NCBI GenBank assembly: GCA_002742845.1
Contig: DLUH01000005.1
Span: 62,001-126,000, forward strand
From: Sulfurovum sp. UBA12169
Lineage (GTDB): Bacteria; Campylobacterota; Campylobacteria; Campylobacterales; Sulfurovaceae
Direction: 5' to 3'
DNA: 64,000 nt
Position 1 is the stretch's first letter. The number at the start of each line of letters is the position of its first letter. Below the pieces are notes generated by a model that was given only the letters and a program-made list of their open reading frames with translations, was not told the DNA's origin and ran no database searches. The position numbers and the translations under genes were made by a program. Positions 1 through 64,000 of the stretch are shown piece after piece.

Positions 1-1
1 A

Positions 2-511
2 AGCAAAGAACATGCGTTTACGATCACCGACATTAAAGGGATTTCTTATGAAATTAACGGCAAAGAAGAGGGTCTAGACATTAAAGGGCTTGAAGGGAAA
101 ATTGTCTTTTTGGAATTTTTTGGGCACAAGTGCCCGCCATGCTTGGCTAGCATCCCCCATCTTATTAGCCTGCAAGAAAAATATAAAGACAGCTTAGCAA
201 TCATAGCACTTGAGGTGCAAGGATATGACAATGCAAAATTATCTGCATTTGCGAAAGAAAAAGGCATAAATTATATTGCAGTATCTGAAGAAACAAGCGG
301 AAATTTTGTTAATTATATTAGCCAAAGAGCCGAATGGAATGGAAATATTCCTTTTTTAATTGCGTTAGATACAAAAGGAAGCGTTCAGTTTATTCAAGCA
401 GGAATGATGCCCGAAGAATCCCTGGAAGAACTCATCAGACAACTCACGCCCCCCACCATAGCGGAAACCAACCAAACCAACCAAACCAACCAAGCCGCCC
501 AAACTAACTAA
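2..511 (+). CDS. TlpA/ResA-like thioredoxin-fold protein, 5' end cut off
   Basis: The frame is open to the left edge of the window, so the N-terminus (probably with a signal peptide or membrane anchor) is missing. The visible part has a KCPPC active-site motif at about 131-142, preceded by a strand of the type 'KIVFLEFFGHKC', which is typical of TlpA/ResA/AhpC-TSA thioredoxin-fold proteins. Such proteins act outside the cytoplasm as thiol-disulfide oxidoreductases, for example in cytochrome c maturation. Lys replaces the usual Trp before the first Cys. The C-terminal tail after about position 464 is low-complexity (repeated Asn-Gln-Thr) and encoded by a 9-bp tandem repeat. It converges with dprA with one base between the stop codons. 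The fold is secure; the physiological partner is not. Confidence 0.8.
   Translation, partial: SKEHAFTITDIKGISYEINGKEEGLDIKGLEGKIVFLEFFGHKCPPCLASIPHLISLQEKYKDSLAIIALEVQGYDNAKLSAFAKEKGINYIAVSEETSGNFVNYISQRAEWNGNIPFLIALDTKGSVQFIQAGMMPEESLEELIRQLTPPTIAETNQTNQTNQAAQTN
467..493 (+). repeat. Three 9-bp tandem units encoding Thr-Asn-Gln
   Basis: Three perfect copies of ACCAACCAA lie in frame at the 3' end of the thioredoxin-like gene and give the low-complexity tail. The unit length is a multiple of three, so copy-number change would lengthen or shorten the tail without a frameshift. Confidence 0.85.
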
Positions 512-512
512 T

Positions 513-1292
513 CTACTGTAATCTCACGATACCGTTGTGTATCGTGATACTTCCCTCCAATTCAGCTTCATATACTTTCTCTTTAAATTGAGCCAATGCC
601 TCATCCAATGTAGGCGAAGTTTGGCAAAAATAAAAAAAATCATCTTTTTCCAAAGAGTCACTGCTTGGAACCTCCCCAAATAAAGAGGCAAATCTCTCTA
701 TGTCGTAAATAGGAGTTGCTTTTTCTTCTAAAAGCAAAAAAGTTGTGCCGCTGCTCTCTTCAAGCCTCTGAGGCAATACAAAAATTTTTTTGCCCATCTT
801 TTGTGCATACCGAACCGAACGCATGGAACCGCTCTCAAGATCCGCCTGGGTAACAATGAGCATATCTCCCAAAGCAACCACCAGTTCATTTCTCACTACA
901 AAGCTCCAGGCTGTTGCCTTAAAGCCATTATTGAATTGACTGAGGACAAGCCCTTGTTTTTCTATTCTCTCTATCAATGCTCTATTTACTGAAGGATAAC
1001 GGATATCCAAGCCGTTGGCCGCTACAGCTATAGTGTTTTCTTCCCCTGCTCCTGCATGCGCCACAGCATCCACCCCCATTGCCGCTCCGCTCACAATACA
1101 TACTCCCCGTTTTGCCAAAGCTTTTGCAATAGTATAGGTAAACTGTTTGGTATAGTTTGAAGGTCTCCTGCTTCCCACGATAGAGACCTTGGGACGCTTA
1201 AGCAGATCAAGATTGCCTTTATAGTAAAGCGAAGAGGGAGGTTTTTTCATTGCATCCAATGCAGCAATAGAATCTAAAAGAAGTTGACCCAT
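513..1292 (-). CDS. dprA: DNA-processing protein DprA (Smf family)
   Basis: Cytoplasmic RecA loader that binds incoming single-stranded DNA during natural transformation. The Rossmann-like DprA core is clear: 'IVGSRRPS', then 'SGAAMGVDAVAH', then 'ALGDMLIVTQAD' followed by 'ESGSM', in the family order, and the length fits the short DprA of Campylobacterota. The frame opens at a TTG at 1352. I prefer the ATG at 1292: an AAAAAGG ribosome-binding site sits about 8 nt upstream, and the protein then begins close to the first conserved block. An ATG at 1316 is the alternative. The C-terminal 80 residues look like the small winged-helix-type tail. A decayed copy of the 'GSRRPSNYTKQ' segment lies at 2344-2393. 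Confidence 0.93.
   Translation of the reverse strand: MGQLLLDSIAALDAMKKPPSSLYYKGNLDLLKRPKVSIVGSRRPSNYTKQFTYTIAKALAKRGVCIVSGAAMGVDAVAHAGAGEENTIAVAANGLDIRYPSVNRALIERIEKQGLVLSQFNNGFKATAWSFVVRNELVVALGDMLIVTQADLESGSMRSVRYAQKMGKKIFVLPQRLEESSGTTFLLLEEKATPIYDIERFASLFGEVPSSDSLEKDDFFYFCQTSPTLDEALAQFKEKVYEAELEGSITIHNGIVRLQ
524..547. terminator. Possible convergent hairpin
   Basis: TCACGATAC (524-532) pairs with GTATCGTGA (539-547) around a 6-nt loop, just past the thioredoxin-like stop and inside the last codons of dprA. No strong U-run follows on either strand, so the terminator function is uncertain. Confidence 0.35.
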
Positions 1293-1356
1293 CTTAAAAA
1301 CCTTTTTTTTGATCATATCACAAGGCTTTCTTTGGAGAAAAAAATCTGTCAATTTG

Positions 1357-1459
1357 TCATCAAATCATCTCTTTTCATATGAAAGAGGCTGACACGCAAA
1401 GCACAACACTGCCGTGATCAAGTTGAATTTTATTCCTATTCTTGCCATTTGCTTGACAG
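1357..1459 (-). pseudogene. Decayed copy of the 3' end of the DASS transporter gene
   Basis: This intergenic stretch aligns with 2394-2494, the last ~100 bp of the intact transporter gene, at about 84% identity by hand count, with one 2-bp indel. It has no start and the indel breaks the frame, so it is a relic of duplication. The match ends abruptly after GCTTGACAG at 1459; 1460-1529 shows nothing recognisable. Confidence 0.8.
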
Positions 1460-1529
1460 AAACGGCATCCCCGGCTGCAGAGATTTGGCTGCAGAGGAGA
1501 CAGAACAGTATCGTTTAAAATAAGAAAGC

Positions 1530-2222
1530 TTACGACGAGATCGAGATAGAAACACGATTGTAACCGTATCTGCGTACAAGGCTGTAAAGCTTGAAAGCGT
1601 TGTCAGGATGCAGCCTCACACAGCCATGGGACGCCTTGCGACCCAGACTCCTGACCCACTCCGTGCCGTGAATTGCAAAACCGTCTTTGAAAAAGACCGA
1701 GTAAGGCATCGGTGAATTGTAAAACTGCTTGGAGTAATGCATCTTTGCCGCGTGGTAAGGCTTAAACCTTCCAGTTGGCGTATAATACCCATCAGCAGCC
1801 GTAGAGACAAACCACGAATAGACCATCGTATCGCCCTTATAGATATTCATGATCTGGTCTGAGATATCGATCTTCACATGAATATCTCCATCTATCATCG
1901 GTATCCGGCATTCAAGTTCCGCCATGCAGCGGTCGCGCTCCAGATGTTTGGCAACAATTTTATCTTTATTGGCTTGTGCTCTTTTTGCTTTTTCCTGATA
2001 CTCTGCGATCGTCTTCTCATACGCCTTGATACGGCCGTAGTTGAAGCGCTTCTGCTTTTCTGTTTCATACTGTTCTTTGAGTAACACTACCTGCTTTTTT
2101 GCAATAAATAGCTCCCTGTCTGCATTCATCAACTCGGTGCGGTCATCCTGGATGTTTGCCTGCAGCGATGTCATAAAGAAAAAAAGAATTAAAAATAACA
2201 AATGTTTCATACTTATTTTCAC
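1530..2222 (-). CDS. L,D-transpeptidase (YkuD/ErfK family), secreted
   Basis: Cross-links peptidoglycan stem peptides or attaches proteins to them, using a catalytic cysteine in the periplasm. The N-terminus is a signal peptide (about residues 1-22). Residues 25-95 form a charged, probably coiled-coil helical region rich in Lys, Glu and Gln. The YkuD domain follows from about 113, with the hallmark HG at 185-186 and 'ASHGCVRL' at 197-204 (catalytic Cys201). The length (230 aa) is normal for a single-domain enzyme. It stands alone between dprA and the transporter, flanked by remnants of a local duplication. The specific substrate (3-3 cross-link versus protein anchoring) cannot be read from the sequence. 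Confidence 0.93.
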   Translation of the reverse strand: MKISMKHLLFLILFFFMTSLQANIQDDRTELMNADRELFIAKKQVVLLKEQYETEKQKRFNYGRIKAYEKTIAEYQEKAKRAQANKDKIVAKHLERDRCMAELECRIPMIDGDIHVKIDISDQIMNIYKGDTMVYSWFVSTAADGYYTPTGRFKPYHAAKMHYSKQFYNSPMPYSVFFKDGFAIHGTEWVRSLGRKASHGCVRLHPDNAFKLYSLVRRYGYNRVSISISS

Positions 2223-2343
2223 CCTTATATAAAATGCAGAATTATATAGTACGAATCATTTAAACTTAACCATAAATAGGAGCCTTTTTGTTAAAACGTA
2301 CTATAAATTAAAAATATTAGCTTTTACGATATCACAAATAATC

Positions 2344-2393
2344 TGTTTGGTATAGTTTGAAGGGTTTCTGATTCCCGCGGTAGAGATTTTGGG
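2344..2393 (-). pseudogene. Relic fragment of dprA
   Basis: Fifty bases match dprA positions 1144-1193 at 42 of 50 sites, including an identical first 20. The fragment corresponds to the 'VSIVGSRRPSNYTKQ' part of the protein. It abuts the last bases of the transporter gene and has no reading frame of useful length. Confidence 0.8.
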
Positions 2394-2396
2394 TCA

Positions 2397-3731
2397 TCAA
2401 ATGATTCCTTTCCATATAAAATAGGCCGACAAGCAAAGCACGACTATACCGATCAAATTGAATTTTATTCCTGTTTTTGCCATCTGCTTGACAGTGATAA
2501 TGTGCGAACTCATAATGATCGCATTGGGAGGTGTAGCGATGGGAAGCATGAAAGCATAACTTGCCTTAATGGTCACCGCCATCAGGAGGATCATGCCCTC
2601 TTCTTGGGGCATACTTTTGGCGAATTCATAAAAAACAGGAAGCGAAATAGATGTGAGTGCGGTATTGCTGGTCACCTCCGTAGCGAATGTGATAAAAAGT
2701 GTCACAAACACCAGCATCCAAAAAAAAGGAAATGTCAAAACAAATTCCAATTTGTGGGCTATATCTGCTGCCAATCCCGTAAATGAAAATGCTGCGGCAA
2801 TGCTGAATCCTGCGCCAAAAAGAAAAATAATTTCGTAAGGAATTTTTTTGGTATCTTCCCAATCCAAAAAACCTATTTTAGGCACAAACATCAAAAGACC
2901 AAACCCAAGCAAAACCAACGTTTCATCCAATGCAATTCCAAACCGCTCTTTAGCGAATGCATTGCTCGCAAGCACCGCTCCAAGCACAATAATGACACCA
3001 TAGAGTCTCTTTTGCGCACGGGTCAATACAGGAATATCATGTTTGACATCCTCAACAGACTCATTTTTTACTTCCCGAGAAAGTATCCATGGCACCAAAA
3101 ACAGCATCACCCCTGCTACAGGAAACATAAGGAGCATCCACTTCCCAAAATTCAAAACAGGCAAAGCATGCTCCTGCAAAAACCCCATCAATATAAGATT
3201 TGGCGGGGTTCCTATAGGGGTTAAAATACCCCCTATGGTTGCTCCATAGGCAGTTGCAAGCAAAAACCGTATTTTCAATTTGATATTTTCACTCAAAAAA
3301 AGCGCTATGGGCATAAGCATTAATGTCACGGTGGTATTGGAAAGCACTGCGCTTAATAGTGCTGACGTGATTGCGAGCGCATAGATGATGCCCTGGGGTG
3401 TTTTCGGAAAAATATGCAGCAGTTTTGCTGAAAAATATATATGCAATTGTGTCTTTTCTATAGCAATCGCTACCATAAACCCGCCCAGAAAAAGAAAAAT
3501 GATAGGATTGGCATAATTGTCTGCCACCGCACCACTATCCATTACACCAATCAAAGGAAAAAGAAGCAAGGGCAAAAGAGAAACTACCCCCAAAGGCAAT
3601 GCCTCATTCGTCCAAAGAGTCACCAAAAATGCAACCACACCCAAGACCATAGCATGCTGCGGTGCAAATAGCGCCAGTGACGCGCTAAAAAATACCGTTC
3701 CGATCCCCAGCGCAATTCCTATCCCTCTCAT
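2397..3731 (-). CDS. DASS (SLC13) family sodium/anion symporter
   Basis: Inner-membrane permease of the divalent anion:sodium symporter family, which carries dicarboxylates, citrate, sulfate or similar anions. The 444 residues form about eleven hydrophobic segments. The two Ser-Asn-Thr hairpin-tip motifs that bind substrate and sodium are present (residues 131-133 and 355-357), as is 'PIGTPPNLI' at 172-180. The start ATG follows an AGGTGA site 6 nt upstream, and only 9 nt separate it from the stop of the upstream deacetylase gene, so the two are probably co-transcribed. The substrate cannot be decided from sequence. A second, decayed 3' end of this gene lies at 1357-1459. Confidence 0.9.
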   Translation of the reverse strand: MRGIGIALGIGTVFFSASLALFAPQHAMVLGVVAFLVTLWTNEALPLGVVSLLPLLLFPLIGVMDSGAVADNYANPIIFLFLGGFMVAIAIEKTQLHIYFSAKLLHIFPKTPQGIIYALAITSALLSAVLSNTTVTLMLMPIALFLSENIKLKIRFLLATAYGATIGGILTPIGTPPNLILMGFLQEHALPVLNFGKWMLLMFPVAGVMLFLVPWILSREVKNESVEDVKHDIPVLTRAQKRLYGVIIVLGAVLASNAFAKERFGIALDETLVLLGFGLLMFVPKIGFLDWEDTKKIPYEIIFLFGAGFSIAAAFSFTGLAADIAHKLEFVLTFPFFWMLVFVTLFITFATEVTSNTALTSISLPVFYEFAKSMPQEEGMILLMAVTIKASYAFMLPIATPPNAIIMSSHIITVKQMAKTGIKFNLIGIVVLCLSAYFIWKGII

Positions 3732-3740
3732 TTTTTCACC

Positions 3741-4853
3741 TCACTCCTGAAACAATTCATCCACATACACCACATCCACTTCTTTTAAAATATCTTGAGC
3801 CTCTTTAAGGGCTTGCAGTGTCAGTGCGTGGGGATGCGCTATGGCGATAGCATGACCATTTTTCTTTGCGATTTTGACAGCCTGTCTTAACTGCTTTCGT
3901 ATGGCATCTTTGTTTTGGATGTTGTCAAGAAACGTATCTCTGTAAATATAAAGATCTTTGTACGCATGTGCGATTTGACGAACTTTTGTTTTGGCGCTTG
4001 TTCGGCTATCTACAAATATAAACCCATTTTCTCTCAAAATAGGATACAGCACGCTCATCGCTTTTTCATTGGAAGTATACACGCTTCCCGTGTGGTTGTT
4101 AAGATATTTTGCCGCAGGAAAAAGTTTTCTGATCTCCTCTATCCTCTCACGAACCTTTTGCGGCGAATCATTCACTCTTAGTGTTTTGTGCATTTTATTC
4201 ATTTGTGCACTCCCCGATTCCATAGGCAAATGCACCATGTAGTGTTTCAGATCATGAGCCAGAGTATGGCTTGTGGAAGAAAATTCGGAAGGAGGAAAAA
4301 TAGAAGGTGTAAGCTTCGAGGGCAGCGATCGAATTTTATTGAGCTGCTGTGCATTGGAAACATCATCAATAATAATGGCAAGCCTGGCCTTCTTTGTCCG
4401 AGGCAACATTTTGACAGAAGAAGATGGAGTCAAGTTAGAATCATGGATACTCTTCTCAATAGAAGCAGCAGATCTCTCTTTTTTTTGAAATCCAATATCT
4501 TCCTCCAAAGTTTTGCCTTTTTGCTGCAATCTTTTTACTATGCTGTGATGTTCTTTTATGATCAATGCATCATCGGCTATCAAGGTACTATGATTTGTTT
4601 TTTCTGTTTTGGCCTCTTGTATTTTTACAATTTTAGGCGGGGACGCATGTTCGTCATTTTTATCATGCTGCCCCAAAAAATAGCCAAACACAACCATCAT
4701 TATCACTATACCAACCCCTCCGATAACTCCCAAATGCATTTTCCATTTATTTTTTTTGGCTTTGGCGGACCTTCTGTTTGTTGCTTTTTCAGCGGATACT
4801 CTTTTATTGTTTCGTATTGAATTGCCGCTTGATTTTTTAGAGGGCGCTGCCAT
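3741..4853 (-). CDS. Divergent polysaccharide deacetylase (YibQ family), membrane-anchored
   Basis: Residues 1-39 are basic and cytoplasmic. One membrane segment at about 40-61 is followed by a low-complexity charged linker, and the divergent polysaccharide deacetylase domain runs from about residue 155 to the end. 'LAIIIDDV' (158-165), an 'NNHTGS' motif, 'FVDSRTSA' and 'IAIAHPH' match the YibQ family, a NodB-like (beta/alpha) barrel whose biochemical activity is not well established. As I recall, a member of this family sits between ilvC and dprA in Campylobacter jejuni, in line with the neighbourhood here. It probably heads a unit with the downstream transporter gene. Envelope or peptidoglycan remodelling is an inference from location and fold. 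Confidence 0.85.
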   Translation of the reverse strand: MAAPSKKSSGNSIRNNKRVSAEKATNRRSAKAKKNKWKMHLGVIGGVGIVIMMVVFGYFLGQHDKNDEHASPPKIVKIQEAKTEKTNHSTLIADDALIIKEHHSIVKRLQQKGKTLEEDIGFQKKERSAASIEKSIHDSNLTPSSSVKMLPRTKKARLAIIIDDVSNAQQLNKIRSLPSKLTPSIFPPSEFSSTSHTLAHDLKHYMVHLPMESGSAQMNKMHKTLRVNDSPQKVRERIEEIRKLFPAAKYLNNHTGSVYTSNEKAMSVLYPILRENGFIFVDSRTSAKTKVRQIAHAYKDLYIYRDTFLDNIQNKDAIRKQLRQAVKIAKKNGHAIAIAHPHALTLQALKEAQDILKEVDVVYVDELFQE

Positions 4854-5054
4854 AGATCCTGCCGTTTTTGAATTTGATGCATTCTAACACAATATCACTT
4901 CGCAAAATGAATAATTTATCGTAAAACTTGAACATCGTAAGTATTTTTAGGTTCCCAAGGGAAAGCAAACTGTTTTGGCTTGTCATAAAAATAATACCTT
5001 TTTCATCTTTTGAACAGTCTATTGACAAACTTAAATGGCTTTAAAATTTTTAAC

Positions 5055-5068
5055 TTGATTTACATCAA
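5055..5068 (+). promoter_or_regulatory. Perfect FNR/CRP-family operator (TTGAT-N4-ATCAA)
   Basis: TTGATTTACATCAA is an exact match to the FNR/Dnr consensus half-sites with the correct 4-nt spacer. Its centre (5061.5) lies at -41.5 relative to the start site predicted from the -10 box at 5091-5096, the canonical class II activator position. It lies in the 308-nt gap between the deacetylase gene and the hemerythrin-like gene; 4854-5040 of that gap holds nothing else I recognise. Confidence 0.75.
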
Positions 5069-5087
5069 TAAAAAAACTTAAAAAATA

Positions 5088-5096
5088 TGCTATAAC
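5088..5096 (+). promoter_or_regulatory. Extended -10 promoter of the hemerythrin-like gene
   Basis: TGCTATAAC, an extended -10 (TGn plus TATAAC), has no -35 hexamer, as expected for an activator-dependent class II promoter. The predicted start is near 5103, leaving a leader of about 58 nt with a GAGGGAG ribosome-binding site before the ATG at 5162. Confidence 0.65.
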
Positions 5097-5161
5097 AATC
5101 TTGTATTTTCTATAATTTTAAATTATAAACATTTTAAATTACTTAAAGAGAGGGAGTAAAA

Positions 5162-5596
5162 ATGTTCTTTGATCTTTTTTCTTCAAAAAATAAAAAAATT
5201 GTAAAGCGTTGGATGAAAGAACATGAAGAGATTGTTACCTTGGCACATAAGATCATAGCTGCCTATTCTAGCAACAATCATATTTTGGCAAAAAAAGAGT
5301 TGATTTCACTGAACAATACAGCGGTCAATCATCTTATGAATGAAGATATTGAACTTTATAAGCTTCTAAAAAAACGTAATGACATGCACCATAAAATTGA
5401 AAGCGATATCAAAAAATTTAAAGAAAACTTTTCAGAAACAAAGATAAATCTGATGAAATTTTTGACATATTATTCCAAAGCAGAAACGCCGCTTGATGAA
5501 AGTTTTTTCGATCAATTCAACAGCTTGGTGGGCATCCTGGGAGAAAGAATTGATTTTGAAGAAAACAATCTCTATCAAAAGCTTGAAGCTATTTAG
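5162..5596 (+). CDS. Hemerythrin-like (HHE domain) protein
   Basis: A 144-residue all-helical soluble protein with histidines and carboxylates spaced as in the HHE four-helix bundle: H21/E22 and H29 in the first helix, H57 and E61 in the second, H76-H77 in the third, and 'DFEENNLY' (131-138) in the last. Hemerythrins hold a di-iron centre that binds O2 or NO. The ligand set here is incomplete compared with canonical bacteriohemerythrin (the last helix has no His), so iron binding needs proof. It is monocistronic behind an FNR-type box, suggesting induction under low oxygen or by nitric oxide. The next gene, ilvC, is convergent. Confidence 0.7.
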   Translation: MFFDLFSSKNKKIVKRWMKEHEEIVTLAHKIIAAYSSNNHILAKKELISLNNTAVNHLMNEDIELYKLLKKRNDMHHKIESDIKKFKENFSETKINLMKFLTYYSKAETPLDESFFDQFNSLVGILGERIDFEENNLYQKLEAI

Positions 5597-5731
5597 CAAC
5601 CTGCACAAGATAGATTTTTTATTAAAAATTTCCAAAAAATACTAACGTAAGATATATAAATTTATTGATTTACTGCGAGATAAACATGCTGTGTCCCTCT
5701 TTTTAAGAGGGGCACAAAATACAAATAAGAC

Positions 5732-6766
<1,035 letters not shown>

Positions 6767-6789
6767 TTACATGTAGTAAAATTTTCGCG

Positions 6790-6795
6790 ATTATA
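6790..6795 (-). promoter_or_regulatory. -10 box for ilvC
   Basis: TATAAT on the minus strand, 30 nt before the ilvC start codon, within the divergent ilvC/nfeD intergenic region. No good -35 is visible. Confidence 0.55.
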
Positions 6796-6854
6796 CCCAA
6801 ATATTTCTTATGGTCTTGATTTTAAGCAGATTTTTTAGCAGATTGCATGGTTTA

Positions 6855-6863
6855 TGCTATAAT
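6855..6863 (+). promoter_or_regulatory. Extended -10 promoter for the nfeD-SPFH pair
   Basis: TGCTATAAT is a perfect extended -10, with a weak TTAGCA at the -35 position (6835-6840). The predicted start is near 6870, 24 nt before the nfeD ATG. Confidence 0.65.
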
Positions 6864-6893
6864 AGTTTGACACCATTCAAAGGAGAACGCGGG

Positions 6894-7355
6894 ATGATAA
6901 CTTTTCTAAATGAAACTGTTTTGTGGTGGCATTGGATAATTTTGGGGATTGTTTTGTTGATCGCGGAGATCACGGCAGGTACGTTTTTTATGCTGGGGCT
7001 AGGTATCGCCGCCATCATTACCGGAGGCATAGATCTGCTGTTTGAAACCTCATTTACCGCAGAACTTTTTATCTGGATAGCACTCTGTCTGATAAGTATT
7101 GCTGCATGGTTTACATGGGTGAAAGAAAAAACAATCACGCAAAGCGGGCAATCCAACTACAGACTCGACACTCTCGGAACAGTCACACAAGAGATCAAAC
7201 CCCACAGCAGAGGAAAGGTTCTTTTTGATGCCCCGGTATTAGGAAATTCAACCTGGCATGCTACGGCAAAAACAAATATAGCCAAAGAAACACGTGTCAA
7301 AATTGTAGAGATCAACGGACAGCTCATAGAGGTTGCGCCGTATTATTTATCATAA
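6894..7355 (+). CDS. NfeD-family membrane protein
   Basis: A short NfeD (about 153 residues): two or three N-terminal membrane segments ('WHWIILGIVLLIAEI', 'FFMLGLGIAAIITGGI' and a third near residue 60), followed by an OB-fold domain with 'LDTLGTVTQEI' and 'RGKVLFDAPV'. Family members pair with SPFH (stomatin-like) proteins in membrane microdomains, which is exactly the next gene, 12 nt downstream. The frame is open upstream to 6810, but the ATG at 6894 has an AAAGGAG site 8 nt before it and begins just ahead of the first membrane helix, so I chose it. The pair is probably one transcriptional unit. Confidence 0.9.
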   Translation: MITFLNETVLWWHWIILGIVLLIAEITAGTFFMLGLGIAAIITGGIDLLFETSFTAELFIWIALCLISIAAWFTWVKEKTITQSGQSNYRLDTLGTVTQEIKPHSRGKVLFDAPVLGNSTWHATAKTNIAKETRVKIVEINGQLIEVAPYYLS

Positions 7356-7367
7356 AGGAGATACACA

Positions 7368-8225
7368 ATGGAAGTACTTAATATAGTCATTATTTTAGCA
7401 ATCGCCGTTATTTATACGCTCTACAAAGGAGTCAATATCGTCCCCCAAGGCGAAGAGTGGGTGGTCGAGCGGCTTGGCAAATTTACACGCACGCTTACTC
7501 CGGGCTTAAATCTTATCGTCCCCTATATCGAAGCGGTTCGCCAAAAAATTTCTACCAGAGATATCATACTGGATATCCCGCAACAAGAGGTGATCACCAA
7601 AGACAATGCTGTTATCTTGACCAATGCGGTCACCTTCATTCGCGTCACCAACCCCAGAGACGCGATTTATGGTATTGAGGATTTCAGGCTGGCCATCCAG
7701 CAGCTCGTGATGACAACGCTGCGCTCCATCCTCGGAGAGATGTCGCTTGATGATGCACTTTCCAATCGCGATCAAATTAAAACCAAACTAAAAGATCAGA
7801 TTATTGATGATGTTGCCGACTGGGGTGTTACAGTTAAATCCGTAGAAATACAAGATATCTCGCCAAGTGCTTCTATGCAGCACGCAATGGAACAGCAAGC
7901 CGCTGCCGAAAGAGAAAGAAGGGCCGTGGAAACTATGGCGGAAGGAAACAAAAATGCTGCCATCTTAGAAGCTGACGGAAAACTGGAAGCGGCCAAAAGA
8001 GAAGCACAGGCACAAATCGCCCTTGCCAATGCTTCAGGAGAAGCGATTAACATCATTTCTCAAAACATTCAAGACAAAGAGCTGCCGGCTATGTTCTTGC
8101 TTGGAGACAGATATATCACTTCTCTTGAAAAAATAAGCAAAAGCCAAAATTCCAAATTTGTCATTTATCCTGCGGATCTGCAAGGAGCCATCAAAGGCAT
8201 GCTTGGCAATGTTTTCAAGCAATAA
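7368..8225 (+). CDS. SPFH/band 7 stomatin-like protein (QmcA type)
   Basis: One N-terminal membrane anchor (residues 3-19) is followed by a band 7 domain: 'VPQGEEWVVERLGKF', 'PGLNLIVPYI', 'DIPQQEVITKDNAV' and 'LDDALSNRDQI'. An Ala/Glu-rich coiled-coil helix (about 165-225: 'AAAERERRAVETMAEG', 'AKREAQAQIALANASGEA') and a C-terminal oligomerisation segment complete it. These proteins form large rings that organise membrane domains and modulate proteases such as FtsH. Coupling to the preceding nfeD gene is the classic arrangement, and the nearby htpX protease gene makes a membrane quality-control role plausible. It converges on the M15 peptidase gene. Confidence 0.93.
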   Translation: MEVLNIVIILAIAVIYTLYKGVNIVPQGEEWVVERLGKFTRTLTPGLNLIVPYIEAVRQKISTRDIILDIPQQEVITKDNAVILTNAVTFIRVTNPRDAIYGIEDFRLAIQQLVMTTLRSILGEMSLDDALSNRDQIKTKLKDQIIDDVADWGVTVKSVEIQDISPSASMQHAMEQQAAAERERRAVETMAEGNKNAAILEADGKLEAAKREAQAQIALANASGEAINIISQNIQDKELPAMFLLGDRYITSLEKISKSQNSKFVIYPADLQGAIKGMLGNVFKQ

Positions 8226-8243
8226 GCCGCCCTGCTTTTAGGG

Positions 8244-8879
8244 CTACTTGGAGAAATGCTGATAGTCTTTTTCGCCCACAAACTCCCCTCCCCACTTCCA
8301 TCCGTACTTCTTGAAGATCTTAGTGGCAGGGTCATCCCTAAGAAGCAAGGCGCTATCTTGGGGTGTCGCATTTTGATGTTTTCTTGTTTTATAGCTTAAA
8401 GAGGCCTTATGGGAGATATATCCGGCGGTTGAGATATAAGGATTTTCGAGAGGATTGATGTCTATTGCTTTCCCGTAAGTATGCCTGGACCACCTTTTGG
8501 TTCCTGCTACATTGCGGCAATTAAATGCCGAAGTGTTGTCTGCCTCTATCGAATGCCAGTCGCTCCCCCCAAAATCACTGACCAAACGCATCTGCCTTAT
8601 AGGATATTTTTCTTGATAAAGTGCTTCAAATATTCCGATGACCTCTTTTGCAATCTCTTTGTGCACAATCAATTCCCCCGTACGGCTTTTCCCATAAAAA
8701 TCCCAATGAGTTAAACGAATATAGCGCAAATCTTTAAGCGCAACCGGACATCCTTTGCGCCATGAATTCCCTTCGGTCATACGCTTTTGGATCTGAGGCG
8801 TAATCGGGATTATTTTTGCGTTAAATTGAGCAAAAAGTGTCGCAGAAAACACTACAAATATTCCGATACTTTTTTGCAT
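8244..8879 (-). CDS. M15-family D-Ala-D-Ala carboxypeptidase-like protein, secreted
   Basis: A signal peptide (1-18) is followed by a zinc peptidase domain of the M15/VanY-like clan. The metal-binding signature is visible as 'SRHTYGKAIDINP' (His and Asp ligands) and the C-terminal 'DYQHFSK' with the third His. Two cysteines ('KGCPVALKDL', 'FNCRNVAG') may form a disulfide in the periplasm. Enzymes of this kind trim peptidoglycan stem peptides (L,D- or D,D-carboxypeptidase or endopeptidase); which bond is cut cannot be told from sequence. At 211 residues it is a normal single-domain size. It is a single-gene unit divergent from htpX. Confidence 0.87.
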   Translation of the reverse strand: MQKSIGIFVVFSATLFAQFNAKIIPITPQIQKRMTEGNSWRKGCPVALKDLRYIRLTHWDFYGKSRTGELIVHKEIAKEVIGIFEALYQEKYPIRQMRLVSDFGGSDWHSIEADNTSAFNCRNVAGTKRWSRHTYGKAIDINPLENPYISTAGYISHKASLSYKTRKHQNATPQDSALLLRDDPATKIFKKYGWKWGGEFVGEKDYQHFSK

Positions 8880-8951
8880 GGATTTGCCTCTTTTTTTATA
8901 AAGTATACCATAGTGCGATTTACCTTTGATTTACATTCAACTGCAATATTA

Positions 8952-8960
8952 TGATAAAAT
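8952..8960 (+). promoter_or_regulatory. Extended -10 promoter for htpX
   Basis: TGATAAAAT (TGn extension plus TAAAAT), 36 nt ahead of the htpX ATG at 8996. No recognisable -35. Confidence 0.55.
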
Positions 8961-8995
8961 TTCATAAAGAACATCGACAACAAAAAAGGAATAAA

Positions 8996-9826
8996 ATGGA
9001 ACAGTTAAAAACATATGCCTTAATGGTAGGGCTCACTCTCCTTTTTATCTGGTTTGGGGGAATGATTGCAGGAAAAACAGGGATGATCATCGCATTTGTA
9101 GTTGCCGCAGGGATGAACTTTTATGCCTATTACTATAGCGACACACACGTGCTTAAGCATTATCATGCCATTCCCGTAGATGCAAATTCGGCTTCAGGAC
9201 TCTATACGATCGTGAAAAGGCTGACAGCCCGCGCCAATCTTCCTATGCCCTCTTTATACATCATTCCGGATAATGTACCCAATGCTTTTGCCACAGGAAG
9301 AGATTATGAACACGCGGCTGTTGCCGTCACGGAAGGACTCCTCAATCTTCTTACCGAAGAAGAAGTTGAAGCTGTCATCGCACATGAATTAAGCCATATT
9401 AAACATTATGACATGCTCATCGGCACCATCGCCGCCACACTTGCAGGAGCCATTGCGATGCTGGCAAATTTTGGAATGTTTTTTGGCGGGGGAGATAAAG
9501 ACAGGCCCAACCCTATCGTGACAATAGCCCTGATGTTCATCATGCCTTTAGCAGCAAGCGTCATCCAAATGACCGTCAGTCGCAACAGAGAATATATGGC
9601 AGATGAAGGTTCAGCGCGCATGACAGGACATCCCGAGTGGCTCCAGAATGCACTGAAGAAGCTAGACAGCTACGCCCGGGGGCACATGATGCACGATGCC
9701 GATCCCCAAACAGCGCATATGTTCATCATTAACCCTTTTACAGGCAAAGACTTCTCTCTTAGACAGCTCTTCAGTACTCACCCGAGCACCGAACAGAGAA
9801 TTGAAAGACTTGAAGCCCTCAAATAA
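8996..9826 (+). CDS. htpX: Membrane zinc metalloprotease HtpX (M48)
   Basis: Integral inner-membrane protease that degrades misfolded membrane proteins. Two N-terminal membrane segments (about 7-26 and 28-46), the zinc motif HELSH at 130-134, two further hydrophobic segments (about 140-160 and 175-195), then the '[15 protein letters not shown]' block that provides the third zinc ligand (Glu), and '[13 protein letters not shown]' near the end. The 276-residue length is standard. The frame extends to 8951, but the ATG at 8996, preceded by AAAAAGGA, fits the family N-terminus. The downstream gene is rnr in the same direction, with its own promoter. Confidence 0.96.
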
Positions 9827-9832
9827 AATCTG

Positions 9833-9841
9833 TGATATAAT
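9833..9841 (+). promoter_or_regulatory. Extended -10 promoter for rnr
   Basis: TGATATAAT, a consensus hexamer with a TGn extension, lies just after the htpX stop. It gives a leader of about 70 nt before the chosen rnr start. Confidence 0.6.
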
Positions 9842-9919
9842 TCACATTATGAGAAAACAGATAAAATTATTCATTGAGTGCTATTTATTGGTACATACCT
9901 CAGCAAGGGGTATGTAATC

Positions 9920-11893
9920 ATGTCTCCTTTTGTTATACAGCTTATAAATGGATGTTTCGTTTCGGATATTGAAGAGGAAAATCAAAATACTTTTCAGGCA
10001 TTGCAAAAAATGGGTGTCGTCGAAGAGAGAGACGGACTTTGGAAAATCGGAAGTCTTTACCGTGCAGGACGTCTTTATATGGGCAAAGACGGGCGAGGAT
10101 ATGTAGAGGCGGAGTTTAAAGAACAAAAAGATTTGCTTGTTGAGCCTGATCAGTTAGGCAAAGCCAAACATGGCGATGTGGTTGTAGCCAAGCGCATCAT
10201 AGCCAAACGCGGACGCGCAAGCGGAAAAGTGATAATGGTCATAGAAAAGGCCTATCTTTACACTATTGCCTACACCGACAAAGACGCTATGGGTAATTTT
10301 CAAATCCTCAATATCCGTACAGGCGAACCCACAAATGCCATTATGGCAGGGATGGATCTTAAGGCATTTCATCTGGGCACGGTATTTAAAATCGATGTGG
10401 ATGATGACAAAGTTATCGAAGTATTGGGTAACCTAAAAGATCCGAAAGTCGATGAAAAGATCTCTCTCGCTCTTTTTGACCGCCAAGACGAATTTCCGCC
10501 CGAATGCACGCACCAGGCTAAAGAGGTCGAATCAAAAGTTCACAAAGAAGAACATGCAGACCGCATCGATCTGACTCATCTTGACTTTTGCACTATCGAT
10601 CCCGTAACCGCAAAAGATTTTGATGACGCAATCTATTTTGACCTTGAAAATTTTATCCTTTATGTTGCCATAGCCGATGTAAGCCACTACGTACCTTTTT
10701 TCACGCCCATCGACAAAGAAGCCAAAAAAAGAGGCTTTACCACTTATCTTCCTCACAAAGCCTTCCCTATGCTTCCGCGCGAACTGAGCGAAAACATCTG
10801 TTCGCTCAAACCACAGGTAGACAGGTTGGCATTTGTATCAAAGATTCAATTGGACAAACATACGCTCAAGCCGCTCCAAGAAGAATTTTTTGAAGCCATT
10901 ATCCACTCCAAACACCGTTTCAATTATGATGAAGTTGATACTATCATCAAGACAAACGGCCAAGGTGCGGGAGGTACCGTTGAAAAGATCCTAACTTATC
11001 TTCTTCCGCTTCAAAAAATCACTCAAAAACTGCACAAAGAGCGCATCAAGCAAGGGTTTGACTTCAGAAGCGAAGAGATCAAGCTGACTATCGATGCAAG
11101 CCATCTTCTTGTCAGCACCCAAACCGAAACAGGCACCCCTTCACATTCGCTCATCGAAGAATGTATGCTTCTTGCCAACCAAGCCGCAGCAAAACGTTTT
11201 GAGGGGGAGGGAGACAGTATTTTCAGGATCCACGAACCTCCGCAGCTGGCAAAGATGGAAACGCTATTGAGCGAACTTGCCGCGATTGGGCTTTATGTCG
11301 AATCCTACGAAGACAGCCCTTCTCTAATCCGCGCGATCCAAAAAGAAGCCGGGAAGATGAACCTTTCCTCCGAAGTCGATGCACTCCTTATCAAATCGAT
11401 GAAGCAGGCGAGCTATGCTGCTTACAATGTCGGACATTTCGGTCTGGGATTTAGCCATTACAGCCACTTTACTTCTCCGATCCGGCGCTATTCTGACCTG
11501 ATTTTGCATCGTCTTATCAAGACGCAGCTTAAAAACGATGCACAAGAAGCAGAATATCTACTGCGAAACATCGAACCGCTTTGCGCCAGAGTCAGCGAAC
11601 TTGAACGCGAAGAGGTCAAAGCCGAATGGGATTTTCGAGACCGCAAATTCGCCAGATGGGCAGCGATGAAGATCGGTGAGGAATTTGAGGCAGAAATCGT
11701 CGAAATCAGCGACAATAACGACGCCAAAGCGGTACTCAAAGGCGATATTCAAGGGGTCAGCGTACATTTAAGAGGGGATCACGTGATGCTGTTTGACAGG
11801 ATCAAAGTGCGTATCAATGAAGCAAATATCCCGCAAGCGGTGATCATGGCGGAATTTGTGGAGAAACTGAGCAAAGAGGCAACAGAGCTTTAG
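9920..11893 (+). CDS. rnr: Ribonuclease R (VacB/RNase II family)
   Basis: 3'-5' exoribonuclease for structured RNA. The order is N-terminal cold-shock-like OB domains (about 1-200), the RNB catalytic domain (about 213-540) with the metal-binding signature 'DPVTAKDFDDA' near residue 230 and 'SHYSHFTSPIRRY' late in the domain, and a C-terminal S1-like segment (about 590-650). The frame begins at 9878, but the ATG at 9920 has AAGGGG 9 nt upstream and matches the expected N-terminus, giving 657 residues as in Campylobacterota. In Helicobacter rnr is, as I recall, directly followed by holA; here a restriction-modification gene on the other strand separates them. Confidence 0.95.
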   Translation: MSPFVIQLINGCFVSDIEEENQNTFQALQKMGVVEERDGLWKIGSLYRAGRLYMGKDGRGYVEAEFKEQKDLLVEPDQLGKAKHGDVVVAKRIIAKRGRASGKVIMVIEKAYLYTIAYTDKDAMGNFQILNIRTGEPTNAIMAGMDLKAFHLGTVFKIDVDDDKVIEVLGNLKDPKVDEKISLALFDRQDEFPPECTHQAKEVESKVHKEEHADRIDLTHLDFCTIDPVTAKDFDDAIYFDLENFILYVAIADVSHYVPFFTPIDKEAKKRGFTTYLPHKAFPMLPRELSENICSLKPQVDRLAFVSKIQLDKHTLKPLQEEFFEAIIHSKHRFNYDEVDTIIKTNGQGAGGTVEKILTYLLPLQKITQKLHKERIKQGFDFRSEEIKLTIDASHLLVSTQTETGTPSHSLIEECMLLANQAAAKRFEGEGDSIFRIHEPPQLAKMETLLSELAAIGLYVESYEDSPSLIRAIQKEAGKMNLSSEVDALLIKSMKQASYAAYNVGHFGLGFSHYSHFTSPIRRYSDLILHRLIKTQLKNDAQEAEYLLRNIEPLCARVSELEREEVKAEWDFRDRKFARWAAMKIGEEFEAEIVEISDNNDAKAVLKGDIQGVSVHLRGDHVMLFDRIKVRINEANIPQAVIMAEFVEKLSKEATEL

Positions 11894-11967
11894 CCCTAAA
11901 GGCCCTCTATCAACATAACTGTGCAGATCCTAAAAATAGCGTTGCATGCGTATCTCTTGCTCTCATG

Positions 11968-12033
11968 CTCCTGCGTGGGGATGGATGCTGCAACGATAAC
12001 CTGAAATAACATCCCCATGCAGACCGTGGAAAT
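11968..12033. repeat. Two inverted, decayed copies of a short interspersed repeat
   Basis: TGCGTGGGGATG (11972-11983) and CATCCCCATGCA (12010-12021) are inverted with one mismatch across a 26-nt spacer. Both flanks ('CATGCTCC..' on the left, '..GACCGTGGAAA' on the right) resemble the widespread 'CTCCTGCGTGGGAATGCAT' type of proteobacterial repeat, which I know by sight but could not search. The element lies in the 160-nt gap between rnr and the R-M gene, at the border of the accessory segment. Confidence 0.45.
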
Positions 12034-12053
12034 AAAAGAAAATCATTATTGAT

Positions 12054-14468
12054 TTATCTATTAACATCCTCCACAATTTTTATCTCATCATCACTTAGTC
12101 CGTAGAGTTCATAAACCATTTTGTCTATCTCTTTTTCACACTCGATTACTCTGTTTTCAAATGCCTCAATCTCTTTTTTGAGTTTGATTTCTCGCTCAAA
12201 ATTGTCGGCTTTTACAGCTTCATCAAGGAGCACTTTATATTCTTTTATTTTTGGTTTAGTTTCTAAAATCTCATCAACAAGTTTTATAAATGGTGTTTCA
12301 TTCTCTGCTATGGCTATAGGTAAAAGTTCGAGTTTATATTTTTTCCACAATATCGTACCCTGTCCTGTCGTCACGGATATTTTAGAAAAATACCATTCTG
12401 AGAGTTTTGAATTGAGAATTGCAAGCAAATATTTTGGTTTTTCACCCGTCATAATAAAAATTTTGTCATTCCCATAAAGGTTACTTTCTTCATAGGCAAA
12501 ATTTGGCTTATCCGATATTTCACCCCAAACAATTTTTGGTTTTTCAAAATCTGACAAATAAGCACAATTGCGCAAGTTATAGGGTGTTTTACCTTTATCA
12601 TATCGCTTAACAATTTTTTCATAATAGTTATCCAAATGCTCTTTTATTGCAGGATAATTTTCAATATCTATAGGGGGATTATTATGTACATTAATTAACC
12701 ATTGTCCAGCCCAATCGATTGCATATCTGTAGACATCTCGACCACGTAACATTGGCTTGATAATCTCGGCTGATTTTGAGTCACGAGCAACCAGCTCATC
12801 TCTTTTTGCAGTATCAATAATGAACGCTTCGTTAAAACCCGTTTTGATACCGTAATTGATAGATACATTCCACTCTTTAAGAGGCTTTCCTATCTTTTCT
12901 ATGCGCTTCATCAACAATTCTTCGCCGTTATCGCCCTTGCTGTTCTCGATCGCATCGATGATGCTATCAACGCTTGCATCTTGGGTGGTGAAGTTTCGGA
13001 TGTTGGTGATGGTGATGCTTTCGTCATTCCCGTGAAGACGGGAATCTAGCTGGATACCCGCCTGCGCGGGTATGACGGAGGGATAACGGATAGCACTTAC
13101 GATACAACTCTCTACCGTCGCATCTTCAAAAAGTTGTGTCCCTACAAAATTTAAGACTTCTGTCTGAGCATTTTTCTCTAAAAATCTCTTGAGCGGTTCT
13201 CCGTATTTGGTTTTTAGCCAACTGTTTGAAACAATAAATGAAAAATATTTCCCCTCAGCAGTTAGGCGTAATCCTTTTTCAATAAACAACGCCAATATGT
13301 CTCCCGTTTTTTCAAAGACTTCAAATCCTGCATTAGCGTAATTTATATCTTTGATTTTGTTGAGAGCTACATACGGCGGATTGCCAATCACCACATCAAA
13401 ACTTCCCTCATCAAACGGCATAGCCAAAAGTGAGTTTGCACAAACTATCTTATCGCTCAAATTTGTAAGCGTTCTGCCTCTGTGGGCGGTGCGTAGCCAC
13501 AAGCTCAGTCTTGCTATCTCAACGGCATCTTCGTTTATGTCCACGCCGTAAAGGTTGTGTTCTAGTATGCTTGTCTCTATCTCATAGCCGATGGTAAGGT
13601 CGCCAAATGGCAGGAGCATATCTCTGGTAACCGTGTGTTCATGTATGAGAAACTCTAAGGCTTGGTTTAAAAATGCACCGCTTCCGCATGCGGGGTCTAG
13701 GATTTTTAGGTTTGTCAGCCACTCACGGTAGGAGAGGAGATTTTCTTTATATGTTAGTTCTGCTTTTGTTGGTTTTTTTGGGTTTATGGGCGAGGTTAAA
13801 ACCTCGCTTCCGATGCCTAACTCTGCTTTTTTATCTTCGCAGAGTTTGCCGAGTGTGTTTTGGACGATGTAGCGGGTGATGTACTCGGGAGTGTAAAAAA
13901 CTCCGTCTTTTTTGCGTTTACTTTTTTTCTTGTCAAAGTCGGTGTCGTTTATGGAGGCGTTTAGCTCTTCTAAGTCCGTCAAGCTCTGCTCAAAGATATG
14001 CCCTAAAATATTTACGCCCACTTCGCTCTCAAAATCGTAGTCGCTGAGCTTTTGCGCTTCCATGTCGAGGCACTCATCATCGATGATGAGGCTCTCCAAA
14101 AGCGCATCGGGAGCAAAAAGTCCGCCGTTGTATCTGGGGATGCTTAACTTTTCGTTGCCGCTGCTGATGGCATCGAAGTAGATTTTGTAGTAGCCGTACA
14201 TCGGATTGCCCATGATGTCTCCGGCGTGGCGGGTGCGTATCTCTTTGATGGTATTGGGGTTTAAAAGCCCTCTGTCTTCTGCAAAGAGTATAAAGATGAT
14301 GCGGTCGCAGAGTTTTTGGGTGAGGCGCAGGAGGGTGGATTTGTCCGTCTCGTTGTTTTTGACGATATTTTCAAAAAGCCGGTTTCGAAACGCACTAAAA
14401 TCTTTGTAAAGCTCTTTGGATATCTGCTGTTCAAACGTGGTCGATTTCTCTTTGAGTTGGAGCGGCAC
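12054..14468 (-). CDS. Type IIG restriction-modification enzyme, methylase-specificity part (3' piece of an interrupted gene)
   Basis: N6-adenine methyltransferase with SAM motif I 'DPACGSGAFL' (258-267) and catalytic motif IV 'NPPY' (363-366), preceded by a helical connector ('GVFYTPEYITRYIV' at about 189-202) and followed by a TaqI/Eco57I-like target-recognition region and a C-terminal coiled coil (about 740-795). The GTG at 14468 is only the first possible start after an in-frame TAA at 14511-14513. Upstream of that stop the same frame encodes the endonuclease domain, so the two pieces are one ~980-residue Type IIG gene broken by a nonsense codon. Residues ~464-484 ('VIPAQAGIQ', 'DSRLHGND') come from an inserted palindromic repeat. 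The GTG has only a weak AAAGAAGA site, so the methylase may or may not be made. Confidence 0.88.
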   Translation of the reverse strand: MPLQLKEKSTTFEQQISKELYKDFSAFRNRLFENIVKNNETDKSTLLRLTQKLCDRIIFILFAEDRGLLNPNTIKEIRTRHAGDIMGNPMYGYYKIYFDAISSGNEKLSIPRYNGGLFAPDALLESLIIDDECLDMEAQKLSDYDFESEVGVNILGHIFEQSLTDLEELNASINDTDFDKKKSKRKKDGVFYTPEYITRYIVQNTLGKLCEDKKAELGIGSEVLTSPINPKKPTKAELTYKENLLSYREWLTNLKILDPACGSGAFLNQALEFLIHEHTVTRDMLLPFGDLTIGYEIETSILEHNLYGVDINEDAVEIARLSLWLRTAHRGRTLTNLSDKIVCANSLLAMPFDEGSFDVVIGNPPYVALNKIKDINYANAGFEVFEKTGDILALFIEKGLRLTAEGKYFSFIVSNSWLKTKYGEPLKRFLEKNAQTEVLNFVGTQLFEDATVESCIVSAIRYPSVIPAQAGIQLDSRLHGNDESITITNIRNFTTQDASVDSIIDAIENSKGDNGEELLMKRIEKIGKPLKEWNVSINYGIKTGFNEAFIIDTAKRDELVARDSKSAEIIKPMLRGRDVYRYAIDWAGQWLINVHNNPPIDIENYPAIKEHLDNYYEKIVKRYDKGKTPYNLRNCAYLSDFEKPKIVWGEISDKPNFAYEESNLYGNDKIFIMTGEKPKYLLAILNSKLSEWYFSKISVTTGQGTILWKKYKLELLPIAIAENETPFIKLVDEILETKPKIKEYKVLLDEAVKADNFEREIKLKKEIEAFENRVIECEKEIDKMVYELYGLSDDEIKIVEDVNR
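13022..13077. repeat. Palindromic dRS3-like repeat inserted in frame in the methylase
   Basis: The 56-bp element is bounded by CGTCAT and ATGACG. Inside lie ATTCCC-N8-GGGAAT (13026-13045, the Neisseria dRS3 pattern) and a perfect hairpin ATACCCGC-ctgc-GCGGGTAT (13054-13073). Read on the minus strand it encodes the familiar peptide 'VIPAQAGIQ...DSRLHGND' seen inside many unrelated bacterial proteins. The reading frame of the methylase is kept through it. Confidence 0.85.
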
Positions 14469-14510
14469 GTCTTCTTTGATGCTCTCATGGCTGAGGATAA
14501 GATGAAGCTT

Positions 14511-14993
14511 TTAAAACCCTTCATAATCAAGCGTAAAAAGGTGAAATTTCTCATAAGCCGTGGCTTTTTCTATGTAAAAACGAAGCTCATCAAAGTTTGA
14601 TACGATCACATAGCGGGCGTTGGCATTTGAAACCAAATATCCAAACGCTTGGTCGACAGCTTTGTCAAGATTTTTGGTATCTTGAGCCTTGAGCTCTATG
14701 ACCCCCACAACTTTACCATCGACAAATATAGCCCCGTCGGCTTTTTTGCTGTCCGTTTCGTTTTTCTTTTCTCTCTCAAGATTGAAGTTTTGCGGGTTTG
14801 TATTGTCTAGCGTATAGCCCAGACACTCTTCAAAGATGTCATGCAAAAAGCCGTCTTGATACTTCTCTTCTTTGACGGTTTTGATAAAATCCATTTTGGC
14901 TTTATACGCTTGAAGTTTTGCCCATCGCAATGCCACTACACTTTCATCTTGGCTGAAACGTTTTACTACTGATTGTTGAAATATACCTGACAC
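14511..14993 (-). CDS. Type IIG restriction-modification enzyme, endonuclease part (5' piece of an interrupted gene)
   Basis: A 160-residue piece carrying a PD-(D/E)XK nuclease core: Asp86 in 'KKADGAIF', then Glu100 and Lys102 in 'VVGVIELKAQ', as in the N-terminal nuclease of Type IIG/IIL and HsdR proteins. It ends at TAA 14511-14513. The codons immediately after the stop stay in the same frame and read into the methylase ('LSHESIKEDVPLQLKEK'), the typical connector between nuclease and methylase. The break is therefore a single in-frame stop rather than a frameshift or a true gene boundary. If translated alone this piece would lack target recognition and probably be inactive. A TATAAT on the minus strand at 15024-15029 is a likely promoter. 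Confidence 0.85.
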   Translation of the reverse strand: MSGIFQQSVVKRFSQDESVVALRWAKLQAYKAKMDFIKTVKEEKYQDGFLHDIFEECLGYTLDNTNPQNFNLEREKKNETDSKKADGAIFVDGKVVGVIELKAQDTKNLDKAVDQAFGYLVSNANARYVIVSNFDELRFYIEKATAYEKFHLFTLDYEGF

Positions 14994-15023
14994 TTAAATC
15001 CCTATTGCTTACGGTGTGCGTTT

Positions 15024-15029
15024 ATTATA
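15024..15029 (-). promoter_or_regulatory. -10 box for the R-M gene
   Basis: TATAAT on the minus strand, 31 nt before the ATG at 14993. No clear -35. The rest of the 148-nt gap to holA holds no recognisable site. Confidence 0.5.
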
Positions 15030-15141
15030 CCCTCAAAGATCATAATGTACTCTTTTGTAATGCACATCATTGCAGACCAAAAGAGCCTCATACTTCAGAT
15101 ATGCTACACTGTCATATAAATTTACAAAAAGAAAAAGCCGG

Positions 15142-16119
15142 ATGTACCAAAAAGAATTTGATCTTAAACTCAAAACCTCATTGCCAAAAGCCGTACTTTT
15201 TTACGGCGAAAACGAGTATGCTCTCGATCGTTATCTGGACTTTTATATCCAAAAACTCGATGCAAGAGAGAGTATGCTTGCGCTTTATTTTGATGAGTGG
15301 GATTTTGGGCAGGCAAAGGCGTTTCTCTCCCAAACTTCTCTTTTTGGCGGAACCAATCTGCTCATCGTCAAACACGACAAGAAGATCCCAAAAAAAGAGC
15401 TCGATACCCTTGTGGAGCTTGCCAACAAAAACAGTGACAACTATTTTCTTCATGTATTTAGCGGTACGGACAAAGAGGCCAGGGATGTGCAAAGCTCTTT
15501 TAGCGACAAAAGCGGCGGCGTGTGGGTCCGTTTTTTTGTGCCAAACCTTCGCGAAGGTATAGCGGCACTCGAACAAAAGGCGCGCGAACTGCATCTAGAT
15601 ATCGATACCTTTGCCCTGCAGCATCTTTTGGCGCTGCTTCACAACAATCTTGCGCTTTGCGCGAACGAATTGGAAAAACTTGCTATTTTGGGCACCAAGA
15701 TAACCAGCAAGGATATCGACAGGCTGGTCTACTCGACTGCACCCTTGGCGATCGAGGAGCTGCTCATTGATCTCTTTAACAAAAAACCCGTCACAGCCAC
15801 GATCACCAAACTGCTTGAACTGGGAGAAGATGAGTTTGCTATCCTGCGTGCAACACAGTATTTTGTCAATCAGATCTTTTTGTTTCATGCCTATATCAAG
15901 CTGCACGGCACTGTCGATTCGTATCAAATACTCGGCTACAAACTCCCTAAGCCTATCGAAGAACAAAAAGCCGCGCTGGCACTGCGTATCAAATCTGCTG
16001 TTTTATTAAAAATCTTTGAACATCTCTTAGAAAGCGAGATTGCGATGAAAAAAGCACCCCCTTCTCAAAAAGAAGGATTGCTTTACGGCATACTGATCAG
16101 ATTGCAGGGGTATTTGTAA
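15142..16119 (+). CDS. holA: DNA polymerase III subunit delta
   Basis: Clamp-loader delta subunit that opens the beta sliding clamp. Helicobacter/Campylobacter-type HolA features are visible: 'AVLFYGENEYALDRYLDFYI' early in the protein, the AAA+-like fold with 'LLIVKHDKKIPKKELD', and the C-terminal collar helices ('LGEDEFAILRATQYFVNQIF'). The frame opens at 15070, but the ATG at 15142 removes 24 residues with no family similarity and gives a 325-residue protein. The sequence diverges strongly from E. coli HolA, as usual, so the name rests on these motifs and on the following rpsF-ssb-rpsR cluster, which has the same neighbour in Helicobacter. Confidence 0.88.
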   Translation: MYQKEFDLKLKTSLPKAVLFYGENEYALDRYLDFYIQKLDARESMLALYFDEWDFGQAKAFLSQTSLFGGTNLLIVKHDKKIPKKELDTLVELANKNSDNYFLHVFSGTDKEARDVQSSFSDKSGGVWVRFFVPNLREGIAALEQKARELHLDIDTFALQHLLALLHNNLALCANELEKLAILGTKITSKDIDRLVYSTAPLAIEELLIDLFNKKPVTATITKLLELGEDEFAILRATQYFVNQIFLFHAYIKLHGTVDSYQILGYKLPKPIEEQKAALALRIKSAVLLKIFEHLLESEIAMKKAPPSQKEGLLYGILIRLQGYL

Positions 16120-16294
16120 AATTTTACGAAAATTCGCTGTGAAATGATCACGGGCAAACATAGCATCGGCTGATTTGAGAACCTTTCTGTTTTCCCCGAT
16201 TACCCGGCATACAAAAACTTATAAAAAATTAAGTGGGATTATGATAATATAATGTTTCCAAAATTCTTGCTCATTTTTGGACAGTGAAAAATAC

Positions 16295-16303
16295 TGATAA
16301 AAT
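16295..16303 (+). promoter_or_regulatory. Extended -10 promoter for rpsF-ssb-rpsR
   Basis: TGATAAAAT lies 26 nt before the rpsF ATG, with a TTGGAC-like -35 at 16277-16282 (15-nt spacer). A second TATAAT at 16248-16253 may be an additional promoter. The preceding 16120-16240 shows nothing specific. Confidence 0.5.
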
Positions 16304-16328
16304 GGGCTACTAAACCAAAAGGAAACAC

Positions 16329-16727
16329 ATGAATTGTTATGAAACACTGTTTGTAGTTAAACCTACACTTACAGAAGAAGAGATTGCATCACAAATCACT
16401 AAAGTGAAAGATGTTCTTGCCAAAGAAGGCGCCGAGCTTGTGGCTACTCAAGATATGGGCATGAGAAGACTTGCTTATCCTGTAGAAAAAAATAACAGAG
16501 GGTACTATACTGTTCTTTACTTTAAAGCAGCGGGTGCAGTCATCCAAGAGCTTGAAAGAAATCTTAGAAACAATGAAGACATCATCAAGTTTTTGACCGT
16601 AAAATATACCAAACAAAGAGAAGTAGCACAATTTGACAAACTTGTAGCAGCAGCAAGCAGAGGCGCAAGCCAATCAGCTAAAGTTGAAGAAGCGGCTCAA
16701 GTTCAAGAAGAAGCAAAAGAAGCGTAA
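16329..16727 (+). CDS. rpsF: 30S ribosomal protein S6
   Basis: Binds S18 on the central domain of 16S rRNA. The S6 ferredoxin-like fold is recognisable from 'YETLFVVKPTLTEEEIASQI', 'RRLAYPVEKNNRGYYTVLYF' and 'IIKFLTVKYTK'. A Glu/Ala-rich C-terminal tail of about 25 residues brings the length to 132, longer than E. coli S6 without its added glutamates but normal for Campylobacterota. First gene of the classic rpsF-ssb-rpsR operon, with AAAAGGAAA before the ATG. Confidence 0.98.
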   Translation: MNCYETLFVVKPTLTEEEIASQITKVKDVLAKEGAELVATQDMGMRRLAYPVEKNNRGYYTVLYFKAAGAVIQELERNLRNNEDIIKFLTVKYTKQREVAQFDKLVAAASRGASQSAKVEEAAQVQEEAKEA

Positions 16728-16748
16728 TCGCACTTTAGGAGCACCCTT

Positions 16749-17249
16749 ATGTACAACAAAGTTATTTTAGCAGGAAACCTTACCAGAGATATAGAAATCC
16801 GATACACCCAAGGCGGTTCGGCTATTGGAAGCACGGGCGTTGCGGTCAGTAGAAAATTCAAATCGCAAACGGGAGAACAAAAAGAAGAGGTCACATTTGT
16901 CGATCTTACCTTTTTCGGAAGAACTGCTGAAATAGCCAATCAGTACCTCCATAAGGGAAGCAAAGTTTTAGTAGATGGAAGATTGAAGCTTGACCAGTGG
17001 ACAGCTCAGGACGGTTCAAAAAGAAGCAAACACTCTGTGATCGTAGAAAACCTGCAAATGATAGGCGGCAAAGACGATACGCAGACAAATAGCGGATACG
17101 GAAGTAACGGATACGACAGTACCGAATCAGAAGAATTCTATGCTGCACCGACAACTCCGTCGGCACCAAGACCCCAAGCTGCCCCAAGACAAGAATCTGT
17201 ATCCAACATCCCAGAAATCGACATCAGTGAAGATGAAATACCGTTTTAG
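16749..17249 (+). CDS. ssb: Single-stranded DNA-binding protein
   Basis: Tetrameric SSB. The N-terminal OB fold (about 1-105) has 'NKVILAGNLTRDIEIRY', 'QKEEVTFVDLTFFGRTAEIA' and 'LVDGRLKLDQWTAQDG'. It is followed by a flexible Ser/Pro/Gln-rich linker and the acidic tip 'EIDISEDEIPF', the docking peptide for repair and replication partners. The 166-residue length is normal. It lies 21 nt after rpsF and 9 nt before rpsR, clearly one operon. Confidence 0.98.
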   Translation: MYNKVILAGNLTRDIEIRYTQGGSAIGSTGVAVSRKFKSQTGEQKEEVTFVDLTFFGRTAEIANQYLHKGSKVLVDGRLKLDQWTAQDGSKRSKHSVIVENLQMIGGKDDTQTNSGYGSNGYDSTESEEFYAAPTTPSAPRPQAAPRQESVSNIPEIDISEDEIPF

Positions 17250-17258
17250 GAGAACACC

Positions 17259-17522
17259 ATGCAAGAAAGAAGAAAATTCAAAAAAAGATTTTGCAAATAT
17301 TGTGAAGCAAAAATAGATTTGATCGACTATAAAGATATAGCTCAACTTAAATTTTCACTCAGTGAAAGATTTAAAATCATGCCAAGAAGATTGACAGGCA
17401 ACTGCAAACATCACCAAGAGATGGTAACTATTGCTATCAAAAGAGCGAGACAAACTGCGCTTATTCCTTATATCGTAGATAGAAAGAATGTAGTTGAATC
17501 TCCGCTTGATATGATCAAATAA
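17259..17522 (+). CDS. rpsR: 30S ribosomal protein S18
   Basis: Small basic ribosomal protein (87 residues) with a Campylobacterota-type N-terminus, '[23 protein letters not shown]', and the conserved '[28 protein letters not shown]'. A Cys pair (FCKYC) near the start plus the Cys in 'TGNCKHH' gives a zinc-ribbon-like variant rather than the Zn-free type. Last gene of the operon; a strong hairpin terminator follows. Confidence 0.98.
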
Positions 17523-17536
17523 ATAACACACTGCAC

Positions 17537-17570
17537 CATCATCCATCATTTTTGATGGATGATGTTTCTG
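17537..17570 (+). terminator. Rho-independent terminator after rpsR
   Basis: CATCATCCATCA (17537-17548) pairs perfectly with TGATGGATGATG (17553-17564) around a TTTT loop, followed by TTTCTG. It sits between the convergent rpsR and methyltransferase genes. Confidence 0.85.
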
Positions 17571-17590
17571 TAAAAATATATTTACATTTT

Positions 17591-18301
17591 TTACTGCTTA
17601 TTTTTTTCAAAAACAAGAAATTTCTTATCTGCCCTATCCATTTCATACAGAGTAACCAAATCACTGCTTACCAGCTTTAAACCGCTTAGCTTCATGATCT
17701 CATCGACCGTATGATAGTATTGCGTAATCGTCTCTTGGGATTTTTTAAAATGCGTACCCTCTTTTTCAAAAAGAGTAAATTCAGACACATATTTGTTTGC
17801 TTCAAAATCGCTGTCTATCGTTAAAAATCTCTCTTTATCATCAACGACATAAGAGCCCACTGCCACGTCTTTAAACCCATACAGCGTGTTGATATCGCAA
17901 AGAAAAAAACCGCCTTCATTCAAATGCGCAGAGACGCAGGTTAAAAAACGCGCAAGAGAAGGTTTATCCAAGTAGTTTAGCATATCAAATACAGCTGTGA
18001 TAACATCATATTTGTCTTTAAGTTCACAAAGATCGATACATGTTGCATCTATCCCTTTTTGGGAACTTTTTTGAACCATCAAGGGACTAAGATCAATACC
18101 CTTGGGTGACATGATGCCCAAAGCCTCTTGCATCTGAAGCAAAAAATCGCCCGAACCGCATCCCACATCCAGAAGTGAATCAAAATTAACACCGGTCAGA
18201 AAAAGAAGATAGTGTGCATAAAGCCGAGGAGCCGCTTCTTTGACTCCCAAAAGATCTTCTACTTTGGCATAAAGATCGAGCGAAGAAGCACTATTCTCCA
18301 C
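17591..18301 (-). CDS. SAM-dependent methyltransferase, class I
   Basis: A Rossmann-fold methyltransferase with motif I 'LLDVGCGSGDFLLQ', a motif II region 'GIDLSPLMV', and 'YDVITAVFDMLNYL' followed by 'EGGFFLCDINT'. The target is unknown; small-molecule methyltransferases with a LanJ/UbiE-like core look like this. The frame runs up to 18361 inside hisG, but a GTG at 18301, 11 nt before the hisG stop and preceded by GAGGTGG, is the natural start and implies translational coupling to hisG. With that start the protein has about 236 residues. No histidine-pathway role is implied by the coupling alone. Confidence 0.75.
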   Translation of the reverse strand: MENSASSLDLYAKVEDLLGVKEAAPRLYAHYLLFLTGVNFDSLLDVGCGSGDFLLQMQEALGIMSPKGIDLSPLMVQKSSQKGIDATCIDLCELKDKYDVITAVFDMLNYLDKPSLARFLTCVSAHLNEGGFFLCDINTLYGFKDVAVGSYVVDDKERFLTIDSDFEANKYVSEFTLFEKEGTHFKKSQETITQYYHTVDEIMKLSGLKLVSSDLVTLYEMDRADKKFLVFEKNKQ

Positions 18302-18914
18302 GACTTTGTACCACCTCTTTGATCTTTTCATACAAAGAAAAGATCTCTTTTTTCTTTGCATAAAAACTATTTTTGTTAGAGATAAGGTGCGCCGAAGAGT
18401 CCATAATATCCTCTGCTACCTTCAGTCCGTTTTCTTTCATTGTACTTCCGGTTTCTACAATATCCACAATGGCATCTGCAAGCCCGACCAGCGGAGCAAG
18501 TTCAATAGAACCGTAAAGCTTCACCACTTCTACCCCTACTGCTTTTTGAGCAAAATAGTTTTTAGTGATATTTTCCATTTTCGTAGCCACTTTTATGTGA
18601 GGGCGCGACCAATCAAGTTCATCTTCATTTTTGATCCCTATGGCTACCTTACATTTTCCCAAACGCATATCAAGAAGCTGGATGATATCCAATTCTTTTT
18701 CAACGATGACATCAAGCCCTACAACTCCTAAATCCGCTGCGCCATGTTCGACATAGGTAGGTACATCTTGATTGCGTACGTTTAAAAAACGAAATCCACC
18801 TCTCTCAAAAATAAGTTCTCTGCCTTCGAATTTAAATTCTCCGCCGAAAATCTCTGCAAAAATCTCCAATGTCTCTTCGGCTATCCTGCCTTTTGGCAAT
18901 GCAATGGTTAACAT
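18291..18914 (-). CDS. hisG: ATP phosphoribosyltransferase, short-form catalytic subunit
   Basis: First step of histidine synthesis, condensing ATP and PRPP. 'TIALPKGRIAEETLEI', 'GAADLGVVGLDVI' and the PRPP loop 'ADAIVDIVETGSTMKENGL' are clear. At 207 residues it is the short HisG type, lacking the C-terminal regulatory ACT-like domain. This type normally needs HisZ (a histidyl-tRNA-synthetase paralogue) for activity and feedback control; no hisZ is in this window. The downstream methyltransferase gene overlaps its 3' end. Confidence 0.95.
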   Translation of the reverse strand: MLTIALPKGRIAEETLEIFAEIFGGEFKFEGRELIFERGGFRFLNVRNQDVPTYVEHGAADLGVVGLDVIVEKELDIIQLLDMRLGKCKVAIGIKNEDELDWSRPHIKVATKMENITKNYFAQKAVGVEVVKLYGSIELAPLVGLADAIVDIVETGSTMKENGLKVAEDIMDSSAHLISNKNSFYAKKKEIFSLYEKIKEVVQSRGE

Positions 18915-18975
18915 CTTTTATATCCTTATGCAAATCAAACAATCCCATAGCTAAACTGCTTTGAAAGCATTCTAT

Positions 18976-19635
18976 TTATTGTTTGTTGTTGTTCTTTATT
19001 GATTGCACATCAAGTGCATTTTGCATCCCCTTAAAAACCAAAGCTTCATCAAAAACAGCTTTTTCAAAAAATGAAGAAAGAACTCTTCCGTCACCTCCTG
19101 TTATATAAAGCGTTTTATCCTGACGGTGTTTATCTATGAGGGTTTTTATGGACGCGATTATACCATAGCTTATCCCATCTTTAGTTGTTAACGGAAGTTC
19201 ATGCAGATCAACTGCGCTGTTTAATGGGACATCTAAAACACCGGAGATGGATCTGTATGCCTGGAGGTATGCATTAAGCCCCGGCAGGATAAACCCTCCC
19301 CTGTACTTTCCTTCTTCTACCACATCCACCGTAATTGCTGAACCGGCATCAACAAAAATTCCCTCCCGATGACTCAAGCAGAGTGCTTTTCTGTCTACGC
19401 CCATTGTGCCATAAGCTCCGGCAAGCTTCATTTTGATTGAGACATTGTGCCATGCCGGGATATTGCTTATTTTTTCCTCCAAAGCATGTTTTACGCAAAT
19501 GTAATAAATATTTTCTTGATGATACTTTGCTATAGCTTCCTCATGAGAGAGATGTATTACGGTCTTGCCGTCAAAAAGATGAAAATAACTGTTTCCGATA
19601 TCTGCCAAAAACATTTTCTCTTTATAGTTATGCAT
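18976..19635 (-). CDS. coaX: Type III pantothenate kinase
   Basis: First committed step of coenzyme A synthesis, by an actin-fold (ASKHA) kinase that is not feedback-inhibited by CoA. The motifs 'FLADIGNSYFHLFDG' (phosphate 1), 'GTMGVDRKALC', 'FVDAGSAITVDVVEEGKYRGGFILPG' and 'LYITGGDGRVL' occur in the family order. It is a shortened form (about 219 residues), as in Helicobacter. The ATG at 19635 overlaps the stop of the upstream gene by 8 nt, suggesting coupling; an ATG at 19614, just before the first motif, is an alternative. Confidence 0.9.
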   Translation of the reverse strand: MHNYKEKMFLADIGNSYFHLFDGKTVIHLSHEEAIAKYHQENIYYICVKHALEEKISNIPAWHNVSIKMKLAGAYGTMGVDRKALCLSHREGIFVDAGSAITVDVVEEGKYRGGFILPGLNAYLQAYRSISGVLDVPLNSAVDLHELPLTTKDGISYGIIASIKTLIDKHRQDKTLYITGGDGRVLSSFFEKAVFDEALVFKGMQNALDVQSIKNNNKQ

Positions 19636-19960
19636 TTTCCTGCCAAACCTTCCAGCCGCACTCTTCAAGAAAAGCTTTTGCTTTTGAACATAAAGGCGCC
19701 TTAATAAAAATATTTTTTTTTGTTATCTTGCTGCCCAAATGACTTTCAAGTTTTTCATGCAAAAAAATCAGCGTCTGGGCTTCTTTTTTAATCACCCGGC
19801 TTTTTTTTTCCAAATACATTACCGCCGTATAATAGGTTTTTAAATCCACTCCCAAATAAATCTTTACATGTTTGCGTGAATTGAGTGTTTTTGGGCTGAT
19901 CTCTTTGAATGATTTGAAAATCATATTTTTCTTTTGCAGGCAGTCAACTATTGTTTTCAT
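19628..19960 (-). CDS. Conserved hypothetical protein upstream of coaX
   Basis: A 110-residue, strongly basic protein without signal peptide or membrane segment. Two blocks look structured: 'IYLGVDLKTYYTAVMYLEKKSRV' and 'KKNIFIKAPLCSKAKAFLEECGWKVW', the latter like a small alpha/beta unit ending in a helix and strand. I do not recognise a family. Its overlap with coaX and its position after the Xer-type gene suggest co-expression with the kinase, but no function can be assigned. Confidence 0.65.
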   Translation of the reverse strand: MKTIVDCLQKKNMIFKSFKEISPKTLNSRKHVKIYLGVDLKTYYTAVMYLEKKSRVIKKEAQTLIFLHEKLESHLGSKITKKNIFIKAPLCSKAKAFLEECGWKVWQENA

Positions 19961-19978
19961 TTTTGTATCATAGCAAAA

Positions 19979-20794
19979 TTACGCAAGAGGATGGAAGCTT
20001 CGCATCGTATCGGCAAGGTTTTGTTTTTGAATATGGGTATAGATCTGCGTTGTCTCCAGCGAACTGTGTCCCAGCAGTTCTTGGACTACACGCAAATCTG
20101 CTCCTCCAATGATAAGCGATGTAGCAAAAGAATGACGAAGGACATGCGGAGATACGCCCAAATATTTTTTGACGATCTTAAAGGCAGAGATACGGCTCAA
20201 TTGTTCTGATTTGTAGTTTAACCAAATATGGCTGTTGCTTAAATGCTGGGCCTTAAGATAGTTTTCCAGAGCGCTTAAAGCAATAGGCGCTAAAGGAACC
20301 ATGCGCTCTTTTTCTCCTTTGGCAAACCGAATTTTCAGCCAACCTTCGACAATATCACTGCGCTGCACGCTTAATGCTTCAGAAATACGGCAACCGCTTG
20401 CATACAAAAAAAGGATCAGGGCATAATCCCTTAACCCCATAAGCGTACTTCTGTCTATGTGTTCAACTGCTTCCAGTATCTCTTTGTGATCTAAATATTT
20501 GGGAAGATTTTGAGATATTTTTGCCATAGGGATCTTGATAACTTCATGCGAAAAATTTTGGAGATGACAAAAATGAAAAAAAGTGTTGATGGCCGAAAGT
20601 TTACGATTGAGCGTACGTTTGTTTTCAAAAGCAGCTAAAAATTTTAAGACGTCGGAGGTGTTCAGAGCCGTAAGGGATTTTTGGGTCTTTTTTTCGAGCT
20701 GCTTAAGATCGCTGAGATAAGAAGAAACCGTGAGTGCATCCAACGCTTTTGTCACGCCGATATATTCTTCAAAAGCCGTAAGCAAATCACTCAT
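19979..20794 (-). CDS. Tyrosine recombinase, XerC/XerD type
   Basis: Site-specific recombinase of 271 residues. The N-terminal SAM-like core-binding domain (about 1-90) is followed by the catalytic domain with the complete set of active-site residues: Arg in 'SGCRISEAL', Lys in the beta-hairpin 'RFAKGEKERMVPL', His-x-x-Arg in 'HVLRHSFAT', His in 'LGHSSLETTQIYTH', and the nucleophilic Tyr in the same block. The length and motif spelling are those of chromosome-dimer-resolving Xer enzymes rather than phage integrases. No dif-like site or mobile element was seen near it. Helicobacter and Campylobacter use the longer XerH, so a XerD-like enzyme is worth noting for placing the organism. Confidence 0.88.
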   Translation of the reverse strand: MSDLLTAFEEYIGVTKALDALTVSSYLSDLKQLEKKTQKSLTALNTSDVLKFLAAFENKRTLNRKLSAINTFFHFCHLQNFSHEVIKIPMAKISQNLPKYLDHKEILEAVEHIDRSTLMGLRDYALILFLYASGCRISEALSVQRSDIVEGWLKIRFAKGEKERMVPLAPIALSALENYLKAQHLSNSHIWLNYKSEQLSRISAFKIVKKYLGVSPHVLRHSFATSLIIGGADLRVVQELLGHSSLETTQIYTHIQKQNLADTMRSFHPLA

Positions 20795-20818
20795 CCTGCA
20801 CCCATTGACCGTTTAAAA

Positions 20819-20859
20819 CATTTTTTGGCTCACATCCTTAAAAAGTAAGCCAAAAAATG
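20819..20859 (-). terminator. Terminator of the YfgM/BamB-like operon
   Basis: CATTTTTTGGCT (20819-20830) and AGCCAAAAAATG (20848-20859) form a 12-bp stem with a 17-nt loop. On the minus strand TTTTAAAC follows. It directly follows the BamB-like stop codon at 20863. Confidence 0.7.
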
Positions 20860-20862
20860 ATA

Positions 20863-21876
20863 TTAGTTATAACTCAATTTAGAAAGCTCGACCACATCAC
20901 CGTCTTTATAAAGTTTTTTACCTGTGATAAAAGCAGGATCTTTCACGCTTCCAAGATCATAAATTTTATATTTTTTCAGGTCATTGGAGAGTACGATCAA
21001 TGAACCTTGCTGATCTAAAGCGTATACTTTTCCGTCAAATGCTGCAGAAGCTGAAAAATGTGCAAATTTAAATTTGTTGTGCGCAATTTCCTCTAAATTT
21101 GTATTGAATTTTTTAATTTCACCTTCTTTGGTGAAAAGATAGATATAGCCCTTGTCAATACTTACTTCCGAAATATTGGCACGATGCTCATTTTTGCCTT
21201 CTGTGTCCAAGGTAATAAGTGTTTTTGGTGTAGCGGATACCATCGTATTGTCCATGCGAGAAAGGTACATCACATTGTTAAATGCCTTGGCGCTGCTTAT
21301 GTAAACAACTTTTGCATTCTCCGGGTCAGCAGGATTGACAATAATCAATTTGCCATCAAGCATAGGCATGACAGCAAGATTGTCTATAAACATAGGGGTT
21401 GCGGCTCTTGTATCTATGGCGAATGTCTCTTCGGACCGGCTTTCAAATATTTTTTTGTTATTGGATATCTCATAAATACCAAATGTATTATTGTTTAAAA
21501 CATAAGTAATTATATCGTTTTGAATACCCGCAGAGACCACAGGAACGTGAAGCGCTATGGCGCGTACGGTTTCTTTGGTATTTTTATCAATCACTTTTAA
21601 TACACCTTCGGAATTCGCTGCTAAAGCATAAGAAGCACTTTCGCTTAAATATCGATAATCTTCTCCCATCTGGATACCGCTAATCCCTTGCTTGCCGATA
21701 TATTGACCATTTTTAAGCGTAGCACCGTCACGGCTCAGATCGACAATACTGCTTCCAAACGAATGCGAAACGCTTGATGCAGAAAACGTCTCTTTAGGCT
21801 CAAAATACTGTTTGCTTGTGCATCCGGAAAAAAAGAGTGCCGCTAACGATAGGGCAACAAGTGATATTTTTTTCAT
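20863..21876 (-). CDS. Outer-membrane lipoprotein with beta-propeller-like repeats (BamB-like)
   Basis: A lipoprotein signal peptide ends in the lipobox 'LFFSGC' (Cys at about 19). The remaining ~320 residues are beta-rich, with recurring short units of the type 'GVLKVIDKNTKETV', 'GKLIIVNPADPENA', 'GEIKKFNTNLEEIA' and 'GSLIVLSNDLKKY', each like a blade of a PQQ/WD-type propeller. E. coli yfgM-bamB has the same pairing as here: a single-pass tetratricopeptide-like protein gene immediately upstream, the stop and start sharing a base. A BamB role in outer-membrane protein assembly is therefore a reasonable inference, though the sequence is very diverged. Confidence 0.7.
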   Translation of the reverse strand: MKKISLVALSLAALFFSGCTSKQYFEPKETFSASSVSHSFGSSIVDLSRDGATLKNGQYIGKQGISGIQMGEDYRYLSESASYALAANSEGVLKVIDKNTKETVRAIALHVPVVSAGIQNDIITYVLNNNTFGIYEISNNKKIFESRSEETFAIDTRAATPMFIDNLAVMPMLDGKLIIVNPADPENAKVVYISSAKAFNNVMYLSRMDNTMVSATPKTLITLDTEGKNEHRANISEVSIDKGYIYLFTKEGEIKKFNTNLEEIAHNKFKFAHFSASAAFDGKVYALDQQGSLIVLSNDLKKYKIYDLGSVKDPAFITGKKLYKDGDVVELSKLSYN

Positions 21877-22466
21877 TACTTTACCTTTATGATAGAATGT
21901 TTAAGGAGCGATGCAAATAATCCGATTGAAGAGCGTTCATCAATGCTCTCCAGCTGTGTTCTGGCTTGTTTTGCATCCCCGGCTTTAATTGCAAGATAGG
22001 CAGATTCCAGCAGCGCCATCTCTTTATATAGTACCGAATCTGTACTTTCATTGGCCAATACTTTTTGCGCATACTTGCTTGAATCGGCTATCACTTCATT
22101 TTTACTTTGAGACAACGGCACCAAAGCATTTACATCATTTTTCTTTACAGCCTGGGCAAAAGAAAAAAGTTCAAAAAGAGTTGGATTGGTATCTTTAAGC
22201 GTTTGAAGCGCTTGAGCATCTTCAGGATTGGCCTGCAATGTCAAAAATGCTTCATTTGCTTTTTGAAGCGTTGCTTCATTCATGGCATTAACCACAGTTT
22301 TGCCTGCGAAAAAGACCAAAAGTATGATCACTGCACCCCAAATTATTGTTTTATATTTTTTATATACTTTTTCCAATTTAAAGGCAGAAACAAGTATCTG
22401 CTCGTCACTGCTTAATTCTTTTTTAGCCTGATCTATACTCTCTGAAATACTCACAGCATTCTCCAA
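21876..22466 (-). CDS. Single-pass membrane protein with TPR-like periplasmic domain (YfgM-like)
   Basis: A cytoplasmic N-terminus of about 40 residues, one membrane helix ('TIIWGAVIILLVFFAGKTVV', about 40-59), then an all-helical periplasmic domain of about 135 residues with TPR-like helix pairs ('KANEAFLTLQANPEDAQAL', 'SAYLAIKAGDAKQARTQLES'). The arrangement matches YfgM, an ancillary protein of the Sec translocon that passes substrates to periplasmic chaperones. It overlaps the BamB-like gene by one base, repeating the E. coli yfgM-bamB order. The assignment rests on topology and context rather than strong sequence motifs. Confidence 0.65.
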   Translation of the reverse strand: MENAVSISESIDQAKKELSSDEQILVSAFKLEKVYKKYKTIIWGAVIILLVFFAGKTVVNAMNEATLQKANEAFLTLQANPEDAQALQTLKDTNPTLFELFSFAQAVKKNDVNALVPLSQSKNEVIADSSKYAQKVLANESTDSVLYKEMALLESAYLAIKAGDAKQARTQLESIDERSSIGLFASLLKHSIIKVK

Positions 22467-22523
22467 AATTAAAATTAGACTATTATATCAAAATGGGATT
22501 AAAGGTTAGTTATACATAAAGCT

Positions 22524-22967
22524 TCATGCCGGCACATTTGATCTGTACATATAGTATGCGCTACTTCCGTCCAGGTAAAAGGAAGGCAACTCTTTTTTGA
22601 TAACAAATCCAAATTTTTGATAAAGTTTAATTGCAGAAACATTATCCAAGCGAACTTCCAGTGCCATACGATTATATTTCTTGTCATCATATGCACCCAA
22701 AGCCTTTTCAATAAGCTTTTGAGCAATATGCTGACCTCTAAACTCTTCTATAACAGCGAGAGAATGAATTTTAAGTGTTTTTTTGATTCTAAACAGCAGG
22801 ATGTATCCTACTATTTTTCCATCATCTACTGCTTTTAACAATAGATTTTTTTGAATGTGATAATAAAATGCGTGTAGCGAAAGAGGATAATTACTAGAAG
22901 TAAAGACCTCTTGTTCTAAAGCATAAAGGGCTTTAGCATCTTTGGAAACTGCTTTTTGAATTATCAT
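22524..22967 (-). CDS. GNAT-family N-acetyltransferase (RimI-like)
   Basis: A 147-residue GNAT fold with the acetyl-CoA pyrophosphate loop 'VIEEFRGQHIAQKLIEKAL' (R/Q-x-x-G-x-A pattern) and the later 'MALEVRLDNVSAIKLYQKFGFVIKKEL', which is typical of RimI and related enzymes acting on protein N-termini or small substrates. The start codon overlaps the stop of the upstream DUF2156 gene by four bases (ATGA), so the two are translationally coupled. The acyl acceptor is unknown. Confidence 0.82.
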   Translation of the reverse strand: MIIQKAVSKDAKALYALEQEVFTSSNYPLSLHAFYYHIQKNLLLKAVDDGKIVGYILLFRIKKTLKIHSLAVIEEFRGQHIAQKLIEKALGAYDDKKYNRMALEVRLDNVSAIKLYQKFGFVIKKELPSFYLDGSSAYYMYRSNVPA

Positions 22968-23944
22968 TTTTGATAAAGTGTATATTTTGGAAGTAGTCGA
23001 TAAGGCCGATAGGACATTTTAACTTTTTTGAGATTTTCGAATCCCATATCATCTCCGACATTGATATAAGTGACACCAAACATCTCTTTGAGAATTTTTG
23101 AAAATTCTCTAAAAATAAACTGTGCGCACCCTAGTATTTTAAAATCAGTTTTTTCAATAATGACACTTGCAGTAGTATCGTTAATTTTTTCTCCCACAGT
23201 AAAACCCTTACATTCTCCTCCTATATAAAGTATAATCCCAAAAAGATCTAATTTTCTATAATACTGTATCATTCTTTTGATCGCTTGTCTTTCTAGATAG
23301 ATCCCTTCTAAAAAAATATCTGCTTCTTCTTTGGGCATATATTTAATACGATCAGCTATCCATTTATTGAAAAGATCGATAATATCTTTACCATGGATAT
23401 CCGGATCCAAAACCATGATCTCGTGGTCGGGATAAGCTTTTTTGAATTTGTTGATCTCGTTTCGTTTTGTATGATATGAATTACCTTTAAGTTCTATGAG
23501 ATCATCTGCTTGATAGATATAATCGACAAGTTTTTTTTCAATAATAAAATCGTCAAGCATTTCAAAAATAAAGGTCCCCTCTTCAAGGTGATCGACAAAA
23601 TCTTCCAACATTGTCTCATCTATATACTCTATCTTAGAGTAATATCGTGAAGTATTATTTTTATTCATAATTCCAAAACAGTTAATAATCGCTTTATAGA
23701 CATTTTTCTTGTCTCCCAAGGGCGGCAAGGGCATCGTAAGCTCGCTTCCTGTCATACTGAAAAGACAAAACGTATCCTCTATGATCGCATAAAAACCGCT
23801 TGCACTCGAAAACCAAATAAAATTTGCAGCAAAAGTATAGTCGCTGCTGTCTACCTTGAGTTCTTTAAGATAATTTTGCATCATAGCTTTTACCTCAAGA
23901 CCAAAAGGCTTAAGTGTAAAACCGCCTATTTTCAATTCGGGCAT
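22964..23944 (-). CDS. DUF2156 family protein (GNAT-like, lysyltransferase-domain related)
   Basis: A 326-residue soluble protein resembling the C-terminal domain of MprF-type phosphatidylglycerol lysyltransferases: tandem GNAT-like folds with 'KGNSYHTKRNEINKFKKAYP' in the middle and 'GECKGFTVGEKIN' plus 'YINVGDDMGFENLKKVKMSYRP' towards the end, as in stand-alone DUF2156 proteins. There is no membrane domain, so direct lipid modification is not implied. Known relatives transfer aminoacyl or acyl groups, but the substrate of the soluble form is not established. It is coupled with the downstream GNAT gene. Confidence 0.8.
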   Translation of the reverse strand: MPELKIGGFTLKPFGLEVKAMMQNYLKELKVDSSDYTFAANFIWFSSASGFYAIIEDTFCLFSMTGSELTMPLPPLGDKKNVYKAIINCFGIMNKNNTSRYYSKIEYIDETMLEDFVDHLEEGTFIFEMLDDFIIEKKLVDYIYQADDLIELKGNSYHTKRNEINKFKKAYPDHEIMVLDPDIHGKDIIDLFNKWIADRIKYMPKEEADIFLEGIYLERQAIKRMIQYYRKLDLFGIILYIGGECKGFTVGEKINDTTASVIIEKTDFKILGCAQFIFREFSKILKEMFGVTYINVGDDMGFENLKKVKMSYRPYRLLPKYTLYQK

Positions 23945-24069
23945 ACACGTCTCCTCTCACCTTTAAATAAGTGTGCAATTGTATAATAAAATTGACTTTT
24001 CTATAGCCATACTTTAGGATATTTATCAATGAAATTCTATAAAAAACTAGATGCCAAACAGACGGTAGT

Positions 24070-26292
24070 TTACAATTCAACGATTGTGATTCCTAAGTTT
24101 CCGGGCATACGGTAAAATTTTTCTATCTTTGGATGATTTTTCAAATACTCCGTGATGAGTTTGGCAAGCACACCGCTTCCCGTACCGTGGATAATCTGCA
24201 CTTCATTCAGCCCGTTCACCAAAGCATCAGAGAGAAATTTATCTACTTTTGCTATGGCTTCATCGGCGTACATTCCTAACACTTTTACTGAAACACTTGC
24301 GCCTGTTCTTTGTACGGTAACATCCGTTTTTTTAGATTTTGGTATCGTTTTGGTCTGCGGAGTTTCACCTGCTTTTTTAAGCTGATTGAGCGGCACTCTC
24401 ATCTTAAGGCCGTCCACGATGATCGTCGCGTCATTGCCTCGAACCGAAAGCAGTTGCGCTTTATGGGAACGGTATTTGACCTTGTCTCCTTCTTTGAGGG
24501 GCTCTTTCGCTTCTAGTTTTACCTCTTTGGATGTAAATGTTTTACGCTGATATGCCTCATTGAGCAATCGTCTCCCTTCGGTAGACTCTTTGGCCTTAAG
24601 TGCTTCTTGTGCTTTTTTTGTAGCCGCATTGTAACGATTTTCCAAAGTAGCGATTGCTTTTCTGTGGCTTTCTTGAAGCTTTGCTTCTTCTTCTTGAAGC
24701 TTTTGTTTCTGCTTTTCAATCGCAAGAAGCTTTTCGTCTATGCCGGCGATCTTTGTACGCATCTCTCGTTCGAGAGAAGTGGATTTCTCGATCAACTCAT
24801 TAAGATTTTCCTTATCCTCTCCGTAAACCTCTTTGGCTTTGGCGACAATAGCAGGAGGGATACCATAACGTTCTGCAGTCTCAAAAGCATAACTCTTGCC
24901 GATACTCCCTTGCAAAAAAGTATATGTAGGCCTACGCATGGCTTCATCATAAAGTGCAGCGATCAACTCCACCTCATCATCACTCGCCATCAAAGAAGCC
25001 AAACGCTTATGGTGTGTTGTAACAATGAAGGTGATACCCCTTTTTCGCAGCTCGTCAAGCATAACACGGAACAAACTGGCAGCCTCGTCACTGTCTGTCC
25101 CCAACTCTATCTCATCAACACCTACTATCGCATCTTCTTTGCCAAAAAGCTTCGCAAACTCGACCATACGGCCCGCAAAAGTAGAAATATCATTTTTGAC
25201 CGACTGAGGATCATCAATGACTGCTTCGATACTCTTATAATGCCCTACTTCTGTTCTGGAAGCATCGCACTTAAAAGGCAAAAGATATTTACTCATGTAC
25301 ACGGCACTCAGCATAGATTTGAGCAGCATGGTTTTACCTCCGGCATTCACTCCGGTCACCAGCATAATTTTTTTATTCAGATCCATCGTGATGGGCATAG
25401 GATTGTCAATAGCAGGATGGGCAAAATCTTGCAATTTAATACGTTTTTCTTTGCCCGGAAGGACAAACTCATACTCATTGGCCCTGGCAAAACTCACGCG
25501 CGCCTGATAGTGGTCAAACCTGTCATACTCTTTATTGATAAACGAAATAAATCGCTCCCACTTGAAAAAAGTCGCAGAAATTTTCTTACAATAGCGATAG
25601 ATCAGCTCCTCTTTGCCGCTGAGAAGCGCTGCTTCTTTCTCTTTGAGATGAGAGATACTTTGGGGAATGATATAAAAATACCCCCCGGCACTTCTGCCTG
25701 CCACTGTCGCTTTTATAACGTTATTAAACCCTCCGCGCGCCAAAAGTGTCTCTTCGCCGCCATTGAAATGGACTTGAGAATCCACCAAATAGGGCAATAA
25801 TTTACTTGAGTGGGCCAGCTTATAGAGTGTCTCTTTGATCTGTGCCTTATTTTGCTTGATGGCTCTTTCCAGATCAAAAAGTTCGGGATCACGCTCGGCA
25901 TTGATCTGTCCATCATCGGCAAAGTATCCTATAATCTCACTCATTTCTTGAGGTATTTGAATACTTTTTATCCATGAAAAAAGCGGTTCAGGCAAATCAA
26001 GTACTGCAAGGGTATTAAAATAAGACAACATTTTCACAAAAGCATAAATTTCATCCAAGGCAAGCACGCCTTGTTTTTTGACAAGGGTTATTTCTCTGTC
26101 AAGATTTGGTACATCATAAGGAGGAGGAAATTGCACATCACAAAGCGCCTTGATATAACGGTAATGCTGATTGATATCCCCCATCATTACAACCGATTTT
26201 TCTCTGGCAAAAAATTGTTTAAACCTGGCAATATAACCGTCTAAGTCAAGTTTTTGGATGATGGATTTTTCACTGTGTTGCTGTGCTGACAC
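24070..26292 (-). CDS. mutS2: MutS2 family ATPase with C-terminal Smr domain
   Basis: A DNA-structure-binding MutS homologue lacking the mismatch-recognition domain; relatives suppress homologous recombination or rescue collided ribosomes. Core helices (about 1-310) precede the ABC ATPase with Walker A 'GVNAGGKTMLLKS' and Walker B region 'AIVGVDEIELGTDSDEAASL'. A long Lys/Glu/Gln-rich coiled coil (about 500-590), a KOW-like segment ('KEGDKVKYRSHKAQLLSV') and the Smr domain (about 665-740) follow. The Smr block keeps 'IIHGTGSGVL' but the usual LDLRG motif reads 'VKVLGM'. The start is GTG with a GAGG site about 10 nt upstream; 740 residues is slightly short for the family. Confidence 0.93.
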   Translation of the reverse strand: MSAQQHSEKSIIQKLDLDGYIARFKQFFAREKSVVMMGDINQHYRYIKALCDVQFPPPYDVPNLDREITLVKKQGVLALDEIYAFVKMLSYFNTLAVLDLPEPLFSWIKSIQIPQEMSEIIGYFADDGQINAERDPELFDLERAIKQNKAQIKETLYKLAHSSKLLPYLVDSQVHFNGGEETLLARGGFNNVIKATVAGRSAGGYFYIIPQSISHLKEKEAALLSGKEELIYRYCKKISATFFKWERFISFINKEYDRFDHYQARVSFARANEYEFVLPGKEKRIKLQDFAHPAIDNPMPITMDLNKKIMLVTGVNAGGKTMLLKSMLSAVYMSKYLLPFKCDASRTEVGHYKSIEAVIDDPQSVKNDISTFAGRMVEFAKLFGKEDAIVGVDEIELGTDSDEAASLFRVMLDELRKRGITFIVTTHHKRLASLMASDDEVELIAALYDEAMRRPTYTFLQGSIGKSYAFETAERYGIPPAIVAKAKEVYGEDKENLNELIEKSTSLEREMRTKIAGIDEKLLAIEKQKQKLQEEEAKLQESHRKAIATLENRYNAATKKAQEALKAKESTEGRRLLNEAYQRKTFTSKEVKLEAKEPLKEGDKVKYRSHKAQLLSVRGNDATIIVDGLKMRVPLNQLKKAGETPQTKTIPKSKKTDVTVQRTGASVSVKVLGMYADEAIAKVDKFLSDALVNGLNEVQIIHGTGSGVLAKLITEYLKNHPKIEKFYRMPGNLGITIVEL

Positions 26293-26354
26293 CTCGTATA
26301 CACCTCGATATTTTTATTGGGATTATAGCATCTAAACTGCTCAAATGAGTAGAT

Positions 26355-27668
26355 TTAAGCTTCACCGCGAATCTGATAGGTGATATCCCCCGCTCCAAAG
26401 GCTGCAATAAGTCCATCGCTATACTCTTTAATCACATGTCCCTCTTTGATAACTTTTACCGCGCCATCTTCTTTGGTGATTTTGTCTGCCATAGTAAGAT
26501 TGTATTTGGAAAAAGCGCCTTTAAGGTCTATCTCTACTTCCAGTTCTCCTGCCGACCAGATAGGAAGAATCACCAGTTCATCTGCTCCTTCAAAACACTC
26601 CACAAACCCTTGAAGGTTGTCCATGGTTCGACTGTATTTATGCGGCTGCCAAATAATATAAAGCTTATTGAATTCTCTTAGTTTGGCATAAGTCTTAAGT
26701 GAGGCTATCGTCGCTTTGATCTCTGTAGGATGGTGTCCGTAGTCATCTATCACCACGCAGGAAGTTTTATTTTGCACAATATCAAAACGTTTTTTGATCC
26801 CTTTGTAATGTCTTAAATTACAACGGATATCTTCAATGTTTTCGCCCAGCTGCAATGCCGCAAAAACAGCCAATGCCGCATCAGTAGCAATATGCATACC
26901 AAACCCAAGCACTTCAAAGGCACCCAGATTTAAAAGTTCAAATTTAGTATAGGGCTCGCCGTTGACCAAAATGAACTCCATATGGGTAATATCTTTTGAA
27001 GGATAGAGCCTGACCGCATCCATATCTAAGGAGGAAAGAAATGCATCTTCGGCATTGATTATACGGATCTTTGCCAGAGAGAGAAAATGTTTATATGCAT
27101 TGTAAAAACGCTCTTCATCGTATCCGTAATATTCCATGTGTTCAGGCTCCACGTTGGTGACTACCGCCAAATAAGGATTGGAGTTAAGAAAACTCTCATC
27201 ACTTTCATCAGCCTCAAATACCACTTTGTTGTTGGCGCAATGGCGCACGTTGGAACCAAACTCTTTGCTGATGGCTCCAATCAATGCATTAGAATCTGGA
27301 AGAAGAGAGGCAAGCATTGCCGAAGTCGTACTTTTTCCGTGTGCCCCGCCCACAGCATACACCTCTTTTTCTCCAAGGATAGACTTTAAGGCCTCTTTGC
27401 GCGAAAGCAGTTCTATGCCAAGCAGTTTGGCTTTTTGATATTCAGGATTGGTAGGCCGCACTGCGGCAGAGTAAATAACTCTGTCTACCCCTTCTACTGC
27501 ATCTTCATGGTGAGGTATCGTGATTTTTGCGTCAAAATTCATTGCCAAATCATTGGTAATTTCTGTTTGCTTGATATCCGAACCCGAAATCTTATGTCCG
27601 TCATTTGCTAAAAATTTTGCCAATGCCGACAATCCTATGCCGCCAATACCGATAAAATGAATTTTCAC
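26355..27668 (-). CDS. murC: UDP-N-acetylmuramate--L-alanine ligase
   Basis: Adds L-Ala to UDP-MurNAc, the first Mur ligase step. The N-terminal Rossmann domain begins 'KIHFIGIGGIGLSALAKF'. The ATP loop is 'GAHGKSTTSAML', with Ala-His in place of the usual Thr-His, as in Campylobacterota. 'FEADESDESFL', 'VVTNVEPEHMEYYG' and the C-terminal 'VVIDDYGHHPTEIKATI' follow. A TTG two codons upstream keeps the frame open, but a GTG at 27668, 6 nt after AAAGGA, places the start exactly at the family N-terminus. The upstream hypothetical gene ends 3 nt before this start, so the two are coupled. Confidence 0.96.
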   Translation of the reverse strand: MKIHFIGIGGIGLSALAKFLANDGHKISGSDIKQTEITNDLAMNFDAKITIPHHEDAVEGVDRVIYSAAVRPTNPEYQKAKLLGIELLSRKEALKSILGEKEVYAVGGAHGKSTTSAMLASLLPDSNALIGAISKEFGSNVRHCANNKVVFEADESDESFLNSNPYLAVVTNVEPEHMEYYGYDEERFYNAYKHFLSLAKIRIINAEDAFLSSLDMDAVRLYPSKDITHMEFILVNGEPYTKFELLNLGAFEVLGFGMHIATDAALAVFAALQLGENIEDIRCNLRHYKGIKKRFDIVQNKTSCVVIDDYGHHPTEIKATIASLKTYAKLREFNKLYIIWQPHKYSRTMDNLQGFVECFEGADELVILPIWSAGELEVEIDLKGAFSKYNLTMADKITKEDGAVKVIKEGHVIKEYSDGLIAAFGAGDITYQIRGEA

Positions 27669-27670
27669 AA

Positions 27671-28261
27671 TCAATCCTTTGCCAAGACTTTTAACTCTTC
27701 TTTTGCTTCTTGTACATATTTTGCAAACATTGTAAGCAAAATATCTGTAGGCTGCGTAAAAGTTTGAATGAAAAAAGCAAGCGGATCCTGCACATCCACG
27801 GCATCTACGTCTACAAGATTTTCAATAAAATCATCAAAACTATGGCCCGCCATCACTGCGCATGCATGCACCATCATTGCATCTTTTAGCGCCTGATGAT
27901 TGACAGTGTGGTACAAAATCAAAAAAATCTCCTTCGCGCCCTTTTTATCATTTTCGCTATAGCGCTGAATGCCGTGCTCGTAGATCGCTCTTGCAGTGGC
28001 AAGATCTTCTGGGTCATTCATATCAAAAGCTTTTTGTATAGAAAGATTTTCTGCAAGTTTATCGAACGCTGTATTGACGATAAAAGTAAAAATCTCATTG
28101 ATATCATCTTCACCGGCTTCGATGATAAGATTTGCATCAAGAAGCTGATACCCTTTGGCGATACTGTTTTCATCTACCATCTCTTTTTCCAACATTTTAA
28201 GGTTTGCTAAAAATGTTTCATCTTTTTTGAGTTCTTCTATATGTATCTCCGGGGTTTCCAT
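27671..28261 (-). CDS. Conserved hypothetical protein between dapC-like and murC genes
   Basis: A 196-residue acidic, all-helical soluble protein, with no signal peptide or membrane segment. Helical blocks include 'DINEIFTFIVNTAFDKLAENL', 'DPEDLATARAIYEHGIQRYSE' and 'AKEIFLILYHTVNHQALKDAM'. The central part suggests a TPR-like hairpin. I do not recognise a characterised family; a hypothetical gene next to murC also occurs, as I recall, in Helicobacter. Tight packing (1 nt after the aminotransferase, 2 nt before murC) suggests a link with peptidoglycan precursor synthesis, by context only. Confidence 0.75.
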   Translation of the reverse strand: METPEIHIEELKKDETFLANLKMLEKEMVDENSIAKGYQLLDANLIIEAGEDDINEIFTFIVNTAFDKLAENLSIQKAFDMNDPEDLATARAIYEHGIQRYSENDKKGAKEIFLILYHTVNHQALKDAMMVHACAVMAGHSFDDFIENLVDVDAVDVQDPLAFFIQTFTQPTDILLTMFAKYVQEAKEELKVLAKD

Positions 28262-28262
28262 C

Positions 28263-29387
28263 TTATTGCTCCAATGCTAATTTAATTCTTTTGAGTGCCT
28301 GAACGGTTTTGGCCTCTTCGTACACCAATGCCAACCGTACATACCCTTTTCCTTCTTCTCTGCGTCCGAGAAAAGAGCCCGGAAGCACCTTAAGGTTGTA
28401 ATCTTTATACAGTTTGACTGTAAAACCAATCTCATCTTCAACTTTCAACCAAATATAAAAAGTTGCTTCAGGCATCTCTAGTCCCAGTATCTCTTTGGCT
28501 GATTGAAAGTTTTTTTTATATTTTTCTCTGAATGTATCTACATGCGCCTGATCTGCCCAGGCGGCGGCAGCAGCATATTGCAGCGGCAAAGGAGACGCGC
28601 ACCCCACATAGGTACGGTAAACCATATATTTCTCAAGGATCTGCTTATCCCCTGCAATGAATCCGCTTCTTAAGCCGGGAGCGGATGACCTTTTGGAGAT
28701 AGAATTGATTACCACTATATTTTTAAACTCCTCATTGCCCGCTTCGATACTGGCATTCAACAAAGAAGGCAAAGGCTTGTCTAGATAAAGATCTATATAG
28801 CACTCATCGTTAAGCAAAACAAAATCGTGCTTGAGTGCCAACCCAACCCATCTCTTGAGAGCATCCATGTGCATTGTAGAAGAAGTAGGATTATTGGGTG
28901 AATTTAAAATAACCAAATCCGCTTTTTGCAACGTTTCTTCATCTACTTCGGGTTGAAAATTGTTTTGGTTATTTAAATTGAGATAAAAAACCTCGGCACG
29001 GCTCGCTTTGGCTGCACCCTCATAAATCTGATAAAAGGGGTTAGGGAAAACCATAACCGGATCTTCGATATCATGCAGCAAAAACTGAGGAAAGTTAAAA
29101 AGCACCTCTCTGGTTCCAAATGTAGGAATGATCTGTGCATTATTCAAAGACAAATCAAAACGGTTGCGAAGATAAGCAAATATTCCTTCGCGTAAAATAT
29201 CTTCCCCTGCTGTCTTAGGGTACTTATTGAGCAGTGCTGCACTGTTGCAAAGTGCCTCTAAAATGAATTGGGGGGTATCAAACTGGGGTTCGCCTATCGT
29301 TAAACTTAAAGGCTCATATGCGAGATTGGGGGTAACGCCCTCAAGCAGTTGATGTAATTTTTCAAAGGGGTAGGTTTCAAAATTCAT
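28263..29387 (-). CDS. dapC: PLP aminotransferase, probable succinyldiaminopimelate aminotransferase
   Basis: Class I/II fold, PLP-dependent aminotransferase of 374 residues. 'NSPNNPTSSTM' (162-172), 'LLNDECYIDLY' (191-201, Asp and Tyr contacting PLP) and the Schiff-base Lys232 in 'SISKRSSAPGLRSGF' are all in place, with a late 'YVRLALV' carrying the substrate-carboxylate Arg. The closest recognisable type is the Campylobacterota enzyme annotated as succinyldiaminopimelate aminotransferase, which makes the lysine and peptidoglycan precursor diaminopimelate. The position upstream of murC supports that reading. An alternative amino-acid aminotransferase specificity cannot be excluded. Confidence 0.85.
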   Translation of the reverse strand: MNFETYPFEKLHQLLEGVTPNLAYEPLSLTIGEPQFDTPQFILEALCNSAALLNKYPKTAGEDILREGIFAYLRNRFDLSLNNAQIIPTFGTREVLFNFPQFLLHDIEDPVMVFPNPFYQIYEGAAKASRAEVFYLNLNNQNNFQPEVDEETLQKADLVILNSPNNPTSSTMHMDALKRWVGLALKHDFVLLNDECYIDLYLDKPLPSLLNASIEAGNEEFKNIVVINSISKRSSAPGLRSGFIAGDKQILEKYMVYRTYVGCASPLPLQYAAAAAWADQAHVDTFREKYKKNFQSAKEILGLEMPEATFYIWLKVEDEIGFTVKLYKDYNLKVLPGSFLGRREEGKGYVRLALVYEEAKTVQALKRIKLALEQ

Positions 29388-29447
29388 TTACACTCTGTCT
29401 TTTTGAATGAATTATACCGTAGATGGTGTTAAGATTTGAAAAATACT

Positions 29448-31130
29448 CTACAACTTTACGATAAACGCTCCGCGGTTAATTTTTTGCCTTATATCTCCCA
29501 ATGCGCGTTTAGCACTTGATTCGTCGCCATAAGGTCCTACAATTACCCTATAAATGCTTTGATGAAGCACTCTATAAGAAAATCCTGCTTTTTTGATACG
29601 TGCCAAATAAGCTGCCTTGGGTGTCTGCGCAAAAGAACCTACCTGTACGCCATACCCTTGGGGTATATTTATAGGAGCTGCGGGTTGTATGTTTTTTTGT
29701 ACATATTTTTCAGAAATACGCTGCGGGGCTGCTTTGGGCTTGCTTGTGCCCTTTGCCAACCATTGAATAATCTCATTTTGCAACTGATTCGCCCTCCAGT
29801 TGCCTTTATTGCTGTTGACTAAAATTACGACATTATAAAGCTTTCCTGCCCTATTTTTGACATACCCTGCAATATTTTTCACGCGCTTAAGCGTACCTGT
29901 TTTCATCCATGCATGCTTACTGACTATCGTGCCGCCAAAACGTCTTTTTATTGTGCCGTCTACCCCCGCAACAGAGAGCGTATCTCTCCATCTTTCTCCG
30001 TATCTCTCATAAGCACCCTCCAAAACATCAGACAAAAGTTTGGCATTGAGTTTTGAAATTCGCGACAGACCGCTCCCGTTATCGATTTGTAAAACTTCGC
30101 TTTGTAAAGTTTTTTTGTTTTTCAAGATAGTCACAATGGCGCTTCTTCCTTTGCTCAGCGTAGCAGGAGCACCGTACATTTTTGCGCCAAGCAAAAGCAA
30201 AAGATGGCGAGCATAAAGGTTGTTGCTGTCTTTTGCCGTAGTTGAAACGATCTCTTCAAGGGGTTGCGAATAATGAGTAAAAAGGATATGGGCGGAGGAG
30301 GGGACTTTTTCTAGCTTAAGACCCCCCTGCACTTTAATTCCCGCCTTCAAAAGAGCATCTTTTAGTGCATAATAAAATGATTTGTACGGTTTTGTAATTA
30401 CTTGTGAAATCCTGCGTTCTCCGCATCGTTGAGATATTTTTCCCTGCAGCAAAACAGAAGGGACTGTTTCAGTTTTGTCTATTTTAACAATCGGCCATGA
30501 ATATCTGCCTTCGCATGGCACATTGATTCGCTGCAAACGATTGACAATCTTATAGCTGCGGTCAACGCTTTTTTGGATTACGCTGTTTTTATTCGGCGCT
30601 ACGCAAATGGTGCTTATGCGCTCGTTAAACATCATGGCATCCGGCATTGCATTATAAGGACTGTATATATTCTCGTCAAATCCGGAATTGTCTTTATTTC
30701 CTACTTTGAAATAACTGCGATCTATAAGAATGCTTCCTCCGATCTTTCGTATCCCTTTTTTGTTTATCTCATTAATGATCTCAGGCAAATCATCTGAAGA
30801 AAGGGTTGGGTCGCCAAAGCCTTTTACTATCAAATCCCCATGCAAAACTCCGTTCTTAAGAATGCCTGTGGTATAAAATTGTGTAGGCCAACGGTAATCA
30901 AATCCCAAACTTAAAATAGACGCATAAGTTGTTACCACCTTGATAACAGAGGCAGGCGTCATGGCTTTATGGGCATTATAAGAAGCAATGACATCACCCC
31001 CCACCTCTTTAATATAAACACTTACTTCATTTTTTGCAATGCCTGATTTGTTTATCTGCTGCTGCACTTCAAGAGGAAGTGTTGCATGCAAACAAAACGT
31101 GATTGCCAAGTAGATAACGATATGCTTCAA
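29448..31130 (-). CDS. PBP4-type D-Ala-D-Ala carboxypeptidase/endopeptidase with C-terminal SPOR domain
   Basis: Periplasmic S13 family enzyme that trims stem peptides and cuts cross-links. A signal peptide (1-16) precedes the serine-acylase motifs in the family order: SVIK at 61-64 (nucleophile Ser61), SNN at 302-304 and KTG at 410-412. The large insertion between the first two motifs (about 95-280) is typical of PBP4 (DacB). Residues 492-560 form a SPOR fold ('GYGVQVGSFAQ', 'YRVIVGPYGDESSAKRAL'), which binds denuded glycan strands and localises proteins to the septum. An Ala/Pro/Gln linker (about 460-490) joins them. The fusion brings the length to 560 residues, against about 480 for plain DacB. 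Confidence 0.92.
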   Translation of the reverse strand: MKHIVIYLAITFCLHATLPLEVQQQINKSGIAKNEVSVYIKEVGGDVIASYNAHKAMTPASVIKVVTTYASILSLGFDYRWPTQFYTTGILKNGVLHGDLIVKGFGDPTLSSDDLPEIINEINKKGIRKIGGSILIDRSYFKVGNKDNSGFDENIYSPYNAMPDAMMFNERISTICVAPNKNSVIQKSVDRSYKIVNRLQRINVPCEGRYSWPIVKIDKTETVPSVLLQGKISQRCGERRISQVITKPYKSFYYALKDALLKAGIKVQGGLKLEKVPSSAHILFTHYSQPLEEIVSTTAKDSNNLYARHLLLLLGAKMYGAPATLSKGRSAIVTILKNKKTLQSEVLQIDNGSGLSRISKLNAKLLSDVLEGAYERYGERWRDTLSVAGVDGTIKRRFGGTIVSKHAWMKTGTLKRVKNIAGYVKNRAGKLYNVVILVNSNKGNWRANQLQNEIIQWLAKGTSKPKAAPQRISEKYVQKNIQPAAPINIPQGYGVQVGSFAQTPKAAYLARIKKAGFSYRVLHQSIYRVIVGPYGDESSAKRALGDIRQKINRGAFIVKL

Positions 31131-31274
31131 TTTCTTTCCTTATAAGCCATTGCCAGTCCTCACATTGCTTCTTATAGAACAATTCTTGGTGTCCGATATT
31201 TAAGCACATAAATCCTTTTTTGCCTTTGTCAAAGCATTTTCAGGATCCGGCGTTTTTTCTATGGACAACACTAT

Positions 31275-31613
31275 TTAAAAGTCCGCTTTCTCTTTGGCAC
31301 TTTCGATCATAGAGATAAAAATCGTATAAAGATTTGCTACCACTGCACCGATAACCAATCCTGTCGCCATAGGTTCGTTACCATAAAACTTCAATGCAAA
31401 AAAAGCCGGGATAAGATGCAAATCGGCTACCAAAGAGCCTGCCAAAAGTTCGGCTGAGAGTATATTTCTTACCCCGATTTTCAAAATCGTAGAGATGACA
31501 TTGACGCTTCCCGCTACAAACAGCGCTACCAACGAAGATTCGTACAAAAATGCTGCCGATGTCGTCAAAGACATCAATGTAAAAAAGATATAAAAAACTT
31601 TACCCCAATTCAT
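31275..31613 (-). CDS. Small inner-membrane protein (DUF6394-like), function unknown
   Basis: 112 residues with four hydrophobic segments: 'VFYIFFTLMSLTTSAAFL', 'LVALFVAGSVNVISTIL', 'LLAGSLVADLHLIPAFFAL' and 'TGLVIGAVVANLYTIFISM'. It resembles the small conserved Campylobacterota membrane protein that I recall as DUF6394. It lies upstream of the Sec gene cluster's 3' end, in the same orientation as secF but separated from it by a repeat element. No functional residue pattern is visible. Confidence 0.75.
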   Translation of the reverse strand: MNWGKVFYIFFTLMSLTTSAAFLYESSLVALFVAGSVNVISTILKIGVRNILSAELLAGSLVADLHLIPAFFALKFYGNEPMATGLVIGAVVANLYTIFISMIESAKEKADF

Positions 31614-31688
31614 CTGCGCTTCCTTTAAATTTCAAACTCCAAAACGAATTTTGAATGACGTATTTGGTTTTATTCTTTTTTCTTGTAT

Positions 31689-31740
31689 CCGGGCAAAGCC
31701 CGTCTGCAATTCACCGCACTAACGCTTCGGCTTTGCCGAG
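31689..31740. repeat. Interspersed two-hairpin repeat, related to the 80-bp unit at 54 kb
   Basis: GGGC-AAA-GCCC (31691-31701) and TCGGC-TTT-GCCGA form two adjacent hairpins separated by about 25 nt with 'AATTC' in the middle and 'ACGCTTCGGC' before the second. The 53995-54153 units share this layout ('GGGCGGAGCCC', 'CAATTC', 'GCTTCGGC'). It lies in the 145-nt gap between secF and the small membrane protein gene, where it could also act as a terminator for secF. Confidence 0.7.
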
Positions 31741-31758
31741 ATAAAAAATGCTTTTAAA

Positions 31759-32730
31759 TTATAGCGTACCCTGCTCATACATTTGACGCATTTTTTCTTT
31801 CTCTTTCTCTCTTTTAAGTTTTTGAGCTGCTTTTTCTCTAAAATCAGAAACAGAAAAACCAAGCCATATTAAGAGCGGAGATGCTATAAAAATAGAAGAG
31901 TAGGTACCAACCATGATTCCTATCATCAACGTGAAACTGAATCCTTCAATGATCTCTCCCCCAAACAAAAAGAGAGTCCACACTACAAGCAGAGTCGTCA
32001 AAGAAGTAAGTGTGGTTCGTGAAAGGGTGCGTGTAACTGACTCATTGATGACTTCAGAAAGCTCTGGAGCTTTGAGTGATAAGATCTCCTCTCTGATACG
32101 GTCAAAAACGATGATTGTGTCGTTAATCGAATAACCGAGTATGGTAAGTATTGCCGCAAGGGTATCAAGATTGACTTCGATATTTAAAAGCACTATCGCA
32201 CCCATAGCGATAGTCACGTCATGGGCCAAAGCAAGTACGGAAGCAAGTGCAAAGCGCCACTCAAATCTAAAGGAAACATAAATAAGAATTCCCAAAATGG
32301 CAAGCACCATTGCCATAAGTCCTTTTTCTCGAAGCTCTGATCCTACTTTTGCGCCGACCATATCCACTCTTCGCACGCTAAAAGTGCCAGTATCTTTGAG
32401 CAGCGCGGCTACTGCATCTCCCGCATCCTTGCCAAGCGACTGCGAGCTTGTTTTTGCACGGATCACGATCTCATCTTCGCTGCCAAAATAGGTTACACTT
32501 GCGCCCTCATAAGCTTTATCTGAGCTGATTGCTTTTCTTACTTCGCCAATGGGGGCTTTGCCTTCATACTGTATCTGGATCAGTGTTCCGCCTGCAAAGT
32601 CAATACCGTAATTGAACCCCTTGGTAAAAATAAGTCCAAGAGAAAGAAATACAACTACCAATGAAAGCAAACCGAAACGCTTGCTGTATTTCATCAATGC
32701 AAATGCTTTTTTATATTTAAAAACTTCCAT
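31759..32730 (-). CDS. secF: Protein translocase subunit SecF
   Basis: Partner of SecD in the proton-motive-force-driven late step of Sec export. Six membrane segments. 'GFNYGIDFAGGTLIQIQY' is the periplasmic signature; 'YSINDTIIVFDRIRE' is in the conserved fourth segment; 'TRTLSRTTLTSLTTLLVV' and 'FIASPLLIWLGF' follow. A basic Arg/Lys/Glu-rich cytoplasmic tail of 25 residues ends the protein (323 aa). It begins 2 nt after the secD stop and is the last gene of the yajC-secD-secF operon. Confidence 0.97.
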   Translation of the reverse strand: MEVFKYKKAFALMKYSKRFGLLSLVVVFLSLGLIFTKGFNYGIDFAGGTLIQIQYEGKAPIGEVRKAISSDKAYEGASVTYFGSEDEIVIRAKTSSQSLGKDAGDAVAALLKDTGTFSVRRVDMVGAKVGSELREKGLMAMVLAILGILIYVSFRFEWRFALASVLALAHDVTIAMGAIVLLNIEVNLDTLAAILTILGYSINDTIIVFDRIREEILSLKAPELSEVINESVTRTLSRTTLTSLTTLLVVWTLFLFGGEIIEGFSFTLMIGIMVGTYSSIFIASPLLIWLGFSVSDFREKAAQKLKREKEKEKMRQMYEQGTL

Positions 32731-32732
32731 GG

Positions 32733-34310
32733 CTATCTCTCCCCTGCTTTTATGCCAAACCAGAAACCAAGTTTTTTCTGGTTTATTTTAGGCAATATCC
32801 ATTGATAAATGCCATGCGTACCCGCAATGGCGGTAAACATTGAAGCTAAAATACCGATACTCATCGTTAAAGCAAATCCTTTAATCGCCCCTGTACCATA
32901 AACATAAAGCACTATAGCTGCAACCAACGTTGTCACATTGGCATCCAAAATGGATGTAAAGGCATTACTATAACCATTTTCAATCGATTTTGCTACGGAT
33001 TTTCCTTCGCGAAGCAACTCCCTGATGCGCTCAGAGATAATAACATTGGCATCTACCGCCATCCCTACCGTCAAAACAATACCCGCCATACCCGGAAGCG
33101 TCAACGTTGCTCCAAACAGCGACATAATCGCCAAAATCAAAAATAAATTTCCTATCAATGCGATATTGGCAACAATCCCTGCCATCCCATAATAAAACAC
33201 CATAAAAATAACCACTAAAACAAATCCGAATGCCAAAGCAATAGAGCTGGCCTTGATACTGTCCGCGCCCAAGCTGGGACCGACTGATCGCTTCTCTTCT
33301 ACAAAAACCGGGGCAAGCAAAGCGCCTGAACGTAGTGCAATGGCCAAATCGTGTGCTTCAGGAATTGTAAAGTTGCCTGAGATCTGCACATGACCTCCTC
33401 CGATACGCTCCCTTATAACAGGCGCCGAATAAACTTTGTCGTCCAACACAACTGCCATGCGCTTTCCAACGCTTTTGGCTGTAAAGTCTCCAAAGATTTT
33501 AGCCCCTTGCCCATTAAGCGTAAAATTGATCACGGGCTGATTGTTTTCATCAAACCCTACTTTTGCATCGATAAGCATCGAACCGTCAAGTACAGGAATC
33601 TGATGAAGCAGGTAGCGTTCAGGGGTATTGACATCGGTTAAAATCACATCCCCGTAACTTCTTGCTTCATTTTCGCTCATCGTCTCCACTCTCGCGATTC
33701 TCTCTTCATCTACAGCCATAAGCTGCAAGTGTGCCGCTCTTGCTATCAGATCACGGATACGCTGCTCGTCCTCTTGTGTTTTGATACCGGGAACCTCCAC
33801 GAGGATTTTATCTTCGCCCTGTTTGGCTACCGTAGGATCTGCCAAGCCAAACTCATTGAGCCTGCCGCGGATAGTATCAACAGCCTGGCTGATCGCATTT
33901 TGCTGAGTCTGAAGCACTTCTTCTTCTGTCATCATCACAGTAAATTTTAACCCATTTTCATTCAGCACAATACCCGGGATCTCTTTTTTAAGCAATGCTT
34001 TGGCTTTTTCTATATCATCACCATCAAGAAGTTCAAACGTGATTTTTTCTCCCTCTTCTATGTGCAAACCATCAAAAATGATCTCTTCATCATCAAATGT
34101 ATACTTTATGCTCGCTGCTATGGATTTCAATTTTGATTCAATGGCTATTTCACTCTTTACACCAAGAAGCATATGAAGACCGCCTTGCAAATCAAGCCCG
34201 AGGGTGATTTTTTTACCGCTTTGGCTTTGCATTAACGAAGGAATAGAAAACACTACTCCGAAAATAAGTGCAAATACAAAAAGTATTACCCTGTAATTAA
34301 GCGTTTTCAT
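32733..34310 (-). CDS. secD: Protein translocase subunit SecD
   Basis: Membrane subunit of SecDF with a large first periplasmic domain. Characteristic blocks are 'KKITLGLDLQGGLHMLLG' near the start, 'VRGRLNEFGLADPTV' style sequence mid-protein, 'SGALLAPVFVEEKRSVGPSLGADS' split over the fourth region, and the proton-relay segment 'VGMAVDANVIISERIRE'. The frame opens at 34337, but the ATG at 34310, overlapping the yajC stop by 14 nt, puts the first membrane helix near residues 8-26 and gives 525 residues. Translation is probably coupled to yajC. Confidence 0.96.
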   Translation of the reverse strand: MKTLNYRVILFVFALIFGVVFSIPSLMQSQSGKKITLGLDLQGGLHMLLGVKSEIAIESKLKSIAASIKYTFDDEEIIFDGLHIEEGEKITFELLDGDDIEKAKALLKKEIPGIVLNENGLKFTVMMTEEEVLQTQQNAISQAVDTIRGRLNEFGLADPTVAKQGEDKILVEVPGIKTQEDEQRIRDLIARAAHLQLMAVDEERIARVETMSENEARSYGDVILTDVNTPERYLLHQIPVLDGSMLIDAKVGFDENNQPVINFTLNGQGAKIFGDFTAKSVGKRMAVVLDDKVYSAPVIRERIGGGHVQISGNFTIPEAHDLAIALRSGALLAPVFVEEKRSVGPSLGADSIKASSIALAFGFVLVVIFMVFYYGMAGIVANIALIGNLFLILAIMSLFGATLTLPGMAGIVLTVGMAVDANVIISERIRELLREGKSVAKSIENGYSNAFTSILDANVTTLVAAIVLYVYGTGAIKGFALTMSIGILASMFTAIAGTHGIYQWILPKINQKKLGFWFGIKAGER

Positions 34311-34587
34311 TGGCCACTTCAACCTTTTTCGCCACAAAAGCCCTATCTAGTTTGACAATGGTGTCATCATTTAGTTTGATTTTGATAAAATCTTCTTCAG
34401 GTTTTACAATCTCAGCGATAAGGCCCCCGCTGGTGATAATCTTATCGCCCTTGGCAAGGCTTTCAAGCATTTGTTTGTGTGCTTTCTGCTGTTTTTGCTG
34501 TGGTCTGATAATCAAAAAATAGAAAATCGCAAATAAAATGATCAATGGTAAAAATGAACCAATCATGCTACCTTGTTCTGCTCCCAT
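34297..34587 (-). CDS. yajC: Sec translocon accessory subunit YajC
   Basis: Single-pass membrane protein (96 residues) with 'FLPLIILFAIFYFLIIRPQQKQQKAHKQML', here split as the helix followed by the diagnostic 'RPQQKQ'. The cytoplasmic SH3-like part 'GDKIITSGGLIAEIVK' is clear. The ATG at 34587 with AAAAGGA 6 nt upstream is the start; the frame upstream to 34662 overlaps the 5' end of the divergent lnt gene and has no homology. First gene of yajC-secD-secF. Confidence 0.95.
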   Translation of the reverse strand: MGAEQGSMIGSFLPLIILFAIFYFLIIRPQQKQQKAHKQMLESLAKGDKIITSGGLIAEIVKPEEDFIKIKLNDDTIVKLDRAFVAKKVEVANENA

Positions 34588-34615
34588 AGGAATCCTTTTG
34601 AGTAATTTTTTTAAA

Positions 34616-35881
34616 ATGAGCCAATATTTTAACACCTTTGTGCTAACAAGAGGCTTTTTCATAGCCTTTTTGGGATCTTTGTTTATCTACCTTGATGCGT
34701 GGGGCATTTCATCTCCCGCGCTCAATACCGTATGCGGGGTTGCAGCTCTGTATTTTCTGCTCAAAGAAGAACAAAAGGTATGGTTTTGGGCAGGATTTTT
34801 TATAGGAATCTTTTGGTTTTGGTGGATCAGTCTTAGCTTCAAACACTATGGTATGATTTGGGCAATTCCCTTTGGTATTTTGATTGTTTCGCTTATTTAC
34901 GGTCTGCTCTTTTGGTCTATAGCCTTTATTGCAAATAAAATCGCTGCTTTGCTCTCTTGGAATTATGCTGTCTCTTCTTTGGCCTTCAAAACATTGGGGC
35001 TTTTAGGACTAAGCTATATTCATCCTTTCGGTTTTGACTGGCTAAAACCAGAATTGATGTTTACCAATAGTTATTTAGGGATTCACAAATGGCAATTTGC
35101 CGTCATTGTTTTGTCTTTGAGCTTTATAATACTAAAAAGGCATCCTGTCTTTTTAGTATTGATCTTTTTTTCTTATCAGTCCGTCAATCACATACCTCAC
35201 AGTATTCCTTCTGACATACAGATAGTATCCACACGAGTTCCCGTAGAAGACAAATGGAAAGAGACCTTGCACTTCGGGCAGTTCAAAACTTTTTTAACAT
35301 TGATAGATGAAGCGATTGATGCAAAAAAATCCCTTATCATACTGCCCGAGTCTGTATTTCCTGTTTTTCTAAATCATTCCCACGATTTGCTTGAAGAGCT
35401 GACAAAAAGAGCACAGAAGATAAACATCGTCGCAGGTGCGCTTTACTGGAACGGGAAAGTGCCTCACAACTCTGCTTATATCTTTACGAAAAACGGAGTA
35501 CAAGTAGCCAACAAAGTGCTTCTGGTGCCTTTTGGCGAAAGCAATCCTTTGCCTGATTTTTTAAGCAATTGGGTCAATAAAGTCTTCTATGACGGTGCGG
35601 TGGATTATCAAGCAAGCAAAGAGATGAGCGATTATGCCATCCAAAACAGTACCTATCGCAATGCCATTTGTTTTGAAGCAACCAGCGAAAAACTCTATGA
35701 AGGAAATCCTAAACAGATGATAGTTCTAAGCAACAACGGCTGGTTTGTTCCTTCTGTTGAACCTGCACTCCAAAAGATTTTGTTACAATACTACAGCAAA
35801 AAATACGGTACCACCATCTATCATAGCGTAAATATGTCTGATGCCTATATGGTCAAAAAGGGCATAGTGACAAAGATCTAA
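34616..35881 (+). CDS. lnt: Apolipoprotein N-acyltransferase
   Basis: Third enzyme of lipoprotein maturation, N-acylating the diacylated cysteine in the inner membrane. An N-terminal multi-pass domain (about 1-190) precedes a nitrilase-like periplasmic domain with the Glu-Lys-Cys triad: 'IILPESVFPVF', 'NKVLLVPFGESNPLP' and 'NAICFEATSE'. It is compact (421 residues against ~510 in E. coli), as in Campylobacterota. The frame is open upstream; the ATG at 34616 gives a plausible start, with a TTG at 34598 behind AGGA as alternative. Its start lies 28 bp from the divergent yajC start, the same arrangement I recall from C. jejuni. Confidence 0.9.
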   Translation: MSQYFNTFVLTRGFFIAFLGSLFIYLDAWGISSPALNTVCGVAALYFLLKEEQKVWFWAGFFIGIFWFWWISLSFKHYGMIWAIPFGILIVSLIYGLLFWSIAFIANKIAALLSWNYAVSSLAFKTLGLLGLSYIHPFGFDWLKPELMFTNSYLGIHKWQFAVIVLSLSFIILKRHPVFLVLIFFSYQSVNHIPHSIPSDIQIVSTRVPVEDKWKETLHFGQFKTFLTLIDEAIDAKKSLIILPESVFPVFLNHSHDLLEELTKRAQKINIVAGALYWNGKVPHNSAYIFTKNGVQVANKVLLVPFGESNPLPDFLSNWVNKVFYDGAVDYQASKEMSDYAIQNSTYRNAICFEATSEKLYEGNPKQMIVLSNNGWFVPSVEPALQKILLQYYSKKYGTTIYHSVNMSDAYMVKKGIVTKI

Positions 35882-35912
35882 ACAATAAGACTCAATACAA
35901 TAAGGAATTCTT

Positions 35913-36272
35913 ATGAAGAGCGGTACAAAATTCTGGATACTCCCCATCAAGGGGTATCAGTACATTTCAAAAATGCTGCCGGCAAATTGCCGTTACTATC
36001 CCACCTGTTCAGAATATGCCAAATGGCAATTTGAATTCAATACTCCCCATAAGGCCCTCATGGCAAGTACATTGCGTATACTTCGCTGCAATCAGCTCTT
36101 TGCCGGAGGCATAGACTATCCGCTTATCAGCTTTATCCCTCCCAAGACACCCGTGCCACTCAAGCCGGCTCCATACACTTACAAAATCAACATACACTAT
36201 TGGCTTGTGCCTAAAAATAACCAACATTACTATGTAGTTAAACAGTTCTCCTCGCGTCCAAATCCTGTCTAG
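35913..36272 (+). CDS. yidD: Membrane protein insertion efficiency factor YidD
   Basis: Small membrane-associated helper of YidC. The signature 'CRYYPTCSEYAKWQF' with an upstream 'PIKGYQYISKMLPANC' and downstream 'RILRCNQLFAGGIDYP' identifies the family; the three Cys are conserved. At 119 residues it is longer than the usual ~75-85 because of a C-terminal extension ('KINIHYWLVPKNNQHYYVV') with no known role. It follows lnt by 31 nt in the same direction and is likely co-transcribed. This copy is not in the usual rpmH-rnpA-yidD-yidC locus. Confidence 0.92.
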   Translation: MKSGTKFWILPIKGYQYISKMLPANCRYYPTCSEYAKWQFEFNTPHKALMASTLRILRCNQLFAGGIDYPLISFIPPKTPVPLKPAPYTYKINIHYWLVPKNNQHYYVVKQFSSRPNPV

Positions 36273-36343
36273 ACTCTCTTTTACTCATTTTTAACAAAAT
36301 ATGTGGCATACTCGGATCCTACTATTGCACAGAAGGATTTTAC

Positions 36344-37363
36344 ATGTCACTCATACTCCATTCTCCTCTCGATATGCATCTGCACCTAAGAGACGAAAAA
36401 ATGCTCGAAAACATCGCACAAGCAAGTGCGCATACATTTTCAGGCGGACTTATTATGCCTAATCTTGTACCGCCCGTGAGCAGCAAAGAAGAGATCATTG
36501 CATATAAAAATCGCATTTTAAAAGCTATTGGAAAAGAAACATTTACCCCCTATATGACACTTTTTTTCAAATCCGCATACGATAAAACTTTTCTCGAGAG
36601 CGTGCGCGATGAAATTACAGCTATCAAGCTCTATCCTGCCGGTATCACAACCAACTCCGAAGGGGGAGTAAGCGGTTTTGACATAGAAGAGCTGCGGGGC
36701 GCACTGGAAGCAATGAGTGAACTTGATATCCCCTTATGTGTTCACGGGGAGACAAACGGTTTTGTTATGGATAGAGAAGCAGAGTTTGTGGCCATTTATG
36801 AAAAACTTGCCTCGGCTTTTCCAAAGCTTAAAATTATCATGGAACATATCACTACCAAAAAAAGCGTAGAAGCACTCGACAAATTTGAAAATCTTTATGC
36901 AACCATTACCGTGCATCATTTGATGATTACCCTTGATGATGTCGCCGGAGGGATGCTTAAGCCTCATCTTTTCTGCAAACCCATCGCTAAACGCCCTGAA
37001 GACAGAGAGGCTTTGCTCAGAGTAGCCCTAAACGCTCATCCCAAAGTCATGTTTGGTTCAGATTCAGCACCTCATCCTCAACACGCCAAAGAGTCTTGCG
37101 GTTGTGCGGCAGGTGTTTTTACTGCACCTATTGCCCTTCAGGTGCTTGCCGAACTTTTTGAAAAAAACGGTGCATCACAAGAAAAACTTCAAGCATTTAT
37201 TCGCGATAATGCACAAAAAATCTACAACATCACACCCTTGCCTAAAAAGATCGTTTTAGAAAAGAAACCATTCAAGGTTCCTCAACTTTATAACGGAGTA
37301 GTCCCAATGTATGCAGGAGAAGAGATCGCTTACTCTATTAAAGAAGTCTACGATGGACAGTAA
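36344..37363 (+). CDS. pyrC: Dihydroorotase
   Basis: Zinc amidohydrolase of pyrimidine synthesis, cyclising carbamoyl-aspartate. Metal-binding 'DMHLHLRD' at the start; the carbamylated Lys in 'AIKLYPAGITTNSEGG'; His ligands in 'LCVHGETNG' and 'IMEHITTKKS'; the catalytic Asp in 'MFGSDSAPHP'. This is the PyrC (type II, E. coli-like) family, of normal length (339 residues). Likely expressed on its own; neighbours are unrelated. Confidence 0.96.
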   Translation: MSLILHSPLDMHLHLRDEKMLENIAQASAHTFSGGLIMPNLVPPVSSKEEIIAYKNRILKAIGKETFTPYMTLFFKSAYDKTFLESVRDEITAIKLYPAGITTNSEGGVSGFDIEELRGALEAMSELDIPLCVHGETNGFVMDREAEFVAIYEKLASAFPKLKIIMEHITTKKSVEALDKFENLYATITVHHLMITLDDVAGGMLKPHLFCKPIAKRPEDREALLRVALNAHPKVMFGSDSAPHPQHAKESCGCAAGVFTAPIALQVLAELFEKNGASQEKLQAFIRDNAQKIYNITPLPKKIVLEKKPFKVPQLYNGVVPMYAGEEIAYSIKEVYDGQ

Positions 37364-37453
37364 TGGGGTTTTTGCACCACGTTAAAGACTTTTTACAATT
37401 TTGCAACACAAGACAACCTGTTGCTCAACTAATTACAACAAAAAGGAAAATGC

Positions 37454-38374
37454 ATGATCGCCAATAGTATTGAAGAGCTTATCGGAAACACCCCCTTGGT
37501 CAAAATCAACTCTCTCTCAAAAATAAACGGGGCAACAATATTAGGAAAATGTGAATTTATGAATCCTACCTCTTCGGTCAAAGACAGGATTGCCTTTAAT
37601 ATGATCAACGAAGCGCTCAAATCTGGAGAAATAAACGAAGAAACAATCATCATAGAACCTACCAGCGGCAATACGGGTATAGGGCTTGCCGCTATCTGTG
37701 CTGCTAAAAAAATGAAGCTTATTCTCACAATGCCTGAGTCCATGAGTATTGAAAGGCGAAAACTGCTTGCGCATTTGGGCGCCAAACTGGTTCTCACGCC
37801 TGCTTCCGAAGGAATGAGCGGCGCTATTGCCAAAGCCGCTCAATTGGAAACAGAATTAAACAATGCGAGGGTCTTGCAACAGTTTAGCAATCCAAACAAT
37901 CCTGACATCCATAGAAAAACCACTGCACTTGAGATATTGCATGATACCAAAAATAGTGTAGATATTTTTGTGGCGGCAGTCGGAACAGGGGGCACACTCA
38001 CAGGCACTTCAGAAGTTCTTAAAGAGATAATTCCTGCGCTCCAGGTTATAGCCGTTGAGCCGAAAGCCTCATCGGTGCTCAGAGGCGAACCGGCAGGACC
38101 ACACAAAATACAAGGGATCGGGGCAGGCTTTATACCCGAAATTCTCAATACTAAGATTTACGATGAAGTCATTGCCGTAAGCAATGAAGATGCATTCGCC
38201 ATGTCTAAAAAAATGGCACAGGAAGAAGGATTGCTTATAGGGATTTCAGCAGGAGCAAACCTTGTGGCTGCCAATCTTCTTGCCGGTCGCCCCCAAAATA
38301 AAGGGAAGACTATAGTCACTATACTTTGTGACACTGCAGAACGCTATCTTTCTACTGAACTTTTTGATGCCTAA
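37454..38374 (+). CDS. cysK: Cysteine synthase A (O-acetylserine sulfhydrylase)
   Basis: PLP enzyme that makes L-cysteine from O-acetylserine and sulfide. The Schiff-base Lys is in 'NPTSSVKDRIAFNM', the substrate loop is 'EPTSGNTGIGLA', the phosphate-binding loop is 'VGTGGTLTGT', and the C-terminal part has 'GISAGANLVAA' and 'ILCDTAERYLST'. 306 residues, standard. The start has AAAAAGGAAA upstream. Its last codons overlap the next gene (class IV aminotransferase) by 8 nt, suggesting coupling. Cystathionine beta-synthase-like or CysM specificity is less likely on motif spelling. Confidence 0.93.
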   Translation: MIANSIEELIGNTPLVKINSLSKINGATILGKCEFMNPTSSVKDRIAFNMINEALKSGEINEETIIIEPTSGNTGIGLAAICAAKKMKLILTMPESMSIERRKLLAHLGAKLVLTPASEGMSGAIAKAAQLETELNNARVLQQFSNPNNPDIHRKTTALEILHDTKNSVDIFVAAVGTGGTLTGTSEVLKEIIPALQVIAVEPKASSVLRGEPAGPHKIQGIGAGFIPEILNTKIYDEVIAVSNEDAFAMSKKMAQEEGLLIGISAGANLVAANLLAGRPQNKGKTIVTILCDTAERYLSTELFDA

Positions 38375-38954
38375 GCCGCTGTTTTTAGAGACCGTCAAGA
38401 TAGAAGACGGACAAATTTTTAATCTCTCCTGTCATCAGGCACGTTTTGCAAAAACACGAAAGGATTTTTTCGGGATTGAACACAATCTTCTGCGTCTATC
38501 AAATGCAATAAATGCACCTGAAAAAGGCCTTTATCGATGTCGAATTCTTTATGACGAAAGAATACAAAATATTGAATATATCCCTTATGCGAGCAAAGAG
38601 ATACGCACACTAAAGATCGTCTCTTCAAATCTTGACTATGCGTATAAATATGCAAATCGTGACCCGCTTTTGGCTCTGCTGGAAACAAATCCCGATGCGG
38701 ATGAAGTTATTATTGAAAAAAATGGTTTTCTTACCGATACGACCATAGCCAATATTGCTTTTTACGACAGGGAAAAATGGTGCACCCCCTTAAACCCTTT
38801 GCTTCAGGGCACCACAATGACCAGACTGCTTGATCAAGGTTTTTTGCACCCGAAAGAAATCACAAAAGAAATGTTGCCCAGCTATACACATGTAGCTTTA
38901 ATGAATGCTATGATAGGATTTAAGGTTATAAAAAATATAAACATTTTTTCATAA
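38367..38954 (+). CDS. Class IV aminotransferase, probable 4-amino-4-deoxychorismate lyase type
   Basis: A shortened fold-type IV PLP enzyme (195 residues). Early 'LFLETVKIEDGQIFNLSCHQARF' and late 'DEVIIEKNGFLTDTTIANIAFYD' plus 'CTPLNPLLQGTTMTRLLDQG' fit PabC/BCAT-like enzymes; the PLP-binding Lys is not obvious at the usual place and would lie around the 'NLDYAYKYANRDPL' block. It resembles small PabC-like proteins of Campylobacterota. It probably serves folate (p-aminobenzoate) synthesis, but the partner pabA/B is not here. Translationally coupled to cysK by an 8-nt overlap. Confidence 0.75.
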   Translation: MPKPLFLETVKIEDGQIFNLSCHQARFAKTRKDFFGIEHNLLRLSNAINAPEKGLYRCRILYDERIQNIEYIPYASKEIRTLKIVSSNLDYAYKYANRDPLLALLETNPDADEVIIEKNGFLTDTTIANIAFYDREKWCTPLNPLLQGTTMTRLLDQGFLHPKEITKEMLPSYTHVALMNAMIGFKVIKNINIFS

Positions 38955-38970
38955 GGAAGAGTACAGCATT

Positions 38971-39423
38971 ATGAATCTTTTTCAGACAAAAACATACCGC
39001 AACCTTATATCTGAACATCTTCGAAATACTATCACTTACCTGTTTGGCGAGGATCAAGCATTTGCACTTGCTTGCGAAACAAAATACATCACCTTTACGC
39101 CCCCATTACCCGTTGAAATTAAAAAAACATTTCATGAAACAGTACTTTTTATCATCAGCGGATATGCGTATGAAAGTGCTCAATTAGAAGGAGATTTTTT
39201 CTCTTTTGAAGCAGGATTCGGAAGTGAAAATTTCGGCTCAAAAGTCCACGTTCCGTTACTTGCTATCAAACAAGTTTTTGTAGGAGACGCGCCCATCGTG
39301 ATCAATCTGGCAGAACCTGCAAGCAAAGAAGAGGCAAACCCGAAGAACACTTCAGTAGGCAGCTCGATGGAAGCATTGCTTAAAAATCCGGAAAATCAAA
39401 AGCTTCTCAAAAAAAAGAGATAA
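38971..39423 (+). CDS. SspB-like protein, possible ClpXP adaptor
   Basis: A 150-residue soluble protein I would otherwise call hypothetical. The block 'FFSFEAGFGSENFGSKVHVPLLAIKQVFV' (written here only as landmarks: FEAGFG, then VHVPLLAI) resembles the SspB core 'FSARFGG...VPxxAVxAIYA', followed by a short strand 'APIVINL'. After that comes a flexible Glu/Lys/Asn/Ser linker and a basic, hydrophobic tail 'NQKLLKKKR', the same plan as SspB, whose C-terminal peptide docks on ClpX. The sequence match is weak and is my inference. It converges with the LysR gene and follows the class IV aminotransferase by 16 nt. Confidence 0.5.
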   Translation: MNLFQTKTYRNLISEHLRNTITYLFGEDQAFALACETKYITFTPPLPVEIKKTFHETVLFIISGYAYESAQLEGDFFSFEAGFGSENFGSKVHVPLLAIKQVFVGDAPIVINLAEPASKEEANPKNTSVGSSMEALLKNPENQKLLKKKR

Positions 39424-39425
39424 AA

Positions 39426-39437
39426 GCGCAGCTGCGC
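39426..39437. terminator. Possible short palindrome between convergent genes
   Basis: GCGCAGCTGCGC is a perfect 12-bp palindrome in the 19-nt gap between the SspB-like and LysR genes, followed by CTCTCTT. It is too compact for a standard hairpin loop; the terminator role is uncertain. Confidence 0.3.
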
Positions 39438-39442
39438 CTCTC

Positions 39443-40348
39443 TTAGCAGTGCCCGCCCATAATAAAATCAACCACTTGATCGACATAGGCATTGTGTTTA
39501 TTCTCTTTAGAGTAAACAATATAAAAATTACGGTTCATTGTATAGCCTCTTAATCTTGCCTCAAAAAGCTCACCGGATGCGACATCGTCGGCAATGGCAA
39601 ATTTAGAGATAATCGAAACAACCGGATGATCCACATCTTTTTTGCTTCTTTTGATTGCCTGAAGTACCGAAGTGGTATTGCTTACTTCGCTTAATACATT
39701 GAAATTTTTGCAAGATACGCCAAGTTCCTCAAAAACTTCAGTAATAACGCGTCTTGTATGCGATCCCTCTTCACGGCAAATCCAGCTATACTCATAGAGA
39801 TCTTCTGTTTTAACGATTTTTGGCAGAGGTACATTGCTTACAAGTACCAATTCATCCTCCAGCCACTCTCTATAGATAAGATCATTGTCGAAAATAGGTG
39901 ACTCAATAAGCCCTACATCCAATTTTCTGTCTTTAAGTTTTTCTATAATGCTTTTGCTTAAATCTACACTCAATTGGATGTCGTTATTGATCATCTTTCC
40001 GATACTGTTGAGACACTCGCCGGGAATTACGTATGTTCCTATGGTATAAGACGCCCCCAATTTAAAAGTAATCTCTTTATTGATAATCTTAAGAATATCC
40101 TGCTCTGAGATATGGATCTCTTTTTCCAGCCTTGTCGCTATTTTATAAAGTTCTTCGCCTTCATTGGTTAATTTAATGCCGTTTTTTTTGCGCTCTATTA
40201 CCCTGACTCCCAAATATTTCTCTATAAATTTGATTTGTTGTGTCACTGCAGGCTGGGAAATGCCCAATTTGGCAGATGCTTTAGAAAAACTTCTCTCTCT
40301 TGCCACTGTTAAAAAAGTTTCAATCTTTACAAAATCTTTTAACATCAT
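39443..40348 (-). CDS. LysR-family transcriptional regulator
   Basis: Winged helix-turn-helix at residues 4-62 ('FLTVARERSFSKASAKLGISQPAVTQQIKFIE', key residues A15, S19, Q33) and a two-lobed effector-binding domain ('KLGASYTIGTYVIPG' to the end, with 'RKLDVGLIESPI'). 302 residues, full length. ATG ATG doublet with AAGGAAAA upstream. CysB/CysL-like control of the nearby cysK would be attractive, but the regulator is convergent to the cysK group and lies divergent to the helicase gene, so the target is not indicated. The 158-nt intergenic region upstream is AT-rich and may hold its own site. Confidence 0.9.
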   Translation of the reverse strand: MMLKDFVKIETFLTVARERSFSKASAKLGISQPAVTQQIKFIEKYLGVRVIERKKNGIKLTNEGEELYKIATRLEKEIHISEQDILKIINKEITFKLGASYTIGTYVIPGECLNSIGKMINNDIQLSVDLSKSIIEKLKDRKLDVGLIESPIFDNDLIYREWLEDELVLVSNVPLPKIVKTEDLYEYSWICREEGSHTRRVITEVFEELGVSCKNFNVLSEVSNTTSVLQAIKRSKKDVDHPVVSIISKFAIADDVASGELFEARLRGYTMNRNFYIVYSKENKHNAYVDQVVDFIMGGHC

Positions 40349-40470
40349 TTTTCCTTATTTTTATATTAAATTTAAAACTATTGAAATCATTATATCAAAT
40401 TATACTGAAATAACTACATAACAAAACATTATTTTATATATTTATTTGTGGGCTTTAATAATTTTCACGA

Positions 40471-40486
40471 TATAATTAAATATAAT
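40471..40486 (+). promoter_or_regulatory. Two overlapping-phase -10 boxes for the UvrD-type helicase gene
   Basis: TATAAT occurs at 40471-40476 and again at 40481-40486, followed by an AGAGGAGC ribosome-binding site and the ATG at 40507. Either hexamer may be used; the second leaves almost no leader upstream of the binding site. Confidence 0.5.
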
Positions 40487-40506
40487 CAGAGGAGCAAAGT
40501 TAGCGT

Positions 40507-42573
40507 ATGGAAAAGATTTTAAATGAACTCAATCCGTCACAGCGTGAAGCAGCAGAACACATAGATGGTGCAATGCTCATTCTTGCGGGTGCCGGCAGCG
40601 GAAAAACGAAGACACTCACCGCAAGACTTGCTTATTTGATCGGAGAGGTAGGTATTGATCCTGCCAACACGCTCACGCTTACTTTTACCAATAAAGCCGC
40701 AAGTGAAATGCGGGAGCGCGCATTGAAACTGGTAAAAAACAAAACATCTTATCCTCCATTGCTGTGCACATTTCATAAGTTTGGTTTACTTTTTTTAAAA
40801 TTTCATATCGAAAAACTTGGAAGAAGCAATACTTTTGTTATTATTGACAGTGATGACAAGAAACGATTGCTCCGCTCTATTGCAAAAGAGTTAAAAATTG
40901 ACCTCAATCTCTCTTTTGTTGCCTCTGAAATTTCAAAATACAAAAATTCTCTTTTGAATGCCCAAATTGTAACAGAAAAAGCAGAACTTCCGGACTACAA
41001 AAAAGTAGCTGCAATTTATGAGCGCTATCAGGCCAATATTGAAGAAAATAATCTTGTAGATTTTGATGATCTGCTGATGCTTACCTATAAAATACTTGAC
41101 GAAAATGAAGACCTTCGCAAAGAGACCAGCTTGCGTTATCGCTATATTATGGTTGACGAGTATCAAGATACCAATGAATTACAATTTAGGCTTCTTGAGC
41201 ATCTTGTGAGCGAACATGGAAACCTTTGTGTCGTAGGAGATGATGACCAAAGCATCTACGGATGGCGCGGAGCAAATATTCGCAATATTTTGGATTTTGC
41301 AAGCCACTTCAAGGAGACCAAAACGGTTAAGCTGGAAACCAATTATCGTTCTACCGAACCTATACTAAGGGCTGCAAATGCTCTTATAGAGCACAATTCA
41401 GCACGATTGGGCAAAAAACTTTTTAGCCATAAAGGAGAAGGAGTTGAAGTAAAACTGCTTCATTCACTGGACGAAGCCCATGAGGCCAAAGCAATCGCGC
41501 AAGAAATTCATACGCTCCTGGACAAAGGGGTCAATCCTGAAGAGATAGCTGTACTGTACCGGATCAATGCACTTTCCCGTTCCCTTGAAGAAGGTTTCAG
41601 CAAAGAGGGGCTTGGATTTAAACTCATAGGAGGTATGCGATTTTATGAGCGTGCTGAGATTAAGGATATTATCTCATGCTTTAGGGTATTGGCAAATCCT
41701 CATGATGATTTTTCACTCTTGCGTATTATCAATAAACCCAAAAGAGGTCTAGGCAAAGCCTCCATAGAAAAACTCCAAAAAGCCGCCCATGAAGAAAAAC
41801 TTTCACTCTATGCTTTCATCCAAAAAAATCTTAAAACAAAACTTCCTGCCATTGTGAGCAAAAAGGTTGCAAATGCTTTGCGTGTGCTGCTGGAGGATAT
41901 TCACGCCCTTCAAGAAGAAATAGCTGCCGCGCCGGGAAACTTTATTACTCTTTTCGAGGAGCGTATTAAACTTAAAGATCATTATGCGGGCATGATAGAT
42001 GGGTTTGACCGTATTTTAAACATGGATGAATTCTACGGCTATTTTAGGGATTGTGTTGTAAAGAATCCTGATCTTACTCTCGATGAGTTTCTTAACGATA
42101 TTACTTTACAAAGCGACCAAGATCAGCTGGAAGAAGATACTGTTGCCATCATGAGTATCCATGCGGCCAAGGGGCTTGAATTTGAGCATCTTTTTGTTAT
42201 AGGTTTGGAGGAAGAGTTTTTTCCTTTGCTTGGCGAAGGATGCAACATGGAAGAAGAACGACGACTGGGATATGTAGCGATCACCAGAGCCAAATCCAAT
42301 CTTACTCTGTGCTATGTGGATAGCCGTTTCTATAAAGGCCGTCGTAAAATGATAAATAAAAGCCGCTTCTTGGGTGAAGCAGGACTTATTCAAGATGCAA
42401 GCCTTAAGATTACCAAAGCTTCTGCTTTTAAAAAGGGAGATCTTGTAAAACACAAAATTTTTGGTATAGGGCGAGTACAGGCTGCCAACAAATCAGGAAA
42501 AGAATACAAGCTCCTTATTAATTTTGGCGGAAACAAAAAAGAGATACTAAGCTCTTTTGTACAAATTATTTAA
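40507..42573 (+). CDS. UvrD/Rep/PcrA-type 3'-5' DNA helicase
   Basis: Superfamily 1A helicase of 688 residues. Walker A 'GAGSGKTKTLTARLAYL' near residue 30, motif Ia 'LTFTNKAASEMRERA', motif II 'MVDEYQDTNELQ', motif III 'VVGDDDQSIYGWRGA', motif IV 'LETNYRST', motif V 'SIHAAKGLEFEHLFVIGLEE', motif VI 'YVAITRAK', all intact. The C-terminus has the small Tudor-like 'FKKGDLVKHKIFGIGRVQAA', typical of UvrD/PcrA. Roles would be nucleotide excision repair and displacement of recombinases and RNA polymerase. C. jejuni has a rep-like helicase at the same place upstream of truB, as I recall. Confidence 0.95.
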   Translation: MEKILNELNPSQREAAEHIDGAMLILAGAGSGKTKTLTARLAYLIGEVGIDPANTLTLTFTNKAASEMRERALKLVKNKTSYPPLLCTFHKFGLLFLKFHIEKLGRSNTFVIIDSDDKKRLLRSIAKELKIDLNLSFVASEISKYKNSLLNAQIVTEKAELPDYKKVAAIYERYQANIEENNLVDFDDLLMLTYKILDENEDLRKETSLRYRYIMVDEYQDTNELQFRLLEHLVSEHGNLCVVGDDDQSIYGWRGANIRNILDFASHFKETKTVKLETNYRSTEPILRAANALIEHNSARLGKKLFSHKGEGVEVKLLHSLDEAHEAKAIAQEIHTLLDKGVNPEEIAVLYRINALSRSLEEGFSKEGLGFKLIGGMRFYERAEIKDIISCFRVLANPHDDFSLLRIINKPKRGLGKASIEKLQKAAHEEKLSLYAFIQKNLKTKLPAIVSKKVANALRVLLEDIHALQEEIAAAPGNFITLFEERIKLKDHYAGMIDGFDRILNMDEFYGYFRDCVVKNPDLTLDEFLNDITLQSDQDQLEEDTVAIMSIHAAKGLEFEHLFVIGLEEEFFPLLGEGCNMEEERRLGYVAITRAKSNLTLCYVDSRFYKGRRKMINKSRFLGEAGLIQDASLKITKASAFKKGDLVKHKIFGIGRVQAANKSGKEYKLLINFGGNKKEILSSFVQII

Positions 42574-42611
42574 GAACGCAGGATGAACAAAATTTGTCTA
42601 GTAACTCGCAG

Positions 42612-43448
42612 ATGAATCGTCTTTTTGTTGTCAACAAGCCCATCTTTCGCAGCTCCAACAGCTACATGGGATATGTCAAACGCAAATATGGTACCAAAAA
42701 AGTCGGCTTTTCGGGCACACTGGATCCTTTTGCCACAGGATGCCTTATCGTAGCAACAGGCCAATACACTAAACTTTTTCAGTATCTCAACAAAACCCCT
42801 AAAAGCTACAAAGCAACTTTATGGCTAGGGACCAATTCTCCCAGTTTAGATATTGAAAAAGTCGATAGCATTCAAGAAATAGCCCCTTTTAAAAATGAAC
42901 AAATTAATGAAGCACTAAACAGCCTCAAGGGTGAACTTACTTATTATCCGCCCGTATTTTGCGCAAAAAAAATAGAAGGGAAACGTGCCTATGAACTTGC
43001 GCGCGAAGGCAAAGAGGTGGAACTTAACACTATCACCTCCACTATTTATGATATTAAACTCATCAATTACAACCATCCATTTGTACATTTTGAGGCTACC
43101 GTAAGCGAAGGCACATATATACGCAGCCTCGGCGCACTTCTCGCAGACGAACTTGGTGTAGACGGCACACTCTCCTCTTTGCACCGTATCCATGAAGGGA
43201 AATTTGTATTTGACGGAGAAAAAGCGCTCAACCCCTTTGATTGCCTTATTCTTCCTTTAAATATCTATACGGGGGATGATTCGTACCTTGAATTAGGGAA
43301 AAAACTTCAAATAGAGTACTTTCAAACCAAGCAAGACGGAGAATACCTTGTTGAAACAAAAAACTTCTTTGCTGTTATTAAGATTGAAAATCAAGAGATA
43401 ACCTACAAACTTAATCGCATAGAAAAATTTAAGAGCCCTCATGTATAG
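42612..43448 (+). CDS. truB: tRNA pseudouridine(55) synthase
   Basis: Makes pseudouridine 55 in the T loop of tRNAs. 'RLFVVNKPIFRSSN', the catalytic Asp in 'KVGFSGTLDPFATGCLIVATG', 'YKATLWLGTNSPSLD' and 'VSEGTYIRSLGALLADELG' are all in place. The frame opens at a TTG at 42594; the ATG at 42612 gives a start near the first conserved residues, 278 residues. The 3' end overlaps ispE by 8 nt. In Campylobacter csrA lies between these two genes as I recall; here it is absent. Confidence 0.92.
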   Translation: MNRLFVVNKPIFRSSNSYMGYVKRKYGTKKVGFSGTLDPFATGCLIVATGQYTKLFQYLNKTPKSYKATLWLGTNSPSLDIEKVDSIQEIAPFKNEQINEALNSLKGELTYYPPVFCAKKIEGKRAYELAREGKEVELNTITSTIYDIKLINYNHPFVHFEATVSEGTYIRSLGALLADELGVDGTLSSLHRIHEGKFVFDGEKALNPFDCLILPLNIYTGDDSYLELGKKLQIEYFQTKQDGEYLVETKNFFAVIKIENQEITYKLNRIEKFKSPHV

Positions 43449-44214
43449 TATCAATGCCCATGCCAAAGTCAATATCTTTTTGAAGATCACCGGGCACAAG
43501 GATGGCTACCACACGCTGCTTTCACGCTTTATGCGTGTAGAAGACCTTTACGACACCATTACATTTGAGCCTTGTGAATGCGAAAGCTTTACACTAGAAG
43601 GCTGCAATGATATCCCTTTGGAATCCAATACCATTTATAAAGCCTATAAAGCGCTGAATGCCCATACCGGCGATCTTGACATCCTCAACTTTTTTTACCG
43701 GCATAAAGTCGTCGTTACCAAGCGTATTCCAAGCCAGGCAGGCCTGGGGGGAGGAAGCTCCGATGCGGCGGCGTTTATGCGGCTGGTTAAAAAAGTATGC
43801 AATCTGCTGATTTCCACGGAAGAATTGGCAAAAATCTCAACAACCATAGGTGCCGATCTTCCTTTTTTTATCTATAATTATCCCTCTGCCAATGTTTCCG
43901 GCTTCGGAGAAGTGGTCGAGCCTTTCACGGAAGAACCTTTAAAGCTGGAACTCTATACTCCGCATATTGGATGCAACACAGCCCTTGTTTATAAAACATT
44001 TAAAGAGCATTTTTTAACAAATGTGCGTCTAAGCAGCATTATAGGCTGGGATCAGCTCCCCTCCAGGGAAATTCTTGAAAAGATTCATGATCCTGCTATC
44101 TTAAATGACCTCTACGGGGCAGCTCTTATGGTATATCCGGAGCTCGCAAAAGCAGCAAAAAAGGAATGGTACTTCAGCGGAAGCGGAAGCACGTTTTTCA
44201 AAATTAAAAATTAA
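43441..44214 (+). CDS. ispE: 4-diphosphocytidyl-2-C-methyl-D-erythritol kinase
   Basis: GHMP kinase of the non-mevalonate isoprenoid pathway. 'INAHAKVNIFLKITGHKDGYH' start, the ATP loop 'PSQAGLGGGSSDAAAFM' and a C-terminal 'YFSGSGSTFF' are diagnostic. 257 residues. Its ATG lies inside the last codons of truB (8-nt overlap), giving a tight truB-ispE unit. No other MEP-pathway gene is in the window. Confidence 0.95.
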   Translation: MYSINAHAKVNIFLKITGHKDGYHTLLSRFMRVEDLYDTITFEPCECESFTLEGCNDIPLESNTIYKAYKALNAHTGDLDILNFFYRHKVVVTKRIPSQAGLGGGSSDAAAFMRLVKKVCNLLISTEELAKISTTIGADLPFFIYNYPSANVSGFGEVVEPFTEEPLKLELYTPHIGCNTALVYKTFKEHFLTNVRLSSIIGWDQLPSREILEKIHDPAILNDLYGAALMVYPELAKAAKKEWYFSGSGSTFFKIKN

Positions 44215-44353
44215 ATCTATTTTGCTTTTACAGACGCGGCTTTTTTCAAGCCGGTCTATCAAGATATAAAAATCTTTATTTTTATTTTTGCATTTTTTTA
44301 CTAAACACGCTGCTTGCTATCTATGTTATAATACTTCCAAAAAAGGTATATCT

Positions 44354-44818
44354 TTGGCTATTACTCTTATTGCACAAAACAAAAAAGCGAGGCATGATTA
44401 TGAAATACTCGAAAAATTTGAAGCGGGTATTGTCTTAAAAGGAAGCGAAGTAAAAGCGCTACGCGCCAAACGAGCCAATCTTTCTGATGCTTTTTGTCGA
44501 TTCATAAAGGGTGAGCTTTATCTTATGAATGCACACATTGCTCATCTTGAAACAACGCATAAGCATTTTAGTCCGGACACCAGAGAACCCAGAAAACTTC
44601 TGATGCGCAAAAAAGAACTTAATAAGCTCTATATGAAAGTGCATAAAGACGGACTTACCATCGTACCGTTAATGCTTTATTTTAATGAACGCAACCTTGC
44701 CAAAGTAAGCATAGCCATTGCAAAAGGGAAAAAACTTCACGACAAACGAGCTGACCTCAAAGCCAAAACACTCAATAGGGAAGCTGAGCAAGCGATAAAA
44801 AACAAAGGAGCTCTTTAG
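44354..44818 (+). CDS. smpB: SsrA-binding protein SmpB
   Basis: Brings tmRNA to stalled ribosomes. '[29 protein letters not shown]', here cited by its landmarks NKKARHDY and GSEVKALR, '[14 protein letters not shown]', and the basic C-terminal '[13 protein letters not shown]' are typical. The start is best placed at a TTG at 44354 with AAAAGG 8 nt upstream; the ORF otherwise opens at 44288 with no family match. That gives 154 residues, the normal length. The ssrA gene itself is not in this window. Confidence 0.93.
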
Positions 44819-44946
44819 TATATTTTATTCTGAAAAAGGATTTTTTACACCGATACAGCATAAAGCCTTAAGCTGAAAAAGTTGGTAGAGTATTAATCAA
44901 AATAGAATTTTTAAATGTAGAAATTAGTAGAAAAAGACAAGAAAGA

Positions 44947-44974
44947 ACCCGCATTTTTTAGCTGTAATGCGGGT
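44947..44974 (-). terminator. Rho-independent terminator after rplS
   Basis: ACCCGCATT (44947-44955) pairs with AATGCGGGT (44966-44974), a perfect 9-bp GC-rich stem with a 10-nt loop. On the minus strand it is followed by a T-rich stretch. It lies 16 nt after the rplS stop and ends the rpsP-rplS operon. Confidence 0.8.
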
Positions 44975-44989
44975 AGACAAAAGAAAAAA

Positions 44990-45349
44990 CTATTTTCTTC
45001 TTAGTTCTTTAATTCTTGCAGCTTTACCTTTAAGATCTCTAAGATAGAATAATTTTGCTCTTCTTACTCTACCTCTTCTTAGAACCTCAATACTTTCGAT
45101 ACTCTCAGTATAAAGCGGGAAAATTCTTTCAACACCAATAGAGTTGGCACCAATCTTTCTGACATTGAATGTTTTTCCTGTGCCTTGTCCTCTAACAGCG
45201 ATGCAAAGCCCCTCATAATTTTGAACTCTTTCTTTATTGCCTTCTTTAATTCTAACGGCCACTCTCAATGTGTCACCAGCTCTAAAATCAGGAATATTTT
45301 TGTTTTCCAATTGCGCTTGTTCAAAGCTTTCAATATATTTATTTCTCAT
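44990..45349 (-). CDS. rplS: 50S ribosomal protein L19
   Basis: Located at the 30S-50S interface. '[30 protein letters not shown]', cited by FRAGDT and QNYEG, '[18 protein letters not shown]' and '[20 protein letters not shown]' are characteristic. 119 residues. The start overlaps the trmD stop region by 11 nt, so it is coupled. Last gene of rpsP-khpA-rimM-trmD-rplS, followed by a terminator. Confidence 0.98.
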
Positions 45350-46034
45350 GTGATACCTTTTTTTTGTATAGGTCGGGTCGGAAATACTTTGTTTTACACA
45401 AAGCCAACTCTCTTTTTAAGTCCGTGATTTTACTATGATTACCCTTTAAAAATTCTGAAACTACTGCATTGTTTTCATAAATTTTAGGTTTTGTAAAAGA
45501 AGGGGCTTCCAGCAATGCTGCTTCAAAACTTTCTATCATGAGGGAATCACTGTTTCCAAGCACGCCTTCAACATTCCTGCTCACAGCATCACAGACTACC
45601 ATGCTTGCCAATTCTCCGCCTGTTAGAATAAAATCCCCTATTGAAAAAAGCTCATCGGCATACGCTTCAATCACACGCTCATCTATTCCCTCATAGCGAC
45701 CGCTCACGAAAACCAAATGTGATTTGTCGGCTAAACGCTTTGCATCATTTTGCTTAAATGGTTTAGCTACGGGGGTTAAGAATATTACATAGGCTTCAGG
45801 GAATTTTTTTTTAATGTGTCCAAGAGTGTCCATTAACGGTTGGGGTGTCATGAGCATACCCGCACCTCCTCCTATCATGGGAGCATCTACTCTTTTGTGT
45901 TTATCTTGGGAAAAAGCTCTCGGATCATAAAAGTCAATACTTATTTTTCCGGACGCTGCTGCACGGGATAAAATACTTTCGGAGAAATATCCTTCGATAA
46001 GAGCGGGAAAGAGTGTAACAAAACTAAAATGCAA
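45339..46034 (-). CDS. trmD: tRNA (guanine(37)-N1)-methyltransferase
   Basis: Methylates G37 next to the anticodon using a SPOUT knotted fold. '[18 protein letters not shown]', the AdoMet-binding '[17 protein letters not shown]' and '[18 protein letters not shown]' and '[12 protein letters not shown]' are canonical. 231 residues. It follows rimM by 9 nt in the conserved order. Confidence 0.97.
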
Positions 46035-46043
46035 AATAGTACC

Positions 46044-46571
46044 TTAGCTTGCTTCTAGAATATCTTTAGCATCCTGCGTCAATACCGTTTTTGTTTCTAT
46101 ATCCGTTTTTACTATATATCTTGAAATATAAGGAAGTAAAAACTCTTTTGCCATTCCTGCTTCTACTAAAGACTGATCCGTTTTTATCACAAGATAATCC
46201 AAATCCAGCATCCGCTGAATGTCATCAACTGTACCCAAAATTATCTCTTTTTCTTTCACTGTACAGCCTATAACATCAAACCAAAAATACTCATCTTTTT
46301 CAAGATGACAATATGCTTTGGTCTCCTCTTCGCTGGCGTAAAGTTTTACATTAGTAAGTTTTTTAGCGCTCTCCACGCTCTCATAGCCTGCAAAACGTAT
46401 TGTTCCTCGGTTGGGATTGAGATCTGATATTGTGAGGTCTCCGCGGCTGCTTTTAAAGGTGTGTCCGACTTTAAATTGTTCCGGAAAGTCTGTATGAAGA
46501 TGAAGCTTTAAATCACCGTAAAGCCCAACGGTTCTCCCCACTTGTGCGATGAAAAACGGTTCGATAGCCAT
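46044..46571 (-). CDS. rimM: Ribosome maturation factor RimM
   Basis: 30S assembly factor that binds S19. An N-terminal OB-like barrel ('IAQVGRTVGLYGDLKLHLHTDFPE') and a C-terminal PRC barrel ('YFWFDVIGCTVKE', 'LLPYISRYIVKTDIETKTV') identify it. 175 residues, normal. It starts 2 nt after the KH-domain gene stop. Confidence 0.94.
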   Translation of the reverse strand: MAIEPFFIAQVGRTVGLYGDLKLHLHTDFPEQFKVGHTFKSSRGDLTISDLNPNRGTIRFAGYESVESAKKLTNVKLYASEEETKAYCHLEKDEYFWFDVIGCTVKEKEIILGTVDDIQRMLDLDYLVIKTDQSLVEAGMAKEFLLPYISRYIVKTDIETKTVLTQDAKDILEAS

Positions 46572-46573
46572 AT

Positions 46574-46816
46574 TTACTTTACAGATTTGACATTAACGCG
46601 GTAATTCTTACCGCCTTTTGCTTTACAGCCGGAGATGACTGTTTTAATAGCATTGATCATGCGCCCCTCTTTGCCGATCAATTTGCCAACATCTTCACTG
46701 TTGGCAAAGATTGTGATCTCATCAAAGCCCTCATCCACCGAAGTAATCTCGACAGAGATATCTTCAGGATTGTTTACCAAAAGCTTAGCATAAGCGGCTA
46801 GAAATGCGGTGACCAT
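46574..46816 (-). CDS. khpA: KH-domain RNA-binding protein (KhpA/YlqC family)
   Basis: An 80-residue single KH domain with the RNA-binding 'VGKLIGKEGRMINAIKTVI' (GxxG motif GKEG). The gene sits between rpsP and rimM, as in Firmicutes and Campylobacterota. KhpA partners with KhpB (Jag/EloR) in other bacteria to control cell elongation or sRNA function; no khpB gene is present here. Confidence 0.92.
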   Translation of the reverse strand: MVTAFLAAYAKLLVNNPEDISVEITSVDEGFDEITIFANSEDVGKLIGKEGRMINAIKTVISGCKAKGGKNYRVNVKSVK

Positions 46817-46823
46817 AAAATGA

Positions 46824-47051
46824 TTATTTTCCAGCCAATCTTTTGACTGTTGGGCTCATTTGTGCACCGACACTTAACCAATAGTTCAATCTCTCTTGAT
46901 CAAGAGTAAGATCCTTGTTAACGCTTATCGGATTATAATGTCCTATCGCCTCAATCCAGCCACTGTCTCTTCTTTTTCTGCTGTCTGTTACTACAATTCT
47001 GTAAAATGGCTTCTTTTTTCTACCCATTCTTGTCATTCTTATCATTGTCAT
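46824..47051 (-). CDS. rpsP: 30S ribosomal protein S16
   Basis: '[23 protein letters not shown]' (cited by landmarks [10 protein letters not shown] and SRKRRDSG) is the signature S16 N-terminus, followed by '[10 protein letters not shown]' and '[16 protein letters not shown]'. The ORF opens upstream at 47099, but the ATG at 47051 with AAAGGA 8 nt before it fits the family start; 75 residues. First gene of its operon, after a promoter at 47252-47260. Confidence 0.96.
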
Positions 47052-47251
47052 ATTTGTATCCTTTATATTCTCATTTTTCTTCAACTCTTGTAAGAGCAAC
47101 TGTTACGTCAGCTTCCTGCAGAGGAAAACCGGCGCTAGCATGGCAGAAACAAACCTTGTTTATTTCTGCATCCCTATCAAATAGTACTGACAACTGCTTT
47201 TAATGACTAAAGCACTCATCAATACTCTTACCCAGCACTCTTGGGAACGGA

Positions 47252-47260
47252 ATTATAGCA
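47252..47260 (-). promoter_or_regulatory. Extended -10 promoter for the rpsP operon
   Basis: TGCTATAAT on the minus strand, a perfect extended -10. The predicted start near 47245 leaves a leader of about 190 nt before rpsP. The remaining part of this 263-nt gap (47052-47250) contains no obvious ORF; a long leader could house an attenuator or RNA-binding site, but I see no clear structure. Confidence 0.6.
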
Positions 47261-47314
47261 TAAAATATATAAAATTTTTATTAAGTTCTGCCTCTTTTTT
47301 GATCCTCTCTGATT

Positions 47315-48670
47315 CTAGCGTCTCATTCCGGGAAATCCGCCGCCTTGCATTTGTTTCATCAAATCTTGCATTTGTTTCATTCCGCCCTTTCCGGAAAGTT
47401 TTTTTGCCATAATAGCTGCATTTTTAAACTGTTTTAGCACTCGGTTAACCTGCATCTGATCAAGTCCTGCACCCGCTGCGATACGTCTTTTTCTCATGTT
47501 GTTTAACAGATCCGGATCTTCTCTCTCTTTTAGCGTCATTGATGAAATCATTGCTTTGATGGTCTTAATCTCATCTGAATTTTCCAGATCCATATCGCCT
47601 ATCTGCTTTGCTAAATTACCCATGCCGGGAATCATGCCCATAATAGATTTCATGCTGCCTAGCTTTTTCATCTGCTCCATTTGGGCTAAAAAATCATTAA
47701 AGTTAAATTGTCCTTTTTTAATTTTTTGCGAAAACTTTTTGGCTTCTTTTGGATCGATCGCTGCAGCAGCCTTTTCTGCAAGAGATTCGACATCTCCCGC
47801 GCCCATCAAACGGCTGACTATTCTTTCAGGAATAAACTGTTCAAGATCGGGCATTTTTTCGCCTGCACCTATAAATCGAAGAGGCACTCCCACCTGCTCT
47901 GTCAGTCCAAGAGCTATTCCTCCTTTGGAGTCCCCATCAAACTTACTTAAAACAACACCCGAAATGCCAATTTTCTCTTTAAAGGTTTGGGCTGTTCTAA
48001 CCGCGTCCTGTCCGGTCATAGCATCGGCTACATAAAAAAGCTCATCAGGGTCGGCTATCTCTTTGACCTCTTTAAGCTCACTCATCAGCTCATCATCTAT
48101 TGCCAAACGTCCTGCCGTATCTATAAGAACAACATCATAAAGTTCTTTTTTGGCTTTTTGAAGCCCTTCTTTAACGATCTGAACTGGCGTCATCGTCTCG
48201 TCGGCCACAAGATCCACGCCTATCTGCGATACAATCTGCCTAAGCTGTTCAACTGCTGCAAGCCTCTGAAGGTCTGCTGCAACCACAAGTACTTTTTTCT
48301 TTTTTTGCTCTTTAAGAAAATAGGCAAGTTTTCCGGTGGTTGTCGTTTTGCCGGATCCCTGTAAGCCTATCATGAGCACGACCGTAGGAGGATTAGATGC
48401 GAAAGTAAAACCTTTGGGAGCGCCTTGTATGGTAAGCAAACGGGTAAGCTCTGCTTGAAGTGCCTTTAAAAATTGTTCTTTACCGATGCCGTTTTTCTTT
48501 GTATCCAGCTCAACAGCAGCAATCAGTTCCTTGACTACCTTGTGATGCACATCGGCTTTTAGCAATGATTTTTTAAGTTCTGCTGTTGCTTTTTTTAACG
48601 CCTTGTCATCATCATGAAAACGAATTTTTCCAATGGCATTTTTAAAACTATCGGTTAATGTATCAAACAT
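47315..48670 (-). CDS. ffh: Signal recognition particle GTPase Ffh (SRP54)
   Basis: Targets inner-membrane proteins to FtsY and the translocon. N domain (about 1-90), then the G domain with 'GLQGSGKTTTTGKLA' (G1), 'VLVVAADLQRLAAVEQL' (G2; usual DxxRPAA reads DLQRLAA), 'DVVLIDTAGRL' (G3) and 'LSKFDGDSKGG' (G4), and the methionine-rich M domain (about 300-451) ending 'QMQGGGFPGMRR'. 451 residues. It is the gene upstream of rpsP, a linkage found also in C. jejuni as I recall. Confidence 0.96.
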   Translation of the reverse strand: MFDTLTDSFKNAIGKIRFHDDDKALKKATAELKKSLLKADVHHKVVKELIAAVELDTKKNGIGKEQFLKALQAELTRLLTIQGAPKGFTFASNPPTVVLMIGLQGSGKTTTTGKLAYFLKEQKKKKVLVVAADLQRLAAVEQLRQIVSQIGVDLVADETMTPVQIVKEGLQKAKKELYDVVLIDTAGRLAIDDELMSELKEVKEIADPDELFYVADAMTGQDAVRTAQTFKEKIGISGVVLSKFDGDSKGGIALGLTEQVGVPLRFIGAGEKMPDLEQFIPERIVSRLMGAGDVESLAEKAAAAIDPKEAKKFSQKIKKGQFNFNDFLAQMEQMKKLGSMKSIMGMIPGMGNLAKQIGDMDLENSDEIKTIKAMISSMTLKEREDPDLLNNMRKRRIAAGAGLDQMQVNRVLKQFKNAAIMAKKLSGKGGMKQMQDLMKQMQGGGFPGMRR

Positions 48671-48820
48671 ATCTTCCCTCTATTATAAATTATCAAAAAG
48701 CGGCCGATCCGCACCACTTTTGCATTGACTGGCATTAAAACAGAACATAGTATAAACCATCTCCAAAGAGTCTGTGCCCTCTAATGCCCGCTAAACAAGT
48801 GACGTGATTTTATCCAAGAT

Positions 48821-49558
48821 TTACTTATATCGCGCGATACTTTTTGGTTCTGGGGCCTCAAACTCATAATCAAATATTTTTATCTTTGAAGAGTGCAACA
48901 GCATATGTTTGCTTTGGGTTCGGCTTCCATACTGCTCGTCTCCAACGATAGGATGTCCTACGCTGGCAAGATGAACACGTATTTGATGGGTTCTTCCTGT
49001 TGTGATTTCAATGCGTACTTTGCTTTTTTTTCCCTGGATCTCTTCGGGAGTAACTTTAGTATATGCCTTTTTGCCTCTAAGGTGATCGATTTTTGAAAAA
49101 GCTTTGCCTTTCTTGATCGTTAGTAGCGGGGCATCTATCTCCATCGCTTCATACAGTACCCCTTCAACCCATGCTATATACTGTTTTTGAACTCGTCTGG
49201 CCTTAAATTCTTTGATGGCATCTTCAATAAATGTTTTGTTTCTTCCAAGAAGCAAAACTCCGCTTGTGTCTCTGTCTAACCGATGCAAAAGTTCTGCACC
49301 TTCTATTGCATCTTGAATATCATAACTGTCTATTTGTGCGGGCTTATTCACCGCAACAATATTATCATCTTGATAAATAATTTCAATATCTGACGGATAT
49401 TCTATCCGAAAATGCGTATCGTCGCTTATCTCTGCACGGGCTATTTTTACTTTTTTATCTCCTGCAAAAACCAAACCTCTGTCAATAAGTTCTTTTGCCT
49501 GATTATTTGAAATCTCTTCTTGTTTTGCCAATACTTTATATGCTTTGTCTGTAGCCAT
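48821..49558 (-). CDS. RluA-family rRNA/tRNA pseudouridine synthase (RluD-like)
   Basis: 'IIYQDDNIVAVNKPAQIDSY', the catalytic motif 'LLHRLDRDTSGVLLLGRNK' (Asp in HRLDRDT) and 'TGRTHQIRVHLASVGHPIVGDEQYG' identify the RluA family. An N-terminal S4-like segment ('KVLAKQEEISNNQAKELIDRGLVFA') suggests the RluC/RluD type. 245 residues. The target base in 23S rRNA cannot be told from sequence. The start overlaps the DUF167 gene by 23 nt. Confidence 0.92.
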   Translation of the reverse strand: MATDKAYKVLAKQEEISNNQAKELIDRGLVFAGDKKVKIARAEISDDTHFRIEYPSDIEIIYQDDNIVAVNKPAQIDSYDIQDAIEGAELLHRLDRDTSGVLLLGRNKTFIEDAIKEFKARRVQKQYIAWVEGVLYEAMEIDAPLLTIKKGKAFSKIDHLRGKKAYTKVTPEEIQGKKSKVRIEITTGRTHQIRVHLASVGHPIVGDEQYGSRTQSKHMLLHSSKIKIFDYEFEAPEPKSIARYK

Positions 49559-49838
49559 TTTTTTCTATCCAATCTTCAAATTCTTTTGTAAGCGGGAATT
49601 CCACTATTTTTACTTTACTGTTTTGCCCTGTTTTAAAAAGTATATCACTTTTTGACACTTTAAAACTTTTTGAGAGAAATCTTATTAACTCTTTGTTTGC
49701 CGCACCCTCTACCGCAGGTGCTTTGATGCGAATCTTAATGGCATCATTTCCATACATCTCGCAAAACTCATTTTTGCTTGCGGCAGGCTGCGCCTTGATA
49801 GATAAACCTACCTTGCCTTCCTTAATTTGATAAAACAT
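49536..49838 (-). CDS. DUF167 (YggU) family protein
   Basis: A 100-residue conserved protein with the YggU signature 'IKIRIKAPAVEGAANKELIRFLSKSFKVSKSDI' (landmarks APAVEGAANKEL). Function unknown in all bacteria. It overlaps both neighbours: 17 nt with waaA upstream and 23 nt with the RluA-type gene downstream, so the three are one compact unit. Confidence 0.9.
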   Translation of the reverse strand: MFYQIKEGKVGLSIKAQPAASKNEFCEMYGNDAIKIRIKAPAVEGAANKELIRFLSKSFKVSKSDILFKTGQNSKVKIVEFPLTKEFEDWIEKNGYRQSI

Positions 49839-50997
49839 TATTCAGGCTTTCCAAAATAGGTGTCAAATCTGTTTTGGATTTGATCTTTGTGGGTTTTAAA
49901 TGCGTATGCTGAAGTACTTTTTTTGAAAGAGCTGAAGCTTCTACCACGGCAATCCCTTCTATAGCATCAAAAATATCTTTTTGATTGAAATAATATTTGC
50001 CTGAGATTATTTTGCAGCCAAACTGCGCTGCTTCGGCTGCATTGTGTCCGCCCAAAGGCTCAAATGCTCCTCCCAAAATAACGATGTCGCTAATTGCATA
50101 TATATTCACCAGTTCGCCCAAGGTGTCTAAAACTATAATATCACTTTGCATCACTCTATTTTGCGAATATCTCTGACAGATAAATTGCTGTTCTTGCGCA
50201 AAGACTTCCGCCATTCTCGTCACTTTTTCAAAACGTTCCGGATGACGCGGCGCCAAAATAAGTACAGCATCCGGCTCTTCTTTTTTTAATGCCAAATAAG
50301 CCTCAAAGACCAAGATCTCTTCACCTTCGTGGATGCTCGCTGCACACACAACCATCGATGAAGGTTTCTTGAGCCATGCCGTAGGCAAAGGAAGCTTAGC
50401 AAGCTTAATATTGCCCGTAACTTTAATATTTTTTGCGCCCAATAATTCCAAACGTTCTTTATCTGTTTGACTCTGTGCATAGATTTCATCGATCTGCTTA
50501 AAGATGTGCCTGTAAAACCAAGCCATTTTCAAATATTTTGGAAAAGAGCGTTCACTCATACGCGCATTGATCAGCAAGGTTTTGGCACCTCTTTTTTTTG
50601 CAAGAGCAAAAAGCAGATACCAAAATTCTGCCTCCATAACAACTAACGCTTTTTGGGGTTTAGCCCACCAAAAAAGCAAAGGCTCAAAAGGCAGATACCT
50701 GCTTTGAGATGTATAGCTGCTTACTGCTTCGAACCCTGTGTGCGTAGTTGCAGTCATACGCAACATCTCATTGGGAAACATTTCAACAATCGGCGCAATG
50801 GCTTTGGCTTCACCAAAACTGCAAACGTGAAACCAGATTCCTGCTTTTTTTAAAGGTCTATTGTTCCACAAAAAAAATCTTGCAGGAATAGCATCTTTGT
50901 ACTTTGCCTTAAGAGAAAACAATGCCAAAAAAGGCAATGCCATACTATAAAAAATACCAACCGTCACGCTATAGAGAAGAAGAAAAAGTCTCTCCAT
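49822..50997 (-). CDS. waaA: 3-deoxy-D-manno-octulosonic acid transferase
   Basis: Transfers Kdo to lipid A, from an N-terminal single membrane anchor (about 5-28) into a GT-B glycosyltransferase. 'IWFHVCSFGEAKAIAPIVEMF', 'VVMEAEFWYLLFALAKKRGAKTLLINARMSERSF' (landmark EAEFWY) and the late 'VILGGAFEPLGGHNAAEAAQFGC' are characteristic of KdtA/WaaA. 391 residues. Shows that the organism makes lipopolysaccharide of the Gram-negative type. As in Helicobacter it is next to the HP0958-like gene. Confidence 0.94.
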   Translation of the reverse strand: MERLFLLLYSVTVGIFYSMALPFLALFSLKAKYKDAIPARFFLWNNRPLKKAGIWFHVCSFGEAKAIAPIVEMFPNEMLRMTATTHTGFEAVSSYTSQSRYLPFEPLLFWWAKPQKALVVMEAEFWYLLFALAKKRGAKTLLINARMSERSFPKYLKMAWFYRHIFKQIDEIYAQSQTDKERLELLGAKNIKVTGNIKLAKLPLPTAWLKKPSSMVVCAASIHEGEEILVFEAYLALKKEEPDAVLILAPRHPERFEKVTRMAEVFAQEQQFICQRYSQNRVMQSDIIVLDTLGELVNIYAISDIVILGGAFEPLGGHNAAEAAQFGCKIISGKYYFNQKDIFDAIEGIAVVEASALSKKVLQHTHLKPTKIKSKTDLTPILESLNNVLSN

Positions 50998-51007
50998 AAC
51001 CGATCAT

Positions 51008-51727
51008 TTAGGCTTTTTCTGTCTCGCGCTCGATATAGAGAATCCGTCCGCAATGGGGGCAGTTAACAATCTCGTCACCCCTGATCACCTCAGAGTAAGT
51101 TTTATCGTTAAGTTTCATATGGCACCCGTAACATGCCTGTTTTTTAACAGGAACAACTGCTGTGTTTCCTGCCCAGATACGAATCTTTTCATAAAATGAA
51201 AGCACTTTTTGTTCAATATTTCTAATCAATATTTCTCTTTTTTCAAAAAGTTCTGCTTTGCTTTGTTCTATTTCGGACTTCTCCACACTTACCATTTCAG
51301 CAACAGCCTGAAACTCATGTGCAAGTTGTTTTACCTTCTCGTTTACTTCGTCAAGAAGTATTTTTTTGGTTTCATTAATCTTTTGGAGTCTTTCGATCTC
51401 CTCATTGGCAAACGTCATCTTTTCTTTAGCAATATCCTCTTCTAAAGAAAGTGCTTTCATCTCTTTTTCTGTAGAAATCTCTTTGGCTTTCTTACTATTT
51501 AAAACAAGTTGGTTATTGAGCAGTTTAAGCTGTTCTTCAAACGTTCTTATTTTTTCTTCATTGTTTGCAATAGCCTTTATGAGTGCATCCGCTTCACTTT
51601 GTACTGTATCGATTTTTATTTTTGCTTTGGCGATTTTTTTATCTGCAGCCTCAAGTTCGGGTCTATAACTATCGATTGTTCTATCATTCTTTGCAAGCTC
51701 AATGAGCTCTCTTAAACGTTTATTCAC
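51008..51727 (-). CDS. HP0958-like coiled-coil protein with C4 zinc ribbon
   Basis: Residues 1-185 form a long antiparallel coiled coil rich in Lys, Glu and Gln. A C-terminal zinc ribbon follows with four Cys: 'CYGCHMKL' and, 20 residues on, 'CPHCGRILY'. 239 residues. In Helicobacter pylori HP0958 is the corresponding gene, an RpoN chaperone needed for flagella and also an mRNA-binding regulator; in other bacteria relatives (YacP-linked, DUF164) have unclear roles. It is flanked by waaA and a Nif3-like gene, the HP0957-HP0958-HP0959 order as I recall. Whether it has an RpoN-related role here is an open question. Confidence 0.85.
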   Translation of the reverse strand: MNKRLRELIELAKNDRTIDSYRPELEAADKKIAKAKIKIDTVQSEADALIKAIANNEEKIRTFEEQLKLLNNQLVLNSKKAKEISTEKEMKALSLEEDIAKEKMTFANEEIERLQKINETKKILLDEVNEKVKQLAHEFQAVAEMVSVEKSEIEQSKAELFEKREILIRNIEQKVLSFYEKIRIWAGNTAVVPVKKQACYGCHMKLNDKTYSEVIRGDEIVNCPHCGRILYIERETEKA

Positions 51728-51766
51728 TCTTGGTCCTTTTGGAGTTTAGGGGATTTAGCCATATCT

Positions 51767-52495
51767 TTATATTGATTCAATATGAAATGGATTTTTAGAA
51801 TGCGAAATTATAACCAAAAGAGGTAAATTTTTCAACTCTTGGGCTAAAATCTCCGCAAAAAACTGTTCGCTTTCGTAATGCCCTATATCCACCATCATCA
51901 AATTTTCGCTTAGTGCTTTCATGGCATCATGATACTTAATATCTCCGGTAAGAAAACAATCTGCCTCAACTGTATCCATCAAAGAAGCCCCCGCTCCGGT
52001 CGTAAGTGCAACAGAATTAATAATCTCTTTTTTACCCACCACTTTAAGCGCAGGTAAAGATAATTTCTTTTTGAGAAGCGCCAAAAGCGTCTGGTAACTC
52101 CATTCTCCTTTTGCAATACAAACAAATGGATTTTGCTCCATAACACTGAAGCCCAAAATTTTTTCAAAAACGTATCTATTGAGATGCGTTTGATCAAAAT
52201 TAGTATGCATTGCTATGAGCGATTGTTTTTTAAGAATCAGTTTTTCAAGCAGATTTGCAGGGTATCTGGCAAAATCAAGTTGAGACAGTTTAGCAAATAT
52301 TAGAGGATGATGCACTATAAAAAGTACTTCTTTGGGTGCTTGCTCTATCATCGATTCGTCCAAATCTAATGCAACTACGATTTGAGATATTTCACGAACC
52401 GCACTCCCCACAATCAATCCTGAATTGTCCCACTTTTCTTGAAGGTCAAAAGGACTTATTTTGTTGAGAAAATCATATATTTCCTGTAATTTCAT
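51767..52495 (-). CDS. Nif3-like dinuclear-metal protein (DUF34)
   Basis: 'LDLDESMIEQAPKEVLFIVHHPLIF' and 'IAMHTNFDQTHLNRYVFEKI' provide the metal-binding His and Asp residues, and late 'ADCFLTGDIKYHDAMKAL' with 'VDIGHYESEQFFAEIL' completes the NIF3/YbgI family. 242 residues forming a hexamer in relatives. Proposed activities include GTP cyclohydrolase I-like or general metal-hydrolase functions; none is firm. Located between the HP0958-like gene and glyQ as in Helicobacter. Confidence 0.93.
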   Translation of the reverse strand: MKLQEIYDFLNKISPFDLQEKWDNSGLIVGSAVREISQIVVALDLDESMIEQAPKEVLFIVHHPLIFAKLSQLDFARYPANLLEKLILKKQSLIAMHTNFDQTHLNRYVFEKILGFSVMEQNPFVCIAKGEWSYQTLLALLKKKLSLPALKVVGKKEIINSVALTTGAGASLMDTVEADCFLTGDIKYHDAMKALSENLMMVDIGHYESEQFFAEILAQELKNLPLLVIISHSKNPFHIESI

Positions 52496-52562
52496 ACCTA
52501 TCTCACTTTATCAAAAAAGTGCTGCATATTATCGCATATCACAATTATTGATTTTTAATTTG

Positions 52563-53456
52563 CTAACTTTTTACTCTTTTACCGCGCTCTTCTTCTTGCG
52601 CCTTATACAGCTGGGCACATCCGATGGCAAGCTCTCGTACTTTTAAAATATAATTTTGTCGCTGTGCTTGAGAGATGGCTTTTCTGGCATCAAGTATATT
52701 AAATGCATGTGAGGCCATCATGCATTGATCATAAGCCGCAAGCGGCAATCCCTTTTCAAGACAGAGTCTGCACTCTGCACTTGCATCTTCGAAATGTGCT
52801 AAAAGTTTTTCTACTGTTGCTACTTCAAAATGATATTTTGAAAATTCATATTCACTCTCTTTATGTACATCTGCATAGGTAGTAACCTGATCTTTGTTTT
52901 GGTTCCATACGATATCAAAGACCGATTCAACCCCCTGGAGATACATCGCCAAACGTTCTGTTCCGTAAGTGATCTCTACGGCCACAGGATCACAAGAGAT
53001 ACCTCCTACTTGCTGAAAATAGGTAAACTGGGTTACTTCCATTCCATCAAGCCATACTTCCCATCCAAGCCCCCATGCGCCAAGGGTTGGAGATTCCCAG
53101 TTGTCTTCAACAAAACGAATATCATGCTGAGTAAGATCAAGCCCCAGATATTCTAATGATTTTAAATAAAGCTCCTGAATATTGTCCGGACTCGGTTTGA
53201 TTAAAACTTGAAACTGATAATAGGCGCCTAATCTGTTTGGATTCTCTCCATAACGACCATCTGTGGGTCTTCTGCTCGGTGCGACATAAGCTGTACTCCA
53301 AGGCTTATTATCTAAACTGCGCAGAAGTGTTGCGGGATGAAAAGTTCCCGCCCCGGCAGGAATGTCGTAAGGCTGAACGATATTGCATCCTTGTTGTGCC
53401 CAAAATTGTTGCAATTTGAGAAGTAGTTCGCTAAAGGTAATTGCATCTTTGTTCAT
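52563..53456 (-). CDS. glyQ: Glycyl-tRNA synthetase alpha subunit
   Basis: Catalytic subunit of the heterotetrameric glycyl-tRNA synthetase. '[24 protein letters not shown]', '[22 protein letters not shown]' and '[30 protein letters not shown]' are almost invariant in GlyQ. 297 residues. The beta subunit gene (glyS) is not adjacent, as in Campylobacterota, where the two are separated. Confidence 0.97.
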
Positions 53457-53482
53457 CTATATTCCTAATCTCTTTTAAAATC

Positions 53483-53977
53483 TTAAAGTTTTACTTCTAT
53501 CTCGACAGAGTCAAGTTCTACTTTTTTTGCTTTGCTAATTCTATCTTCTTGCAGCTTTACACGAAGTTCATCATCATTGAGCGCCATGATCTGAATAGCA
53601 AGATAAGCCGCGTTGACCGCACCTGCCTTACCGATAGCCACGGTTCCCACAGGCATGCCTCCTGGCATCATCACTGTACTGAGCAACGCATCTTCCCCCC
53701 TAAGCTCACCGCTTGCCATAGGAACGCCAAGCACCGGTTTGATTGTAGACGCAGCCAATGCCCCCGCCAAATGTGCCGCCATTCCTGCTGCCGCTATAAA
53801 AACTTGGGCCCCTTTGCTCTCGGCTTCTTTGACATAGTTTTTGGTTCTCTCCGGACTTCTGTGCGCAGAGGAGATAATAAGTTCGTAAGGTACGCCGAAC
53901 TTTTCAAGTGTTATACCGCACTCTTTCATCACTTCATAGTCACTTTTACTTCCAATAACAATCGATACAAATTTCAT
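53483..53977 (-). CDS. purE: 5-(carboxyamino)imidazole ribonucleotide mutase
   Basis: Purine biosynthesis enzyme. 'FVSIVIGSKSDYEVMKECG' (SGSxSD-type loop, here IGSKSD), 'SAHRSPERTKNYVKEAESKGAQVFIAAAGMAAHLAGALAAST' (landmarks SAHRSPER and GMAAHLAG) and 'PGGMPVGTVAIGKAGAVNAAYLA' define class I PurE. 164 residues. purK is not adjacent. It follows glyQ upstream by 26 nt in the Campylobacter-like order purE-glyQ. Confidence 0.96.
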   Translation of the reverse strand: MKFVSIVIGSKSDYEVMKECGITLEKFGVPYELIISSAHRSPERTKNYVKEAESKGAQVFIAAAGMAAHLAGALAASTIKPVLGVPMASGELRGEDALLSTVMMPGGMPVGTVAIGKAGAVNAAYLAIQIMALNDDELRVKLQEDRISKAKKVELDSVEIEVKL

Positions 53978-53994
53978 AATCTTCCTTTTTTATT

Positions 53995-54153
53995 AAAATA
54001 AATCTCCTTGAAGATGGGCGGAGCCCCTCTTCAATTCCTCTCACTGAAGCTTCGGCAGATGCCTCAGGGTTTCCAAAATAAATCTCCTTGAAGATGGGCG
54101 GAGCCCCTCTTCAATTCCTCTCACTGAAGCTTCGGCAGATGCCTCAGGGTTTC
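53995..54153. repeat. Perfect 80-bp tandem duplication between purE and U32 genes
   Basis: Two copies (53995-54074 and 54075-54153) are identical except that the second ends one base short. Each contains two potential hairpins: GGGC-GGA-GCCC and GGC-AGAT-GCC, with 'GAAGATGG..CTCTTC' outside the first. The second copy ends in the stop codon of the U32 gene. Identity of the copies shows a recent duplication. The layout is the same as the single element at 31689-31740. Confidence 0.95.
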
Positions 54154-55480
54154 AATCCCCGCATCGGCTCTCTTCCGCTTCCATAAGTCCTTTTTTGACA
54201 AGCGCCTCATCAATACCGCGTCTTAATATCGTATAGCCCGGCAATGTTGTCGGCAAAATAATATCATTCAAATCACCACTATGGATACATTCAAACTCTT
54301 TTCCCTTAAGCGAGATGAGTTTCTTGAATGTAAGCCAATATCGCCCCTCTTTTTGTTCTATTTTTCCATATTCATTATCACTCTCTTGGAGTGTTGCACC
54401 CACGGGCAAAACAATCTCCACTGTATCCCCTACGCAGGTCTTGTCTTTGCATCGCCAGGTTTTTCCATCTTCACCTACAAGTGCGGCTACCTGATGTGTG
54501 CCGTTTTGAATCGTAAAACCAAGTGATTGCGTATCGTCTTTTTCAAACGGACGGGAGATAAGATATGCATCGGTAAAACCTCTGTTTTGTGTCGTATTTA
54601 ACTCCTCCTGATAACGTTTTGCATTAAAATCATTAGCATAGAAATCATCGATTGCATGCCTGTAGGCTTTTGTCACTACTGCTGCATAATAGGGGGATTT
54701 TGTACGGCCCTCAATTTTCAATGAGTCTATCACTCCAGAAGAGAGGATTTCGTCTATATGCGATGCCATATTCATATCTTTAGCATTCATAATATAGGTA
54801 CCCACTCCAGTCTCTTCTTCAAGCCTAAAAGTAGTATTTGTTTCAGGATTATACGCATAAATTTCATAGGGAAAACGGCAATCATTGGCACAGGAACCCC
54901 GGTTGGGCACTCTGCCTTTTTGCAATGCCGAGATAAGACAGCGTCCGCTATAGGCAAAGCACATTGATCCGTGCACAAAAATCTCTATCTCAAGTTCGGG
55001 TATGACTGATTTGATCGCTTCACAATCTCTAAGACTGATCTCGCGTGCAGCAATAATCCTTTTAACTCCCATATCATAATACACTTGCGCATCAAGTGCA
55101 TTCATCACGTTCGCTTGCGTTGAGAGATGAATCGGAATCTTAGGAGCGATTTTGCTTGCCATCCTTACAACGCCAGGGCTCGAAACAATCAAGGCATCCG
55201 GGTTTAATTCTGCCATCTTTGCAATGTGATTTTCATAAAGTTTGACTTGAGAATTGAACGGAAAACTATTAATGGTTACATACACCTTTTTTTTTCTTTC
55301 GTGCGCATAGGCTATGCCCTCGGCAAAAGAATCTATATCGAACTCTTTTCCGGAGCGGATACGCAGTGAAAAAGTGCTTGTGCCGCCATACACAGCATCT
55401 GCACCATAATTCAAAGCGATTTTCATCTTCTCCAGATTTCCTGCGGGAGCCAAAAGTTCTACTTTGTTTTGATTTGTCAT
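54152..55480 (-). CDS. Peptidase U32 family protein (TrhP/YegQ-like)
   Basis: 'KVELLAPAGNLEKMKIALNYGADAVYGGTSTFSLR' start (landmark ELLAPAGN and GADAVY), a TIM-barrel-like core 'IHLSTQANVMNALDAQVYYDMGVKRIIAAREISLRDC' and the Cys cluster 'MCFAYSGRCLIS...GSCANDCRFPYE'. The family includes E. coli TrhP (YegQ), which hydroxylates U34 of tRNAs together with prephenate, and UbiU/V. 442 residues; a C-terminal domain with 'TWRCKDKTCVGDTVEIVLPVGA' is typical of the TrhP subfamily. Exact role is inferred. It follows purE in the Campylobacter-type order, as I recall. Confidence 0.9.
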   Translation of the reverse strand: MTNQNKVELLAPAGNLEKMKIALNYGADAVYGGTSTFSLRIRSGKEFDIDSFAEGIAYAHERKKKVYVTINSFPFNSQVKLYENHIAKMAELNPDALIVSSPGVVRMASKIAPKIPIHLSTQANVMNALDAQVYYDMGVKRIIAAREISLRDCEAIKSVIPELEIEIFVHGSMCFAYSGRCLISALQKGRVPNRGSCANDCRFPYEIYAYNPETNTTFRLEEETGVGTYIMNAKDMNMASHIDEILSSGVIDSLKIEGRTKSPYYAAVVTKAYRHAIDDFYANDFNAKRYQEELNTTQNRGFTDAYLISRPFEKDDTQSLGFTIQNGTHQVAALVGEDGKTWRCKDKTCVGDTVEIVLPVGATLQESDNEYGKIEQKEGRYWLTFKKLISLKGKEFECIHSGDLNDIILPTTLPGYTILRRGIDEALVKKGLMEAEESRCGD

Positions 55481-55596
55481 AATAATCCTATTCTCATTTT
55501 ACGTGAGATGTATTTGGCTTTTATTTTACCCTATTAGTGGTAAAACATAGATTTTATGTTAAAATTATTTAAAAACCAAATAGGTTGAAACAAAAA

Positions 55597-56376
55597 ATGA
55601 AAATAGATCTGCACAATCACACTGTTCGTTGCAATCATGCCGAAGGAACGATTGATGAATTCATCCAGAAAGCCATCGAACTTGGTATAGATATCTATGG
55701 ATTTACAGAACATGCGCCTATGAATTTTGATGAAAAATATCGATTGGGTTTTAATGAAATGGAAGCATATGCCAATGATGTAATGGCCGCAAGAGAACGT
55801 TACAAAAATGACATCAGCATTCTTTTGGGGTATGAAGTGGATTATCTTCCTGGGTATATGGATAAACGCGTACTGGATGCCGATGTAGATTATTTGATAG
55901 GTTCGGTACACTTTTTGGACAAGTGGGGGTTTGATAATCCTGAATTTATACGTGGATACCAAGACCGCGATATTGATGAGATATGGCAGGCTTATTTTGA
56001 TGCCACTGAAATGATGGCAAAGAGCGGTAAGTTTGACATTGTTGGGCATCTGGATCTTATAAAAGTGTTTAAATTTATGCCCAAAAAAGATACAAGAATG
56101 CTCGCAAAAAATGCACTAAAAGCGATCAAAGCTTCCGGCATGGTGATCGAGCTCAATACGGCGGGATTGCGTAAACCTATCGGAGAGATCTATCCCTCGC
56201 GCACTCTTTTGGAGGAGGCTTATTCGCTTGATATTCCCATTACATTCGCTTCAGATGCGCATACTGTCGGGCAGATAGGCTTTGGATACGAAAAGGCTGT
56301 GGCCCTGGCAAAAGAAGTGGGCTACACCAAAGCTATCACTTTTTCTCAACGAGATAAAAAATCGATTATTTTTTAG
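55597..56376 (+). CDS. PHP-family histidinol-phosphatase (HisK-like)
   Basis: 'KIDLHNHTVRCNHAEGTIDEF' supplies the metal-binding HxH; later 'ILLGYEVDYLPGY', 'YLIGSVHFLDKWGFDNPEF', 'FDIVGHLDLIKVF' and 'PITFASDAHTVGQIGFGYEKA' are the PHP motifs of HisK/HisJ-type histidinol-phosphatases. 260 residues. The frame opens at a TTG (55585); the ATG at 55597 is closer to the family start. It would fit the histidine pathway represented by hisG at 18.3 kb. Other PHP phosphoesterases are possible. Confidence 0.87.
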   Translation: MKIDLHNHTVRCNHAEGTIDEFIQKAIELGIDIYGFTEHAPMNFDEKYRLGFNEMEAYANDVMAARERYKNDISILLGYEVDYLPGYMDKRVLDADVDYLIGSVHFLDKWGFDNPEFIRGYQDRDIDEIWQAYFDATEMMAKSGKFDIVGHLDLIKVFKFMPKKDTRMLAKNALKAIKASGMVIELNTAGLRKPIGEIYPSRTLLEEAYSLDIPITFASDAHTVGQIGFGYEKAVALAKEVGYTKAITFSQRDKKSIIF

Positions 56377-56449
56377 GCAATTATTTTACATTATCTTTTT
56401 TTGAAAAAGCAAATTGATTATTTTTTGGGCAATTATTTTACATTATCTT
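56364..56449. repeat. 34-bp direct repeat, 52-bp period, before glnA
   Basis: Positions 56364-56397 and 56416-56449 are the same 34-bp AT-rich sequence with one mismatch (TTTTTTAGGC versus TTTTTTGGGC). The first copy contains the stop codon of the histidinol-phosphatase-type gene; the second is noncoding and lies just upstream of the glnA promoter region. It looks like a local duplication of the 3' end. Confidence 0.85.
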
Positions 56450-56462
56450 ATTGTAGAGTGGC

Positions 56463-56468
56463 TATAAT
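56463..56468 (+). promoter_or_regulatory. -10 box for glnA
   Basis: TATAAT, followed by a GGAGGAAC ribosome-binding site and the ATG at 56503. The upstream 34-bp repeat copy overlaps the expected -35 zone; no NtrC or sigma-54 site (GG-N10-GC) was recognised. Confidence 0.6.
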
Positions 56469-56502
56469 ATAATGATAAAATTAATTTGGAGGAACATCCG
56501 TT

Positions 56503-57933
56503 ATGGGTAAATTTGTGAACAATATTGCAGAATTCAATACATTCTGCGAAGAAAATGAAGTAGAATTTGTAGATTTTAGATTTACAGACATCAAAGGAAC
56601 TTGGCACCATATCACCTATAGAAAACATGCCGTAAATGACAATATGCTCCAATCCGGTCTGCCTTTTGATGGCAGCTCTATCGATGCTTGGCAGCCGATC
56701 AACAAATCAGATATGCTTTTAAAACCGGATATTGAAACAGCCTTTCTTGATCCCTTTACCGCAGACAGTACGGTTATTGTAATTTGCGATGTGTACGACA
56801 TTTATAAAAATGAGCTCTATGCAAAATGCCCTCGTTCCATTGCCAAAAAATCCCTAGAATATCTTGCTGCTGCCAATATTGGCGATGTTGCTTATTTTGG
56901 CCCTGAAAATGAATTTTTTATATTTGATGACGTGCGTATATGGAACGGTATCAACGAAGCTGGCTATAGAGTAGATACCGAAGAAGGAAGCTGGAATGCT
57001 TCAACCAAATACAGCGAAACAGGGAACATGGGACATAGAGCAGGCACTAAAGGCGGATATTTTCCAGTCATGCCGATCGATACCATGGTTGATCTAAGAG
57101 CAGAGATGATGCATATCCTTGAAGAGGTAGGACTGGACGTTATGCTTGGTCACCACGAAGTGGCGCAAGGACAAGGTGAAATCGGCATTAAATTTGGAAC
57201 CATGATTGAAGCTGCGGATAATGTACAAAAGTACAAATATGTTGTCAAGATGGTAGCACATCTCAACGGGAAGACAGCAACGTTTATGCCGAAACCGCTT
57301 TATGGTGATAACGGAAGCGGGATGCACGTTCATCAATCTATCTGGAAAGACGGGAAAAATCTTTTCTACAAAGAGGGAGAATATGCCAATCTAAGCCAAA
57401 CAGCGCTTCACTATCTTGGCGGTATTTTTAAACATGCCAAAGCGGTTGCAGCCATTACAAACCCAAGTTCAAATTCTTACAGAAGATTGATTCCGGGATT
57501 TGAAGCACCTTCTATTTTGACTTATTCTAGCCAAAACAGATCTGCTGCATGTCGTATTCCTTATGGTGCCAATGAAATGGCTACAAGAATTGAAACAAGA
57601 TTCCCGGATTCCTCTGCATGCCCTTATCTTGCATTTGCTGCATTGATGATGGCCGGGATTGATGGCATCAAAAATAAATATATTCCAATTGGGCCAATGG
57701 ATGAAGATCTCTTTGAGCTTACTCTTGATGAGATAAGAGAGAAAAAGATCCCTCAAATGCCTCATACCCTCAGAGAAGCACTTGAAGATCTTATTGCTGA
57801 TAATGATTTCCTTCAACCGGCATTCAGTAAAGAGTTTATCACCGAATATCAGCACTATATGTTTAAAAGACAGGTGTGGCCCGACGAAGCAAGACCGACA
57901 GCCTTTGATTTTTCAACCACGTATTCTTGTTAA
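56503..57933 (+). CDS. glnA: Glutamine synthetase, type I
   Basis: Central enzyme of ammonia assimilation, a dodecamer. '[18 protein letters not shown]', '[17 protein letters not shown]', metal-binding '[14 protein letters not shown]', '[15 protein letters not shown]', and '[26 protein letters not shown]' are intact. 476 residues. The loop where E. coli has the adenylylation Tyr397 (NLYDLPPEE) reads 'DLFELTLDE', with Phe in place of Tyr, so the enzyme cannot be controlled by GlnE-type adenylylation at that site. A strong terminator follows. Confidence 0.97.
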
Positions 57934-57965
57934 AACTTTTTCGGGTGTTCTGCCCGAAAAAGTTT
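57933..57965 (+). terminator. Rho-independent terminator after glnA
   Basis: AAACTTTTTCGGG (57933-57945) and CCCGAAAAAGTTT (57953-57965) form a perfect 13-bp stem with a 7-nt loop, directly overlapping the glnA stop codon region. The A-run on the 5' arm and the T-run on the 3' arm let it work in both directions, also for the convergent PBP1A gene (end at 58087). Confidence 0.85.
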
Positions 57966-58086
57966 CTACTGTAAAAAATTTTATATTTTATATTATTTCT
58001 TTATTAGCTGCAAATATCTCTCTCATTTTCTATACCCAAAACCACAAAAGAGTTTCTGTCTGCTTTATTGCCACCAAAAAATAAAA

Positions 58087-60207
58087 CTAAAAGAGCGTTC
58101 CGCTATCTTCTGATACCGGGGCAGTCGGTATCATTTTTTTAGGATGCAAGGCATCATCCTCTTCTTTTTCTCTTATAGGATCTTCATCAATACGAATAGT
58201 TTCAGCCAAGCCGGTATCCTCTTCAATATTCACAACTTGTGACATTTCATTCTCTTCATCTAGGATCTGCATATACTCGTTGATTGGTTCTTTTTTGGCT
58301 ACAGGAAAAGGCGAATCTTTTGTATAGAGCTCCATCTTTCCGTTATACTCTCCTCTAAATACCCCCTGAGGTATATCAAATGTGCGTTTAGTATCAGGAT
58401 AAAGTGTCAGTAATTTTTGATAATAATAAGCAAAAGCCGGTGCAGCGATAGCTCCTCCCGTTGCTTTTTTGCCTATGGGTTTATTGTTATCTCTGCCAAA
58501 CCAGGAGATTGTCTCAATTGTAGGAGAATAACCGCAAAACCATGCATCAACACCTTCGTTGGTTGTACCGGTTTTGCCTGCGAGCTCTATACCTTGAACC
58601 GCTGCACTTTTTCCTGTTCCGCGCTTGATAACATCTTTAAGTATGTCTGTCATCAAATAAGCTTGTTCCGGTGTTGTGAAACCCTCAATTTCTTTAGGAC
58701 GTGTTTCATAAATAACTGCCCCTTCAATCGAGATGATTTTACTTACGAGTCTTGGCTCTATCATGTGCCCCTTATTGGCAAACACCGAAAATATTTGTGC
58801 CATTTTCAGCGGGCTTAGCCCAAGATTTCCAAGGGCAATAGACATATCCCTGGGGATATGGGGCACATCAAGAAAAGCCAGTCTTTTTCGAATAGTATTG
58901 ACGCCAATATCTGCCACAAGATTGATGGTTGCCAGATTTCTTGAATGCACCAATGCTTCTCGCAAAGGAATAAATCCCTTAAAATCTCTTTCATAGTTTT
59001 TAGGAGACCAGACCTTAGGTTTGCCATTATGATAGTATTGAAATGTTCTTGCAAGATCGGTTAAAGGCGTAGCAGGATTGTATCCCATATCCAATGCAGT
59101 CTGATATATAAATGGTTTAAAAGCTGAACCCGGTTGTCTTTTAGACTGAGTAATACGATTAAATGAAGATTTAGCATAGTCTACACCGCCGACCATCGCC
59201 AAAATATCCCCCGTGCTACTCTCAACAGCAACCAGTCCGCCATTTAACGTAGAGGTTTGGGGGCGTTCATTTAAAAGTTTTAATGCCTTTTGGTAAGCAT
59301 GCGTGACGGCTTCCTGTGCGATCTGTTGCTGCTTCATGTCAATAGTCGTATAAATTTGATATCCGCCCGTTCGAATATCACCCAATTGCCCTTTAAAACG
59401 TCTTAAAACCTCATCTACAATATAGGGAGCAATATTTTGCGTTAAAGAGGTTTTATATATCTTGGGTGATTCTTTTACCGCCTTTAGATAATCGCTCTGC
59501 GTGATCCACCCTATGCTTTTCATACGGTAAAGCACATTGTTGGCACGATTGAGTGCCCGCTTATAATGCCTTAAAGGATTATAATAGCTTGGCGCATTGG
59601 GGATACCTATCAGCATGGCACATTCTTTAAGGGTAAGCTCTTGCAGCTCTTTATGAAAATATCCGCTTGCTGCCGTTTTTATTCCAAAATAATTATTGCC
59701 GTAAGATATTTCATTGAGATAGCGCTCAATAATTTCCTCTTTGCTAAGTTCATGTTCTATTTTTAAAGCTAAAATTGCTTCTCTAATTTTACGTGCAAGT
59801 TTTTTTTCATTGCTAAGAATTTTATTTTTAATCAGCTGCTGGGTAATGGTACTGCCGCCTTCAACGAATTTTCCTGCTTTGATATCTTTGATTATAGCTC
59901 TTAAAATAGCATCCGGGTTTACTCCGCTGTGCTCAAAAAATTGAGTATCCTCCATTGCCACAAGTCCCTCCACAAGCATTCCGGGAATCTCATCATAGCG
60001 GGCATAAAGACGATGCTGCTCCTTAAAAACATATGCCAACTTGTTGCCATGCCTATCCAGTACTACACTTGATGTTTCAGGCTTATAATTTATGAGTTTA
60101 TCTGCATCTAGCGATATTTCTTCATACGCATAGATAAATGCTGCAATCAAGGCGACGCCAAATAGCATTGTCAGCACAATAGAACCTTTGACTAAACGAC
60201 TAAACAC
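58087..60207 (-). CDS. Class A penicillin-binding protein 1A
   Basis: Bifunctional peptidoglycan synthase: cytoplasmic tail and signal anchor (about 6-28), glycosyltransferase domain with 'AMEDTQFFEHSGVNPDAI', 'GGSTITQQLIKNKILS' and 'EIIERYLNEISYGNNYFGI', then a transpeptidase with the SxxK nucleophile in 'QPGSAFKPFIYQTAL', SxN in 'VHSRNLATIN' and KTG in 'LAGKTGTTNEGVDAWFCGY'. The C-terminal 60 residues are acidic and disordered. 706 residues. Campylobacter has a pbpA after maf and alaS, in the same order as here with two extra genes in between. Confidence 0.95.
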   Translation of the reverse strand: MFSRLVKGSIVLTMLFGVALIAAFIYAYEEISLDADKLINYKPETSSVVLDRHGNKLAYVFKEQHRLYARYDEIPGMLVEGLVAMEDTQFFEHSGVNPDAILRAIIKDIKAGKFVEGGSTITQQLIKNKILSNEKKLARKIREAILALKIEHELSKEEIIERYLNEISYGNNYFGIKTAASGYFHKELQELTLKECAMLIGIPNAPSYYNPLRHYKRALNRANNVLYRMKSIGWITQSDYLKAVKESPKIYKTSLTQNIAPYIVDEVLRRFKGQLGDIRTGGYQIYTTIDMKQQQIAQEAVTHAYQKALKLLNERPQTSTLNGGLVAVESSTGDILAMVGGVDYAKSSFNRITQSKRQPGSAFKPFIYQTALDMGYNPATPLTDLARTFQYYHNGKPKVWSPKNYERDFKGFIPLREALVHSRNLATINLVADIGVNTIRKRLAFLDVPHIPRDMSIALGNLGLSPLKMAQIFSVFANKGHMIEPRLVSKIISIEGAVIYETRPKEIEGFTTPEQAYLMTDILKDVIKRGTGKSAAVQGIELAGKTGTTNEGVDAWFCGYSPTIETISWFGRDNNKPIGKKATGGAIAAPAFAYYYQKLLTLYPDTKRTFDIPQGVFRGEYNGKMELYTKDSPFPVAKKEPINEYMQILDEENEMSQVVNIEEDTGLAETIRIDEDPIREKEEDDALHPKKMIPTAPVSEDSGTLF

Positions 60208-60230
60208 CCTACCCCTTTATTTTGTTTTAA

Positions 60231-61322
60231 TTATATCGTGTTCTTGTTGATGAGTTGCAGTACTTGTTTTAACTTTTTTTCAGATACACCTAAACGAGGA
60301 ATTATCCTTAATATAGGGGTGTCCACTGTCGGTTGCCTTATTGCCCCCACAAGAAAACCTTTTTGTATCAACGCTTTTTGCATCTGCATTGCCTTTTGAT
60401 TGCTTTGCATTTTAATTGGCAAAATCAAACTTTCGCTTTTGATGCCCAAAATCTCTTCAACAATTTTATATCGCTTATCTATTTTACTACGATATCGTTT
60501 TGCTTTTTTTTGAATAGCGTTTACATTTACAAGCGCTAACGCGGTATCGATAACCGATGGTGCTGTAGAGTATATAATAGGCTTAGCCCTATTTTCCAAA
60601 AAAGTGACAATCTCCCTGGAAGCCAAAATATAAGCGCCATAGCTTCCGTATGCTTTTCCCAAAGTGCCCATTTTGATATAGTTTGGCTTAATTTCTCTGC
60701 CATAGTGTTCAAATACACCCAAAAGCTTATTTCCCAGTACACCGGAACTATGCGCTTCATCTACTATCAATACGGCATCATTTTCATCTGCCGCATCAAA
60801 TATCTCATGAGCACACAATGAGCCGCTCATCGAATAAATACCCTCTACGGCTATAATATTTCTTTTACCGCCATACTGTTGTAATTTATCGCGCAAATCC
60901 GATGCATCATTGTGTCTAAAAAAGATTACACGATCCCCCAAAAGCCGTGTGGCCATCATACCGCTTGCGTGGTACTCCTCGTCCATGAACAGTCTGTCAT
61001 TTTTACGCACCAATGATTCCATTAATGACAGATTAGCCAAAAATCCGGATCCTACTGCAATGCCTGATTCAAACCCATTTAATACACAAAGTGTTTCTTC
61101 AAACTCTTTGTGTATCGCATGATAACCATTGACCAGCATACTTGCTTTGGGCGAAAAAGTATTGTACCGTTCAAGTAATCCAAAAGCCTTTTTAAGCTGC
61201 TTCTTTTTGCTAGACAATCCCAAATAATCATTGCTCGCCAAATCAATCAGATCTTCACCAAAAAGCGTGCGCTTCCTGAAACGATCTGCCTTTTGAAGTG
61301 CACGAAGTTCATTTTCATACAT
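60231..61322 (-). CDS. 8-amino-7-oxononanoate synthase-like PLP enzyme (AOS family)
   Basis: Alpha-oxoamine synthase with 'DLASNDYLGLSSKK' near the start, 'GSGFLANLSLMESLV', 'VDEAHSSGVLGNKLLGVFEHYG' and the PLP-binding Lys in 'IKMGTLGKAYGSYGAYIL'. A BioF-like role (biotin synthesis: pimeloyl thioester plus alanine) fits the size (363 residues) and motifs, but kbl or other oxoamine synthases look similar and no bio genes lie nearby. Its start overlaps maf by 8 nt, and it is 23 nt upstream of the PBP1A gene. Confidence 0.82.
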   Translation of the reverse strand: MYENELRALQKADRFRKRTLFGEDLIDLASNDYLGLSSKKKQLKKAFGLLERYNTFSPKASMLVNGYHAIHKEFEETLCVLNGFESGIAVGSGFLANLSLMESLVRKNDRLFMDEEYHASGMMATRLLGDRVIFFRHNDASDLRDKLQQYGGKRNIIAVEGIYSMSGSLCAHEIFDAADENDAVLIVDEAHSSGVLGNKLLGVFEHYGREIKPNYIKMGTLGKAYGSYGAYILASREIVTFLENRAKPIIYSTAPSVIDTALALVNVNAIQKKAKRYRSKIDKRYKIVEEILGIKSESLILPIKMQSNQKAMQMQKALIQKGFLVGAIRQPTVDTPILRIIPRLGVSEKKLKQVLQLINKNTI

Positions 61323-61908
61323 GATGTCTGCCTATCCACGGTAGCAATTTCTCGACTTGCAATCCCATCGCCGTACTCTCAAGTCCCTCTACGCTTTTAA
61401 TATATTTTTTGCAAAAACCTTCCACCATGCATCCACCCGCCTTGCCCTGCCAAAGTCCGCTTTGGAGATATGCTTCCATGTCTATGCTGTCAAAAGAGGC
61501 AAAATGATACTGTGTTGCTGATGTATCCGAAAAAAGAAGTTTTTTGGATTGAAAATGAAGAGAAGAGATGATAAAGATCACTGAACCGCTTTGTATTTCA
61601 AGGATACGCCTGGCATCTTCAATGTTTCTGGGCTTTCTTAAAACAGTACCGTCACTTGCTGTAATCACTGTATCGGCACAAAGCAAAGGAATTTCCAATC
61701 CAAACTCTTTTATGGCTGCTTCCATTTTGCCTTTGCTTGCCGTATAGACAAAATCTTTAGCATTTGCGGCAACAATCTGCTCCTCATCATAAGAGGGTGT
61801 GTTTTGTATAAAATCGATTCCAAACTGCTCAAGCAGCAATGCCCTTGTCGGCGAAGAAGAACAAAGGCAAATTTTATTGCTGCTGCTTTCTGAGCGCTGA
61901 CTGCTCAT
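61315..61908 (-). CDS. Maf-family nucleotide pyrophosphatase
   Basis: House-cleaning enzyme acting on non-canonical or modified NTPs. The 'LCSSSPTRALLLEQFGIDF' start (S-S-P-x-R), 'LLCADTVITASDGTVLRKPRNIEDARRIL' (landmarks ADTVI and LRKP) and 'YLQSGLWQGKAGGCMVEGF' with 'MGLQVEKLLPWI' match Maf. Internal 'GKAGG' replaces the more common GKAGAY. 197 residues. It is downstream of alaS, a linkage found in C. jejuni as I recall, here with a membrane-protein gene between them. Confidence 0.9.
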   Translation of the reverse strand: MSSQRSESSSNKICLCSSSPTRALLLEQFGIDFIQNTPSYDEEQIVAANAKDFVYTASKGKMEAAIKEFGLEIPLLCADTVITASDGTVLRKPRNIEDARRILEIQSGSVIFIISSLHFQSKKLLFSDTSATQYHFASFDSIDMEAYLQSGLWQGKAGGCMVEGFCKKYIKSVEGLESTAMGLQVEKLLPWIGRHHV

Positions 61909-61910
61909 TG

Positions 61911-62444
61911 CTAGAATCCCCTAAGAGCAACACCAAGCCACAGCGCAACCACACCTAAAACAATGTTGATCGGCAAAAGAAATTTGGGTATCAATTCCAA
62001 ATTTGTTTTGGCCTGGGAAAGATTATGTTCATTAAATAACTTTTGCGCTTTTCTTCGCTTAAGATACATCCATGTGAAGTTTATTGTCATAATAAACCAA
62101 ATGATCTCTTTGGCATGAACCATATTATAAATATGCATTGCCGTCTCAGAAATCACCTGCCCATTCTGGTCGACGGCTGCATTTCTAAACCCTAAACCAA
62201 CCGCCATCAAAACTGCAGTGACGAGCATCAGCCCAATAAAGGGTATTGCGATAGTAAAAAAATTGCCCGTAATTGCCAAGATGCGGCCCAATTTTACCTC
62301 GGGATCTTCTATTCGCTGCAAGTTCGGATGAACTGCCAAACGGATAGCTATCATGCCTCCTATCCAGACAATTGCAGAAAAAACATGTAAAAATACGATC
62401 TCATGGGCATAGATGCCAAAAAACTCCACCATTGCTGATTTCAT
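61911..62444 (-). CDS. CopD-like or DUF-type four-helix membrane protein
   Basis: 177 residues with four membrane segments: 'EIVFLHVFSAIVWIGGMIAIR', 'FFTIAIPFIGLMLVTAVLMAV', 'IIWFIMTINFTWMYL' and 'FLLPINIVLGVVALWLGVAL'. 'LHVFSAIVWIGGM' (HxFSAxxWxGG) resembles the first helix of CopD-type copper-related and cytochrome-b561-like families, with a conserved His in the first and another ('MVHAKEII') before the third, which might bind heme or metal. The annotation is by topology. It lies 2 nt before maf and 4 nt after alaS. Confidence 0.7.
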   Translation of the reverse strand: MKSAMVEFFGIYAHEIVFLHVFSAIVWIGGMIAIRLAVHPNLQRIEDPEVKLGRILAITGNFFTIAIPFIGLMLVTAVLMAVGLGFRNAAVDQNGQVISETAMHIYNMVHAKEIIWFIMTINFTWMYLKRRKAQKLFNEHNLSQAKTNLELIPKFLLPINIVLGVVALWLGVALRGF

Positions 62445-62448
62445 TTTT

Positions 62449-64000
62449 TTAGTTCCCGCCTTCTAGTATTTGACTTAAATAGACTTTAGATTCTTCGATT
62501 GCCAGAGCGATCTTGCTTGGATCTTTTCCGCCTGCCTGAGCAAAATCAGGCCGGCCTCCGCCTCCGCCCCCTACAATAGGCGCGATCGTTTTGATCCAGT
62601 CTCCTGCTTTAATAGGTGCATTTTTCGATCCCGCAGCAAGCATCACTTTGTCTTCTTTTTTCATAAAAAGCATCACAGCAATATTTTCATATCTATTTTT
62701 AATTTCATCGATCATTGCTTTGATATCTCCGCTTTCAACCTCTTCTACTATGATATTAACCTCATTTATTTTAACAGCTTTAAGTTCTTTTTGGTTGCCG
62801 CTCGCCGCCGAGGCAAGTTCACTCTTGAGAGATTTGATTTGCTCTTTGAGTTTAGTGATACCCGCTATCGGATTTTGGTTTTTAACCTCTTCTTTGATTT
62901 GACCCAATTCGTTTCTAATCTCTCTTACTGACCTAATCGCTTCAGCCCCGCAAATAGCTTCTATACGACGTACTCCGGCGCTCACCCCGCTCTCTTTGGT
63001 AATCATAAAAAGTCCGATCTCAGAAGCGTGGTGCACATGGGTTCCACCGCAAAGTTCAACAGAAGCGCCGGCCATACTTACTACACGCACTTCATCGCCA
63101 TACTTCTCACCAAAAAGCGCCATAGCTCCTGACTTTTTGGCTTCTTCAATTGGCATTACTTCCGTTTGGGTAGAAATGTTTCTGTCTATCTTATCGTTCA
63201 CCCAAGTTTCAACCGTTCTGATCTCTTCGGTACTCATCGCTTTGGGATGAGAAAAGTCAAAACGAAGCCTGTTTGCTTCTACCAAAGAACCTGCCTGGGA
63301 AATATGATCCCCCAAAAGTTCACGCAAAGCAGCATGAAGCAAATGCGTAGCCGAATGATGTTTTGCTATCTGTGCACGAGTACTATCTACTGCCGCTTTT
63401 ACTTCTTCGCCAACACTCAGCTTACCTTTAAATTCTGAAAGATTCATCTCTAAAAATTTTTTTGTATCAAGCACCTTGGCCTTACCGACTATCTCTCCAA
63501 TATCTCCGGCCTGTCCGCCTGACTGGGCATAAAAAGGTGTTCTCTCAAGTAAAACCCAGCCTTTGCCTTCTACACTTTGTGTCTGATGAAAATTTTCATC
63601 CAAAAGAGCTAGCACCCTGGTATCTTCTTCGGTCTTTTCATATCCCACAAATTCATTCACTCCAAATTGTTCTTTGAGTGCTTTGAAATCTCCTGTGGCT
63701 ACGGCATCTCCTGTTCCTTTCCAGGCTGCTTTGGATTGTGCTTTTTGTGCTTCCATCTTCGCATCAAACACATCTGTATCCAATCTAATACCTTTTTCGC
63801 GCAACATATCTTCTGTCAAATCAAGCGGAAAACCAAACGTATCATAAAGTCTGAATGCCACTTCGCCGTTAAACACATCGATGGTAGTTTCCAGCTCTTT
63901 GTTAAATAGTGCGATTCCCGCTTCAATCGTATCAAAAAAACGCTCTTCTTCAAGCCTCATAGAGGTTTTAATCGCTTCTGCTTTTGTTTTTAAATACGCG
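62449..64000 (-). CDS. alaS: Alanyl-tRNA synthetase, C-terminal part (5' end beyond the window)
   Basis: The frame is open to the right edge, where it reads '...RLEEERFFDTIEAGIALF' without a start; the aminoacylation domain lies beyond the window. Visible are the end of the tRNA-binding domain, the editing domain with its zinc ligands in 'HHSATHLLHAALRELLG' (HxxxH) and 'ASVELCGGTHVHHASEIG' (CxxxH), a coiled coil ('KLKEQIKSLKSELASA') and the C-Ala domain with 'VGGGGGGRPDFAQAGGKDPSKI'. At least 517 residues are present of about 850. Followed by the membrane-protein gene, maf and PBP1A genes, all on the minus strand. Confidence 0.97.
   Translation of the reverse strand, partial: AYLKTKAEAIKTSMRLEEERFFDTIEAGIALFNKELETTIDVFNGEVAFRLYDTFGFPLDLTEDMLREKGIRLDTDVFDAKMEAQKAQSKAAWKGTGDAVATGDFKALKEQFGVNEFVGYEKTEEDTRVLALLDENFHQTQSVEGKGWVLLERTPFYAQSGGQAGDIGEIVGKAKVLDTKKFLEMNLSEFKGKLSVGEEVKAAVDSTRAQIAKHHSATHLLHAALRELLGDHISQAGSLVEANRLRFDFSHPKAMSTEEIRTVETWVNDKIDRNISTQTEVMPIEEAKKSGAMALFGEKYGDEVRVVSMAGASVELCGGTHVHHASEIGLFMITKESGVSAGVRRIEAICGAEAIRSVREIRNELGQIKEEVKNQNPIAGITKLKEQIKSLKSELASAASGNQKELKAVKINEVNIIVEEVESGDIKAMIDEIKNRYENIAVMLFMKKEDKVMLAAGSKNAPIKAGDWIKTIAPIVGGGGGGRPDFAQAGGKDPSKIALAIEESKVYLSQILEGGN

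Follow-up and report, generated by a model that had tools for sequence, protein, structure and literature searches.

What switches on a solitary 144-aa gene that Pfam names after hemerythrin, and is its product a hemerythrin? The gene lies in a stretch of 64,000 nt from the sulfur-oxidising Sulfurovum sp. UBA12169 (contig DLUH01000005.1, positions 62,001 to 126,000 of the forward strand), here called the window. A sequence-only reading of this DNA had placed an exact TTGAT-N4-ATCAA site in front of the gene, centred at -41.5 as counted from an extended -10, which is the class II geometry of FNR/Dnr activation. Both the site and its geometry were borne out with a predicted +1 at 5103, which lies 48 nt from the start of the box (Table 1).

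To assess the site against chance, the window was compared with 200 dinucleotide shuffles. One exact box was observed against a mean of 0.29, and one correctly spaced pair of box and good -10, with both orientations counted, against 0.005. When one mismatch was allowed and the spacing ignored, the window contained eight boxes where 6.9 were expected, which is the chance level. The significance of the site thus comes from the spacing between box and -10 and not from the box alone. The gene had also been read as a monocistronic unit. This agrees with the neighbouring long ORFs, which are both on the minus strand, so that the 144-aa gene does look monocistronic; a simple scan found no factor-independent terminator downstream of it. 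The observation is confirmed: a class II promoter with an FNR box precedes a solitary gene.

Table 1. Features at the 144-aa gene, in positions of the window
Feature	Position	Strand	Remark
FNR/DNR/Nss-type box TTGATTTACATCAA, TTGAT-N4-ATCAA, exact	5055..5068	+	predicted activator site; centre 5061.5, at -41.5
Extended -10, TGcTATAAC	5088..5096	+	19 nt past the end of the box
Predicted transcription start	5103	+	inferred from the -10 spacing
Likely ribosome-binding site GAGAGGGAG	5148..5156	+	assigned by eye
TTGACA	5022..5027	+	in the window too distant from the -10 (5091) to be its -35
Direct repeat AAACTTAA, copy 1	5027..5034	+	sequence inspection
Direct repeat AAACTTAA, copy 2	5074..5081	+	sequence inspection
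144-aa gene; four-helix bundle, probably Rsd/AlgQ-related, with a hemerythrin-like half metal site	5162..5596	+	H21, H57, E61; R129 and E133 in helix D
Neighbouring long ORF	3741-4853	-	flanks the 144-aa gene
Neighbouring long ORF	5732-6760	-	flanks the 144-aa gene

The denitrification island and its Crp/Fnr-type regulator

The genome to which the window belongs comprises 1.86 Mb and contains 18 exact boxes. Nine fall within ORFs, of which the 88-aa one around L005 is doubtful. None of these nine has a -10 score above 5, on a scale that runs to 7; scores of at least 6 have a background frequency of 0.003 per orientation. Of the nine intergenic boxes, seven reach a -10 score of 6 or more in one or both directions at offsets 35-37. 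The other two are L007, which scores 5 both ways, and L004, which scores only 3 and is without a -10 at class II spacing. A denitrification island at 17-57 kb of contig C4 holds five of the 18. We defined strong class II sites as boxes with at most one mismatch and a -10 score of at least 6. Nine such sites were found at offsets 35-37 in 80 kb of C4, compared to 0.05 in shuffles, and seven other offset triplets on the same 80 kb gave zero or one site each. The site at 17775, which belongs to these nine, coincides in part with the TTG start of an ORF that was called mechanically. Three exact boxes (17215, 36961 and 56131) serve divergent genes, having a -10 score of at least 4 at offset 36 on both sides.

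The genes that follow class II sites were listed from exact boxes with a score of at least 4 and one-mismatch boxes with a score of at least 5. Among them are genes for NapA, which passed its family cut-off, NrdD, a cd1-type nitrite-reductase-like protein, cytochrome c/NirJ-like and NirDL-like proteins and a NorC/NorB-like cluster. The NorC- and NorB-like proteins were called by their cytochrome c and COX1 domains, and the NirJ-like radical SAM protein scored below its model cut-off. The NirDL-like protein is a siroheme decarboxylase by resemblance, and the same 17-57 kb of C4 (L031-L033) also contains siroheme genes and encodes two proteins with hemerythrin domains. A search for the same site in front of denitrification or NO-reductase genes had been proposed as a check on the sequence-only reading. 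It returned exact or one-mismatch boxes at the same spacing before napA, the cd1-nitrite-reductase-like gene, the norC-/norB-like cluster and heme-d1 genes, and a class II box at offset 36-37 is common to many island operons. For the nos genes none was flagged in the 80 kb of C4, beyond which the upstream end of their minus-strand operon may lie. The activator design in front of the 144-aa gene is the one repeated across the island. This gene is very probably transcribed from a class II activator-dependent promoter and belongs, as an outlier, to a denitrification regulon of the DNR/Nss-like type.

Further sites were observed within and outside the island. The gene for the anaerobic ribonucleotide reductase NrdD (C4:26326-28488) has a one-mismatch box at class II spacing. 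Two hemerythrin-domain genes, one with a PAS domain, flank the divergent box 56131 (C4:54999-57265, L033). Two exact boxes lie elsewhere, one at C1:235381 (L001), with TATAAT placing it at -40.5, before a WYL-domain regulator gene, and one at C1:388227 (L002), with TATAAT placing it at -42.5, before a periplasmic binding-protein-like gene.

To find the regulator, the genome was searched with HTH_Crp_2. A single protein of 233 aa was detected, encoded inside the island (C4:35197-35898), so that an FNR/Dnr-family candidate, whose absence would have spoken against the earlier reading, is indeed present. A search for a second Crp/Fnr regulator through the cNMP-binding domain gave as its only other match a 623-aa frame (C1:254181), which HTH_Crp_2 did not report. 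The recognition helix of the regulator, ETxSR, is as in E. coli FNR and in P. aeruginosa DNR (3dkw). In a PDB sequence search, DNR was found at E 9e-10, behind two "cyclic nucleotide-binding protein" entries. In an alignment, the regulator and five relatives were without the cysteine-bearing N-terminal extension of E. coli FNR. Identification of the regulator as FNR proper was rejected on this ground. With the FNR cysteines missing and the recognition helix of FNR/DNR type, a DNR/Nss-like regulator fits better than FNR. Of the FNR/Dnr-type regulator that had been claimed, the Crp/Fnr activator with a matching helix stands and FNR itself does not. The sequence makes NO or N-oxide sensing of the DNR/Nss type likelier than Fe-S oxygen sensing.

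The signal could be nitrate or N2O instead of NO, in the manner of Wolinella NssA and NssC. Passages of a 2019 review describe NssA, NssB and NssC as responding to nitrate, NO and N2O (PMC6682613), and a single protein of this kind was found in the genome. We regard this as a serious possibility, to be held tentatively, and as a variant of the DNR/Nss-like reading that does not exclude it. The genome also encodes two Rrf2-type proteins, which could include an NsrR.

The regulator and the 144-aa gene were then compared across the genus. Close relatives of the regulator (at least 57% identity) occur in 17 of 37 genomes, the window genome included. The gene accompanied the regulator in 10 of the 17 genomes and was present in 2 of the 20 without a close regulator (p = 0.004, kinship ignored). 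Among the 18 genomes that are at least 90% complete, it was present in 8 of 10 with the regulator and 1 of 8 without (p = 0.015, kinship again ignored). The 43 regulator loci, from other genomes, gave 28 distinct exact-box contexts, that is 56 orientations. In these, a -10-like hexamer (at least 5/6) was most often at offset 36 (16/56), followed by offset 9.

The 144-aa protein between hemerythrin and Rsd/AlgQ

The Pfam Hemerythrin model (PF01814) matched the 144-aa protein marginally, at 26.4 bits against a cut-off of 25.3, and the protein was not listed in a six-frame genome search with the same model. All 14 family members were matched at E<=10 (best 2e-11), three of the listed ones being below the cut-off or marginal. 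The named loci that best match the window protein are mostly from Sulfurovum MAGs. The AlphaFold model is a four-helix bundle (pLDDT 85), and K12, H21, H57, M59, E61, D62, Y104, R129, E133, E134 and Y138 are invariant in the 14 homologues. An alignment with YtfE and HHE proteins was made for 13 of the 14 homologues (L022 left out) together with five sequences that the Rsd model had picked out. H21 and H57xxxE61 matched iron ligands. R129 replaces the helix-D His of YtfE in 14/14 members, and E. coli Rsd also has Arg there. The helix-C ligand column has no His in any of the 13 aligned members; H76 and H77 of the window protein precede this column, and both together recur only in L018 among the aligned rows. 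With the helix-C His missing and the helix-D His changed to Arg, a complete diiron site is not expected, and the protein does not have the full set of ligands (H, HxxxE, H, HxxxE).

Searching the PDB with the 144-aa protein by itself turned up no useful match. With the family alignment, the search returned each half of DcrH-Hr and, weakly, bacteriohemerythrin and YtfE, a result in favour of a hemerythrin; Rsd was missing from the matches listed at E<=1. Foldseek found nothing in the PDB at E<=0.001. The structural Z-scores were 12.2 for DcrH-Hr and 11.2 for the Rsd chain 4xwj_A over 132 residues. Since hemerythrin, Rsd and designed bundles are not told apart by such scores, we do not rest the relationship to Rsd on them.

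The Rsd_AlgQ model (PF04353) matched 5/14 members at E<=10, those shown being below the cut-off (best 28.4 against 35 bits), and the window protein was not reported at this threshold. One match in the same genus reached 31 of the required 35 bits. In 298 Campylobacterota genomes the model gave eight matches, six of them family-like (two just at the cut-off) and two unrelated. L106 and L107, members that come from a different genus within the same bacterial family, narrowly passed the Rsd_AlgQ cut-off (35.3 against 35). A distant homologue outside Campylobacterota, L089, is from a betaproteobacterium; in the same genome (G072), C1:16557 matches the Rsd model (1.2e-5) and is probably the same gene.

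When profiles were compared with profiles, 28 family sequences against 30 Rsd sequences (of 36 loci over the cut-off) gave a probability of 95.9%, end to end over 127 columns. Leaving out the five sequences picked with the Rsd model, the remaining 23 gave 93.7% over 126 columns, and a 16-sequence core gave 69%, while reversed Rsd controls gave 0.1-0.4%. Against 29 HHE sequences, the 28-sequence profile reached 18% over 57 columns, in the first hairpin only, and the smaller family sets 11% and 7%, with reversed controls at 0.2-1.3%. The HHE set is narrow, being the 29 best-scoring PF01814 loci of one bacterial family, and its lower diversity (Neff 2.5 vs 4.4) tilts the comparison somewhat to Rsd. 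The Rsd signal emerged with the 30 Rsd sequences; when the 14-sequence alignment was compared with one E. coli Rsd sequence, the probability was 0.7%, under E. coli YtfE (12-13%) and an HHE protein of the genome (12%). The Rsd and HHE profiles compared directly gave 0.3%.

Collectively, the 144-aa protein looks at least as similar to Rsd as to an oxygen-binding hemerythrin, and the family that Pfam names after hemerythrin is better read as a relative of the polymerase regulator Rsd. Of the hemerythrin-like gene described earlier, the Pfam match above the cut-off holds; half of the hemerythrin iron ligands are absent and the profile is closer to Rsd/AlgQ. For these two reasons, the handling of NO or O2 by a hemerythrin, which had been put forward as its function, is doubtful. 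An oxygen-sensing FNR that drives a genuine O2- or NO-binding hemerythrin could draw on the Hemerythrin matches throughout the family and on a box that, according to parts of Rodionov et al. 2005 (PMC1274295), is common to FNR and DNR. We consider it highly improbable, given a regulator without the FNR extension, no second HTH_Crp_2 protein detected in the genome, an Arg at position 129 in all 14 members, the helix-C His in 0/13 and a match to HHE proteins of one bacterial family confined to the first hairpin.

Promoters of the homologous loci

We searched the upstream 300 nt of 27 distinct homologue loci (35 minus 8 duplicates). Five had an exact box and one, L071, a box with one mismatch. 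At the remaining 21 there was no box with up to one mismatch, including 11 of the 17 loci with a close regulator in the genome, which suggests that the control is lineage-specific. The box was associated with the regulator weakly (6/17 loci with it vs 0/10 without, p = 0.057). Counting the window, four of the six loci with a box have a -10 exactly at offset 36; L019 and L073 have a better -10 at offset 40 (-45.5) and a weaker one at 35 (-40.5). The 36-nt offset from box start to -10 seen in the window recurs at L018, L071, L028 and most island sites. In L018, an 89% orthologue, both half-sites are kept in a setting where the N4 and a large part of the flank are not those of the window.

At L070 (JAJPEU010000007.1), where the protein is ~90% identical, ~47 bp as counted on the window are missing between the two AAACTTAA repeats, one copy is retained and the box is gone. 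A loss of 47 bp between equivalent AAACTTAA positions would explain this arrangement. After the deletion, the upstream TTGACA stands 16 bp from TGtTATAAT, making a consensus promoter with TG before the -10. The L070 regulator is 97% identical, and the box near it is retained, with weaker -10 elements there. In our reading, activator-dependent transcription has here given way naturally to a constitutive mode; an assembly error is a possible alternative source of the deletion.

That the box is incidental and an ordinary sigma70 promoter transcribes the 144-aa gene, as the AT-rich upstream region, the box-free consensus promoter predicted at L070 and the 21 of 27 loci without a box might suggest, is the least probable reading and very improbable, because box and spacing together are expected 0.005 times per window, a simple promoter scan gave three matches against a shuffle mean of 4.4 with none using the -10 at 5088-5096, and L018 preserved its half-sites through the changes around them. 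Control of the 144-aa gene by the detected Crp/Fnr regulator is, as far as sequence can tell, well supported. The support consists of the box, its spacing, the island-wide design, the single detected regulator, the presence of the box at some homologues and its loss in one natural case.

Proposed mechanism and comparison with known systems

Binding, activation, the start site and the signal at this promoter we infer as follows. A dimer of the sole detected Crp/Fnr regulator (233 aa) would bind the box at -41.5, replacing a -35 element, and would recruit sigma70 polymerase to the extended -10. The 144-aa gene would then be induced together with the nap, nir and nor genes during nitrate, nitrite or NO respiration. 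Its product would be a four-helix bundle related to Rsd/AlgQ that retains half of a hemerythrin iron site. Rsd/AlgQ binds sigma70 region 4. The 144-aa protein is most likely a small regulatory or protective partner in denitrifying cells, not an O2 carrier. A bolder proposal, which we consider unlikely, is that the family is a living hemerythrin-to-Rsd intermediate, its first hairpin with hemerythrin ligands and its second Rsd-like with Arg for the iron His. It would be N-oxide-induced via the denitrification regulator in some Sulfurovum and would adjust either RNA polymerase or a partner in the stringent response, with iron or NO at the half site perhaps serving as a gate. From the layout, a compact denitrification regulon is predicted in a Sulfurovum, in which the promoters are position-exact and one regulator was detected, and the small hemerythrin-named, Rsd-related family may bear on the origin of Rsd.

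Nitrosophilus labii belongs to the same phylum as Sulfurovum. According to parts of a 2024 study, its RNA-seq-predicted starts of napA, norE and nosB lie 48-49 nt from the first base of an exact box (PMC11539149), and the word "hemerythrin" is absent from the main text of that paper. The Nss-type systems of N. labii and of Wolinella, likewise of this phylum, share the box TTGA-N6-TCAA, the box-to-start distance as predicted in N. labii and nap, nor and nos targets with the regulon described here. They differ in having two or three regulators, compared to the one detected here. Portions of two articles describe NssA/B/C as Crp/Fnr regulators of Wolinella (PMC6682613; PMC8139620). As passages of the first of these state, Campylobacterota encode no FNR orthologues, the respiratory genes of free-living Sulfurimonas denitrificans seem mostly constitutive, and genes resembling those of the Nss regulators are present in free-living relatives (PMC6682613).

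In the DNR regulon of Pseudomonas and beta-proteobacteria, the box TTGATnnnnATCAA / CTTGATnnnnATCAAG precedes nir and nor genes, as given in parts of Rodionov et al. 2005 (PMC1274295). The FNR-box motif and a regulator of the Crp/Fnr superfamily are alike in the two systems, the likeness to DNR itself being the sequence resemblance to 3dkw (E 9e-10). The present regulon differs in its phylum, and its single detected regulator seems to cover napA and the Rsd/hemerythrin-like gene as well.

We found no paper joining Rsd/AlgQ with hemerythrin, and "anti-sigma factor Rsd" was absent among the matches listed. The 144-aa family resembles Rsd/AlgQ (PF04353) in its end-to-end profile match (95.9%), its four-helix bundle and a common R-x3-E in helix D. 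It differs from Rsd/AlgQ in an identity of 13% and in keeping H21 and HxxxE, which are absent from E. coli Rsd. With HHE proteins (RIC/YtfE, DcrH-Hr) it shares the Pfam match, a helix A-B hairpin with H and HxxxE and a DcrH-Hr-like bundle; unlike them, it has lost the helix-C His and has Arg for the helix-D His. Together, these comparisons show a kind of promoter that is already known, and what is new is the target gene and its probable relationship to Rsd.
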